From contig WHVA01000317.1 in the NCBI GenBank assembly GCA_015179125.1, forward strand, positions 62,001 to 126,000: DNA of 64,000 nt, given 5' to 3'. This document shows positions 1 to 64,000 of the stretch, piece by piece; position 1 is the first letter of the stretch; each line of letters opens with the position of its first letter. The notes under the pieces are model-generated. The model did no database searches, was not told where the DNA came from, and was given only the letters and a program-made list of their open reading frames with translations. Source of the stretch: Gautieria morchelliformis. Taxonomy: Eukaryota; Basidiomycota; Agaricomycetes; Gomphales; Gomphaceae. The position numbers and the translations under genes were made by a program.

Positions 1-531
1 TGACTTGTGACGGCCTCTTTCCTATTCGCTGATACCTTACGAGCATTCGATATAAGTAGTTTACATTCGCATGTATATTCCCCAGTTCAATTATCATACG
101 TCGTCCACCTTGTGCAAACTTGACCTCGCTGTGATCATCGTCTTGAGCCTCTCCTTGAAGATTTCTATCTTCGACCAGCCAAGGACTTAGGCATCACTGG
201 TGAGTTCTCATACTTCGTCTTCGTTACCTTAGCCTTCAAACTACTTTCTGTACTGTTGGCGAAGGGCTCCAAAGGAGCACCTTCGCCAGCGAAGGGACCA
301 TCGAAACTTAGACAGGCCTTCTGCGATATCTTGCACGTTACGTCGTCAAGTGCTGCCAGCTATTTCGCTACGACTGTAGATAGGGCAAGCCCCGTTCGGG
401 CAACCCCTTTGTTTCGTGAACACTCATCGGTTCACTTATTCGCCGAACGGCATACTTATTCACACAAGTTATTCGGGCATTCGTTGTGTTCACTAATACA
501 CGATATTAACGCCTAAAAACCAATCTTGACA
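1..531 (+). repeat. Gypsy-type LTR-B, 3' half
   Basis: Colinear, base for base in length, with 60654-61184, the last 531 bp of a complete 1,033-bp LTR. It ends in TTGACA at 531 and is followed directly by the body of a different gypsy element. It contains a TATA-like stretch near 50-60. It is either a solo LTR that landed in that element or one side of a recombination junction; its left end lies outside the window. Confidence 0.85.
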
Positions 532-3500
532 AGATGCCTCCGGAAGCGCTATGTTGTTGCTGCCACCCCTGGCCCCAGGTCACTAGTCATTAAGGTGGAG
601 ATCCAGATGACAGATACGGCGGAAGTCAAATCTGGGCCCGCCCTTGTTGATTGCCGGGCCACTGGTCAGTTTATAGACCGGGACTATGTGGAACGGAACC
701 AACTGACCACGCAGAAGTTGCAACGTGCAATCCCAGTGTTCAATGTGGATGGAAGCCCCAATGAGGCAGGGTCCATCACGGAGATAGTAGATACAATTCT
801 CCGCTACGATGGACACACAGAACGCACTTCCTTTGCAGTCACCAGCCTGGGGAAGCAAGACACCATCCTTGGGTTTACCTGGCTTCAGGAGCACAACCCG
901 GAGATCAATTGGCAGACTCGGAAGGTGCTGATGAGTCGATGCCCAGCCAAGTGTCACATGTGCCAGTCGGAAGTGTGGAAGGAGTGCCAGGAGCAGTGGA
1001 AGACCGAACGGCTCATACAGAAATGTCGTTCTGGCCCCCATCCACTGCTTGCAGAAGAAGACTCGGAAGCGGAATTTGAACCGGCTCCCACTTCTGATTC
1101 TGATTCTGATTCCGACTCCAACTTCATCCGACTCGGCCCAGAAGACACTCTGGTGGAGGGGGAGCGCTTGCTGTACGTAAACCTTCCACCGGAAGCAGAA
1201 CACATCTGCGCCACCGGAAATATTTCGCAATGCCTTTCTGAAGCCTCCAGGAAGCATGATAAAGTGGAGGTGGAAATTCTGGAGTACCTGTGGGAGTGTG
1301 AGGACGTCTTTGCCAAGGAGTCATTTGATGCCCTGCCTCCACCGAAGCTGTGGGACCATGCCATCGAGTTGGAGCCTGGGTCAAAGCCCACCAACTGCAA
1401 AGTCTACCCGGTGTCACCCAAGGAGCAGGTAGAGCTCGATGCATTCCTTACGGAAAACCTCCGTACAGGGAGGATCCGCCCCTCCAAGTCACCCATGGCA
1501 TCTCCGGTGTTCTTCATCAAGAAGAAGGATGGCTCGCTCAGACTTGTGCAGGATTACCGGGCCTTGAATGTGATCACGATCAAGAACCGGTACCCCATCC
1601 CACTCATTTCCAAACTGATCACACAACTCCGTGGGGCAAGGTACTTCACTAAGCTGGATGTCCGCTGGGGCTTCAATAATGTTTGGATCCGGGAGGGAGA
1701 TGAGTGGAAGGCTGCATTCCGCACCAACCGAGGACTCTTTGAGCCACAGGTCATGTTCTTTGGCCTCACCAACAGTCCTGCCACATTCCAGATGATGATG
1801 AATGACATCTTCCGTGACATGATAGCAGAAGGGGTTGTCTGCGTCTACCTCGATGACATCCTCATCTTCACACAAACAATGTCGGAACATCGGGAGGTCG
1901 TGTGGAGAGTGCTGGAATGGCTCCGGGAGTACAACCTGTGTCTCAAGCCGGAAAAGTGCGAATTTGAGCGGACGCGGATAGAGTATCTTGGGGTGATTGT
2001 GTCGGAAGGAAAGGTGGAAATGGACCCAGTCAAAGTTTCCAGTGTATCGGATTGGCCTGTGCTGTGGAACAAGAAGGAGGTCCAGTCCTTCATTGGGTTT
2101 GTCAATTTCTACCGGCAGTTCATCAAGGACTTCTCCTGCCATGCCCGTGCCCTCTTCGACCTCACCAAGAAGGAGGTTGGATAGCGGTGGGGAGAGCCGG
2201 AACAAGCCTCCTTTGACAAACTCAAGGAGCTGATCACTTCTGCCCCAGTCCTGATCTTTCCCGACGACTCTCGCCCTTATTGAGTTGAGGCAGATTCTTC
2301 TGACACAGCTACCGGAGCGGTCTTGTCACAACAGTCATTGGAAGATGGTGGGGGGTGGCATCTGATTGCCTTCTTCTCTAAAAGCCTTAGTCCAGTCGAG
2401 CGGAACTATGAGATCCACGACAAGGAGATGCTGGCAATCATCCGAGCGCTGGAGGAGTGGCGACACTTCCTCGAGGGTGCTCTATGCCCGTTTGAGATCT
2501 GGACAGACCACAACAACCTCGAGTACTTCTGCACGTCTAAGAAGTTGAACCGACGACAAGCACGGTGGTCCCTACACCTGTCCCGGTTCGACTTCATGCT
2601 CCACCACCGCCCCGGCCGCACCATGGGCAAGCCCAATGCCCTATCATGCCGTGCGGATCATGGAAGTGGAAGCGGAGACAACACTGATATGACACTGCTC
2701 TGCCCAAGTCTCTTTGCAATCTGCGCCCTCGAAGGAGTGACTGCAGTTGGGGCGGAAGTGGAAATGCTCCGGGCCGGAGGCAGTACCGGAATGGAGAGAA
2801 GGAGGAGTCGGTGGTGAAGGTGGTGGAGGAACTTCGGAAAGGGAACGCATGGTCTGTACAGGCAGCGGAATGATTGGAACATGATGGGCTGCTCCACTTC
2901 AGAGGCAAGGTCTATGTTCCAGGTGGGGTGGACCTCCGCCGCCGCATTGTGTCCCAGCACCATGACACACGGGTCGCTGGGCATGCTGGCAGGTGGAAGA
3001 TGCTGGAGTTAGTGGGCTCAGAACTACTGGTGGCCTCAGATGTCCCGCTACATTGGACAGTATGTGAAGACATGTGCCCTTTGTCTTCGAACCAAAGCAC
3101 AACGACATCCGCCTGTCGGAGAACTTGTTCCACTCCCGATTCCAGAATCCTGCTGGGACACCATCAGTGTTGACTTCATCATTGAACTCCCAGAGTCCCA
3201 TGGCTACGACGCGATCATGAAGGTCGTGGACTCGGTAAGCAAGGTGTCCCACTTCATTCCGACACACACGATGATCACAGCCCTCGGAGCGGCCCGCCTG
3301 TTCCTTGGGCATGTCTGGAAGTTGCATGGGCTCCCGAAGCAAGTCGTTTCCGACCGAGGTCCGCAGTTTGTTGCAGAACTGACTCGGGAGCTCTACTGCC
3401 TGCTCAGCATAAAGCTGGCTACCACCACAGCGTACAATCCACAGGGTGATGGACAGACGGAACGGGTCAATCAGGAGTTGGAGCAATATCTCTGCCTCTT

Positions 3501-4299
3501 TGTCAATGAGAGGCAGGATGACTGGGATGAGTTACTTCCACTGGCGGAATGCCAATACAACAACCACGTACATTCCGCCACACAACAGACTCCCTTCATG
3601 CTTGACTCCGGACGACACCCGCGGATGGGCTTCGAGCCACGCCAGGCAGAGTCCCGACTCAAGACAGTCAATGAGTTCCGAGACCACATGGACTCCACCC
3701 TTTCAGAAGCCAAGTCGGCCCTTGTGAAGGCCAAGGATGACATGGCAAGGTACTACAACCAACGCCGGGTTCCAGCCCCGGAGTACCAAGTTGGAGGTGT
3801 TATCTAGATGCAAGTGACATCCACACCACATGCCCTTCGCAGAAACTTGCCCACCGCTACCTTGGGCCCTTCACAGTGATGCGGAGGGTTGGACGGAATG
3901 CATACCGCCTCCGACTTCCGATGTCCATGCCGATGTCCATGTCCCACCTCCACCCCGTCTTCAATGTGATGAAGTTACTCGCTACGCTTGAGGACCCAAT
4001 TCCAGGTCATAAGGCTCGTCCGCCACCTCCACCGGAAATTGTAGATGGGGAAGAGCACTATGTGGTGGAACGGATCCTGGACAGCCGGTTTGTGCAAGGA
4101 CGACTCCAATTCCTTGTGAAATGGGAAGGGTATGGGTATGAGGAGAATTCATGGGTCCCGGAGCAAGATGTCTCCGCTCCGGACAAACTCCGCGAGTTCT
4201 ATAGGACACACCCTGGTGCCCCTCGCCGAATCTGCTCACTGGCATTTCAATCCCTCATGTCCCATGCTTCGAGGACGCAGCACGCTAGAGGGGGGGTGA
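532..4299 (+). mobile_element. Chromodomain Ty3/gypsy element A (body)
   Basis: Body of a chromovirus-type gypsy retrotransposon. Parts seen in order: aspartic protease region (about 580-900), a Ser-Asp run from a TCTGAT-type repeat (about 1090-1120), reverse transcriptase (about 1390-2000, with the YLDDIL core near 1845), RNase H (about 2200-2650), integrase (about 2880-3750) and a C-terminal chromodomain (about 4045-4195, VVERILDSR then LVKWEGYG). A polypurine tract (about 4286-4299) lies right before the 3' LTR. No gag part is seen. The element is a fossil with roughly five breaks, old but still easy to read. Confidence 0.9.
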
Positions 4300-4771
4300 T
4301 GTCAAGGGACACCCTGTTTTCCATTCCCAGTTCCGACTCCATTTCCGACTCCGCTTCCGCTTCCGATTCCATCTCCACCTCTGCTTTGGGAAATGATTCC
4401 ACTCCTGGGAGAACTTCCACCAGTTCTGTTCGCTTTGCCAGTTCCACTCCAATTTCCAACTTCCGCTCTCGGAACAGTGTCGGAAATCAAGCGACTCACA
4501 TAATAGGTGGCATCAAGGGTCGATCAAGGGTCAGGGAGGTCAGGGGGATGCAGGGTTGATGGCGGGTGCCAAGTGTTGTCCCTGGCTGCGCAGCGTAGTA
4601 TAATACGGGCTTGCTGACATTGGGGGTCCTTAGACTTTTCTCTTTGGATTTCCCCTTGTCAGGTGAGAATCCCCTCTCTTGTATACTCTGTTCATTTATA
4701 TATACTTTGGATTTCCCCTTGTCAGTTGTGTGGTAGTGTGATCTCCACAACCAGCCAGGGTTGCCCTTACA
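4300..4771 (+). repeat. 3' LTR of gypsy element A (LTR-A)
   Basis: 472 bp, begins TGTCAAGGGACACC and ends TTGCCCTTACA, directly after a polypurine tract. The left part is a degenerate TTCCGA-type microsatellite. A 21-bp direct repeat, beginning CTTTGGATTTCCCC, occurs at 4642-4662 and 4705-4725 on both sides of a TATATATAC box; the first copy runs into GTGAGAATCC. Pieces of the same LTR occur at 9252, 11872, 15024 and 61185. Confidence 0.9.
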
Positions 4772-5560
4772 CATGTATACTACTTATTGCTGCCTTACAC
4801 AGAATTCATCCCACACGATTATGAGCGTAGAGAGCCATAGTGCCAGTACAGTCTGATTTCTAACTTGGAAAATGCTTTGACGGCCTCCAGCTTTGATAAG
4901 GCTGCATTTTCTCCCGGCCAGATATATAGCATACGATGCAGCGGCTGGGCAGCAGCTAAAACTTGGGACAGAAATGTCATGGTGGTGTGACAGTAACTCA
5001 TCCACTGCGTGACAGAATTGGAGTTGCACAGGGACAGAAATAGAATAGTGGACTCGACACAAAAGCAATTTTTCAGGGACACTAGGGGTAAAACAAGGGG
5101 ATACAAAAGGCATGTCAGGGACCGAAATGGAATATCAAGTGACATTATTAGGTCATGAATTCCGGACTTACTCACCTGTATCCCTGGGTGACATGTGACT
5201 AGGCTCTAGGAGTTCAAGTTTGGGGGGTCTTGTGACATGTGACTGAATGAGTGGTCGTAATGGTACAGTACACCGTGTGCAGGTCCTACTACACGGAGAC
5301 CCATAGGCTGGTTGGGCGAGTGTGAATCATGCATAATCTTCTTGAGGACAATGTTTTCCATGAAAGTTGGATGAGACGGAAAGAAGTCTCTCAGGATTTT
5401 ACCACGACCATGCACAGGGGACTTTCGTACTGATCCAAATTACCCTCCATCACTATGTCGAGTGGATGGGAATTATTGAGTGAGAATTGGCTCAATATTC
5501 CATATGCCAGGCATAAAATAATGTCTCACCCCAAATACATTTGTGTCTCTGACAACCAGC
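4772..5560. other. No gene recognised
   Basis: AT-rich, stop-laden sequence right after LTR-A. I see no protein similarity and no clear element ends. Confidence 0.5.
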
Positions 5561-5563
5561 CAC

Positions 5564-6504
5564 CACTGTGAAAAGGATAAAATTCTCAATTTGGAAATAC
5601 ATGATGAAAACACATCTTTTACATTTAGTACACACATGGTTCTCAAAATTGCCCATGTCAAAAACTTTTTGTTCCATGTATGTATTAGAGTGTTTTGGAA
5701 AACTTTATGTTTTCTGGGATGTTTTAAAGACCAGGTGACAAGCAGACTACCCTTATCTTCATGTCTCCTGATGTTTAGAACATTCCAGAAAACATAAAGT
5801 TTTCCAAAACACTCGAATACATACATGGAACAAAAAGTTTTTGACATGTATGGGCAATTTTGAGAACCATGTGTGTACTAGGGATGCACACCGTGCCGTA
5901 CATCCATGGCTGTACGGTGCTGTATTACGGCCACGGCACCCGTACCGTCAAGGTTCGGTGTGCTGTGCCGACAGTACGGTATACGGTACGGTTTGACACC
6001 ATATATACCATACAAATACGGCCATGTATGGTATGTACGGTATGTATACGGCATGCATCGGTAAACGCCGAAAATGTGTTAGCCGAGCCAAAAACACAGT
6101 GCCTGACGGGCGCTACTGCTGGCACGTACACATCGGGCATGCCTAATTAGTCTGCATAGGCTGACATAAAGCGCAGCTACCTGTGTAGGCCGCATAGGCG
6201 AGCATACTAATATAATTCAACGTCATAGTCTACGCGGATCGGTCACTAACCGATCTTCCAATAGCCCCACCGTATAATATTGCCGTCAACCATAATATGG
6301 CCGGTACGGTGCCGTACCGTACCGTCAGAGGGGAGAGGTCTTGACCATATGGACGGCATACGGTCTGCCGTATCCGTCAACCTGCCGTACATTATACGGC
6401 CGTGGCCGTAATACGGACGGTGTGCATCCCTAGTGTGTACTAAATGTAAAGAATGTGTTTTCATCATGTATTTCCAAATTGAGAATTTCATCCTTTTTGC
6501 AGTG
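5564..6504. mobile_element. Foldback element, CACTA-type ends
   Basis: Long inverted arms: about 5564-5720 pairs with about 5770-5878 plus 6441-6504. Ends read CACTGTGAAAAGG and, inverted, CACTGCAAAAAGG. A 3-bp repeat CAC lies outside each end (5561-5563, 6505-6507). CACTR ends with a 3-bp target repeat fit the CACTA (EnSpm/CMC) superfamily. It carries no transposase and holds a second element at 5879-6432; without that the foldback is about 379 bp. Confidence 0.75.
5879..6432. mobile_element. hAT-type MITE nested in the foldback
   Basis: 554 bp with inverted ends TAGGGATGCACACCG / CGGTGTGCATCCCTA and a perfect 8-bp target repeat GTGTGTAC at 5871-5878 and 6433-6440. An 8-bp repeat and TAGGG-type ends fit hAT. 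The inside is rich in CCGTAC / GTACGG short repeats that can pair with each other. No open frame; a non-autonomous copy. Confidence 0.85.
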
Positions 6505-6536
6505 CACCTGTCATTGAAAGTACCTCACTCCATACC

Positions 6537-6580
<44 letters not shown>
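6537..6580. repeat. (TG)n(AG)n microsatellite
   Basis: About seven TG units followed by fifteen AG units. Confidence 0.95.
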
Positions 6581-6583
<3 letters not shown>

Positions 6584-6929
6584 CAATCAGAGTGCTTGAG
6601 GCGCCTGGCGCTTGGCACTTATGGTGCACTATAGTACTACTGTGTAAGCTGCATCTAACTACTGTTCTGAGAGTTCTACAGCAGTTAGACTGCATGACAT
6701 GTGGAGAAAAGTCTCACTGGACTTGAGTATGAGTGTGGTGAAGATAAAACCCCTCTACCAGCTGTAAAGAGCCAGTGTAATACCAGCACATACAGACATG
6801 GCCTCAAGTGCTGAGTCCAAAGAAGGCCATCAGAGTTGGCGGTATGAGGTGTGGACAGGTCTGGATGTTCTGTGGAAGTGTCATGTGTCAGTGGGGGAAA
6901 CTATTGGATGGCATTGAAGATGAAATTGC
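6581..6929. other. No gene recognised
   Basis: Flank of the solo LTR that follows. A short open stretch near 6808-7008 runs into the LTR and looks like chance. Confidence 0.4.
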
Positions 6930-7416
6930 TGTAGGCAACTTGGGGTTATGGCAGGGAAGGTTCGGTAAAGTTCTTAGAAAGCTAGAATCAAATACACTCT
7001 CTCAGTGAATTTATTGTCACTGTTATATTAATACAATACCTAGAATCAAATACACTACATGATTTTTAGTCAACATGCTATGTAAATATGAAAGATACTA
7101 CTCGCCTCTCTCAGTGAATTTATTGTCACTGGGAGAGGAGTACTACTCTGTCTCAGAATGCATATACGTGCACCCGGCCCTTTAGCGCCCAAGGGCTCGC
7201 GCGTCGAAGTCATTTCAAACTCCGCTGGGTGCAGCCGCTTGTGAAAATAGAAATAACAGAACAAAATGGAGAGGTAGAGAGTGACTGGAAAATTTCGAAA
7301 ATAAGCAGAGAAGTGAATGCATGGTACAAGAACAATGTGAGAAAGAATTAGAAACCATACAACAAATCGAATATATTATGCTTGATTTTGGTGCAGGAGC
7401 TTGTATGCACCCAACA
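6930..7416 (-). repeat. Solo Copia LTR (type D)
   Basis: 487 bp on the minus strand, TGTAGG at the low end and CCAACA at the high end, with a perfect 5-bp target repeat ATTGC at 6925-6929 and 7417-7421. No element body follows, so it is a solo LTR. Its outer part is alignable with the LTR at 62872-63368 (shared TGCACCCAACA and GGGCGCTAAAGGGCC-like stretches). It carries the doubled hairpin module: hairpins at 6997-7022 and 7106-7131, tags at 6982-6996 and 7040-7054, and a 51-nt intron-like stretch at 7055-7105. Confidence 0.85.
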
Positions 7417-7529
7417 ATTGCATGGGTCTGTTACTGTATGTTGCAGCTAGCGGCCAGGGAGATGGAAAATGGGGGAGTAGCATAGAATATAATGATTGCC
7501 ATTTCTTAGATCTCATAAAGTGGGCCTGC

Positions 7530-8840
7530 ATCCGCAAGTTTGTGTGAATGGTGGTCTAGGGCAGCTTTGTGTATTGGGCATTCACAACTGATTGCTGGGT
7601 GATTACCTGCACAGACAGCGCATTTTGGTTTGGCATGTCAGCATGGTCCTGGTGCATCACATTTTTCTTTATTGGGGCAGTGGCAGTCACACGTCATGTG
7701 ACTGCCTGAACAGTGGCCACAGGATGTTGTCCTTTTGTAGAGTCATGCAAAATGCCCAAACCGGTGACAGTTATAGCATTGTGGTGGGTGATGAACAAAT
7801 TTAGTTGTTGGATGGAGGTGACCTCGGAATGCAATGTGGTGGGTGATGCAGCTGTTGGCAACCTGGGCATCAGTGAAGTAGAGGACTAAAGACGCATGTT
7901 TTTTGGTCTGTTGATTGTTCTGTGGGAGAGAGAGGAATTCTGCATGCTGGAGTGTCGAAGGGTGGGTGATGATGTGTTCATTTTGGTTAATGAGAGAGAT
8001 GATGTCACAGCTATCACATGAGGGGTTGAAAGTGACAGAGACTCCATGAACAAGGACTGGGAAGGTCTTTGGGGCAATAGAGAGCTGGTCTGAGAGTTTG
8101 GGGAGTCAGTGGTGCACTGTCAAAGCGAGATGAGTTTGTTCAGCTTCGCTGCACATTGCGACCCATATGTCACCACTCCAGTGACGACCTGCTGCATGGA
8201 TCCATGGTGGGATGTTCTCTATATCCTCATTTCCACCAACATCCAGTGAGTACGTTCTTGTTTCAAACCAGCAGTTGGCATCCTTGACAGCATCACCAAT
8301 CTTTTCTCCTAGGTCCTCATCAGAGAGGTCTGAGAATACTGGGCTGTTGTGGTTAGATTGTGCTAGTGTAATGTTGAATCACATGTTGCAGAAAGGTGTC
8401 TTGTGGTCAGGAGGAGGTGGCGGGATGGATGAGGTGGGTGAAGTAAGGACAGATGCATAGGTGCGCATGTAGACAGGCTGAGCGGTGTTCGGAAGTCCTA
8501 TATGGCAGATATGGCCTCCAGATATTTATTAATGTTAGCTAATTGTACATCAGGGTGAGGATCTTTGAGCGTCGACTGGGCTAGGGAGATCAGATCGTGG
8601 CTTTGGTGTAGGACATCAAGAGAAATTGAGGCTGATTTGGCAGACTTGGTCTTAGGAAGTGCAATTCTGTATATAAGGTCACTAAGCTGCCCCAGTATGG
8701 TGGCTAGAGGAGCAATAGGTGGGTGCCCTGGGGGTTCATCGAGCAGCAATGGTGGTGGTTGGACCATGGGATCCATCCACTTCATACCTGTGACAACCCA
8801 TAACCTGTGGTAACCCATGGGTTTGGGCACCCACCGATTT
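7530..8840 (-). mobile_element. LINE ORF1 remnant
   Basis: Read on the minus strand, this gives conceptual protein pieces typical of ORF1 of fungal non-LTR elements. A helical N-terminal part lies at about 8498-8830 (LGQLSDLIYRIALPKTKSAK), then a middle part (HWSGDIWVAMCSEAE) near 8150, and a zinc knuckle beginning CYNCHRFGHFA near 7740-7760. The frame is interrupted several times, including a stop just after the zinc knuckle start, and no endonuclease or reverse transcriptase follows. The solo LTR at 6930-7416 lies just past its 3' side. The family assignment rests on the knuckle plus the ORF1-like middle part; a gag protein of another element type is the alternative. Confidence 0.6.
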
Positions 8841-9251
8841 GGTTACCATGAAAAACCATGAAAACCCCATAATTCTCTAATACCCCATAACCCATAGGTA
8901 GATTATTAGATAGGGTCATCAAAACCCATACTTTGTCAATATAAGATGGATTTTCATGCCTAAAATATAGAAACTAACTGTTAGTGCAAGGCTGGCATGC
9001 TACCTGAGGCTCTGTATGAGTCAGCAGTGACCTCCGCCCCCTCCCTACCATAAATGAACAAAACCTTGATTAAATTGGATCAAGGCATTACCATTTACAC
9101 ACTTTTTATTCCTCCCTCCTAAATTCAGAGCCACTTGAGGCAGCTGCCCAAGCTGAGAAGGACATTTTGAACTCTAAGTTGCTGAATCAGCTGGAGGAAC
9201 TCAGCATCTTGCAGAAAAGGAACCAGATGGACATCTTACAGCTGCATACAT
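8841..9251. other. No gene; short coiled-coil frame
   Basis: The left part is an AT-rich run of CCCATAACC-like words. On the plus strand about 9128-9250 is open and encodes a charged helical stretch (LLNQLEELSILQKR) that stops where an LTR-A piece begins. Its parent gene or element is unknown. Confidence 0.35.
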
Positions 9252-9403
9252 TGTAAGGGCAACCCTAGCTAGCTGTGGAGATCACACTACCACACAACTG
9301 ACAAGGGGAAATCCGAAGTACATACATAAGTGAGCAGAATATACAAGAGAGGGGATTCTCACCTGGCAAGGGGAAATCCAAAGAGAAAAGTCTAAGGACC
9401 CCC
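9252..9403 (-). repeat. LTR-A fragment
   Basis: Begins TGTAAGGGCAACCC, the inverted end of LTR-A, and includes both copies of the 21-bp repeat with minor changes. It stops inside the LTR. Confidence 0.8.
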
Positions 9404-9755
9404 ATCAGGAAAACTGTTACATATCGGAAATCCCAGAAATAGGAACTAAAAGGACAGTGGCTTCAACTTGTGTGTTGCACCCCCAATGAACTATCATCCT
9501 AGGTATTTCGGAACTGATGCTGGAGATCAGAAGAGGTGGAGGTAGAGGAGGATTTGAGGGTCAAGCTAAGTTGAAGGTTGGATGTCAGAAGTTGGAAGAG
9601 GTGGAAAACAGAATGTCATAAGGTGGACAGACAGAGGATCAATTCTGTAGAGAGATGAACATCAAGTAGTTTGGCTAAGTCCGATGCTTGACTAGGAAAT
9701 GGTCAGTGCTTGACACCTTATCCATTCTGAGACACACATATGTATGCATGTATAT
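9404..9755. other. Unassigned; perhaps left part of a Copia LTR
   Basis: No gene. Because the Copia derivative at 9756-11483 sits between 5-bp repeats, this stretch was once joined to 11484 onward and may be the missing left part of the LTR seen there. Confidence 0.35.
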
Positions 9756-11483
9756 TGTAGAGGACAGGAATTATAGGCAGTAGGTTGTGGACAAGTTTCC
9801 TTTTTGAGCTGCGGCTGTTCACTACCGTGCTACGTTCTATGGGCGCTTAGTATGGCACACCGTGGCACCATGGGCGCTAAAGGGCCGGCTAGTAGTACAT
9901 GCGCATGAGACACATTTCCCCCCTCTCTCAGTGACAACTAAATTCACTGAGAGAGGCAAGTAAATTAGTCTTGTTTCCTTTCGATTTGTTGACCTAGAAA
10001 TACTGTAGTGAATTAATTTCTAGGTAGTGTATAATATATTTACAGTGGCAACTAAATTCACTGAGAGAGTGAATTAATTTCTAGTCTTCTTTTGAGCACC
10101 AAGTCCAAACCTACTGCCTATAATTCCTGTCCTCTACAGGGTTATGGGCCCCGGAGACACTTCACAGAAGCTTTTGGGTGTTGAGAAGCTTGCTACAGAT
10201 GGAAGTAATTGGCCATTGTGGCGAGCCACTCTCATCAGCTATTTCGAGTCCAAAATTCTACTCAAGCATGTAGAAGGGAGAGTCACTCGACCTCCTGATC
10301 CTCCAGTCATTCCCCCAGGCCATATTCTTACAGAAGCTGAGGAAACTCAGATGGATAAGGCTGAGGAGAAGCTGGAGAGATATCGCTAGAGAAGAACAAG
10401 CCAAGACCCAAATCATCGTCTCAGTGTCAGAGTCACTAGCTCTGATGCTACAGAAGCAAAAGACAGCAAAAGAGACTTGGGATGCACTGGTCAATGAAAT
10501 GACCAAAAAGCCCAAGATGGTCCTCACCAGCCTGCAGAGACAACTCCGCAGTATGAGATGTCCTGAGGATGGAGACTTGAGAGACCACTTGGACAAGGCC
10601 CAAGACCTATATGCTCGTCTTAATGAGATGGGAGCCAGAGTTTCTGAAGAAGAATTTATGGACATAATCCTTGCATCACTTCCACCATCCTATGAGGCAG
10701 TCATGAATGCCCTCACCACTTCGCTTGAAGAATGCGGGAGACCCTTAGTCCCTAATGACAGGAAGAAAACACTCCCGCAAGAAGAGCAGGTGTTTATTGG
10801 TTCATCTACTAAGAAGGACCAGAAGGGGCAGAAGGCACATACATGCACCAACTGCAAAAAGCCTGGACATTCTATCGAAAATTGCTGGGCTAAAGGAGGT
10901 GGTAAAGAAGGTCAAGGACCACGTCAGAAGAAAAAGGCCAAAGGCAAAAAGAAGAAGGGTAAAGCAAAAGCGAATGTTGCCGATGAAGACACCTCTTCTG
11001 AGGAAAGTGATGATGGGCATCTTGCCTTCACCAATTTCGACGAGTGCTCTAATTTTAATTCGAGCACATCCTCAGGAGTTGTAGTGATACTCGACACCGG
11101 AACGACATCGCATATGACACCTCATAAAAATTTATTGAGGAACTACTGTCAATTCTCACAGCCGAGGACTATCCGAGCAGCCAACAAAGGCACTTTTGAT
11201 CCCTTCGGCTCAGGACTGCTCGTATTATCCAATAAGGTTGGAGATAAAACAGTAGAAGTCATGTTGCAAGACACATACTATGCACCAAAAATTGCTGCTA
11301 CCCTCGTCTCAATCGGTCGGTGCGATGATGCTGACTATGATATTCGACTCGGTGGCCAGAAATGCACAATATCTAACACTGCTGGAAAGATATTGATGCA
11401 AGCACGGAAGATCAATGGCTTATATCGACTAGACCTCCAGTCACCAAGTCCAAACCTACTGCCTATAATTCCTGTCCTCTACA
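9756..11483 (+). mobile_element. Copia element 1, internally deleted, with inverted ends
   Basis: Ty1/Copia fossil bounded by a 5-bp target repeat TATAT (9751-9755, 11484-11488). Parts: 5' LTR 9756-10138; primer site plus gag start at 10139-10151; gag with zinc knuckle (CTNCKKPGHSIENCW, near 10840-10890); protease (LDTGTTSHM, near 11090); then the last ~45 bp of a 3' LTR. No integrase or reverse transcriptase part is seen. Unusually, the first 30 bp of the element are an exact inverted copy of its last 30 bp. The LTR has hairpins 9929-9955 and 10043-10069 with tags 10009-10023 and 10070-10084. Broken, a few breaks. Very close in sequence to the element starting at 62872. Confidence 0.85.
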
Positions 11484-11690
11484 TATATATAGTAGGAATC
11501 TTCCCAGTGTCTATTTTGCTGCCACTGGGAAGTAAGTACTTATCTTGTATAACAAAGCTCATAGCTAACTAGCTTGTAGTTTACTATCTTTAGGTAGTGT
11601 ATAATAGTGTCTATTTTGCTGCCACTGGGAATTTAACTACTATCTTTAGGTTATGAGCCCTGGCCCTACCTTCTGAATTTACAGTGACAA
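11484..11690 (+). repeat. Copia LTR (type E) 3' part and primer site
   Basis: Tail of another Copia LTR: hairpin 11505-11531, intron-like stretch 11532-11579 (GTAAGT, internal GCTAACT, TAG end), tag 11580-11593, TATA-like stretch, hairpin 11605-11631, tag 11632-11649. At 11649-11663 comes GGTTATGAGCCCTGG, the exact complement of the anticodon arm of eukaryotic initiator tRNA-Met. Copia element 1 inserted into this LTR. Confidence 0.75.
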
Positions 11691-11693
11691 TGC

Positions 11694-11871
11694 TGTCAAG
11701 ATTGGTTTTTAGGCATTAATATCGTGTATTAGTGAACACAGCGAATGCCCGAATAACTTGTGCGAATAAGTATGCCATTCGGTGAATAAGTGAACCGATG
11801 AATGTTCACGAGATAAGTGGGTTGCCCAAACGGGGCTCGCCCTATCTACAGTTGTAGCGAAATAGCCCGTG
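11694..11871 (-). repeat. LTR-B terminal fragment
   Basis: Inverted copy of the last ~178 bp of LTR-B, starting TGTCAAGATTGG. It joins an LTR-A piece directly, without spacer. Confidence 0.85.
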
Positions 11872-12273
11872 GCACTTCCGCCTCTGCTTTCGGAAATGAT
11901 TCCGCTTCTGGGAGAACTTCCACCAGTTCTGTTCGCTTTGCCAGTTCCACTCCAATTTCCGACTTCCACTCTCGGAACAGTGTCGGAAATCAAGCGACTC
12001 ATGTAATAGGTGGCATCAAGGGTCGATCAAGGGTCAGGGAAGTCGGGAGGATGCAGGGTTGATGGCGGGTGCCAAGTGTTGTCCCTGGCTGCGCAGCGTA
12101 GTATAATACGGGCTCACTGACATTGGGGGTCCTTAGACTTTTCTCTTTGGATTCCCCTTGTCAGGTGAGAATCCCCTCTCTTGTATACTCTGTTCATTTA
12201 TACATACTTTGGATTTCCCCTTGTCAGTTGTGTGGTAGTGTGATCTCCACAACCAGCCAGGGTTGCCCTTACA
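11872..12273 (+). repeat. LTR-A fragment
   Basis: Matches the right ~400 bp of LTR-A, including the 21-bp repeat pair, and ends TTGCCCTTACA. The far left end of the LTR is replaced by the LTR-B fragment. Confidence 0.85.
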
Positions 12274-12554
12274 GTCATGATATGCCAATTCCCAGTCCAA
12301 CACGAGCTGATTCAAAGGCTCCTACTGATGAGGAGCTAGAGCTAGAAGAAGCTTGGGCACTCTGGTAGGAGTGTGCATACACAGAGATAGATTTGCATAG
12401 TGAGGATCAGCAGAGGGTGGCAATTCATGATAATCGTGACCCATGTTTGGCCTGGAACACATTGCATACAGTGTACAGCAACTGTTTAGCAAATATATGA
12501 TCATCGCTGCTCGGAGAGATCACTCACATACAATACGACAGTTCTGGAATTATG

Positions 12555-13145
12555 GACACCAGGAACCAGCACCCCTTATATAAGCTACCAGCCACCTCTT
12601 GACATTCTCAATTCCACCCACCCACATCATATTTTGTCATATCTAAGTCCTAAGAGGTTTTCTAAATATATCTAGCTTGAACTTGTAGGAAAGGATTTAG
12701 CCAAATAATGCATGATAGCTGAGTTATACTCCCTTGAAGTACATGTTAAGAAAAAAAAATTTTTACCAAATGCTTTATTTTGTCCTTTGGAACTGTTTTG
12801 GACACTTTTAGTATTTTGCGAACTTGACATTTGGTGCATCACGTAACATGAATTGTCAGCTTTCTCAGCACTTGGACTTCAGTTCTGATGACACATGACC
12901 ATCCCGGGGGGTCCTGTGACACATGACACAGAGCATTGATCAAACATGGGCCAAGTGCCTTGCCCAATAACATATCAGCAAGTCAAATCAAAAGTAGAGT
13001 AACTATAGACAAAATTTACACAACTTCTAATATCAAAACTGATGGTCTGGCACACTTTTCAAAAAATCAACATCCAAGTCCTTCGATTAGGCACATCACA
13101 TGATCTAAGCACTTGCTTACATCAGGGGTGCTGGTTCCTGGTGTC
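12555..13145. repeat. 591-bp segment with 22-bp inverted ends
   Basis: 12555-12576 (GACACCAGGAACCAGCACCC...) is repeated exactly and inverted at 13124-13145. No clear target repeat was found and no frame lies inside. The inner sides read CAGGGGTGC-like, which resembles hAT ends pointing the wrong way, so the segment may also be the space between two element ends. Confidence 0.5.
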
Positions 13146-13179
13146 TTCTACCATAAGTGGGTTAATAGCCTTTTGAGTA

Positions 13180-13675
13180 ATTGATCTTTCTTGATCAATC
13201 AATGCACTGCAGATATTAACTTAACTCAGGGTAAGTGAGTTAATATCCTATGTTTGTTGAGTTGGAAAAACTAGAAAAGCCATGAGAATAGTGATTTACT
13301 TGAACTGAGGAAGAGTTCAAGTGCTGAACTATCTTTTCATGTCTTGGGGATTATTGTTGTCTTTAATTCACTTGTCCCATGGTCCTAAGACTCTAAGTAG
13401 CTTTCCCCTTAAAGTATCTGGACCCTTGAATGCCTAAAACATTCTTTGGCCTTACACAGTATTGCATAATCTGAGAGCTACATGTGTTCAGTTAAATCTC
13501 TATTGCTACACTTCCTGTACCAATACTAGTTCCAATTGTTGACCAGAGTATAATTTCTTAATTGGGTTCTCCATTAAAATAGTTTTGAAGCTTGTGTTTG
13601 CTTGTAAAGTCAAACCTTGAATTGAACTTTAGAATTGTGTTTAACACCACAGTTTTACGTTTAGTTCAACGGGTT
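13180..13675 (+). repeat. Unclassified repeat R1
   Basis: AT-rich, no frame. Two inverted partial copies lie close by: 15165-15365 matches its right half and 17320-17535 its left half. It may be an LTR or MITE type that I cannot place. Confidence 0.6.
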
Positions 13676-14062
13676 CCAAAACAAGGTTCATTTGGTATTG
13701 GCAGCATACTATGTTGCTGCAGATGATGTCTTGGTCTGGGAAGGGCATAACAGCCTTCACCATATTCTAATTCTGCTGACACAGGTTGAAGATTGTACAA
13801 GGTGTACCGTTCTTTTTCAGTACACAAAGCATTGGCACTGCTTGGTGTGCCACTGCTGGTATCCACCACCCTGTGGTGGTGTATTGTTTGAGCTTCACAG
13901 ATAATTCTTCACAAAAGCACTCAGGACACTTCAGTAATTGATACCACATGTGTTTGTCAGCATCAATGAAATTGATCTCATGGTTGACCTCCCATAGAGG
14001 CGGGAGCTCAAGTGGAATGCCACCAACTAAGTCAGTGATCCTTTCCATCTATTCCTCATATA
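13676..14062 (-). mobile_element. Gypsy element C, reverse-transcriptase start
   Basis: Minus-strand fragment of the linker and first reverse-transcriptase motifs of a gypsy element (WEVNHEINFID, then GWWIPAVAHQAVPMLCV, KKNGT). It is a different family from elements A and B. Broken, short and old. Confidence 0.65.
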
Positions 14063-14068
14063 ACGTGC

Positions 14069-14870
14069 AAGGTATCACGGAAGGGCTGTCTAAGTTTCAA
14101 CAGTCCCTTCGCCAACAGCACAGAAAATAGTTCGAAGGCTAAGGTAACGAAGATGAAGTATGAGAACTCACCAGTGATGCCTAAGTCCTCTGCTGGTCGA
14201 AGATAGAAATCTCCAAGAGAAGGCTCAAGATGATGATCACAGCGAGGTCAAGTTTGCACAAGATGGACAACGTATGATAATTGAACTGGGGAATATACAT
14301 GCGAATGTAAACTACTTATATCGAATGCTCGTAAGGTATCAGCGAATAGGAAAGAGGCCGTCATGAGTCAGGGTTGGATAGGGGTGCGCAGTCATGATAC
14401 TAAGGAGATGGAATAAACATACAATAGAGTGAGGGAGGAGTGCGAACATGAAACGACGGAGAGTAAAGGTGGCGAAGGTACTTATGTACGAAACCATGTC
14501 TTGGGACCCGCATACATGCCACCCTGCACGGACTCTTCGTCCACTGGGTTGATCCCACACAACCGATGGAAGGAACGCCCCGCGAACATACTTTGGCTAT
14601 ACGAAAACCCAAAGGGGTTGGATTAAGAAGATGACGGGGTTAGTGATAAACCATCACGCCGGGTAAATGGTATTGATCGTATTTGATGGCGTGCCTGTTG
14701 GCGAAATGTGCGAGCAGCAAATAGCGGTTCGGAGAATGGGGCGAACAGCGAATAGAGCGGATGTAGAGGACGAGTGGTCGAAGGGTGAGGCGAACTCTGG
14801 TGAAGGTGCTAGGGAGTGACAAGGGGGAACATAGAGGCAGTGGGGTAAGGAAAATAGACAGGTCATGACA
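14069..14870 (-). repeat. LTR-B, partial
   Basis: About 800 bp inverted copy of LTR-B, running from within its right part to its TGTCATGAC start at 14870. Recognised by the shared TATA region, the GCGAATAGGAAAGAGGCCG block (14342-14360), and the block around 14460-14700 that matches 60300-60560. Confidence 0.85.
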
Positions 14871-15023
14871 AATGCCTGTTATGTCTCTCAATAAAATGAA
14901 TCACTACCAGTCAAGTACTGGTAGAGCCTACACAGTATTTCCATGATTGCACCATAATTATTATTTTTCATGGAGTGCAAGTATGGAATCAATGCTGAGA
15001 TGTCTCAACCAGTGGGAGGTCAT

Positions 15024-15115
15024 TGTCAGGGGACACCCTGTTTTCCATTTCCAGTTCCGACACCACACCCAGTTCTGACTCCATTTCCAACTCCGCTTCC
15101 GCTTCTGATTCCATC
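15024..15115 (+). repeat. LTR-A 5' fragment
   Basis: Begins TGTCAGGGGACACCCTG and holds the TTCCGA-type microsatellite of LTR-A. Confidence 0.8.
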
Positions 15116-15164
15116 TTGAGGAATGTCATTGTCCATGAGGATGATGATGGTGAAGTGAGATGCT

Positions 15165-15365
15165 GTTTTGGAACACATTGAACTAAATGTAAAACTGTGG
15201 TGTTAAACACAATTCTAAAGTTAAATCAGAGATTTGACTTTACAAGCACATGCAAGCTTTGAAACTATTTTAATAGAGAACCCAAATAAGAGTTCTTGGA
15301 TTATGCAATACTTCTTGAGGTCAAAAATGTTTTAGGTGTCCAAGGGACCAGATACTTTTTTTAGA
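15165..15365 (-). repeat. Repeat R1, inverted partial copy
   Basis: Inverted match to about 13440-13675. Confidence 0.6.
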
Positions 15366-16090
15366 ATATATGTCAGATAAAGAATCAATATAATTCTTTT
15401 ATTGCTCAGAGGCTGGGACTACTGTGTTCATCCCATTGCTGGGTATATGCATGTACTGACTAAGCTCAGCGAGACATGTCTGTTGGCGGTAGGTGTCGGT
15501 CACATGACCAGGTTGATAAGAGAACAGGTACAATTGAGAGAACACGTGGTTCAAAAGTGTTCACTTTTGAAACAGCCATGATAATGAACTCTCAATGAAG
15601 TTTTAGGAATTTATATCAGTAACTAAGTACTACAGCCATCAAACAAGCATATATGCACTTCTGGGGGTGAAACAGTTTTTTCTGGATGATTTTATCATAC
15701 ATTTCTTACTAGCTATTTATACTAGAGTGTCCATGAGTATCAGGATTAGAGATATTAAGCAGATGGGTCAAAAATCTGGGTATAGACAAGGGGGTGACTG
15801 TATGCAGCCATAAAACAATAAAAGAGATGGGGATATTGGCAATAGACTTTGGAATAGAGACTTGTATCTACTACGCAAAGATCCTGTCTACATGATGTTA
15901 GGATAATAATCAGTGGGGCGTGTCATGGAGTACAATAGAAAAGAAAATATTATTTCTCCTGTGCCGCATATATGCTATGGTGAGGGATTTGCCATCTCTG
16001 TGCCTCTCCTATGGGGCAGCTGTTCGACATGTCCATTCAGAATGATATTCCATCATCATTCTGTGACATCTGATCTCTCTGCACAGTCTA
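15366..16090. other. No gene recognised
   Basis: AT-rich sequence with only short chance frames between R1 and a foldback element. Confidence 0.5.
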
Positions 16091-16093
16091 TAA

Positions 16094-16669
16094 CACTGGA
16101 GACATGGTAAAATTTCTTGACTTTGAAAATCAACCGCAAATTCTGAGGCTACTCCACATTTCTTCAAAATTTCCCAGTTCAGGAAATTAGATGAAAATTT
16201 AATGTTTTGTTAGAGTTTTTTGGCTGCTGGAAATCCTTCAAAAATTGTGAAATTAGCACCTACAAATCTTCAAGAAATGCTCAGGAAACATTGCATTTCC
16301 TCTTTCATGAAACTAAATTTTTCATGAAATTTCCCCAGTTAGGAAATTCGGTAGAAACACTGATTTCCACAAAGTTTCTCTGTCAAATGTTCAGGAAACC
16401 AACATTTTCATAGAATTTCCAAAACTGAGGAAACTTTAGTAAATATTTAGTTTCATATCAGAGGAAATTCAGTATTTCCTGAGAGTTTCTTGAAGATTTT
16501 GAGGTGATAATCTTACAATCTTTGAAGGATTTCCTGAAGTCAAAAAACTCTGATAAAACATTAAAATTTCATCCAATTTCCTGAACTGGGAAATTTTGAA
16601 GAAATGTGGAATATCCTTAGGATTTCCAGTATATTTCCAAAGTCCGGAAATTTTGCCATGTCTGTAGTG
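16094..16669. mobile_element. Foldback element, CACTA-type ends
   Basis: 576 bp whose two halves are inverted copies of each other (about 16094-16340 against 16430-16669). Ends are CACTGGAGACATGG and, inverted, CACTACAGACATGG. A 3-bp target repeat TAA flanks it (16091-16093, 16670-16672). CACTR ends plus a 3-bp repeat point to a CACTA-derived MITE. Many copies of GGAAAT / ATTTCC words lie inside. No frame. Confidence 0.8.
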
Positions 16670-16706
16670 TAAATCTCTGCAGTGTTTGGTGTCTGCACCT
16701 CCTTGG

Positions 16707-17038
16707 TGTAAGGGCAACCTTACCGCTCGTGGAAAGTCACACAGAGCACTGGTAAGGGGGATCCAAAGCTATATAAGACACTACTCAGTAACTACATAGG
16801 CGACCTGCAAACCTGGTAAGGGGGATCCAAAGAGAATCGGGTGAGGATCCCCTTACCTAAGCGACTAACTATACAGCTACTGAGCTGGCCAGACTACTGG
16901 ACATGAACATGGGTGGTGGAGTATGAAACTCAAATTTAAGGAGAGGGAGGAACAGGCAAGGACAGGCGAGGAAGGCAGAAGATAACAGAAGATAAAGGGA
17001 AAGAAGAACAAGAAGAACCACCAGGCTGTCCCCTGACA
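16707..17038 (-). repeat. Solo gypsy LTR (LTR-C)
   Basis: 332 bp, inverted, TGTAAGGGCAACC at the low end and CCCCTGACA at the high end, with a perfect 5-bp target repeat CTTGG at 16702-16706 and 17039-17043. It has the same ends as LTR-A but a different middle. A 20-bp direct repeat, CTTTGGATCCCCCTTACCAG read on the minus strand, lies at 16813-16832 and 16749-16768 around a TTATATAG box. Confidence 0.9.
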
Positions 17039-17319
17039 CTTGGTACCTATGACCTGATGGCTGTCGACGTCATGGCTGATGTCATGGCCAACAGGTACAC
17101 TTCTTCTGATTGACTAATAAGATCAATGCTGGTGTACAGCTGTAAGGGGCTGGCGTCTGTACCTTATCTATCCGGTAGATAAGATAGCATTATTATCTAT
17201 AATATCATCTGGTGCTTGCATGCGCTGGTGCATGTATGCATCATAAGTGGGTCATTTAATCTCGAATAAATTCTTTAAAATATTAGTCCTTTGTGTATAT
17301 ATAAAGATGAATGGATGAC

Positions 17320-17535
17320 ATAATTTCATTTATCACAACAACTTTAAGGAGAAAGCTACTTAGAGTCTTAGGACCGCGGGTTGAGCGAAGTAAAGACAAC
17401 AATAATCCCCAAGATGTGAAAAGAGCTCAGCACTTGAACATTTCCTCAGTTCAAGTAAATCACTATTCTCATGGCTTTTCTAGTTTTCCAACTCGACAAA
17501 TGTAGGATATTAACCCACTTAACTCAGAGTTAAGT
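17320..17535 (-). repeat. Repeat R1, inverted partial copy
   Basis: Inverted match to about 13215-13420. It ends exactly where the next MITE begins. Confidence 0.6.
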
Positions 17536-17537
17536 TA

Positions 17538-17914
17538 CAGCGCTTTGCAGTACGTAAGGCAGGCGCTGATTTTGCGCGTGTTTTAGCTGCAAGACTTAAA
17601 ACAGCGATAACTCAGGTAATACTGCTCTGATTGCTTCGAAATTTTGTATATAGCTTTATGTAGATCATATGCAGGGCACAGAGCAATAATATCCAGCAAA
17701 GTCATCCACTTTTCAATTCACAAAAAAATTGGGATTTTCAAATTGCTTTATTTTTAGTGAGGTTATTACTCTATGCCCTGCCTATCATCTACATAAAGCT
17801 ATATACAAATTTTCAAAGAAATCAGAGCAGTGTTCCCTGAGTTATCAATGTTGTAAGTCTTGCAGCTAAAACACGCGCAAAATCAGCACCTGCCTTAGGT
17901 ACTGCAAAGCGCTG
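17538..17914. mobile_element. Foldback MITE flanked by TA
   Basis: 377 bp made almost entirely of two ~160-bp inverted arms (CAGCGCTTTGCAGTAC at each end), with TA directly outside both ends (17536-17537, 17915-17916). A TA target repeat suggests a Tc1/mariner-related source. No frame. Confidence 0.8.
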
Positions 17915-18172
17915 TAATAATCTATTGTGTGAATCGAATAACTAATAACCAAGACTATTAGGTCACTGCTCAGAGTGGCAAAAACCTGAGCCCTGCATTT
18001 CTGAACTTGGGAAGACTTCCAGAAGGAGTTCATAGACCAGTTCTGCTGGAGGAACAAACAGCTCACCACCCTCACCAAAATTGAAGGGGCCAGCTGGTAC
18101 CAGTCCAAGGACATGATTGAAGAATACATCAACCAATTCTAGGAGCTGATAGACCTAGCAGAATATGACAAT

Positions 18173-18858
18173 TGTCATAAAAATACCCGTAAGCTGTCAC
18201 TGCCATCACAATCCGTCGAACCACCGCATATACACCGTCCCGCGTCTCATACACACCTTCACTCGCACCACCCACGTCTACCCAAGCCCACACACATCCG
18301 CACGACATATCATACCATTCCCACTATTCTACTGATCCGACCCTGACCCAATGCCGGCGGATCCACCCAACCCGAGTCACAGCCCGAGCCCGAGGAACGC
18401 TGATCCATGGAGGAGCTAGTTGTTGAGCCACAGGTCTACATATCTTCCATGTTATTTTCTTCACTAATTCACAACCCACATTTCTGATGCCTATGACTAC
18501 CTACACCCCTTCCCATTCGATACATCAATTCCCTAGCTACCGCTGTCCCCGGACCACTGTATTCTCGAGTCCAGACGCATCAGTCGACACATGTGTTCCC
18601 CCTCCACTCTTTGCGCCGCAGCACACCTCGTAGCTAGTTAAATAGTTCAACATGTGTATACAGATTCTCCAGTCAATTAGAACTCACATTGAACCGCATA
18701 GTTGTTTCACGACGCATAGAACTGTGTAGTCGCTGCTCGAGAGGATACACAAGCCGTGTTTCCTCTATATTCTCATATCTATAAAACTACTCGATTCGAC
18801 TTCACGCCGAAGTCTGAATATAAACCACTTCACTATCAACTGCTCTTAATCTTTCACA
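18173..18858 (+). repeat. Solo LTR in the gag of element B
   Basis: 686 bp, TGTCATAAAAATACC at the left and CTTTCACA at the right, with a perfect 5-bp target repeat ACAAT at 18168-18172 and 18859-18863. A TATA-like stretch lies near 18778. Confidence 0.85.
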
Positions 18859-18930
18859 ACAATGACAAAATGAAAGTCATCAAGTTCTATTGGGGATTAG
18901 ACCCAAGCCTGCAGAACAAGGTTGCCCTAC

Positions 18931-19911
18931 TGTCATAATTCATTTATTCCACAAACCAGCCATCAACATCTGGTGAATAAACATCCCCACTGGTGGACCT
19001 TTGAACCTTTCACCAAAGTATTCCTCACAGTACCCCTTTTACATTTGCTGATCCCATCATTCCCATCAGGACCCTGGTTGTTGGGAGCCATCATCCATCT
19101 TAGAACCCATCACCTGTTAAACTCCCACTCCATGAAAGACCCACAAGCTCAGGATACATTCAGTCAGTATCTGTTGCGGTCTCCATGCAGGTTGGGACTG
19201 ATGGGACTAGGACCGCTTCAGGACAGGACGGTAGGAGCTGCCAAGGTGCAGAATCTCTATTAAGCTTTAGGAAACCACTTGTTCTTGTTAGAATTAGCTT
19301 CGTTGAAGTTTTCACTCTATACAGTATGTCTCCCCTTTGTTTGTAAATGTGACTGTGCATCCTTTGTAATATTCCAAACCATTCGGCCTCTTTCTCATTC
19401 ACCAGTAGTATACATGTATTCTCTATAAAAAGGACTCATCTGGCATGTATGTTCCCCAGTTCAATTATCATATGTCTTCCTTGTGCTTTACCTTACTCAC
19501 TTTTGAACCAACTCTTGAGCTCTACCCTCCCCTTGTACCCAGCCTTTATCAACAACAAGAACATCACTTGTGAGTTGACACCATTGATTCCCCTTGCTCT
19601 GAACCCTTGGAATTACTCTGCGTCTGTTGGCAAAGGCCTCTAAAGGAGTGCCTTCACCAACGAGGGGATTGTCTACCTCAGATAACCCTCCATCCTCACT
19701 TCAGACAATTTCGTCGAGTGCTGTCAAGGCTTCACTTTGACTGTAGACTTGGGGTTCATCCATCGTGTACCCCCACTTTGTACTAGTAGTAGTCTGGTAC
19801 TCTTCACCAACTACATAGTCACTTTGCACAAGGACCTCTTGGTTCACTGCATTTGGGTGTCTAAAATTCATTGACACCCACTCTTAAAAACCTAAAGAAC
19901 CAATCCTGACA
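18931..19911 (+). repeat. Solo LTR, diverged LTR-B relative
   Basis: 981 bp, TGTCATAATTC to CAATCCTGACA. Its right half can be aligned with LTR-B (shared TTCCCCAGTTCAATTATCAT and the CTAAAGGAGTGCCTTC block). Flanks read CCTAC and CCTAA, a 5-bp target repeat with one change. It splits the gag of element B, and gag-like reading resumes right after it. Confidence 0.75.
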
Positions 19912-22492
19912 CCTAATCAGAGGTAGTGCCCTGGATTTTGATGATCCTGAAGGGTGGTATAAAGTGGCTCAGAAGGTGTCTTGGAACCAAGACATAAATG
20001 AGGCATTCCTCAAGACAAGTCAAACTGCCTCCAGATACCCCCCATGCCACTAGCACATTCCCAAATGTGCCAGTTGCCCCTACATTCAATGCCAAAGCCC
20101 TGTTCCAGGTGCCCAAGTAAGCTGCCACCCCAACAACTCCAAAAGATGGTCCGGCCCCAATGGATGTAGACAGCACACACCAAAACAGCCACCCATCAGC
20201 AACCTGCCACCAATGACACAAACCCAGTCACTATGCATGGGAATGCCCCCAAGCCTTTGATGTCCAAACCATGACCTTAGAAGAGAAACTAGAAATGATC
20301 CCCAAGCTCCTCACCCTCATCAACATAAGCCAAGTGAATCCCAAGGTGGGTGAGGAACCCGAGGCACTAGAGGTGACTGGCAATGTGGAGGAGGCAATGG
20401 CAGGTTTTGTAAACCACAGCAGGTAAAAAGTGTGCCCCTGCTGCCTGTACATAACCAATTTTCTTGCCTTGAAGTTGAGAATGAAACACCTCCACTCACC
20501 TCATCTTCATGGGAAGACTGGGTTGAAGCCACATGAAAACCCGCCCCTACTCCCCAAGCACACATACCCCAGCTCTGAGCCTTCAACGAAGGGTGCTGAG
20601 AGTGTGCATGATCAGTTCAGTGAGCGCTGTGAAATCCCTAGTAATTAAAGTTGAGATCCAAACCACCGACACCAGAGAGGTTAAATCCTGGCTGGCCCTA
20701 ATCAACAGCGGGGCCACTGGGATGTTCATGGACGATGCATATTTCAAGAGGAATCGCCTTAGCATGCAGAAGCTTCAGCAACTGAGCTATGTATGTAATG
20801 TCAATGGAAGTCCAAACACCTCAGGACCAATCACTGAGGTCATGGATGCTGTCCTTCGGTTTGACAGACATTCCTAGAGGACCACATTCATGGTCGCCTC
20901 CCTTAGAGTGCAGGACATCATCCTCAGCTTCCCTTGGCTCTGAGACCATAACCCAGAGATCAACTGGCAATCTGGCAAGATTCTATGAGCCGCTGCATGG
21001 ACCGTTGTGACACCTGCCAAGCCAAGGAATGGGAAGAGCAGAAGGATTGGAGGAGGAGGACCAATTGGAAGGTTTGTGGGTGCCACTCATGCGTGCACCC
21101 TGTGGTTGTCAACGAAGGTGAAGACACCGATGATGAGTCTGAGGCTTAACCCTCAGGAGTCCCAGACCCCAAGCAAGAACACCTCACAAGTGTGTTGCCG
21201 GAGGGTGACCACCTGCTCTACATAGACCTGCCCCCTGAACCCAATCCTGAGACCATCTGAGCGGCCACCATGACTTCCCAGTGCCATGCCAAGGCTGCCC
21301 AGAAGTATGCCAAAGCCAATGCCAATGCCGAGATACCAAAGTACCTACAGGGGTTGAAGGACATCCTCGCCAAGGAGTCCTTCGACACCCTACCTGCTTG
21401 GAAAATCTGGGACCACGGGATCGAGCTCAAACATGGGTCCAAGCAAGGTGTACCTGCTGTCCCCCTTGGAGCAGGTTGAGTTGGACAATTTCCTGCAGGA
21501 GAACCTTCATACTGGGAGGATTACCCCATCCAAATCACCAATGGCATCCCCGGTCTTCTTCATCAAAAAGAAGGATGGGTCTCTCTGACTGGTACAGGAT
21601 CACCAAGCCTTGAACACAATCACGATCAAGAACCAGTACCCTATCCCACTCATATCCGAGCTTATCAACCAGCTCTGAGGTGCAAAGTACTTCACGAAGC
21701 TGGATGTCCAGTGGGGGTTCAATAATGTCCAAATCTGGGAAGGAGACAAGTCAAAGGCTGCCTTCCACACACACCAAGGCCTGTTTGAGCCTCTGGTTAT
21801 ATTCTTTGGCCTGACGAACAGCCCAGTGACCTTCCAGATGATGATGAACAATGTTTTCCGAGATATGATCATGGAGGGTGTTGTCTGCATATACCTGGAT
21901 GACATCCTCATATTCACAGATACCCTCTCTGAACATCAGAAGGTCATATGATGGGTCCTGGAGAGGTTTTGGGAACACAAGCTGTTCCTCAAATCCAAGA
22001 AGTGCAAGTTCAAGAAGCCAGATAGAATACCTCAGGCTTATTGTCTCAGAAGGGGCAGTGGAGATGAGTGAAGGTAAAGGGTGTCTTGGAGTGGCCAACC
22101 CCTCAAAACTGACACAAGATACAGTCCTTCATCAGCTTCCTGAATGCAAGGTACAGTCCTTCATTGGCTTCCTGAACTTCTACTGGCAGTTCATCTAGGA
22201 CTTCTCCCACCATGCTCAGCCCCTCTTCAACTTGACCAAGAAGGATGTCCCATGGATGTGGACTGAGGCCAAGCAGGCGGCCTTCAACAAGCTCAAGCAG
22301 CTGATCACCTCGACCCCGATCCTCGTATTCCCAGACGACCTCCGGCCCTTCCAAGTGGAAGCCGATTTGTCCGACGCGGCCGCCGGCACGGTTCTGTCTC
22401 AGCAGAGATCCCGGGGATCATTTGTTTTCTGTGAAATGTGTCTATTCATGAGCCTAACATTCTGAACAAGGGTCACGTAAAGCAGGGGCAGG

Positions 22493-22565
22493 ATGTTCAG
22501 TCCGAGTGTTGTTAGTTGCGCTCTTGTTAGAAACATCTTTGGCTTTGATATTTTGCGACAATGGT
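22493..22565 (-). pseudogene. Tyrosine-recombinase remnant, unit A
   Basis: Only the 5' part is left; it matches 31555-31630 and 35309-35380 in the other two array units. The array begins here, next to the old gypsy body. Confidence 0.6.
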
Positions 22566-22931
22566 GGTTAACTTAGAGCATATAGACACGAACGTCGTAG
22601 CTTTTGTAGCCACCCCTCAACCCCTGAGGCAAATGACGCACCATCATTGCAAGTGACAGCAAACGAGCGCCCGTGGACCTAATACGTTCTTCAAAATAAG
22701 GGTGATGCGTAGTTTGGGCAGAATCGATGGCCTGCGCAGTCTCTTGACCCACAAAATTATTCCGGCCTATAGAATTTATAGATCTGTTTGACACGTGCAA
22801 ATTTCCAATGGCAGTGTAAAGATGCTAGAATGTCCTGGTCCGTCCCCGAAGGAAATAAACAGAAACAAAATAAAATAAAATAATGCAATGCGCTTCATGC
22901 ACAAACGCACATACAAAAGACACAGCACAGC

Positions 22932-24851
22932 TCAATGGTCAGTCGTCGACTTATACGCTGGCGGTACTTCCGCTTCCGTCACGTCCGAAATATCCTCATG
23001 CTGGTATACAGTCTCGCGCCGCTGCTCGGGGGGCTCGGGTCCCAGCTTCTCATCATCATCAAGTGGGTTCGGGTTGGCAACAGCAAAGCGTCCTGACGAT
23101 GGTCCTGCCTCAGCGGACCCAGCAACAGAGCCACCACGTGCTGCATAGCCCGCGCCAGCGATACGCATAGCTGTGGATGCATCTGTACTCTCCGACGGGT
23201 TAGAGGGCGCAACGGATCCCGCGGCATAGGCGGCATATGGATCAAAGTCTGCAGCAGAAGGTGGCGGCGATATAACCGCATTCGACCCTAGGTTTTGTTG
23301 CATTGCATAAGGTAGTGCTGCTCCTGGAGGAGCGTAGGGTGCAGCAGAATAAGTCGATGTTCGACTCTGCGTGGCGGGCGCCAGGGTCGCTTCTGGTGTC
23401 GCGATCGAGTAGTTGCTCGTATATGTACTGTATTGGTATGGTGGGTTGTCCATGTATGGAGTGGCTTGTGCGCCTGACGTCACGTAGGGTGAGATCTCCC
23501 CTGAGACACTTGAGAATGGGGCCTTCTGGCCTGGTACGGGATCCCCGACCTTTCCTGATCCGAACCCATTGTAGCCATCGTCCAGGGGATATGGGCGTTG
23601 AGCAGTTGCCCTTCGCCACATCGGAAAAAAAAACGCGCCGAGGACAAGCGCAACAATGAGCACCGCACCGCCGAGTGAGCCACCGACGATCGCGCTCGTG
23701 GAGGGCGAGCTGCTTGACGCACTGCTGTTTGACCCAGACGATCCCCCAGAGGGAGCCGTTGCAGCAGAAGTGCTAGATCTAATGCGGACAAATGATCAGG
23801 GGCAGCGAGACCAGCGTTGAGGAAAGTCGACTAACTGCGCCGCCGATGTCTGTGCTGAACTATCGAACTCTGTCGATGTCTGATTTGCACACGTCACGTC
23901 TGTGGAGCCAGACGTGCTGAGAATGTTCGTTGAGGGAGCATATACTCCCTGGCTACGAGAATCTTAGTTTAGGGTCGTATGCTTGACGCGCTCGCGGAAA
24001 TAACTCACGCATCGCTGACGGACGCTATACATTCAATTAGGACCAGACCAAAACAATGTCAGAGAACGTACCTATTATCTGTGAATTGGGTGAGGCGCGG
24101 TTCACCCAATTGTATGTGTCAAAAGCAGCCCCAAGAGTAAAGTTTGTCACGACAGAGTTAAGGAACGCAACGGTTACGGTGTATGGCTTAGTGCCGCCCG
24201 ACATCCTCAGTGGTAGAACCTCACAGGTCGTGATGGCGTTCGTCGTATTGGTCGTCATTGATATGGGAGAAATTGGGCTGTTAGCATGGCATGCCGTGCC
24301 AGATGTGGAAGCTGGCACACAAACCGTTACGGCTGGACGCTATACAGCGAGAACCATATGACTTACGGACTACAGTATAGACTGGTTGGCCAACACCACC
24401 TGTATTCCCTGCTGAATCAGCCATACTAATAGCCAGCTGCGATTCTACACGGAACAACGCGTCTGAGATCTCTCACAACAAGTGGAACTCTATGTCTACT
24501 CACGCGATGCATGGTCTACTGTCCAGAATAAATTGTTCGGGTCGGAACCTACTAACTGTCTTGTGGGTATGCCGCCTGACTCATAGGCAAAAAGGGTGTA
24601 GGGTGGTTGGGCAGGGGTGCTCATCCCAGATGTATCAAGATAAATTTGTAGGCGTCCGCACTCGGGCAACGACAAGGAAGTGAACTAAGAGCAAAAGGAG
24701 AGGTATCAGATAGGTTATCTGACGAACCATGTCTTGTCCATACCGTCTTAAACCCCCAAACAAATGACTGATTTACATCAGCGTGTGCAGTCCCCGCCAG
24801 AAAAGCAATGGTTAACAGACTGATGATACCTCGTCGCGATTTTGAAGCCAT
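22932..24851 (-). CDS. Single-pass membrane protein, array copy A
   Basis: Minus-strand gene with about seven exons and introns near 35-60 nt. Exon 1 starts MASKSRRG and holds a signal peptide (cleavage after AHA). Exon 2 reads SLSLPECGRLQIYL ... PPYTLFAYESGG ... LFWTVDHAS, the ectodomain pattern of many basidiomycete surface proteins. The next exons carry VTVCVPASTSGTACHA and several N-glycosylation sites. Then come a Ser/Thr-rich stalk, one membrane helix (SAIVGGSLGGAVLIVALVLG) and a ~225-residue tail rich in Pro, Ser and Tyr, ending in PPAY and STTDH. A PPxY motif is a known ligand of WW-domain ubiquitin ligases such as Rsp5. I infer a plasma-membrane sensor or adhesion role of the SKG6/Mid2-like kind; the true partner is unknown. 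The total is roughly 500 residues. The whole-looking Copia element lies about 520 bp upstream. Confidence 0.75.
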
Positions 24852-25371
24852 TATTGTAAGAGGAATGTTGTCCCTACACACCGGGGAAGACACTGTATGA
24901 TGGCAAATGTGAAAGGTTCAGTGGGAAAGAAACTGCAGCAACAATTGACCTTGATCGGCAGATGTGTGCACAGCCCAGCCCGCCTTGACGCGCTGGTCAC
25001 CGATTCGCGAGTCGCGAATACACCGTGACGACCCGCACCTGCGGTACCGATGGTCCAAACTAGTAAGATATCGTTAGCTAGTAAAAGCCTATACCTCGAA
25101 TAGTACCTCTGTTAATTCTCCCTCCTAGAACAGAAACTCGTCATGTACGCCTGTGAACTCGATCGACGAGAGCCTCACGTGTTCTACCAACAAAGGCACG
25201 TGGTCCCTTTCCCCAGCGACTAGCGAGGATGTATACCGGCGCTACTACAGACTTTGATCGACTCGGTGGCAGATCCGACGGGAGCACCCGGGGGCACGTG
25301 ATTTAGAGTCACGTGACCCCCTGTCGAATCGTTGAGCATGAGCGTGCCACAGGATGCGGAGGGGAACTCCA
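24852..25371. promoter_or_regulatory. Upstream region of copy A, cut by Copia element 2
   Basis: Matches the upstream regions of copies B (33962-34440) and C (37629-37800). It holds CACGTG E-box-like words near 25295. The region continues at 30228 after the Copia insertion, so promoter elements beyond 520 bp are now 4.9 kb further away. Confidence 0.5.
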
Positions 25372-25687
25372 TGTTGGAGTCAGGGTCGGTAAGCGGAGAA
25401 CGCAGGGCCAAGTAGGTTAGGGGAAGGCTTTATCATCGTATAGTAAAACAGTATTACTGGCCTCGGTCAAGTATGACCGAGGCCCTATATCTACTCGCTC
25501 CACAATCGCTAACCCCTCAGTGAACTGACCGTTCACTGAGGTACGTGCCCCCATCCCATTATGCATCCCAATAGTATACTTACTGTTGTGTAGGCTTCAT
25601 TCTATTAGGTAGAGTACTTATATACACTCAGTGAACTGACCGTTCACTGAGGCTTCATTCTATTAGACACTGCGCATAACCGCTACA
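25372..25687 (+). repeat. 5' LTR of Copia element 2
   Basis: TGTTGGAGTC to CCGCTACA. Hairpin 25516-25540, intron-like stretch 25541-25593 (GTACGT to TGTGTAG, 53 nt), tag 25594-25608, TATA-like CTTATATACA, hairpin 25627-25651, tag 25652-25666. Confidence 0.95.
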
Positions 25688-25691
25688 GGTT

Positions 25692-28313
25692 ATGGGCCCC
25701 GCAGAGCCCACAACGTCTACCCCCACCTCCAAGTCGTTCGTCGTCCCGAAGCTGGCCAGGGACGGCACGAACTGGGTCACCTGGAAAAGCCAGACGTTAG
25801 CTACGCTGGCGGCGACCCGTGGTGCGAAGCGCCACCTAGAAGGGACCGCTCGGATCCCTCGCACGATCCCGACATACCCCAACGGCTACACGCTCACAGA
25901 CAAGGAGGAAGAGGACCTAGAGGATCTCGAGAAACGCTGGGACGACTACAATCAGCGCGAGGCAGCGATAATGGCACAAATATTTACCACTGTCCCCGAT
26001 AGCGTCCTCATCGAAGTCCGCAACCTAGCGACAGCAAAGGAGGTCTGGGAGGCCGTATGTGCAAAGCACGAGACAAGGGCACTCACGGTCAAGGTTGACA
26101 TGCGACGACGCATGTACGAGCTGAAATGCGAGGACGAATCGAACGTCCGCACGCACCTGGAATCCCTCATGAGAATGCAGGAGCAACTCGCAGGGATGAA
26201 CGCGGGACTCACCGATGACGACCTTGTCACCGTCATCCTCGGCTCGCTCCCGAAGTCGTATCGGCCGCTCATCAATGCGATAACGATGTCGGCGACTCAC
26301 GCAAAGGCAAGACTTGAACCGGACCAGGTAGTCAGCACTCTAATCGACGAGTTTGAGCGATTAGCAATCGAAGAACGACAATTGAAGGCAAGTGAGAACG
26401 CACTTGCGGTGGTCAAGAGTCGTGGAAAGCACCAGCCACGCAGCAGTGGTTCCAATACCACGCGGACAGATGTGGAATGTTGGAAGTGCGGCAAAAAGGG
26501 GCACCTCAAAGCAGACTGTCGTTCTAAAGGCAAGAAAAAAGAAAAAAAGGACGAGGACAAGAAAGGAGGCGACTCGGCGAACGCAGCAGTAGAAGGCGAG
26601 GATTTCGCCTTTACCACGACGCTCGCTGGGACCGCGCTTGCGCTGGGAACGAGTCGATCAACGGGGCGAGAAGTCGACGTGTACGACTCGGGCGCGTCAG
26701 GCCACATGTCGCCGAGTAGGCATCGCTTCACCACTTTCAGTGAGATCGCGCCGCGGACAGTCACTGCCACGGACAAGACAGTCTTCAAGGCTACCGGGAT
26801 AGGTAGCATGAAGATCGGGATACCTAATGGTAGAACAACAACGTACGTTACCTTGAAGGACGTACTGTACTGTCCCGATCTCGCGTTTACACTCGTCTCC
26901 CTAACGCGATGCGACGCGGCTGGCTACACTGTTCTACTCAAGAATCAGAAATGTTTAATTCGAGACAAGAAAGGGACATTACTTGGTCAAATCCCGCTCT
27001 CGAATGGCCTGTATAAAGTAGAACATCAGTCTACTGCAGCAGCAGCGAGTACTACACGAAAAGTACTCACATTGGACGAGTTACACCGCCGGATGGGACA
27101 CATATCGCCCCAGGCCGCCCGCAAGCTCATCCGAGACCGAATCGTCACTGGACTAGATCTCGACATGGCGAGTCAGCCAGGCTTTTGCACGGAGTGTGCA
27201 CAAGCCAAACCTACCCGAAAATCCGTGCCACAGAAACGGGAGGGGCCGCGAGCCACCAAATTCGGCGAAAAAGTGCACTCGGACGTCTGGGGGCCCGCAA
27301 ACCCCCAGAGCTACGACGGAAAAGATTATTTCGTCAGTTTCACCGACGACTATAACCGGTGGACTTACCTGGTACCAATGGCTAGGAAAAGCGACGCGTT
27401 CAACTGCTATAAGCAGTACGAGGCGTGGGTCGAGACGCAATATAACGCAAGAATAAAACGCTTACAGACTGACCGCGGGGGTGAATACCTCTCCGACGCC
27501 TTCACAGCCCACCTAAAGTCAAAGGGGACGACCCGGAGCCTCACGGTGCACGATACCCCTGAAGAAAACGGCGTGTCAGAACGTTTGAACAGGACGCTGC
27601 TAGAACACGCACGTGCAATGCTCCTGGCAGCTGGATTACCGAAGTTTCTGTGGACTGAAGCGGTACAGCACGCAGTCTGGCTGAAGAACCGGACTTCAAC
27701 GCGTGCACTCAACGGTAGGACGCCGTATGAGATTGTGCACGGCGTGAAGCCGAATCTCACGGATCTACCAGAGTGGGGAACTAGAGTCTATGTTCTAAAA
27801 GAAAGCAGTAGTAAGCTAGACTCGAAGGCGGATGAAGGAAAATGGGTGGGGTATAGCGATGAGAGCAAAGGGCACAGGGTCTACTGGCCCGGGAAACGCC
27901 GCGTCACAGTCGAAAGGAACGTCACGTTTGACGCCCTTGTCCTTGTGACCCCCAACGACGGTCTGACTGAGGGGGAGTCGTCCGCTCCAGACACTCAGGA
28001 CGTCGTCGGCGGCGTTCCCGCTCCTCGCACACCCCACCAGCACCCGCCACTACAGCCCCCGGACCCGGAAGCAGGCCCCGCAGACACCGGGCGAATCGAT
28101 CCCCTCGAGGAATTCGAGATTGCGGATCTCCCGACAGACCCGCCCCAAGGAAGGGGCCACCGCACGCGGAAACCGTCCGCGTACGTGCGGGGGATCGCGG
28201 ACGGCGTGGGCAGCAGCACAGGTCGCCCACACGCACCCGCGTACCCCCGAGGTCTGCCGATGCCCACAAACGACTCAGCCCTAGTCGCGCTGACAGGGGC
28301 GGAGGGGAGATGA
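25692..28313 (+). CDS. Copia element 2 gag-protease-integrase
   Basis: 873 codons. The ATG lies inside the primer site (GGTTATGGGCCC). Order of parts: gag helical region (residues 1-235); zinc knuckle CWKCGKKGHLKADC (about 258); protease VYDSGASGHM (about 330); GAG-pre-integrase HRRMGHIS (about 465); integrase zinc site ending CTECAQAKPTRK; DDE core with HSDVWGP, TDRGGEY and ENGVSERLNRT (about 530-640). The C-terminal ~120 residues are Pro-rich. Confidence 0.9.
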   Translation: MGPAEPTTSTPTSKSFVVPKLARDGTNWVTWKSQTLATLAATRGAKRHLEGTARIPRTIPTYPNGYTLTDKEEEDLEDLEKRWDDYNQREAAIMAQIFTTVPDSVLIEVRNLATAKEVWEAVCAKHETRALTVKVDMRRRMYELKCEDESNVRTHLESLMRMQEQLAGMNAGLTDDDLVTVILGSLPKSYRPLINAITMSATHAKARLEPDQVVSTLIDEFERLAIEERQLKASENALAVVKSRGKHQPRSSGSNTTRTDVECWKCGKKGHLKADCRSKGKKKEKKDEDKKGGDSANAAVEGEDFAFTTTLAGTALALGTSRSTGREVDVYDSGASGHMSPSRHRFTTFSEIAPRTVTATDKTVFKATGIGSMKIGIPNGRTTTYVTLKDVLYCPDLAFTLVSLTRCDAAGYTVLLKNQKCLIRDKKGTLLGQIPLSNGLYKVEHQSTAAAASTTRKVLTLDELHRRMGHISPQAARKLIRDRIVTGLDLDMASQPGFCTECAQAKPTRKSVPQKREGPRATKFGEKVHSDVWGPANPQSYDGKDYFVSFTDDYNRWTYLVPMARKSDAFNCYKQYEAWVETQYNARIKRLQTDRGGEYLSDAFTAHLKSKGTTRSLTVHDTPEENGVSERLNRTLLEHARAMLLAAGLPKFLWTEAVQHAVWLKNRTSTRALNGRTPYEIVHGVKPNLTDLPEWGTRVYVLKESSSKLDSKADEGKWVGYSDESKGHRVYWPGKRRVTVERNVTFDALVLVTPNDGLTEGESSAPDTQDVVGGVPAPRTPHQHPPLQPPDPEAGPADTGRIDPLEEFEIADLPTDPPQGRGHRTRKPSAYVRGIADGVGSSTGRPHAPAYPRGLPMPTNDSALVALTGAEGR

Positions 28314-29899
28314 CCGCTGCCACAGCGCACAGCCCAGGGCCCGACCCGACTAACCTCGACGACGCCCGTTCCCGCGCTGACTGGCCGCAGTGGGACGCGT
28401 CGATCAGGCGGGAGTTGGACCAACACGCGGCGCTGCGCACCTGGGACCTCGTCGAAGCCCCGGATGGCGCAAACATCGTGGGGAGCAGGCTCGTGTTTCA
28501 TTACAAGCATGACGCGGAGGGAAAGGTTGTAGATCGAAAAACGAGGCTCGTCGCGCAAGGATTCTCGCAGGCACATGGAATTGACTACAATGAGACCTTC
28601 TCCCCCACAGCAAAGCTCTCTGCTATCCGAATAATCGCAGCCATTGCAGTCCGGAACGACTGGGAACTCGAACAAACGGATATAGATGGCGCGTACTTGA
28701 ACGCACCAATCACGGAGACCATATACATGCGACAGGCCAGGGGATATGAAGCCCCTGGAAATGAGCACAAGGTCTGCCGGCTCAACCGTGCGATATACGG
28801 ACTGAAGCAATCCGGTAGGGAATGGTACGACACGCTGCGCGGGTTCATGAACCAATTTGGGTTCACGCGCTGCGAGACGGAACACGCAGTCTTTCACAGG
28901 TATGCCGGACAGGACGCGCTTATCGTCGCGGTCGACGTAGACGACCTGACCATGGCCGGAAGCTCGAAGAGCGCGATCCTTGAATTCAAGAACGAGCTAC
29001 GTACGGTCCTCAAAATCAAGGACTTGGGTGACCTGCATTGGCTATTGGGTATAGAGGTGAAACGGGTGCGCGAGACGCGCACAATATCGTTCTCACAACA
29101 TGCTTACATCGAGAGAATTCTCGAAAGATTTGGTCTGCAAGATGCGAACGCCCTGAGCACGCCGCTCGACCCGCATCACAGGCTATCCCTATCCCAATCG
29201 CCCACCACTCCTCGCGAACGCCAAGAGATGCACGCCGTACCGTACAGGGAAGCTATCGGCTCACTCATGTACGCGGCACTGGGCACACGCCCTGACATTG
29301 CGTTCGCGGTGTCCTTCTTAGCTCAGTTCATGCAAGACCCCGGGAGGCCGCATTGGGAGGCGGTCAAACGCGTGTTTCGATACTTGAAGGGCACAAAGGG
29401 CGTAGCCCTAACTATCGGCGGATATCGCAGGGGACTGGAAGCGTTTTCTGACGCTGACTGGGCATCACAAGAACACCGACACTCGATTTCGGGGTACGTA
29501 TTCACAATCGACGGAGGCGCTGTGTCTTGGAGTTCCAAGAAGCAGCCGATCGTCGCGTTGTCAACAACGGAGGCGGAATACGTTGCAGCGACTCATGCCG
29601 CGAAGGAGGCTTTGTGGATACGCGCCTTCCTGGCAGAGATCGCCCGACCACTCATCCAGCCCATCACCATCCACCTCGACAATCTCTCTGCGATATCTAT
29701 CACAAAGAACGACGAGTATCACCCGAGGACCAAGCATATTGATATACGGTATCATTTCATACGCCACGCGGTACAAAGACAACTACTGTACATCGACTAC
29801 GTACCGACAGATGACATGGCAGCCGACATATTCACTAAAGCCCTCCCCCGACACAAGGTTTTACACCTGACCGCCCTACTTGGTCTACGTTCGGCTTAA
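28310..29899 (+). CDS. Copia element 2 reverse transcriptase-RNase H
   Basis: 529 codons. Reverse-transcriptase motifs of the Copia type (KTRLVAQGFSQ, QTDIDGAYLNA, LKQSGREWY, VDVDDLTMAG, SLMYAALGTRPDI), then RNase H (FSDADWASQEHRHS, STTEAEYVAA, KHIDIRYHF, TKALPRHK). Confidence 0.9.
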   Translation: MTAATAHSPGPDPTNLDDARSRADWPQWDASIRRELDQHAALRTWDLVEAPDGANIVGSRLVFHYKHDAEGKVVDRKTRLVAQGFSQAHGIDYNETFSPTAKLSAIRIIAAIAVRNDWELEQTDIDGAYLNAPITETIYMRQARGYEAPGNEHKVCRLNRAIYGLKQSGREWYDTLRGFMNQFGFTRCETEHAVFHRYAGQDALIVAVDVDDLTMAGSSKSAILEFKNELRTVLKIKDLGDLHWLLGIEVKRVRETRTISFSQHAYIERILERFGLQDANALSTPLDPHHRLSLSQSPTTPRERQEMHAVPYREAIGSLMYAALGTRPDIAFAVSFLAQFMQDPGRPHWEAVKRVFRYLKGTKGVALTIGGYRRGLEAFSDADWASQEHRHSISGYVFTIDGGAVSWSSKKQPIVALSTTEAEYVAATHAAKEALWIRAFLAEIARPLIQPITIHLDNLSAISITKNDEYHPRTKHIDIRYHFIRHAVQRQLLYIDYVPTDDMAADIFTKALPRHKVLHLTALLGLRSA

Positions 29900-29906
29900 G
29901 GGGGAG

Positions 29907-30222
29907 TGTTGGAGTCAGGGTCGGTAAGCGGAGAACGCAGGGCCAAGTAGGTTAGGGGAAGGCTTTATCATCGTATAGTAAAACAGTATTACTGGCCTCG
30001 GTCAAGTATGACCGAGGCCCTATATCTACTCGCTCCACAATCGCTAACCCCTCAGTGAACTGACCGTTCACTGAGGTACGTGCCCCCATCCCATTATGCA
30101 TCCCAATAGTATACTTACTGTTGTGTAGGCTTCATTCTATTAGGTAGAGTACTTATATACACTCAGTGAACTGACCGTTCACTGAGGCTTCATTCTATTA
30201 GACACTGCGCATAACCGCTACA
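29907..30222 (+). repeat. 3' LTR of Copia element 2
   Basis: Same length and, as far as I can read, the same sequence as the 5' LTR. Hairpins 30051-30075 and 30162-30186; tags 30129-30143 and 30187-30201. Confidence 0.95.
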
Positions 30223-30350
30223 CTCCAACACCCGGGGCCTTACTCCGTCAAACCGCTGAGGATTGACGGGACGTGAGTTCCACTCCGAACTCACACCTCC
30301 CCACCACGCAGAAAGGAAGGTTCCAGGGAACGTACGCTTCTACATACAAT

Positions 30351-30693
30351 AGGGTGTTTCACGCTTGCGTTTTCGTGGCGTTTTCGTCGATATTTTCACG
30401 ACGTTTTTGAGGCGTTTTCGGAAAATGCCCTAGAAAAACGTGAGTTGCAAAAGCGCCGCCGGAGGCCCTTTCGCCGCGTTTTTGATCGCATTTTTCATGG
30501 CGTTTTTCAGGCAATAGAAAGTTCCCTTACGTGTATTATATAATCAATGTAACTTGTCTTAATGCCGGGATCCACCCGTTTCACGCTTGGCATTTTCCAC
30601 GCATTTTCGCTGACCTTTTTCCAAAAGCGGCGACGAAAACGCTGACGAAAAAACCTCTGAAAAAACCACGAAAACGCAAGCGTGAAACACCCT
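30351..30693. mobile_element. MITE with 28-bp perfect inverted ends
   Basis: 343 bp. Ends AGGGTGTTTCACGCTTGCG... and its exact inverse. AAT flanks both sides (30348-30350, 30694-30696). The parallel site in unit B (about 34553-34558, ACAATGG) lacks the element and has a single AAT. The GGGTGTTT-like end and 3-bp repeat suggest PIF/Harbinger. The inside repeats GCGTTTTCG words in both directions. No frame. Confidence 0.9.
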
Positions 30694-30696
30694 AAT

Positions 30697-31640
30697 GGAC
30701 ACGCGCGATGTAAGAGATGCCACTGACCCTAGAGCCCTGCCTAAGAAGCCGGCTAGATCTGCACGTATTTTCTCCAATACCATAGAATGGTGACCATCAG
30801 TCGATCACCATTACGATCCAGGAGTCTATCGTCAGCCTGAGCAGGTGAGTGGTCCCTCCGATCCTCAGACCGTGACCCTGTAGACTGCCCAACCCGTCCT
30901 GCGTCCAGGACTCGTTGCAGCGGTTTGGGAACCCGTCCATGTCATGGGAGCCCAGTCTCCCTCAGCTGTCGAAGGCGAACAAGGGTGAGTGTGAAGGTAC
31001 ACGTGCGTAGCATGACATGCGATGTTCGAGCACGATGATCAGGTACGTGGGGTCAACGACCTCCGTTAGATGGATGTCGTCGCCCAGATGACACTTATTT
31101 CTAGTGCACGGAACATGAATCGTCGTGAACTTTCGGCCTTGCTTGGCCACGCCGTGAGATACGATGGTGGACCGTGGAACGTGCAGTGCGGGATCAAAGT
31201 ACTGCGTGAATGGGTCACTAACTCAGCGAGTTGGTAGCAAGCCCAGAAAGCGGATGTTGCTGTAGCGTAGACTGCAGCATCGCAAGCGTTAGACAAATTA
31301 AATTCATTTCTCAGCGCAAGTGGGTGCTTCCGGGTCACTGGCTTTCGAGGAGGGCATCTGGACTATGCCCACGTGAGGTTCGCTGCACCTTCTCAGCTAG
31401 CGCAATGGTGTCGCCCTGTGCATCATAAATGATCTGATAGTGGTGAATGTCTGCCACCAGTTCGTACTGCAAGACTCATTCACTTCGCCGGCACTGCAGA
31501 CTGCGGCAAAGCACAACCGGTCACGTACAGCAGGGTGAGGCAGGATAGTAAATTGCTGTTCAGTCTGAGTGTTGTTAGTTGCGCTCTTGTTAGAAACATC
31601 TTTGGCTTTGATATTTTGCGACATGGTGGTTAACTTAGAG
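30697..31640 (-). pseudogene. Tyrosine-recombinase remnant, unit B
   Basis: Minus-strand pieces of the recombinase found in basidiomycete DIRS/Crypton-type elements: an N-terminal SAM-like part (NLSNACDAAVYATATSAFWA, then YQLAELVTHSRSTL, about 31200-31310) and a middle part (GRKFTTIHVPCTRNKCHLG, then HSPLFAFDS, about 30960-31145). Broken, several breaks. No reverse transcriptase is next to it, so I cannot tell DIRS from Crypton here. Confidence 0.7.
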
Positions 31641-31975
31641 AATATAGACACGAACATCGTAGCTTTTGTAGCCACCCCTCAACCCCTGAGGCAAATGACG
31701 CACCATACATATTGCAAAGTGACGGCAAACGAGCGCCTGTGGACCTAACTTATGAACGTAATAATAGGGGGATGCGTAGTTTGCGCAGAATCGATGGCCT
31801 ACGCAGTCTCTTGACCCACAAAATTTAATCCGGCCTAGAGAACTTATAAATCTGTTTGACACGTGCAAGTTTCCGCACTGTAAAGATGCTAGAATGTCCT
31901 GGTCTGTCCCCACATAGCACAATGCGCTTTATCCACAAGCGCCCATGCAAAAGAAACTTCAAGACACAGCACAGC

Positions 31976-33961
31976 TCAATGGCCAATCCTCGACTTGTAC
32001 GCCGGCGGTAGTTCCGTCACATCCTCGATATCCTCATGCTGGTACACAGTCTCGCGCCGCTGCTGCGGGGGCTCGGGTCCCAGCCTCTCATCGTCAAGTG
32101 GGCTCGGGTTGGCATCAGCAAAGCGTCCTGACGATGGTCTTGCCTCAGCGGACCCAGCAACAGAGCCACCACGTGCTGCATTGCCCGCGCCAGAGATACC
32201 CATAGCTGTGGATGCACCTGTACTCTCCGACGAGTTAGAGGGTGCCATGAATCCCGCAGCATATGGATTAAAGCCTGCAGAAGACGGTGGCGGCGATATA
32301 ACCGCATTCGACCCTAGGGTTTGTTGCGTTGCATAAGGTAGTGCTGCTCCTGGAGGCGTGTAGGGTGCAGCAGAATAAGTCGATGTTCGACTCTGCATGA
32401 CGGGCGCCAGAGTCGCTTCTGATATCTCGTTCGAGTAGTTGCTCGTATATGTACTGTTTTGGTATGGTGGGTTGTCCATGTATGGAGTGGCTTGTGCACC
32501 TGACGTCACGAAGGGTGAGGTCTCCTCTGGGACACTTGAGAATGGGGCGTTCTGGCTTGGTACGGGATCTCCGACATTTCCTAATCCGGACCCATTGTCG
32601 CCATCGTCCGGGGTATATGGGCGGCGAGCAGTTGCCCATCGCCGCATAAAGAGGACAAGCACACCAAGAAGCACCGCACCGCCAACTGCGCCGCCGACGA
32701 TCGCGTTCGTGGAGTTGGTTGAAGCATCGCTATTTGACCCAGACGATCCCCCAGAGGTAGCAGTCGCTACCGTGGAGGGTGAGCTGCTTGAAGCACTGCT
32801 ACTTGACCCAGACGATTCCCCAGAGGTAGCAGTCGCAGCAGAAGTGCTGGATCTAATGCGGACAAATGATCAGGGGCAGCGAGATCAGCATTGAGGAAAG
32901 TCGACTAACTGCGCCGCCGATGTCTGTGCTGAACTATCGAGCTCTGTCGATGTCTGATTTGGACACGTCACGTCTGTGGAGCCAGACGTGCTGAGAAGAT
33001 TCGTTGAGGCAGCATATATTCCCTGGCTACGAGAATCTTAGTTCAGGGTCGTATCCTTGATGCGCTGACGGAAATAACTCACGCATCGCTGGCGGACGCT
33101 ATACATGCAATTAGGACCAGACCAAAACAATGTCAGAGAACGTACCTATTATCTGTGAATTGGGTTGGGCACGGTTCACCCAATTGTATGTGTCAGAAGC
33201 AGCCCCAAGAGTAAAGTTTGTCACGAAAGGGTAGTCAATAGACGCAATGGTTACAGTGTATGGCTTAGTGCCGCCCGACATCTTCAGTGGTAGAACCTCA
33301 CATGTCGTGATGGCGTTCGTTGCATTAGTCGTTATTGATATTGGAGAAATGGTTGGGGTGTTAGCATGGCATGCCGTGCCAGAGGTGGAAGCTGGCACAC
33401 AAAACGTTACGGCTGGACGCTATACAGCGAGAACCATATGACTTACGGACTACAGTATAGACTTGTCCGCCAACACCACTTAAATTCCTTATTGGACCAC
33501 CTAAATTCCCTGCTAAATCAGTCATACTAAGAACCAGCTGCGATTCTACGCGGAACAACGCGTCTGAGATCTCTCAACAAGTGGAACTCTACGCTACTCA
33601 CGCGATGCATGGTCTACTGTCCAGAATACATTGTTCGGGTCAGAACCTATTAACCGTCTTGTGGGTATGCCGCCTGACTCATAGGCAAAAAGGATGTAGG
33701 GTGGTGGGACAGGGGTGGTCATCCCAGTTGAATCAACAATTGAATCAACAAAAAGTTCTAGGCTTCCGCACTCGGGCAACGACAAGGAAGTGAACTAAGA
33801 GCAAAAGGAGAGGTATCAGATAGGTTATCTGACGAACCATGTCTTGTCCATACCGTCTTAAACCCCCAGCCAAATGTCGGATTTACATCAGCGTGTGCAG
33901 TCCCCGTCAGAAAAGCAATAGTCAACAGACTGATGGTACCTCGTCGCGATTTTGAAGCCAT
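31976..33961 (-). CDS. Single-pass membrane protein, array copy B
   Basis: Paralogue of copy A with the same exon plan. The start is MASKSRRGTISLLTIAFLTG (signal peptide), and the later ectodomain exon reads VCVPASTSGTACHANTPT. Transmembrane part: AIVGGAVGGAVLLGVLVL. The tail keeps PPAY and ends KSRIGH. Two differences stand out: the Ser-rich stalk just before the membrane helix is longer because a ~55-bp segment is doubled (about 32719-32850), and the tail is shorter by several residues in the DPYAAG block. All splice-site words of copy A are kept, so it probably makes protein. Function as for copy A. Confidence 0.75.
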
Positions 33962-34554
33962 TATTATAAAAGGAATGGTGTCCCTACACACCGGGGAAGA
34001 CACTGTATGATGGCAAATGTAAAGGTTTGGGGAAGAAACTGCAGCAACAATTGACCTTGATCGGCAGATGTGTGCACAGCCCAGCCCGCCTTGACGCGCT
34101 GGTCACCGATTCGCGAATATGTACATTGTGACGACCCGCACCTGCGGTACCGATGGTCCGAACTAGTAGGATATCGTTAGCTAGTAAAAGTCTATACCTC
34201 GAATAGTACCTCTGTTAATTCTCCCTCCTAGAACAGAAACTCGTCATGTACGCCTGTGAACTCGATCGACGAGAGCCTCACGTGTTCTACCAACAAAGGC
34301 ACGTGGTCCCTTTCCCCAGGTAATTAATGGGTTGAAGTCCGCTAGACTAGGCGAGAATGTATAGCGGCGCTACTTTGATCGACACTCGATACCTGGGTAC
34401 ACGTGATTCAGAGTCACGTGACCCCTGGCGAATCCTCGAGCGTGAGGGAAACTGCAACACCCATACTCGCTGAGGATTGACGGGACGTGAGTTCCACTCC
34501 AATTAACTCACACCTCCCCACCATGCAGCAAGGAAGGTTCCAAGGAATACATAC
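33962..34554. promoter_or_regulatory. Upstream region of copy B
   Basis: Matches 24852-25371 plus 30228-30350 in unit A, without the Copia element. Two CACGTG words occur near 34280 and 34400. Confidence 0.5.
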
Positions 34555-35380
34555 AATGGACACGCGATGTAAGAGATGCCACTGACCCCAGGGCCCTGCC
34601 TACGAAGTCCGGCAAGATCTGCACGTATTTTCTCCAATACCATAGAATGCACTGGATGACCATGGGCCGATCACCATTACGATCCAGGAGTCTATCGTCA
34701 GCCTGAGCAGGTGAGTGGTCCCTTCGATCCTCAGACCGTGACCTTGTAGACTGCCCAACCCGTCCTGTGTCATGAGAGCCCAGTCTCCCTCAGCTGTCGA
34801 AGGCGAACAAGGGTGAGTGTGAAGGTGCACGTGCGTAGCATGACATGCGATGTTCGAGCACGATGATCAGGTACGTGGGGTCAACGACCTCCGTCAGATG
34901 GATGTCGTCGCCCAGATGACACTTATTTCTAGTGCACGGAACATGAATCGTCGTGAACTTTCGGCCTTGCTTGGCCATGCCGTGAGATACGATGGTGGAC
35001 CGTGAAACGTGCAGTGCGGGATCAAAGTACTGCGTGAATGGGTCACTAACTCAGCGAGTTGGTAGCAAGCCCAGAAAGCGGATGCTGCTGTAGCGTAGAC
35101 CGCAGCATCGAAAGCGTTAGACAAATTAAATTCATTTGTCAGCGCAAGTGGGTGCTTCCGGGTCACTGGCTTTCGCACTGGCTTTCGAGGAGGGCATCTG
35201 GACTCTGCCGACGTGAGGTTCGACTCATTCACTTCGCCGGCACTGCAGACTGCGGCAAATAAGCACAACCGGTCACGTACAGCAGGGTGAGGCAGGATTG
35301 TAAATTGCTGTTCGGTCTGAGTGTTGTTAGTGGCGCTCTTGTTAGAAACATCTTTGGCTTTGATATTTTGCGACATGGTG
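34555..35380 (-). pseudogene. Tyrosine-recombinase remnant between genes B and C
   Basis: Same pieces as at 30697-31640 plus the C-terminal catalytic stretch near 34620-34750 (LQGHGLRIEGTTHLL, then GPWSSSAFYGIGE), which matches the H-x-x-R region of DIRS/Crypton tyrosine recombinases. Broken, several breaks. Confidence 0.75.
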
Positions 35381-35724
35381 GTTAACTTAGAGAATACAGA
35401 CACGATACGTCGTAGCCTTTGTAGCCACCCTCAACCCTGAGGCAAATGACGCACCCTACATATTGCAAAGTGACGGCAAACGATCGTACGAGCGCCCGTG
35501 GACCTTATGAACGCAATTAATGTTCTTCAAAATAGGAGGATGCGTAGTTTGCGCATAATCGATGCCGGCCTATGTGGAATTTATAGATCTGTTTGACACG
35601 TGCAAGTTTCCAATGGCAGTGTAAAGATGTTAGAATGTCCTGTGTATAGCAAATAAACAGAAACAAAATAAAATAAAATAAAGCAATGCGCTTTATCCAC
35701 AAGCGCCCATACAAAAGACACAGC

Positions 35725-37628
35725 TCAAGGGTCAGTCCTCTCCTTATACGCTGGCGGTAGTTCCGTCACGTCCGAGATATCCTCATGCTGGTATACAGTC
35801 TCGCGCCGCTGCTGCGGGGGCTCGGGTCCCAACTTCTCATCTTCAAGTGGGCTCGGGTTGGCAACAGCAAAGTGTCCTGACGATGGTCCTGCCTCAGCGG
35901 ACCCAGCAACAGAGCCACCACGTGCTGCATAGCCCGCGCCAGCGATACGCATAGCTGTGGATGCACCTGTACTCTCCGACGAGTTAGAGGGCGCAACGGA
36001 TCCAGGGGCATAGTCGGCATATGGATCAAACGATGCAGAAGACGGTGGTGGCGACATATCCGTATTCGACCCTAGGTTTTGTTGCGTTGCATAAGGTAGT
36101 ACTGCTGGAGGAGTGTTGGGTGTAGCAGAATAAGTTGATGTTCGACTCTGCATGGCGGGCGCCAGAGTCGCTTCTGATGTCCCGGTCGAGTAGTTGCTGG
36201 TATATGTACTGTATTGGTATGGTGGGTTGTCCATGTATGGAGTGGCTTGTGCACTTGACCCCACGAAGGGTGTGATCTCCTCTGAGGCACTTGAGAATGG
36301 GGCATTCTGGCCTGGTACGGGACCTCCGACCTTTCCTAATCCGAACCCACTGTAGCCGCCGTCCGGGGGATAGGGGCGGCGAGCAGTTGCCCTTCGCCGC
36401 CTCAGGAAAAAAAATGCGCCGAGGACAAGCGCACCAATGAGCACCACACCGCCAACTACGCCGCCGACGATCGCGGTCGTGGAGGGAGAGCTGCTTGAAG
36501 CACTGCTGTTTGACCCAGACCCAGAGGTAGCAGTTGCAGCAGAAGTACTGGATCTAATGGGGACAAAAGATCAGGGGCAGCGACACCAGCGTTGAGGAGA
36601 GTCGACTAACTGCGCCACCGTTGTCTGTCCTGAACTATCGACCTGTGTCGATGCCCGATTTGCACACGTCAGGTCTGGGGAGCCAGACGTAGTGAGAAGA
36701 TTTGTTGAGGCAGCATATATACCCTGGCTACGAGAATCTTAGTTTAAGGTCGTATGCTTGACGCGCTCACGGAATAACTCACGCATCGCTGACGGACGCT
36801 ATAGGTGCAATTAGGGCCAGATCAAAACCATGCCAGAGAACGTACCTATTATCTGTGAATTGGGTGAGGCACGGTTCACCCAATTGTATGTGTCAAAAGC
36901 AGCCCCAAGAGTAAAGTTTGTCACGACAGCCGAGCCAAGGAACGCAATGGTTACAGTGTATGGCTTAGTGCCGCCCGACATCTTCAGTGGTAGAACCTCG
37001 CAGGTCGTGATGGCTTTCGTTGTATTAGTCGTTATTGATATGGGAGAAGTTGGGTTGTTAGCATGGCATGCCGTGCCAGATGTGGAAGCTGGCACACAAA
37101 ACATTACGGCTGGACGCTATACAGCGAGAACCACATGACTTACAGACTACAGTATACAGTTGTTCGGCAACACCACCTGCATTCCCTGCTGAATCAGCCA
37201 TACTAAGAGCCAGCTGCGATTCTACGCGGAACAACGCGTCTGAGATCTCTCACAACAAGTGGAACTCTACGTCTACTCACGCGGCGCATGGTCTACCGTC
37301 CAGAATAAATTGTTCGGGTCAGAACCTACTACCTGTCTTGTGGGTATGCCCGCTGACTCGTAGGCAATAAGGGTGTAGGGTGGTTGGGCAGCGGTGCTCA
37401 TCCCAGATGCATTAAGAAAAATTTGTAGGCGTCCGCACTCGGGCAACGACAAGGAAGTGAACTAAGAGCAAAAGGAGAGGTATCAGATAGGTTATCTGAC
37501 GAACCATGTCTTGTCCATACCGTCTTAAACCCCCAGACAAATGACGGATTTACATCAGCGTGTGCAGTCCCCGCCAGAAAAGCAATGGTCAATAGCCTGA
37601 TGGCACCTCGTCGCGATTTTGAAGCCAT
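35725..37628 (-). CDS. Single-pass membrane protein, array copy C
   Basis: Third array copy, first in the direction of transcription. Same plan: signal peptide (MASKSRRGAIRLLTIAFLAG), ectodomain with VPASTSGTACHANNPT, Ser-rich stalk, membrane helix (AIVGGVVGGVVLIGALVLG), basic stop-transfer (RRRRATARRP) and a long tail ending PPAYKERTDP. The stalk is a few residues shorter than in A. It lies only about 270 bp from the 3' end of the Old Yellow Enzyme gene on the same strand, so its promoter must be compact. Confidence 0.75.
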
Positions 37629-37898
37629 AATTAGAAAAGGAATGTTGTCCCTACACACCGGGGAAGACACTGTGTGATGGCGAATGTAAAGGTTTGGGAA
37701 AGAAACTGCAGGAATACAATTAAGCTTGAGCGGCAGATGTGTGCACAGCCTTCCCTGATGCGCTTCACCGAATACACCGTGACGACCCGCCAGGCCGAAG
37801 CCTGCCGAGCCTCACACGTATTTATATCCAGTAATTACAGTCATGTATTTCTTTGGTATAAAGCATGATATAACACGTGTGGCAACCCAACCGTCCCT

Positions 37899-39426
37899 TC
37901 AAGATGCTGCAGGGTAGTTCGTGTAGCCAACTGGGAGCTCAACTCCGGGCTGGTGGTAAAGGTTCTTAACATCCACGACAGCATCTAAAGCCTTTCCTGT
38001 TTCCACGCGATGTTGCATGTCAGGATGTCCGATCCAGAGAAAACCGAACGCCGCGGCATCGATGGCACCCTTGCGAATAAGCTCATCTGCTTCAGATGGG
38101 GTGAGGCCACCATTCAATATGAGCTTTGGATGCTTGATAAATGGGCGATAAGTCTCCAACACGTCGTGCTGAGTAGCACGAGTTTTTCCTGAATCATACC
38201 ATCATAAGCAGCAATTGAAACCGTCAGCAAGAACACGTACCATCAAACGTCGGGTCCATAGCAGCCACGTAGCGCGAAAGCGTGATATACACGACCTTGA
38301 GGTCATTCAGAGCACTGGTGACATAACTGTACGTCTCCACCGTGTCCTTGAGTGACATCCCCATGTCGTTATAACCCCCAGCGGGATTCAGCTTGACACC
38401 CACACGGTCAGCACCCCATACGTCGATCAGGACCTTGGCCGCTTCGAGACAGAACCTCGCCCGGTTTTCGACGCTACCACCCCATTTGTCCGTCCGCGTA
38501 TTGGCCGTGAGGTCCAAAAATTGTTGGACCAAGTAGCCGTTCGCACCGTGCACTACATGCGGAGCGGTCAGAGAGAGTCCAGAAACGTAAATTTGATTCT
38601 TCACGTTCAACGCCATCAAAGCCAGCCTCCTTGGCTTTCAACGCCGCGTTCCTATATTCTTCTATAATGACCCACGGATCTGGGATAGGGGTAGGCTATA
38701 TTGTTGAACAATTAGTGTAGACCTTTACTGCGATCGCGGGCAAGCTACTTACAGTGACATAGCCAGGTTTTCCTGGCAAGGAGCGGAATTTTCCTCCCCG
38801 CGCTGATATCGCAGAAGGTCCCCACACAGGCTACGTGTGAACCACAAAGTCAGGCGTGGTATGAAAGCCAAAATGACTGGTCTCTCCGCACCTGTCCTGA
38901 CGCCTTCTGCTCAGGCATATCCGGGTGATTGACACGACCAACTGATGAAAACTAGATCAGTCCCCTGCCCTGCATAGGTCTACATATATTTGACTGACGG
39001 TGCCATAGCTGACAGAATATGCGACCGCCTGCATCGTGAACAGATTTTGTGATTTTCTTCCATCCTTTGACGTGGTCATCGTTCCATATCCCTGGCGCGT
39101 ACGGCCATTCGGTGCTGCCAGGCAACGGAGGTTTCAATACATCTGTGACAGTCACGCCGGCGACTTCAACTCACCCTTGACGCGAAATAAGAGTGCCTTC
39201 GGTGACTATCAATCCAGCGCCACCCTTCGCACGTTGGGTGTAGTATTCCAGCATGACATCGTTGGGTACATCGCGGGGCACCGCCCTGTTCCGTGTCAAT
39301 GCCGACATCGTATTCCCTATTCACCGCGGCAGGCAATGAGCAAGAGCAGGAAGCAACATCAGTCTGAAACGTACGGTTTCGCAGGGTGGTTGGCCCAAGG
39401 GTAAGTGGAGTACTAAGCTCAGGCAT
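37899..39426 (-). CDS. Old Yellow Enzyme-type FMN ene-reductase 1
   Basis: NADPH-dependent flavoprotein (FMN-bound TIM barrel) that reduces activated C=C bonds. Minus strand, about six or seven short introns. Start MPELSTPLTLGPTTLRNR; after an intron NTMSALTRNRAV, then EYYTQRAKGGAGLIVTEGTL, STEWPYAPGIW, VGRVNHPDMPEQKASGQ, PSAISARGG, and AGFDGVE-L-HGANGYL, which keeps the His-x-x-Asn substrate pair and the Tyr two residues on. Later parts: NRTDKWGGSVENRARF-like and GVKLNPAGGYNDMG, then NGGLTPSEADELI and FGFLWIGHPD (phosphate-binding end), stop after TNYPAAS. All expected parts are present, so it should be active. It has a paralogue at 42095-43622. Confidence 0.88.
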
Positions 39427-42094
39427 GTCGGTAGAGGCTGTTGCTGTTCTTTGAGAGTGGGATTGTGAGGAGCTCCTCGACCAGTAGCCTCCCTTTATAC
39501 CAGCCCCCACTCTACAGGGCCTATTCCACGTCACTCCCACTTTCGACCTCGCTCCGCGTTCGGTCAGCCCAACACATGGTCTTTCGCAAATGAAACCAAA
39601 GGGGAATACGCGTAAGAGTTGCATACTACCACTTGCGGACCAAAAGTCTCCGACTTTATGCGGAAATCGACTATGAATCAGCCGTGCGCGCACTGATGAC
39701 AAGACGGAGCTGACTAGTGACTGAGTTAACAGTACTGAAAAGAGACAAGTTTCCCATGTTCAACAAGCGAAGTAATCAAACACAATTTTGCGTCATTGCA
39801 TGCATTGGTAACGCCGCTTACCAATGCATTATGCAAATCGTCAACCAGAATACTTAATTCATAAGCTTGTCCTCTAGAAGACCTAAACATCTCACCGTTT
39901 ATAACTCATTCTCAGGAAAACATTCAATGGGCTGCTTATGATTGCAATCACTGTAACCGCTGGTACCTGGCTGTCCCGGTCAATTGATTGTCACATCTCA
40001 GTGAGGGACCGGGCGCATCCGTACTACACTTCGTTCTAGGACATTCTGCCAGCTTCGGGAGTGGGTTCTACAATATGACTATGTTATTCGTCGTCTGTTT
40101 TCTCTGGTGCTATAAACCTTGCCTTGGCGTCCTAGTACTAGGCCATTATAAATCCTCCGAGGCTCGTCCGGTACATCAATGGATGGACTTGAAGGGGTTA
40201 CAGTAATCACACCGCGCCAGATGTTTGCCTATCAGCTAGAAGCCAGGCCTAACTGGCTTCACGATCGCGAGTTCGGAGACAGTTCTCTACTATCTATCAA
40301 CCCCGTGACTCGTCATCATAACCGATCTTCCGTCGCCTCCTTCAGCGCTATAATTTCTTAGGCACAGCGGTCGCATCAGCGTTGATATCAAATCAGGTAA
40401 TTCTGGCAAAGGAGGCGTCATGGTGATTCGTCTATGCCGAGTCACCATGCCTAGGACCGATATTCAACGGCGCAACCTCCTGGGAGCTCCGAGCACGGCG
40501 CGCGCGCTGTTGCCAGCGAGCTCCCGGGCGGCTTCATGGTAGTTGATCGTCTCGAACCGGAAACCGCTTCCTTCCCCTGTCTGGCCCAGTGTAACGGCTA
40601 CCAACGTCACACTGGTCCAGACTTCACGCTCGAACACATTGGCTCACGTTCTCCTTCCTCCCGTTTCAAAGTAACCAGCAAGGACCCAAAACTCGCTGGA
40701 GGATAGCGTGCCTCCCATCCCAATATGCCGGCGCGTTAGTAATAAGAGATCTACGATCCATTTCGCACCATTTCATCCACGCATGTCTTTCTAAGTTTTT
40801 CTCGCTCAGAAGATTCCTACATTCGACGAACAAGGATGCTAGCATCCCTCCAAACCCCACCGGATTCATCAATGGTCTTTTCTAAGAGTATCTTAGCATT
40901 TATTCTAAGGGGCCAATGGGTGATCGGAAGCACTTTGAGAAGGTCAGCGTGCCACTGCCTAACAGGATTGATCCACAGAACATGAAGGGTATCGCGTTCA
41001 TGAACGAATGAGCCAGGGAATTAATTCGTCTCGAACCGTGGAAGTTTTGTCGAGTCTGCATTCACGTCAAATTTGCAGTCGTGGAGTTTACTTCCATTGA
41101 TCTGTATTGGATGCAAGAGAGACTGAAGCTGCTGAATATAATTATAATATGAAGCGATCTCCAGGTAGTTATGGTGCGCTGATAGAAATTACAGGATGAA
41201 GGGGGACATGCTCGAGGGTGTTACATACTTAACAACCCCGCATAGATTATTTCCTCACCGGTCGTCGTTCAACAACTCTTCAACGTAGCTAAACAAGTAC
41301 TTTTAAAGACATAATCTTGTTTCCAGTTGATGGGTACCATCACTGGATCTAGAAAGCGTGGGAAAGTCGATCAGGGATGGCACAGGCTACAGCGGCCTGT
41401 GATCTATTAAATTCTCTTGAAAATGAAAATGAAAATGACAGCCAAGCGCATCGCCTTCAGACATCCCTGTCCCTCGTAATATTCTTATCACAGTTTGAAG
41501 GGACCACGAGTTGGTCAGCAGTAGGATACTCTTGGATCACTAGCACACTAAGTAGTGGCGCCGCCCCAGACTCCCAGGCCCACCGTACACGCGGGTAGAA
41601 CCGTAATTATAATGTGTTAGCTTTATTTAACCCACTGTTCACATTACTTAATTATGCTTCCCCTTTCTGATGTTTCCCCTCCCCAATCCAGTATGACTGC
41701 AGCCTGACCTGCGTCAAACTATGTTCAATGCCGGAGGGCCATTCAATTGGCAGGTACTGGGAGAACACACATATATAGCATACATGCTCACTCAGTTCGC
41801 GGGTGGACTCAAGTTATGGTATGATGTTCCTTGGAAAGGCACAGTAGGCAAAGACTCACTGAAAGCAGCTAGATACATAAACAAGATCCTATCAAATCCT
41901 CTTCGCTCGAAAGAATCACAAAAAAAAAGAAGAAGCGGGCTCGAGGAGAATGCAACGGTTCACAAGACACGTGACAGTACATTCTAGGTAAAGCAGTCAG
42001 ACTCCTCTTCATGACTCTGCTCAAAAATGGCTGGCAAATTATAACAGGACTCGTGGTGGAAACCAAAGTGGTCTCCGCCAGCCTACTGAATACT
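39427..42094. other. Spacer between the two ene-reductase genes
   Basis: 2.7 kb without a gene I can recognise. It includes the promoter of ene-reductase 1 and a perfect 11-bp palindrome pair, TGCATTGGTAA (39801-39811) with its inverse at 39818-39828, which could be an operator or a small stem-loop. Short frames near 40666-40872 (minus) and 41377-41987 (plus) match nothing I know. Confidence 0.5.
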
Positions 42095-43622
42095 TCACGA
42101 AGAAAACGGATAATCAGTGTATCCTTTCCTTGGATCCACGTCTGGGTGGCCATTGATAGTTTTGAAATCGATCGGGACGTCAAGCGCAACGCCACGCTGG
42201 ATACGTTGCTGCAAGTCCGGGTGCGAGATCCAGAGACGTCCAAAAGCGACAGCATCGACGAGTCCTCGGCTCACCAGATCTTGGGCTTCAGGCACAGAGA
42301 TCCCAGCGTTGAGGAAGAGGTACGGTCTATGGATATGCCCGCGATACACCTCGAGAACATCGTGCGGTGTCCCCCGACGGCGACCTGAGGCACATGGGAG
42401 TTCCTATCAGCATTACTGGCGGCGGGAGAAGGAATGAGCCGAGTAGAAGGAGGATACAACCTTCAATTTTCGGATCCTGAGCTTCGACGTATCGCACGAG
42501 CGTGATATAGATGACTTTTAGACTGTCAAGTTGTTTGATAAGATACGTGTAAGTATCGATGGTGTCTTGCAGAGCCATGCCAACGTCGTTCAGACCGCCT
42601 GTGGGACTTAATTTGATGCCAACGCGATCACAGCCCCACACTTCAATCAGGGCACGAACTAGCTCGATGGTGAACCGTGAGCGGTTCTCAGCTCTGCCGC
42701 CCCACAGGTCCGTGCGTCTGTTGCTGCTGTAATCTAAAAATTGGTGCGGGAGATAACCCCCGCCGGCGTGAACTGCAAGATCACCAAGCATCTATTAAGC
42801 TGTACTCCAGCGGTAAGGAAGCAAACACTTACGCTCTACACCATCAAACCCTGCCTGCTTTGCGTTCTGGGCAGCGTTTTTGTACGCCAAGACAAGTTCC
42901 CAGGGGTCATTTACGGCGGTTGGCTAATTAGCCGTCGTTAGCACCGTGGTATCCTACAAGGGAAGGTGCTCACCGTAGCGTAGCCGGGTCTCCCTGGCAG
43001 CAGACGAAAGCACCCCCCACGAGCTGGTATTGCTGAAGGGGACAGCACAGGCTACAAACTCGAACCGATCAGTGTACAATTCTGATGAACATAATTGGAT
43101 AAACGCACTTTTCCGGATGCTCTTTGTTCCGGCATATCTGGGTGGCTAAGGCGACCAACTGCGCAGCCGTCACTTCTCTATATATGCGAGACAGTGTATG
43201 AGGAGTCTTACCATGCCATAACTGTGCTCAACAAGGTCGTGAGTGACTATCCGCCTGCGCGTTCCTCACGCTACTCACCTGACAAAAAATAGTTCCCCCT
43301 GCTTGATGAACGGACTGGACGATACGGCGCCAGGCTTGTATTTGAGCTGTATTCCAAATACCTGGGGCGTTAGGCCATTCAGTCCTGTGTTTGGATGAGG
43401 TCACTGCTCTCCTACATGGTATCATACGTACCCTTGCTGGGTGACTAGAGTCCCCTCTGTGATTAGAAGTCCAGCTCCACCCAGCGCACGCTGGGTGTAG
43501 TATTCGGAGTTAATTCGATTAGGAACGTTCGACGAGGCTCTGTTTCTGGTCATAGCGGACAGAATATTCCGGTTGCGCAGCTGGACCTCGCCGAGGACGA
43601 GAGGGGCGCTCAGGGAGGGCAT
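42095..43622 (-). CDS. Old Yellow Enzyme-type protein 2, altered active site
   Basis: Paralogue of the gene at 37899-39426 with similar intron positions. Start MPSLSAPLVLGEVQLRNRN, then AMTRNRASSNVPN, YYTQRALGGAGLLITEGTL, TEWPNAPGIWN, AGFDGVE, RTDLWGGRAENRSRF, GIKLSPTGGLNDVG, YITLVRYVEAQDP, NAGISVPEAQDLVSRG, AFGRLWISHPDLQQR; it ends YTDYPFSS. At the active-site loop it reads ELHAGGGYLPHQFL where the paralogue has ELHGANGYLVQQFL. The His and Tyr stay but the Asn that normally pairs with His is replaced by Gly. Substrate binding should be changed or weakened. The frame and splice sites are kept, so this is not an obvious pseudogene. Confidence 0.85.
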
Positions 43623-44804
43623 TTGAGGCTGGTGACGAGAGAGGCAGAGGGGGCAAGCCTTTAATGGCACATTGTGTGGAAAGAACCGCGTATTTACATG
43701 ACCACGCGGCCGGCAGAGATTGCTGAAAGATACTCGAGAATAACACTTTCAGTGACGTTGGTGAGTGCTTGTCAGGAGCAAACGAGCTAATCGAGTTAAT
43801 TGAGGATGATATCCATGAGGCCTGCCAGTGGGGACCCTGGACTCCGAGTCCCGACGAGAGCGGCGCCTGCATATCGGACTTGGGTGCAGGGGTCTTGTCG
43901 AACACGAAGGCTATTTACAGGCTCTTCTTTGCTTGGAAATTGAGATCTCAAGTCCTAATATGTCTCACATTCCCCCAGCGTCCAACGGCCATCGCGCGAC
44001 CTGCGCCAAACGCCGTAATCATGCCGTAGCTGGACGCCTCGATTGAAATTCACGTTTGCAGTTAGCGCCTGTCATTCGCAAGGGATTGTCAGCCTACAGT
44101 ATCGCATGTGCGGAGCCCTCTTTAATATGTACTTTAAAGGTAACTGCCATTAACGCTCATCAACGGGATCTTCAACGGGATCTTCTTCGCGACACCTGGA
44201 AAATGGCCAACTTTTCTCATGTCCACCATGTCTTTGTTATTTTCAAAATCTTTTCCTTTAGCTTTTTCTCGCACGCATGTCGAGTCTTCTCCGGACCTCA
44301 GTTCCACCGTTGCTAATCTTGCGGCTGTGGCCATGCCGCGGCAGATCACCGGCATCACTCATCGCTAGCGGGGACACGTTCGCGGTTTTATGGCTTACCG
44401 CGTTATATTCAAAGCAGAACTGCCACATGCACGGTATGTATGTCTTCTTATTCATTGGGCGGCCATTCCGATATTTTCGTGACGCTCCATTATGTATCAG
44501 CCGGGAGAGAAGTTAGAACATCATGATGAAATCACGACAGTGGCAGATCGCACATATACCCATATACGTCTCGTGGTGCCTTCATTGTCTGCTGCTAGCT
44601 TGCAGTCTCTCCGCCTCCCCCGAATTTACGTCAGACCTCGTATTCATAGGTTGTGTGAAGCGAAGACACCAGAATTCGGGAATCGGCACTATATTTCCCA
44701 ATATAGTAGCGGATCTGCAAATGTGACACCAGTAGAGTTTCTTGCTGTTCATAATCGAGTGGTGTATCCGGCCTCAAGCGTCGCAAGTCCCTAAAACACA
44801 TTAG
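43623..44804. other. Spacer between ene-reductase 2 and POL2
   Basis: 1.2 kb. It should hold the ene-reductase 2 promoter and the POL2 3' end. Short frames only; nothing recognised. Confidence 0.5.
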
Positions 44805-47800
44805 CTACCAATTATCTAACATTAGCTGAGCACAGTCCTGCGCAAGTCATTGTTAGCGAACATTCGAGGGCTGTATAACAAAGGCGTCGCACCAGAAGTC
44901 TAGGGAGACTATGCACGGTTGCCACATTCACGATCGTGCGCAACTTACGACGGTACTCGGGAGCGCTCAGGGTACATTGATACGCTCCAGAACACGCGCA
45001 GTTTCGCGACACATCGTCTGACCGAATCTGTTTGCATTTGCCGCACTTCAAGTCCTGCGGTGCAAAGTTGGCCTCCAGTCTATGCACCAGTGCGATCAAG
45101 GCGAACTCGATGGCGAGTCGATCATATTCGCAGTCACAGACCTGACACTGCCATTTGGTAATGGCCCGGGTGCGGGAGGGAAATAGATCCACATCTCGAC
45201 AGAGGTCGAAGTCACGGATGAAGCTGCAATGTTGGCAAATAACCATGGGCAACTTAAGCGGCTCGCAAGGATTGCGAAAGATGGCCTCATCCGCGAACTC
45301 CCTAACCCCAACCAGGTCCAACAGGTTACGCTTCAAAATACCGACTTCGATACTAAACTCCTTCGCGAGTGCGAATGTCGCACAAGCCGTCTTTACGAAT
45401 TCAAGACATGGATTGGACATATTGAGGTGAGATCCCGGTAAGATTGGAAAGGTGAAATCCGCTTCAGGATTGTCCTGCATCATCACGTCCTTGTACTCTC
45501 CAACAATCTGGGATACGGTGCGCAACATTTTTCTTGTGAGACGTTGGGCAATGAAGGTCCTAGTTACCTCCATTTCCTTCTGTTTGAATATGTCGTGTTG
45601 TGGTCCAAAATCTTGCGAGAGGTTTTGCAGAACTCGCATGGGGGTCCTGGAAGATTCACCACTTTTCCGCTTGATTTTAAACATCTCGACGATGAATAGT
45701 TTTATGGTATCATGGAAATATGGCTGAATCGCAGCTGGCAGGAACCGCTCGATATTCCATTCCATGGAGACAGTTAGGGTCTTGGTCTGCTCCGTAGCAA
45801 GCGGATCCTCACAGACAACAGCGCCGCAGTTTGCATTATCCATATATAAGAGGAAATCATAATAGGCATCGGTGTCAAGGTAAATGTGTTTGAATAGCTC
45901 ATGCGACGTCACTGCTGCCGTAATATACGTGGCATACGCGAATGCGGTTCCCGGCGGTTTGGAGGTGACGAGTAATATGCGTGAAAAGTCTGCAAATACT
46001 ACGTTGGAACCTAATCGTTTGAACTCCGCCAAGAGCTGGATGAAAGTCTTGCGCATGAGCCCGTGGATAAATCGTTGAAGATTTGGTTCGAACATATTGG
46101 CCGAACTAGAGCATACCCAACGCCAAAAGTGGTCCACGGCTAGGTCGGCGGGGCTGTCTGGATAGCGTGCCTTATCAAGGAGCCATGCCTTAACCATGGC
46201 CTTTAAGATTCCGAATACTTGTGGAGAAACGGCCGAATCACCCAGAGTAACGCTGGCTTGCTGTTGTCCGTGCGAATAATCCTCCAATGTGTGCGAAGTC
46301 GAATCGAATGCGGTCGAACCGCCACTGCCCTCCATCTCATTGACGATGGCAGACTGCAAAACCGCATCGACCGCAAGATTGCGCACTTGGATAGACAAGC
46401 ATACGTTCGAGTAGCATCCTGGTGCATTGAATTCTGGGTTTGCAAGTTCTTCCCAGGTCTTTCGGTCGTCCTCCATGCCTCCAAGGTCGGGCTGGTCGCT
46501 CGGAGACCACCATAGTAACATATCCTGCTTCTGGAGACGTCTTGATAACTCGATGTCTGCCATAAACAGCGGGTGGTCGCCTTCAATGTGACCGATAGGC
46601 ACGTCGAAGTACGATGCCTGATCCACCGTCCGATAGAGCCATTGTCCGACACACAAATAGCGGCTTAACATTTTCTTCGTGACATCGCTTTGCCAGGGGA
46701 ACACCTCCAGAGAGTGCGCCGCCCGATTGCTCGGCATGGTGAGCACAGGGAATTTAGGTAACTTGGGAACCAATGTCTCGAAGTAAGACAGCTCCTTTGC
46801 TGATGAGATCACGAGGATGTATGAACGATTCTCCAACAGGCCTAATTCCCGCGATATCGCTCTGAGTGCGGTTGTATCATTCCCATGATATGACGTATTG
46901 AATTCGAGAGTCGTCGGATAATCGATGAGGGAGGCAGCTTCACCTGTCTGCTTTAAGTACTCCCGGTAGAGTTCTTGCATGCGCACCAGGGGCTGTCTGC
47001 GAGTAGCAGGATCCACAATGTGCAAGTGCACACTTCCCGTAGGATTGAAAAGTGCGAAGACGTGGATGGGAGCAGTTGAAGCAGCTGAGTGGAATAGGAA
47101 AATATATTTTAGTGAACGATCGCCACTGAAGTACTTATGTTTGGTGAGACTAGGCGGTGCTTTTTCGAGTTGTTTCAAGTCAAACCCAACATCCCGAGCC
47201 CGATTGAGGCTAATTTCTCCTTGTTTTTCTACCGAACATGCTGTCCCGAGTTTCAGCAACGCCCGCACGACTAGTGGGACCTGTGTTGTTCACCGGTAAG
47301 CATTCATTCAGCAACAATCAGGAGACTTACTTTGAGCTCATATACCCCGTCTACGTTGGGGTTGTTCACCATATTGATAAAATGTGATTCTTCGCGAAGA
47401 AAGAGGTCCTCCGACGTGGTGATTTTATACAGATTGAGGCATGGGTGACCCCGCGGGAGGGTGCGGACGATCTGTTCATGAGAATAAGTGTCGTCAAATG
47501 TATTATCGGCCGGTTGGCTCTTTAGATTTAGGTAGAATTCCCTAGGTATACGAAGGGTGACTGGGACAAGTTCAGAATCCACCGCGAGCCATAAGGTGAA
47601 CCGGCCGGGACCACGTCCGGGACGGATTTGTACGATGTCCCAAGAATGAAAAGCTCGGACTTTGACGCCTCGGAACATGGAAGGGACTACCTGAGTAGTC
47701 GAACCACCCAGTCGAACCTCGCGCCTTTCCTTCCAGCGTGGGCGTATGGATTTCAGCCACTTGGAATAATTCTCGGCAGGGTCTGGAAGAGGTTTCTTAT

Positions 47801-50800
47801 GGGTCATGGCGCTTCCCTTCTTGTCCATTTGGCTGTTGGAACTGGTCCCACGAGGTTTGGCGTGGCTAGGATCACCTGGCAAGTCCTCTATATCGACCAC
47901 GCCATTGCTGGGCGACGGGCGTTCGGTTTTCGGTGCTCGCTTGAAAAAGTCTGTGACCTTGTGCTGCTGAAACTTGTCTTCCAAAGCCGCAACTCGTTTG
48001 TGGAGCCAGTCGGGATGTCGAATCCTTGGGACTGGATTCGAAACCTTCTGCATTGCCGCTGGAATGGTAATAAGTTTCTGGATGACGGACCCTAGACGTT
48101 CAATATAGTAGTTCCAATCAAGAATGGAGCGAAGGTCGAAGTTGGCCAGACTGTTGTCCTTCAGCCATTTTCTCAAGTACGTGCGCTTCACGCTGTCTTC
48201 AGCAGAGAAGATGGCGACGGGCACTGCGCGCTCTGTGACAGGTGCACCGATAGGCTTTGCGGATATGATAAATTTGCATGCCAGGCCCTTGTCTTTGACC
48301 ATTTGGTCCCCCAAGAACTCGGCGAGTCTTCGAGCTGTACTGATGGAGGTCGACTTCTGCCCACCGTACTCAGACAGGGTCTTCGACATGCTTCGATTCT
48401 CGGCGATGAGCTCGACAAGTTCGTCGTCACCCAGACTGTCGCCTTTAGTGAATAGAACATCCAACCAACGATCGGCCACTTCTGCGACTGCAGCGTAGCA
48501 TTCCTCAGTTGTCGTGCCCAGCAAAAACTTCTCGAAGATTTGGGATTGGAAAGTCTTGATTAGCTGAAGCTCGCCGCGCCGCTTCACCTCGAACCCTTTA
48601 AGTTCTGCCAAGGAACCGTCATGTTCGAAGACAGCATATCGCTTCTTCAAAAGCTTGTCTTCCTCTTTCGAAGAGGGTAAGATCATCGCCTTATATGGCC
48701 CATCGAGCTCAAAGAAAATCGAGTTCTCGCTGTGGACCTTATATCGGCCTGTGACGTTGTCAAAGTCATGGTATTGGTGGTTAGTGAATTGTGCGTGGAC
48801 GAGGTGGTTTAGCATTGTGCATGGGTAGGAGAACACAACCGGCTTTCCCTTTGCGACATTGAACGTAAAATTCTCTGGAAAGATCCCGGGAAGCATGCAC
48901 CAGATTCCATCGGTATCGAGCTCGAGCGGACGGCCAATCTGCTCCACAAGCTGCCGTGCCATTTGAATGATGGTAGCGCCAGTCAAACAAGTGATGCCAG
49001 CCATTTCCATGGAGTGCCATCGTGCTCCTTTGCGCATCACATAGCCGTAGAATGAGTTAAGGATACACTTGTGCGCAAGTTGCAAAGAGTCATACACAAC
49101 GATCAGCTTCTTCGCCTCGTCGACTTGGGCTAGAGAACTTCCATCGCCCAGTAAATTATCGAGATTCTTTTTCCACGTTTTGAGAAGCCCTTTGTATTCG
49201 TACCGTCGGTCACGGAAGCGACGCACGGTGTCAATATAGAACGGGTTCTCCCTCTGACAGATAATCGATTCCCGGTTGACGACCTTCGTGTCCTTGGTCT
49301 TTTTGTACACTTTGCGAGAATAGTCACCTAGTCGTTTATGGACTAACGCTGTCTGCTCGGCGTCCGTCAGATCCGTGAAGCGTCGTTTGGGGTCTCCTGG
49401 CCGTTTAGGTGGAAACGTCTCTTGGTTCAGTGCATGTTTGACCATGTTGAACTCATCCCGATGTGCGGGGAAAAACTCTCCTCGCCAAGCCCATGTCATG
49501 CGCCTGTCGCACGTCTTGTCTGGCCGGTTATAATCGCATACGGCGCACACGGATTCATCCACGACGGAGTCTGGCTGTAGACGGTTCGACAACATGATAT
49601 TGGGATACATGGCTGCGACATCCAAATGGTAAATTAATGGCTTGTCGATGCGTGCCGGATTGTCGCGCATTTCCTCCAGGGCGCTCTGTATCTGCGACTT
49701 GACTTCATCGTAATTTGTTACATTTTCCAGGGACATCTTAGATTCCACAGAGATACAGAATGTCAGCGCAGCATCCAGCTCGTCGATGAGCTTTCGTAAT
49801 GAAAATAAGTCAAAGACCTAAGGGCGCGAAAATTGCGTCAAGCACCTTTTGCACCGCATCTGGCTCGATCTTGAAATGTGTTGGAATGTCGCTTCGAAAA
49901 ACACCAGCCTCCAGTGCTTCCACGTGGCCGCCAACATACGTCTCAGATGCTAACAAGTGCCCTTCAAACATGTTCCCGTAAAGATCTTCGTGGCGATTTG
50001 GCATAATAATTTCGCCTCGATAGGCCTCGACCTGAGGGCGGATGTTAGTTATCAACAAAGCTTGGAATGAATGGCAAAAGGCTCGCCATAAGAAGAGTTT
50101 CGCAGAGTGTTCCACTGCCTTTTCGAAGAACCTCATCCGGGTTGAGAGGTATGATATTACACAGTGAAAATATGAAGGGGTGGACATATTTCATGTAAAG
50201 GTAATATGTTGCGACCGCATCAGACACCGAGTACTGTGCCAGCACCTGCGGCTGTTCCATGGCGTATCTGTCCGATAATTTTCAGCTACCCAACTAATGC
50301 CCAGACGTGGTGGGTTTGTGCGCTTACGGTGTCATCAACTCCGGATCCAATTCGATGGGATCATAGCCAAGTTTTGCGGTGGTGACAGCTTTGAGGCCTT
50401 GACTTCCCTGGGGTAGATACGAGTCACGTTTCACCCACCTAAAACAATCCAAATGTGCACAAGTGCGACTCTTGAATTCATCCTCCGAGTCCTTCGTAAA
50501 TCCAGTCTCAAGGAACATGTCAATCCCATGTGCTTCTGCTCGCGCGCGGAGGAAAGGGAAATCGAAAAAATCGCCGTTGAAGGTAGCCATGACTGTAGGC
50601 TTCGCAGTCCGAATGTGTTCGAAGAATCGAAGAATTGTCGCGGGCTGTAAGGAGGGTCATTAACACAACAGCGAGGACCAACATTTGGCTGATTGTTCAC
50701 CTCATCTGGTTCGTTGAAAATGGTGAAGGGACCTTCGTATCCCTCTTTGGGGGTGTATTCGAAATCCTCGATGTCTTCGCTCACGATATCGCGATTAGTG

Positions 50801-52040
50801 ATGAGAAACCCTTGTCCATCGATCATATAAGATATCATCATGACCTGATCCACGGCCTGGTCGGGGAATTTTAAAGGTGCCTTGGTGGTCTCGATATCGT
50901 ATGCCATCACTACAGGATCCGCGCGTTTTATGCGGTCCGGCAGAGGCGTGAACGAAGGAAGACCGGCCGTAAAGGTTACAGCATACCACAACCCGACCCG
51001 AATATCTGCGAATAATTGGGCTAATTTGCTCAAAGTGATGAGGCATCTGCGCACCATTATCAATGGCCACCCGCAGGTAATAAGGCACATCATATTCCCT
51101 GATATCGATTATGCCTTCTCGAGGATCCTTGTCTTTTGCATTCCTTGCCCCAACGGCGACGAGATCTGCGCCCCACGCGATTCCCTCGCCATCTCCCTCG
51201 ACCTGCACGCGCATGGCCGCTTCAGCGTGTACGACCTCAGCATAAGCGTCGACGGCGTCCATCTTCTTGCCATTACTCTGCGCGAGAGGAAGGATGTCTC
51301 TGCGCACAGTAAGCAAGTCTGAGATATTGCGGAAAGAAAGCTGTAAGTAAAGGCGACGGTGTCCGAGGAGATGGTTGGGCTGAAAATAAGTATGAAAGAG
51401 GGCATCAAACGGGCCAAGGACGCATGGGCATGTTACTCACAAGCTTCAGATCCTCCTTCTTCTGTCGGATAATACGGCATATGACCCCTTCGTACTTCTT
51501 CATAAGCCATTCTTCAATGATGGTCTCCATACTAGCCTAAAAACCCAATATTAGGCAGTAAACGCGACAGACGGACGCCAAACCTGCCTTGCATGAGATG
51601 TGAAAGTACGGCTCGTACTGCAATGTGCACTTGAACATCCCACCGTCGTCTTTAAGAAAATAGTAGTCCACAGCTGCACGACCCCCCGGCCAATCTGGAT
51701 CCTTGAGCAAGGTCTGTCCAAACGCGTCAGAGAGCGCTCCCAGATTCTCAACTTCAACTTGATTGCTCACAGGATGCATATTCACCAGCCAGCCTTCCTG
51801 GCGCGGCCCTTCGCTAACTCGGGGAAATCCAAGTTTCTCGTCGACCTCATCGTTGACCTTGACATTCTCGAAACGCTCTTCAGTCTGCGTACCATCGTCT
51901 CCTCTGGCGGGACCAGCCTGGTTACTCGAAGGACCACCTCGACCTCGGCCCCGTCCGCGACTGCCACGCCAGGATCCATATCCGCCCCCACCTCTGGCGC
52001 GTCGTGATGCCCTGAGGCCGAAGGTGGAGCCTCTTGCCAT
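44805..52040 (-). CDS. POL2: DNA polymerase epsilon catalytic subunit
   Basis: Leading-strand replicative polymerase, roughly 2,200 residues, split by about ten short introns. Start [20 protein letters not shown], an Arg-Gly-rich tail, then [11 protein letters not shown]. Exonuclease: [14 protein letters not shown] (Exo I), [11 protein letters not shown] (Exo II), [12 protein letters not shown] (Exo III), all acidic residues present. Polymerase: [19 protein letters not shown], motif [12 protein letters not shown], motif [16 protein letters not shown], motif C ELDTDGIW. The inactive C-terminal half (DUF1744) follows, then CysA ([13 protein letters not shown] ... WQCQVCDC) and CysB (CGKC ... 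CACSGAYQC). An intron at 47282-47327 joins VYELK to [10 protein letters not shown] last intron of about 55 nt (GTGCGACG, GCTAACA, GCGCAG) leads to the final [10 protein letters not shown], giving the stop at 44805. Essential host gene; nothing looks broken. Confidence 0.95.
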
Positions 52041-52589
52041 GGCTGCAAGGATCCTGGATGTGAAGTGACAGCGCGTTACACTGTCACGGTCTAAGAAACC
52101 AGAGGCCGGCGGTGTTGCCGCGCCGGCTGCCCCCCTTGCACTGCAGAAAGCGCCGGCACCTAAAAATCAGATGAAACGGAACTTGAGTTTCAGTACAAAA
52201 CCAGCTAAAAATCAGTACTTGAGCACTGATTTTTAGCTCCCAAAGTGTTCTCGGCCCCTTTGACCATGAACTGATTTCTAGTAGTGAAAATGTCCCACTT
52301 TGCACTGTTTTTTTAGCTCAAAATGAACTGAATTCTAGCTTGTTTAGGACTAATAAAAAGTACATTCAGAACTACTTTTTAAGTACAGACATCATTGCCT
52401 AGCGAGCATATGTGAACCGGTACTGGATGGAAACAGGATGGAAATAGAGAGGTATGCAGCCACAAGGAAAATTCACTCGAGGTGGCGAAGAAGTGACATC
52501 AACAATGAAAACTCAGTCAGAAACGCCAGTCTGGACAAAGTCAGGGAGTCCATCGCCCGTGCAGGATATGGCAGAGGCCTCAACAACCA
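52041..52589. other. POL2 upstream region
   Basis: Holds the presumed POL2 promoter. A strong stem-loop lies at 52203-52238: AGCTAAAAATCAGT, an 8-nt loop, and the exact inverse. AATCAGTAC- and CAGTAC-like words recur here and near 54350, which may mark a small unclassified repeat. Confidence 0.45.
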
Positions 52590-53000
52590 CTATGCCCAGT
52601 GCATTCGGCATGATGAGTTCGACATCACCTTGACGAGGGATACAGGGTTTGCATCTTGCATCCAGAAACGCGCCAGCATCGTGTCAATGTACGTTCCTTG
52701 TGAAATCTTCAAAGTGCCCTCCAACCTGTTCCTTTCCACCCTTATCCCTAAAATTTTCTTCATCTCTCCCAAGTCCGTCATTGTGAATTTCCCATTGAGC
52801 TCCCCCTTAACCCTAGTCATCCCTGTATTTGTGTTTGTAAAAAGCCCTAGGTCGTCAACATACACTGAAATAATTTCAATGTCGGATCCGGATTTCCTGA
52901 GATAGATACACTCATCAGCTGTGCTTTGAGTGTATCCCAGGCCGAGTAATGTGTTACGGAGTCGCTGGTGCCAAGCCCGTCCAGATTGTTTGAGGCCGTA
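52590..53000 (-). mobile_element. Copia element 4, reverse-transcriptase fragment
   Basis: Minus-strand Copia reverse transcriptase: KQSGRAWHQRLRNTLLGLGY, then ADECIYL, IISVYVDDLGLF and MTDLGEMKKILGI. Broken, short and old. It may belong with the gag piece at 54515-55035. Confidence 0.8.
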
Positions 53001-53180
53001 TACCTATATTGCCGACGACACCGCGCAGAGGACATTTGGCCGCAGAGATATAGGCTCGATCTGCACGAGCTGCCTCAAGTCTAGTGATGCCGGGATATAG
53101 TGAGCAGCGCATTTGACAGCATCGTCTGCGCGAGCGCATATATCAACCCCTCCGTGAATAAACAGTTGAAGACGCTCGTA
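53000..53180 (-). pseudogene. Possible ankyrin-repeat fragment
   Basis: The minus strand reads RLQLFIHGGVDICARADDAV, then KCAAHY and DLRQLV, with spacing like two 30-residue ankyrin repeats (GADI.A..D.AV..A). Too short to be sure; it may be chance. Confidence 0.25.
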
Positions 53181-54514
53181 CTGATGCAAGTTGTGCTTAG
53201 CGGCGGCACTATATCCCTCTTTATCACATGGCGGGACTGTCGGCCAGCATCATTTGCAGGACTCCTGCTATGCTGATGCTGAGGCAGGAGATAAGGGCAA
53301 AGAATCACAGTTGGTCATTGAACAACAGCTAGCTCCATGGATCACAACGAAGAATTTCTTACTTGGGACACAGGGCAAAGCTATATTGCAGTTATATGGT
53401 GAGGGTGATCCGATGGGCCATGATGAGACTTTCAGCAGTTCCTGTGCCTTGTACTGACATTCTCTGTTCTGCTCTTAACATGTCATCCGTCAACCCATCT
53501 ACTACCACCCCTGCCAGTTGAAAAGTCTTTGGGTGGGAGTGGCAGTGGCGCTGGGCGTGGGCAGGGCACACGGGGCAGGAACAGCACCAGGACCATGTGA
53601 AAGGTGCTGGTGGAGCGGGAGCTGGTGGAATGTGCGGAGCAGGTGCTGGAGCGGAGGATGGGGCAGTGCCAGAGTGGGGATGATGCTGGAGCAGACGCGG
53701 TGGGTATGCGAGGAGTGCGATGCGGAGGTCAGCAAGCAGGAGGGGGAGGAGCATTATAAGAGGTACGTGTGTAGCAGGTGAGCTGCGATTGTGTGCTTTT
53801 TTTTTTGTTGCATTTTGTGTTTTTTTTTTTTGGGATGTGGGTGGTGCTCGGTCGCGATAGTGTGCGCATGGAGCGTTTGAGGGGGTTTTCGCTGAGCATG
53901 CACGTGCCTGTTCCCAGTTCGGCGTTCAGGCTCCTCTTGCTCCTTTCTCTTTATGTGGCAAGCTGACGGAAGACGAGGAAGACAAATGACCTGTAAAAAA
54001 ACCACGAACCTCTGGAGATACTCAAGAATAATCACCTTATGCTGCGCTAGCTCTCCCACAGTGGGAATCAGTGCCTGCTATACCTGTTATCACTTAGCTT
54101 CACAGTGTTGTGTTGTTGGTGTGGTGGTGGTGGTAGGGTGGTAGAAGCAAGAAGCGTGGGAAGGTGGTGGAGTATCAAATGACTTGTTACTTTTGCACAA
54201 ATTTATGAGTGAGGCGCTACATCAAGACGAAACTCCGCAGACCATGGGACGTCGACAGAAGGTGTTCGTGGACCCGGAGATTGATCATAATTAGGTAAAA
54301 AAAAAATTTCATTCATCATTGGGCTTTGCATTATTTCCTGTACCTAAATTTCAGTACAAATCGGTACTGTAATTTAGCTGTAGTGCAAGCAGAACTGAAA
54401 TATAGCGCTTATTCTTTCTACAGTGCTTGTCGAGGATGCGTTGAAATAGTACAGTATGTGTTGTTTAGCTTTCTGATAACAATAAGTAGTGTACTTGAAA
54501 AATCTGCATCTGTA
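53181..54514. other. No gene recognised
   Basis: G-rich stretch at 53520-53760 with an open plus frame that ends CEECDAEVSKQEGEEHYKRY; two T-runs near 53790-53830; an A-run near 54299. I cannot tie any of it to a known family. Confidence 0.4.
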
Positions 54515-55250
54515 ATCAATTGACCACGGGTATTCAGTTCTTGTCTGAGTCCTCGAAGCTTTCAAACATGTTCCTCCATGTTGGCACTGTCCTTGGCAAA
54601 GGTAGGAAAGAAGTTGCAGCTGAGATTGATGATGCCAATGGCTCCTTTAGACTCGAATATGCCCTGTAGCCTAGTCCAGATAGCATTGCTTGTCATAGAT
54701 TGATCAATATAAACCAGGTGTTCATCAGATACACGCAAGCAAATTTCCTGCCTTGCCTTCTTGTCCTTTTTTTTTCATTCAGTGATCGCCTGTCTCTCTG
54801 CTGCTGTTATTCTCCTCGGATCGGCCGGTTCCGGTTCTGCCTCAATGCTGCTGGTGATGTCCCAAAGTTCTTGGTCATCCAAGATCCATTCAAGGTGGCA
54901 GCACCAAGCGGCATAGTCGTCCCCATTCAGTGGGTCAACTCTGTATGTATTAACTGTGCCGGAAAGAGACATAGTTGGTCAATTGTTACTGATGGAGAAG
55001 TTTGATATAATAGATATTACTTACAGCCAGGGCCCATAACCTATAGGTTGAAGTAGAATTAGGGTCTGGGGTGTAGATTTAATGTCCAGCAGCGACCTTC
55101 AGTCGCTGCCTTAAATACATAGAAGCTGGTACTAATTATATGTCGTTCCTTTGTCTATTCTACCTTGTTCTCTCCTTATCCATTGTACTTATCCAGTCCT
55201 TTATCTGTGCGAGTGTGACACATCATCGCACCGAAGTGCCACCCAGGATC
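54515..55250 (-). mobile_element. Copia element 4, gag start, primer site and LTR tail
   Basis: Minus-strand gag (RVDPLNGDDYAAW, WILDDQELWDI, EICLRVSDEHLVYI) at about 54515-54975. GGTTATGGGCCCTGG, read on the minus strand, is the primer site near 55026-55040. Beyond it lies a probable LTR end with a short hairpin (GCAGCGAC / GTCGCTGC, near 55087-55107) and a TATTTAA box. Broken, several breaks. Confidence 0.7.
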
Positions 55251-55261
55251 TCCAGATCCCA

Positions 55262-55505
55262 ACACTCATGACTCACACACATGAGAATGAGCCTCCTTAC
55301 GGCATCACACAGCATGCACTCGACACACGCACACACATGCATGACATGCACACACATAGCACACACTCTCACTCACTCACCATGCACATGCACACCCACA
55401 CCCACCCGACATGTGTGCACCACAGCACATGAGCTCATACATGTGCATGGACCCCCCCCCCCCGTCCACAAACACCCACCCCCCACCCATCACACATCAT
55501 GCTGA
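55262..55505. repeat. CA-rich simple repeat and C-run
   Basis: Interrupted CACACA / CATGCA repeats at 55270-55430, then a run of ten or more C near 55450 and CACCC words. Confidence 0.85.
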
Positions 55506-55529
55506 CACCTAGTCTCTCACAGTCACAGC

Positions 55530-57265
55530 TTGCTACTGCCCCACCGGGGACCCAGGAGGCATGGCTGGACCTTCAGAAAGCATACCGAATGTACCCGGTG
55601 CTACCGGCTCACAAGCGCTACATCGCCATGTCCTAGTGCGACCACATCTATGTGGGCCACGTCCTGCTGTTTGGTCTCATGACAGCCAGCGAAATCCAGG
55701 GCAACATCGCTGATGCCATTGTAGACATCCTAGCAGGCTATGGCTTCAAATACATCTTCTGTTGGGTGGACAATTTCTTATTCATCCACAAGCCAGCTAA
55801 TGCAGCCGCCCACCCAGACTTTCCCATCCCTTCCTCACACACACCCATAACAATATCTTTCAACTACATACTGAACCTCTCCATGATCACAGAAGCAACC
55901 AATCCCATGGGCATCCTATGGCACCCCATGAACGTGAAAGGACAGGACTTTGCTTTCACAGCCAAATATGTCGGGGGCACAACTGCTGCCTACGTTAAAA
56001 TTACTGGGCACCCTCCGGCACATTACTTTTGTCCACACTGTGGGCTGCTCCTTCTTACTGGCCCTTGCCAACTTGATCCCCAAGTTCTTGGCCAACTGAT
56101 ACACCTGGCGCTACATCAAGAGACAGGTCCGGTTGGACCTCGAGTGGTGGGCTCCACCACCCCAGACTCTCATGCTTGCTCTTCCTCCAAGCCACTATGA
56201 ACCTTGACACTTGGGTTGATGCATCCACATCATGGGGGATACGCCTCACTGTGGGGGAAAGTTGGGCCACTTGGCACCTAAGCACAGGTTGGGACTGTGA
56301 GGGTTGCAACATTGGCTGGGTAGAAACCATTGCCATCGAGGTTGCCACCCTTTGGATTCACTCCCAGAGTGTCACCAACTCACATGTGAGGGTCAACAGC
56401 AACGACACTGGTGTAATCTATGCATTGGCAAGGGGCTGCTCCCATAACGCACAACACAATGATGCAATCCACCACATCACAATCCTCTCGCCCCCACCAA
56501 TGTTACCCTGGACTTGAAGTATGTGCCCTCAGTGGAGAACAGGTGGACCCTGTCTCTCATGGTGAGGTGGGCCCATCCAACAGACATCTCCAATTCTCCT
56601 TTGCCCTTCCAGGGGCTCTGTTGACACTTCTCACCTATGCTTAGGTGACATGAAATCCTGGCTGAGCAACATGCCAGCCCATTGTGTGCAGGAGGGCCTG
56701 CAACTGACAATGCGCCCTCACTGCACCCTGCATGCCAATGCAAACCATGAGTGTTGCATGACCCAAAAAATTTTCTTGCACCTTCCCCTTTCTGTCCTTA
56801 TGTTATTGCTGCCGACTGAGCCATCTAGTGGCTCACTCCATATTCAAACGATCACTCTTTGACTTCCTATTCTTCTTTCCCTCCTGAACATGTCACACAG
56901 ATGTGCCAAGTATGCTCTAATGGTCACTGGCACCCACAGAGGCTGGGGTGCTGGCATCTTGAGGTTCAATAAGTACTGTGACTCAATCAATTTACCTGAA
57001 TCAGACCGCATGCCTGCGTCCAAATTTCTTCTTTCACTATTTGTGACCAATTGCGGCACCAGGTCCATGAGTGAGCCGTGTGTTTCAATGTGGCTTGCTG
57101 GCTTGCACTGTTGACACCAATTGAATGACACCCCTTGGAATGGTCTGCTAGCCTTAGCCAAAAGGGGAGCCGCCAATGTGGCTCCTCCCTCTTCCAAATG
57201 TAAATCACGCAACGCAGTCACATTAGCCCACTTGAACTACCTACATGGCATCTTGGACTTAAGGC
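55530..57265 (+). mobile_element. DIRS-type retroelement remnant
   Basis: Order of parts: reverse transcriptase (DLQKAYRMYPVLPAHKRY, then YIFCWVDNFLFIH, about 55560-55800), RNase H-like part (about 56190-56560, DASTSWGIRLTVGESWATW), and the N-terminal half of a tyrosine recombinase (GAGILRFNKYCDSINLPESD, then GAANVAPPSSKCKSRNAVTL, about 56920-57240). This order is that of DIRS elements. Broken, many breaks; the catalytic end of the recombinase is not seen. Confidence 0.8.
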
Positions 57266-57269
57266 TGAA

Positions 57270-57745
57270 CACGAGTCAACCCATGGATCACCCGGACTCG
57301 GATCCGTGGGTTTTACTGCTTTGGAGAGCCATACTCGGATCCGCATGGGTATTGGCCACGGGTAGATCCGAACCCGTGGATCTGACCCATGGGTCTTTGG
57401 TAAGCCACGGCGATTTGTCTCCGCTTTGACTTGTTCTGTGCTCACTCGATGACGATGCCGCTGCGCGTGAGGCAGAAATGGGGGACTAATAAGGGGTTTT
57501 ATTGAAGATCTACTCAGATAGAATGTACATATGCGACAGCCCTAAGTATCTATTCCACAGTCTATGGTACTAGTAACGCCAGGAAGAATGGATAGTGCGC
57601 TTTGAGCGCGTCGAATGGGGAATGCATTGAACGCCCAGCTGGTCCTAGATAGTGCCTCAGAATCTGAGGCATCCCGGGACACCAGTGCTTCAACGGATCG
57701 CGAGGTACACACGCCAAGAAAATCTTTTCGACTGCACACTAGAGA
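57270..57745 (+). pseudogene. hAT transposase N-terminal fragment, first copy
   Basis: Two blocks match the hAT gene that follows: 57390-57440 (TCTTTGGTAAGCCACGGCG...) with 58325-58385, and 57640-57710 (codes for LDSASESEASRDT) with 58435-58505. The stretch 57270-57390 carries GGATCCGTGGGTT-like words in both directions and may be the element's end region. Confidence 0.6.
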
Positions 57746-58324
57746 ATACATCAAGTGGGGGGCAAATACAAATGTAATAACAGATCACAGAGACCGATGC
57801 GAGACTATGCCCAAATCACTGCCTCTCTGAGCCTCCTCATACCACCGCCACTGGCTGCGATCCTGGCGCCAGCAGCTTGAAGTTTGGCGCAGGCGGCACA
57901 GGAAGTCCCACAGTACCGCATGCTTGCGCCAGTTGCCCGTGCAGGTTCAGATAGCTCGTCCGTTGCGCTACACACATCGTTAGTAGCCCGCCCACACAGT
58001 GCATCCAACTCATACCTGGGCATGGCCACAGACAAGACAGGTAGTCGATCGGGGAGAAGAACGCCTGGCACACCTCCAGTGCCAGCATCAGCGAGTTATT
58101 GCATTGCCATAATGTCAGCGATCTTATCCCGTCTCAGCACACCCGTTGCCATCTGCCACGATCACAACGCACCTTACCACCTGGTCCATGAACCACCACA
58201 CGAAGAACGGCCGCTGAGCGAGAACATTCTGCTTGTGCCCCGTAACCGTGTGCAGCCCCTGCATCATCTGCTTCACGACCGTTGACCAGGCCCCCAAATC
58301 CCGGCTTACCCGTGGATCCGACCT
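57746..58324. other. Unassigned stretch between hAT copies
   Basis: GC-richer than its surroundings and open over about 130 codons on both strands (plus 57884-58285). The minus frame (MMQGLHTVTGHKQNVLAQRP, then FFVWWFMDQVV) reads more like protein, but I do not recognise it. Confidence 0.35.
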
Positions 58325-58384
58325 GCAGGTCTTTGGTAAGCCACGGCGATTTGTCGCCGCTTTGACTTGCTCTGTGATCACTCA

Positions 58385-59925
58385 ATGGCACCTCACAAAA
58401 AAACTCGTAAGTCTGGAAGGGCCAGGTCCTCACACATCGTCCTAGATAGTGCCTCAGAATCTGAGACATCCCGGGACACCGGTGCTTCAACAGATCACGA
58501 GGCTGCTCCTGTTGACCAGGCCCCCAAATCCCAGCTTTTGTCATGCGAAGAGGCCTTTGAAAAAAGGTTCAAGGCTTCTGAACATACCAATGAGGAAGTG
58601 CGTGGTGCGTATGCCTCAAACCCTCGGTCCCTGTCAACCTACTCATGTGTGCCACCCAGATGCGCAGATGCGCGTCTGGCGGTCGGACTGCTACCGGCAC
58701 TTCGTCTCCCCCCAGCAATTATAGAAAAAGGTAGTAAAGTCATGTATAAGTTTACATGCAAAAGGTGAGTCTGCATACTGCATACCTGTGAGGAGATGAT
58801 GAAACTAACCCTGCGCACTAGGAACCCTTCGAAGAGCATCACACGCAACAGGACGGATGAATCAACATCGAATCTCCAACGCCATGTGAACGAGTGCTCA
58901 CCGGTCAAATCGTCGGAGACCCATGTGCTCGCGGCATACGCAAACGGCACTACTTACAGCAGCGCTCGCATGTGCTTCCTCCTGGCGAAGTGGTGTGCGC
59001 ATAACCACCGACCCTGTGCCATCATCGAGGATGAAGAATTGATTCAGATATTCAAGATGCTGTATGGCCGTGTGGATATACTGAGCCGCATGACCCTTTC
59101 ACAGGATATTCATGAGGTATTTGATTTCTTGAAGGCCCATGTCAGCCGGTTCTTGCAGGTGAGTCCTTCACTCGCCATAGCTCCTTTGGCACATGACCGA
59201 GTGGCTTGGGGTGGGCACATGTGGGCAAAATTCATTTGGCTGTGGACGGGTGGACGTCCCCCAATGTCTATTATGTACCACATCATCCTGGACTTTATCA
59301 AGTATGTGTTCCTTTTTTTTGTTCGCTTTTTCCTCAGGTGACATGGAGCCAGGCTCATGGCTTCTCACACGGGTGTGTACCTAGCCGAACAACTCGTGGC
59401 TTGCTTAAAGGACTATGGAATCAAGAAGAAGGTAAGCACATCTGAGTTGTGCATGGCTGTTATATCTCTACTAATCTGGATGTAGATTCTCGCTGTTGCA
59501 TGTGACAATGCTGACAACAACAGGACAATCGCTGTGGCATTAGCCCAGTGCCTCCCTGATTTCAAGGGCAATGAGGTGTGTGTGCGATGCTTTGCCCACA
59601 TCTTAAACCTGGTCATAAAGGTATGGCAGTCTCACTGCATAACTGTCCGCGTACCATCTCGCTGATCCAGTACCATCTCAGGCAATTCTTTCCCCATTTG
59701 TGGCAAAGACCAAGAACGGCAAGGTCACTGATGAAGATGTTGCCCAAATGCTGCACGACATTGAGGAACTGGAAGATGAGGCCGAGGTAGAAGCTGCAGA
59801 AGGTGTGGACACTGATTGAGAGGATGCTGATCAGCAGCTTCTTGAAGATCTGCTAGACTCTGAGATTGCCCCAGATGTATCTACATCTGATTTTGAGCGG
59901 GCACAGCTCACACTGGGAAAGGTAT
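58385..59925 (+). pseudogene. hAT transposase, 3' truncated
   Basis: Starts MAPHKKTRKSGRARSS, an acidic-Ser stretch (LDSASESETS), then a BED-type zinc finger split by an intron (MYKFTCKR ... NLQRHVNECSP), then LAKWCAHNHRPCAIIEDEEL, IHLAVDGWTSPNVYYV (first catalytic Asp), SHTGVYLAEQLVACLKDYGI, LAVACDNADNNRTIAVAL (second Asp), VRCFAHILNLVIK, and an acidic stretch ending FERAQLTLGK. At least four introns of 50-60 nt. The part that should carry the catalytic Glu and the C-terminal dimerisation domain is absent; an LTR-B begins at 60152. The exons kept in frame suggest a fairly recent loss. Ac/Charlie-like by motif. Confidence 0.75.
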
Positions 59926-60151
59926 GTGTCATGATGCATTTATTTCCCATACTCAGATGCTCTGTTCTCCCATTCCCCACTCCACCTCCGTGTTCGTCCC
60001 TGTTCGGCAACTGATCTTCGCTGTTCACACCACTCACCATAGCCACGCCATGAACGCACGATTGACGTCTTTGGACCAACTTGGTGGTTCATCGCTGGGC
60101 CTACCACCTCCTCCGCTCAACCCTCTTTCGATGGTATTCCTATGATCGGAT
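59926..60151. other. Junction between hAT gene and LTR-B
   Basis: Nothing recognised. Confidence 0.4.
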
Positions 60152-61184
60152 TGTCATGACTTGTGTATTTCCTGCACCTTGTTATCCCCATTTCCCCTTT
60201 CGCCACTCCTCCCCCGTGTTCGCTCGGCTTCACCCTCCACCTCGACCTCTCCCCCCTATGTCACCTCTGTTCGCCCTTCCTTGCATTTCGCCGAACGACT
60301 ATTCACTGCTCGCATCATTCGCCAGCAGGCACGCCATCAAATACGATCGATACCATTCACCCGGCATGATGGTTCATCATTAACCCCATCGTCTTCTTAA
60401 TCCAACCCCATTGGGCGTTCGTATGGTCAAAGTGTGTTCGCAGGGCATCCCTCCCATAGGTCGTGCGGAATCAACCCAGTAGACCAAGAGCCCGTGCAGG
60501 GTAGCATGTATGCGGGTCCCAAGACATGGTTTTGTCCATAAGTGCCTTCACCACCTTTACTCTCCGTCGTTTCACGTTCCCCCTCTTTTCACATTCTATT
60601 GTATGTTTATTTCATCTATGCTGTATCATGACTGCGCACCCCTATCCAACCCTGACTTATGACGGCCTCTTTCCTATTCGCCAATACCTTACGAGCATTC
60701 AATATAAATAGTTTACATTCGCATGTATATTCCCCAGTTCAATTATCATACGTCCTCCATCTTGTGCAAACTTGACCTCACTGTGATCATCGTCTTGAGC
60801 CTCTCCTTGAAGATTTCTATCTTCAACCAGCCAAGGACTTAGGCATCACTGGTGAGTTCTCATACTTCATCTTCGTTTCCTTAGCCTTCGAACCGTTTTC
60901 TGTGCTGTTGGCGAAGGGCTCCAAAGGAGCACCTTCGCCAGCGAAGGGATTGTCGAGACTTAGACAGCCCTTCCGTGAGGCCTTGCACATTACATCGTCA
61001 AGAGTCACGGGCTATTTAGCTACGACTGTAGATAGGGCGAGCCCCGTTTAGGCGAACCCTCTTACTTTGTGAACATTCATTGGTTCACCTATTCGCCGAA
61101 CGGCATACTTATTCGCACAAGTTATTCGGGCATTCGCTGTGTTCACTAATACACAATATTAACGCCTAAAAACCAATCTTGACA
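60152..61184 (+). repeat. LTR-B, complete (1,033 bp)
   Basis: TGTCATGACTTG to CAATCTTGACA. A TATA-like stretch lies near 60700. Other copies: 1-531, 11694-11871, 14069-14870, and a diverged one at 18931-19911. The left flank CGGAT and right flank CACGG do not form a target repeat, because an LTR-A piece abuts its right end. Confidence 0.9.
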
Positions 61185-61487
61185 CACGGCTAGGGACAAC
61201 ACTCGGCACTCACCATCAACCCTGCATCCCCCTGGCCGCCCTGACCTTTGATCAACCCTTGATGCCACATACTATGTGAGTTGTTTGAGTTCCAACACTG
61301 TTCCAAGAGTGGAAGTTGGAAAGTGGAGTGGAATTGGCAAAGCGAGCAGAACTGGTGGAAGTTCTCCTAGAAGCGGAATCATTTCTGAAAGTGGAGTCGG
61401 AGATGGAATTGGAACTGGAAGCGGAGTCGGAAATGGAGTTGGAACTTGGCATGGTGTCGGAACTGGAAAACAGGGTGTCCCCTGACA
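61185..61487 (-). repeat. LTR-A fragment
   Basis: Inverted left part of LTR-A, ending with the inverted TGTCAGGGGACACC at 61474-61487. It includes the TTCCGA-type microsatellite, read here as GGAAGTGGAGTCGG-like words. Confidence 0.85.
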
Positions 61488-62316
61488 CCATCTTTGCCGT
61501 GGCATCCATATCATTCTGGGTGTGTTGCTGCGTAACTCACAATTCCTTCCCACAACTCATTTGACCCTGCATTCCACATACTGCACTCTACCACCATCAC
61601 CCATGGTGTTGTTAGACAAGGTCACCTATTCACAATAATTTATATACCGTATTCCAAGACCAAGAGATCTGCCAGTGACAATCTCCAGCTTATAGATGTG
61701 GGCAAGCCCACCTCCCCCATCATCGCATTTGAGCACCACCTCTGCAGCCCCAGCATACCAGCCCATATGTAAATACCCTATGTATCTACATGTACAATAG
61801 TTATTACATAATCCCAGTGGGCCCCTTAGGGACCCACTGTATAGTTTATGCGTGGGAACCGGCCAGCGGTTCCCATCGCATCTTACTCTTACCTGTCACT
61901 ACGTAGCATTCAGAATACCACTCATTGGTCAAGTTCTGCAGTGCCCTTGTGATACAAGGTCCTAAGATCGACATCTTTACACCTTTTTGAACTATCCTGC
62001 AGTTGATCGCCACGCGACCAACCGATAGTGGATTCGAAGCAATCTTGAAAAAGATCGCTGCATCAACGACTAAACATTGTTGAGACCCTCCAGTAGACCC
62101 TCTACTGTCGGCTGCGAGCATGATGATTCCACGCAGTCGAAGACGGACACGAGCGACGAGCTCGAGGTCCATGCCCCAGGCGCAGCCCAGTGACACAACG
62201 GCTGACGCTACCCTGGACCAAGAGTCCAGGACGATAGAAGACGGAGAGATCGTAGATCTCACCGCCCTCATCCCCCAGTAGAGGACGAGGAAAACCCCGA
62301 CCACGTCTCGTCGAGC
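61488..62316. other. No gene recognised
   Basis: The right part (62120-62280) is open in one plus frame (LDQESRTIEDGEIVDL) and may belong with the frame that follows. Confidence 0.4.
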
Positions 62317-62844
62317 ATGGCCGAGGAAGAGACGACGCCGGGCAATGAGCCGGCGCCGCCCCCCCATTCCTCTCTGCCCAGAGACAAAGGAAAGGGCAGA
62401 GAAGTCTCACCGTGGTCAGATGGTAGAGCAACAACATCGAGGCGGGCACAAAGCCATGACTCGAACCGATGCTCACGAAGTAGAGCAACAACGATCGTCC
62501 CTGAAGGGGGAGGACGACAAAAAAGACGAGCCCCAGACGATGGTGAGGGCTCGGAATACTCGAGCTCCAGTCACAAGAGCTCGAGGGCTCACGCCATCAA
62601 CCACGAGACGGCAGAGGCCCTGAACAAACAGGTGCAGGCTGCGCTGCATCGAAGCACGCTGACGTGCCACAAGCACGATCAGCTGGCATCGCAGCTTGAC
62701 AACGCCGCCGCCGCCCTAATGGCAATCGGCAAGGAACTCCACCAGGCGAAGGAGATCAGGCTGCAAGATGCAGCCACGCTGGAGGACATCCAGAAAGCCC
62801 TCTGCCCACGTGGGGAACGCGACACAACTCGTCCGAGCTCGTGA
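62317..62844 (+). CDS. Hypothetical protein, coiled-coil C-terminus
   Basis: 175 codons, start MAEEETTPGNEPAPPPHSSL. The first half is basic and Ser/Arg-rich (SRRAQSHDSNRCSRSRATT); the second half is helical with heptads (QLDNAAAALMAIGKELHQAK, then DAATLEDIQKAL). The Copia LTR begins 28 bp after the stop. GC content is above the surroundings. The sense-like composition resembles the N-terminal part of a gypsy gag, but no zinc knuckle follows, and I do not recognise it. It could be an element remnant rather than a host gene. Confidence 0.35.
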   Translation: MAEEETTPGNEPAPPPHSSLPRDKGKGREVSPWSDGRATTSRRAQSHDSNRCSRSRATTIVPEGGGRQKRRAPDDGEGSEYSSSSHKSSRAHAINHETAEALNKQVQAALHRSTLTCHKHDQLASQLDNAAAALMAIGKELHQAKEIRLQDAATLEDIQKALCPRGERDTTRPSS

Positions 62845-62871
62845 CAGTCCACAGCCAACGAACGCAGTCAC

Positions 62872-64000
62872 TGTTGGGTGCATTGATGCTCCTGCACCAA
62901 AATCAAGCATAATATATCCAATTTGTTGTGTGCTTTCTCAATTTCTTCTCATTTTGTTCTTGTATTATGCATCCATTTCTCTGGTTATTTTCGAAATTTT
63001 CCACTCACTCCCTGTCTCTCTATTTCATTTTGTTATTCCTACTTTCACAAGCGGCTGCACCCAGCGGAGTCTGAAATGACTTCGACGCGCGAGCTCTTGG
63101 GCGCTAAAGGGCCGGGTAGTAGTACATGCGCAGTGAAACAGTTTCCCCCTCTCTCAGTGACAACTAAATTCACTGAGAGAGGCAAGTAAATTAGTCTAGC
63201 ATTCTTTCGATTTATTGACCTAGAAATCCTCTGTAGTGAATTAATTTCTAGGTAGTGTATAATATATTTACAGTGACAACTAAATTCACTGAGAGAGTGA
63301 ATTAATTTCTAGTCTATTCTTTTGAGCAACAAGTCCATACCTACTGCCTATAATTCCTGTCCTCTACAGGGTTATGGGCCCCGGAGACACTTCTGAGAAG
63401 CTATTGGGTGTTGAGAAGCTTGCTACTGATGGAAGTAATTGGCCATTGTGGCGAGCCACTCTCATCAGCTATTTCGAGTCCAAAAATCTACTCAAGCGTG
63501 TAGAAGGGAGAGTCACTCGACCTCCTGATCCTCCAGTTATGCCCCCAGGCCATATTCTTACAGAAGCTGAGGAAGCTCAGATGGATAAGGCTGAGGAGAA
63601 GCTGGAGAGATACCTTGCTAGAGAAGGACAAGCCAAGACCCAAATCATCGTCTCAGTGTCAGAGTCATTAGCCCTGATGCTACAGAAGCAGAAGACAGCA
63701 AAAGAGACTTGGGATGCACTGGTCAATGAGATGACCAAAAAGCCCAAGATGGTCCTCACCAGCCTGCAGAGACAACTCCGCAGTATGAGATGTCCTGAGG
63801 ATGGAGACTTGAGAGAGCATTTGGACAAGGCCCAAGACCTATATGCTCGTCTTAATGAGATGGGAGCCAGAGTTTCCGAAGAAGAATTTATGGACATCAT
63901 CCTTGCGTCACTTCCACCATCCTATGAGGCAGTCATGAATGCCCTTACCACTTCGCTTGAAGAATGCGGGATGCCATTGGTCCCTGATAATATTATTAGG
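62872..64000 (+). mobile_element. Copia element 3, 5' end (runs off the window)
   Basis: 5' LTR 62872-63368 (497 bp, TGTTGGGTGC to CCTCTACA), primer site and gag start at 63370-63385, gag open from 63375 to the window end (MGPGDTSEKLLGVEKLATDG). The LTR has hairpins 63155-63181 and 63271-63297, an intron-like stretch 63182-63236, and tags 63237-63251 and 63298-63312. No break is seen in the part visible here. It is the close relative of element 1. Confidence 0.9.

Follow-up and report, generated by a model that had tools for sequence, protein, structure and literature searches.

Passage through RNA is expected to strip introns from LTR elements, and Penelope-like elements are a retroelement group noted for intron retention. 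To our knowledge, foamy viruses have one R region and no intron inside the LTR, and the LTRs of Drosophila copia and yeast Ty1 have neither an intron nor a duplicated R. In the foamy virus LTR, the poly(A) signal is preceded by the major splice donor, and U1 snRNP suppresses the poly(A) site at the 5' end (PMC3694450). Searching the literature for phrases that describe an intron in an LTR produced matching passages only on a vector named LTR1 and on the bacterial gene ltrB; the matched portions of PMC4558846 concern LTR-driven fusion transcripts rather than an LTR intron, and those of PMC5014426 hold nothing on LTR introns. Here we describe a Copia element of Gautieria morchelliformis whose LTRs carry the same block in a split and a joined form. 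Within the literature searched, this layout is new among Copia elements.

A block carried twice by a Copia LTR

The element, designated E2, occupies positions 25372-30222 of the 64-kb stretch of DNA that was analyzed (the window) and consists of two LTRs and an internal coding region. The 5' LTR (25372-25687, plus strand; 316 nt, TG...CA) is an exact repeat of the 3' LTR (29907-30222, plus strand), and CTCCA stands at both outer ends of the pair as a target duplication. The primer binding site GGTTATGGGCCC (25688-25699, plus strand), which we take to match an internal part of initiator tRNA-Met, abuts the 5' LTR, and the purine tract AAGGGGGAG precedes the 3' LTR, as in Ty1/Copia elements. Pfam searches identified gag, a zinc knuckle, and integrase in ORF1 (25680-28313, plus strand, stop to stop; 877 amino acids) and the reverse transcriptase (RT) domain RVT_2 in ORF2 (27971-29899, plus strand, stop to stop), which is in a different frame; gag and integrase thus lie upstream of RVT_2, the Ty1/Copia order (PF14223, PF00665, PF07727). 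The 27971-28313 overlap of the two ORFs, in different frames, may reflect recoding or damage. Three related stretches with tandem minus-strand reading frames occur nearby (22932-25216, 31970-34319, and 35719-37707), with E2 between the first and second.

Each E2 LTR contains a 40-nt block twice, once split by 53 nt and once joined. In the 5' LTR, where all features lie on the plus strand, the upstream copy consists of a 25-nt palindrome (HP1, 25516-25540), the gap (25541-25593; GTACGT...CTTAC...TGTAG), and a 15-nt tag (TAG1, 25594-25608). An 18-nt spacer, GTAGAGTACTTATATACA (25609-25626), which starts with GTA and has TATATA inside, leads to the joined copy, HP2 (25627-25651) followed directly by TAG2 (25652-25666). 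When the gap is excised in silico, HP1 plus TAG1 matches HP2-TAG2 at 40 of 40 positions. The gap can be placed in four registers (AGG is common to its borders), a single one of which gives GT..AG. A TATA-like sequence, TATATC (25486-25491, plus strand), lies 30 nt upstream of the left edge of the block and may act as the promoter; a second palindrome, GGCCTCGGTCAAGTATGACCGAGGCC (25459-25484), is found just upstream of this box. Because the two LTRs are identical, the whole layout was transmitted intact at the last transposition. The original prediction had located the palindromes, gap, and tags, had claimed that removing the gap recreates the downstream block, and had called the gap intron-like. 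Its coordinates are correct and the 53-nt length exact, the 40/40 identity bears out the second claim in the 3' LTR as in the 5' LTR, and the gap is built like a genuine intron, with the borders and the donor, branch, and acceptor signals of one.

Recurrence, splice signals, and agreement of the copies

To search for the layout itself, we scanned both strands of the window for any block of 12+10 nt that occurs once joined and once split (gap of 30-400 nt, copies within 600 nt), with no splice motif required. The only matches were E2 and three LTRs (E1, E1b, and E1c) that belong to a second Copia family, and shuffled controls contained no such block (0 in 20 windows, each mononucleotide-shuffled within blocks of 200 nt and scanned on one strand). 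A decayed fifth module, E3, which lies by a PBS-like site, was missed by the scan and spotted by eye. The E1 module (9929-10084, plus strand) consists of HP1 (9929-9955), a 53-nt gap (9956-10008; GCAAGT..TGTAG), TAG1 (10009-10023), a spacer, HP2 (10043-10069), and TAG2 (10070-10084). The E1b module (63155-63312, plus strand; LTR 62872-63368) has HP1 at 63155-63181, a 55-nt gap at 63182-63236 (GCAAGT..TGTAG), TAG1 at 63237-63251, HP2 at 63271-63297, and TAG2 at 63298-63312. On the minus strand, the E1c module (6982-7131) sits in a solo LTR of 487 nt (7416-6930) with GCAAT on both sides, its parts being HP1 (7131-7106), a 51-nt gap (7105-7055; GCGAGT..TGTAG), TAG1 (7054-7040), HP2 (7022-6997), and TAG2 (6996-6982). 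The E3 module (11506-11649, plus strand) comprises HP1 (11506-11531), a 48-nt gap (11532-11579; GTAAGT..CTAAC..TTGTAG), TAG1 (11580-11593), HP2 (11606-11631), and TAG2 (11632-11649, with a 4-nt insertion). The comparison of further LTRs called for by the original prediction thus reveals, within the 64-kb window, the same arrangement in mostly different letters and with matching splice signals, in four modules beyond the one originally noted; all five modules come from this one window, and three belong to one family.

The E2 LTR gave no blastn match to the other module LTRs (E 0.01, plus strand), and E1 and E3 matched each other only in TAG|GTAGTGTATAATA at E 0.01. The E1 product, in which gag and a Pol beta-barrel domain were the only domains identified, is 27.5% identical to that of E2 ORF1 over 385 columns. 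A CAGTG..CACTG palindrome core is common to all five modules, so they are not wholly unrelated, and the layout may be a single invention that was inherited. The E1 LTR (9756-10138) has a first part with no match to E1b or E1c, so E1 looks recombinant. The apparent start of this LTR, TGTAGAGGACAGGAATTATAGGCAGTAGG, recurs as the reverse complement at its end, an unusually long terminal inverted repeat. Its last 42 nt recur directly before the E3 module, at the end of the E1 gag reading frame, which makes 11442-11660 a composite stretch. A further Copia-like LTR (E4, 55264-55042, minus strand) lacks the duplicated block, its longest internal exact repeat being 8 nt; together with a piece at 53030-52638, it forms a diverged Copia-like remnant with the same primer site and one stop in the RT piece. 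Relatives of the RT protein were absent from viral contigs, and 16 pattern-matching stretches in prokaryotic genome contigs encoded none. Palindrome patterns in viral contigs and the block pattern in genome contigs likewise returned no relatives, from collections that are viral or prokaryotic and have little bearing on fungi. Rfam gave a single match, at 18.2 bits versus a gathering score of 90.

All five gaps end in TGTAG and combine GT/GC..AG borders, an RNGT donor tail, a YAG acceptor, and a YTNAY branch-like site. Of the branch-like sites, the one in the best position is CTTAC in E2, TTGAC in E1, E1b, and E1c, and CTAAC in E3, 11-18 nt from the end. After shuffling of the E2 gap, GT/GC..AG borders with donor, YAG, and branch site were found together in 0.014% of 200,000 trials, and the corresponding range for the gaps is 0.007-0.03% of trials per gap, figures that are not to be multiplied because the module lineages are not independent. 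The gap lengths of 48-55 nt are near those of two inferred host introns, 2 of 10 candidates listed, both in a gene with a match to DNA polymerase epsilon. The downstream side of the first (51440-51380, 61 nt) runs into an aligned stretch of the match, and the second (47330-47281, 50 nt) is located where the alignment ends. By borders, signals, and host-like length, the gaps would be classed as spliceosomal introns.

The split and joined copies within each LTR agree closely, with no differences in E2, E1b, and E1c, 1 in 42 positions in E1, and one 4-nt insertion in E3. E1b and E1c are distinguished by substitutions at 4 of the 15 tag positions and by a single indel in HP, and both copies in each LTR bear the same state; across the same pair, 26 of 55 intron columns and 12 of 19 spacer columns match. 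This agreement is exact at the splice borders, as expected from repeated copying off spliced RNA, and because different LTRs each keep their own agreeing pair, the copying process seems to recur. Among its suggestions, the original prediction had offered a split R region and a scar of a spliced RNA copied back into the LTR. The concerted change of both copies is what a split R region or a spliced copy-back would require, whereas a single scar fits poorly with different LTRs that each maintain two agreeing copies.

A proposed splicing-dependent cycle and its alternatives

We infer the start site, splicing, 3' end, and strand transfer of these modules as follows. The LTR would hold R, that is HP-TAG, in two forms: intron-split upstream and already spliced downstream. 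Element RNA would start at or just before HP1, and splicing would join HP1, as leader exon 1, to TAG1, making HP|TAG the 5' end of the RNA. The 3' LTR in the same RNA would stay unspliced and end in or after HP2-TAG2, which assumes that the intron 1 copy there escapes splicing. The RNA ends would then match solely through splicing, and minus-strand strong-stop DNA made from the spliced 5' end would land on HP2-TAG2 at the 3' end.

The edges of the block are consistent with a start at HP1. In four modules (E1, E1b, E1c, and E3), the outer 5' arm of the HP1 palindrome is missing from HP2, and the shared block begins (C)AGTG, as expected if the left edge of the block is the RNA start; E2, in which HP2 retains the full palindrome, is the exception. 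The edge varies slightly (CTCAGTG in E2, CAGTG, and AGTG). TATA-like sequences precede HP1 by 30 nt in E2, 33 nt in E1 (TACATG), 32 nt in E1b (TACATG), and 35 nt in E1c, and E3 has such boxes at several places, 18 to 42 nt before HP1; by this spacing, a start at HP1 is plausible.

The right edge suggests a second intron. TAG1 is followed by GTA in all five modules, whereas TAG2 is followed by ACA, TCT, TCT, CTT, and GTT, and the stretch from the spacer through HP2-TAG2 is itself bounded by GT..AG in every case (58 nt in E2, 61 in E1, 61 in E1b, 58 in E1c, and 56 in E3), a feature beyond those originally noted. The candidate intron 2 of E2 (25609-25666, plus strand; GTAGAG...TTAG) has a weak donor, as do the others: the donors GTAGAG, GTAGTG, and GTATTG are without the usual +5 G, and branch-like sites vary. 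In its most coherent form, the proposal has this second intron also leave the 5' leader, giving HP1|TAG1|U5 with TAG1 as a micro-exon. After one such cycle, the new LTR would still contain intron 1, and its HP2-TAG2 would have been rewritten from HP1 and TAG1. The spacer may hold the intron 2 donor, a 3'-end signal, or both, and removal of intron 2 would also strip any 3'-end signal there from the 5' leader.

To compare possible routes, we enumerated, as labels, where the RNA may start and end, how it may be spliced, and where the strong-stop DNA may land, allowing full-length strong-stop transfer only. The layout was restored by 15 of 82 routes, and among these 15, double splicing alone derives a fresh HP2 and a fresh TAG2 from HP1 and TAG1; when the DNA then lands on HP2 or HP2-TAG2 of the unspliced 3' copy, both are renewed and intron 1 is kept. 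Unspliced routes restore the layout and leave the downstream copy without renewal from the upstream one, HP1-to-TAG2 splicing renews HP only, and splicing of intron 1 alone either gains an extra unit or loses the intron. This outcome favors double splicing, with gain and loss around one intron next. We consider splicing with repeated copy-back, in some form, to be probable. Judged from sequence, we hold to be evenly balanced the reading that splicing of the upstream block gives the RNA a 5' end equal to the joined copy carried at its 3' end. The specific two-intron leader, with an HP exon, a 14-15-nt TAG micro-exon, and a U5 exon, in which each cycle rewrites the contiguous R and keeps the introns, is put forward tentatively.

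The one-intron version, which we think unlikely, has the leader keep the spacer and HP2-TAG2, so that landing on HP2-TAG2 adds a unit, slippage of RT between direct repeats removes one, and the copies are homogenized. All strong splice signals do sit in intron 1, the enumerated route onto HP2-TAG2 does yield a three-unit LTR, and reverse transcriptases slip between near repeats; however, none of the observed modules has three units, and the right edge of the block lies at TAG|GTA in 5/5, unblurred.

The original prediction had also raised a start at the downstream copy and pointed to the TATA-like box between the copies. With two promoters of this kind, RNA started at HP2 or TAG2 would be genomic and RNA started upstream would become spliced mRNA with the same cap-proximal sequence. 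TATA-like letters do lie between the copies, and in the enumeration the layout survives when an ordinary R is combined with a start at HP2 or TAG2, but these letters are only 6-13 nt before HP2 in four of five modules (E1c has no match), and a start 30 nt below them would fall near TAG2. The spacing makes a start at HP2 implausible, and we rejected a TATA-driven start there. Such routes also involve no copying between the upstream and downstream blocks, so the concerted change would be unexplained, and we regard two promoters as improbable.

Still less credible is a 5' leader intron that serves gene expression only, with the copies held alike by selection on a protein- or RNA-binding motif. 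The block does contain a palindrome with a core common to the five modules, and the 191-nt region folds more stably than its own shuffles (z -4.5), yet the non-palindromic tag also changes in step and the junction is exact in E2, E1, E1b, and E1c.

Finally, an old tandem duplication, after which about 53 nt were lost or gained in the DNA at a microhomology, with no intron, was rejected as the least credible origin of the gap: its borders have AGG in common in E2 and, within the E1 family, AG, but GT/GC..AG and splice signals occur in 5/5 modules, including E3 with its single register, and the split and joined copies change in concert.

Comparison with known retroelements

In the two-intron form, a Copia lineage would build its terminal redundancy by splicing. 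An LTR that keeps an intron beside its own spliced product would tie splicing to strand transfer, with matching ends found only on spliced RNA, and would give identical LTRs a new way to begin transcripts at one end and terminate them at the other; a 3'-end signal inside intron 2 would, in addition, resolve the 5'/3' poly(A) problem.

In its gag-integrase-RT order, RVT_2 domain, TG..CA LTRs, 5-bp target duplication, and primer site adjoining the LTR, E2 resembles ordinary Ty1/Copia elements such as Drosophila copia and yeast Ty1. Like Penelope-like elements, it would be a retroelement that keeps introns, although Penelope RT differs and those elements have no true LTR and another mechanism. 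The likeness to the foamy virus LTR (PMC3694450) is a splice donor within the terminal repeat and upstream of the 3'-end signal, a donor linked there to use of the 3' poly(A) site and neglect of the 5' one. Unlike in foamy viruses, here a whole intron, and perhaps two, apparently lies within the LTR, and R is present both split and joined.
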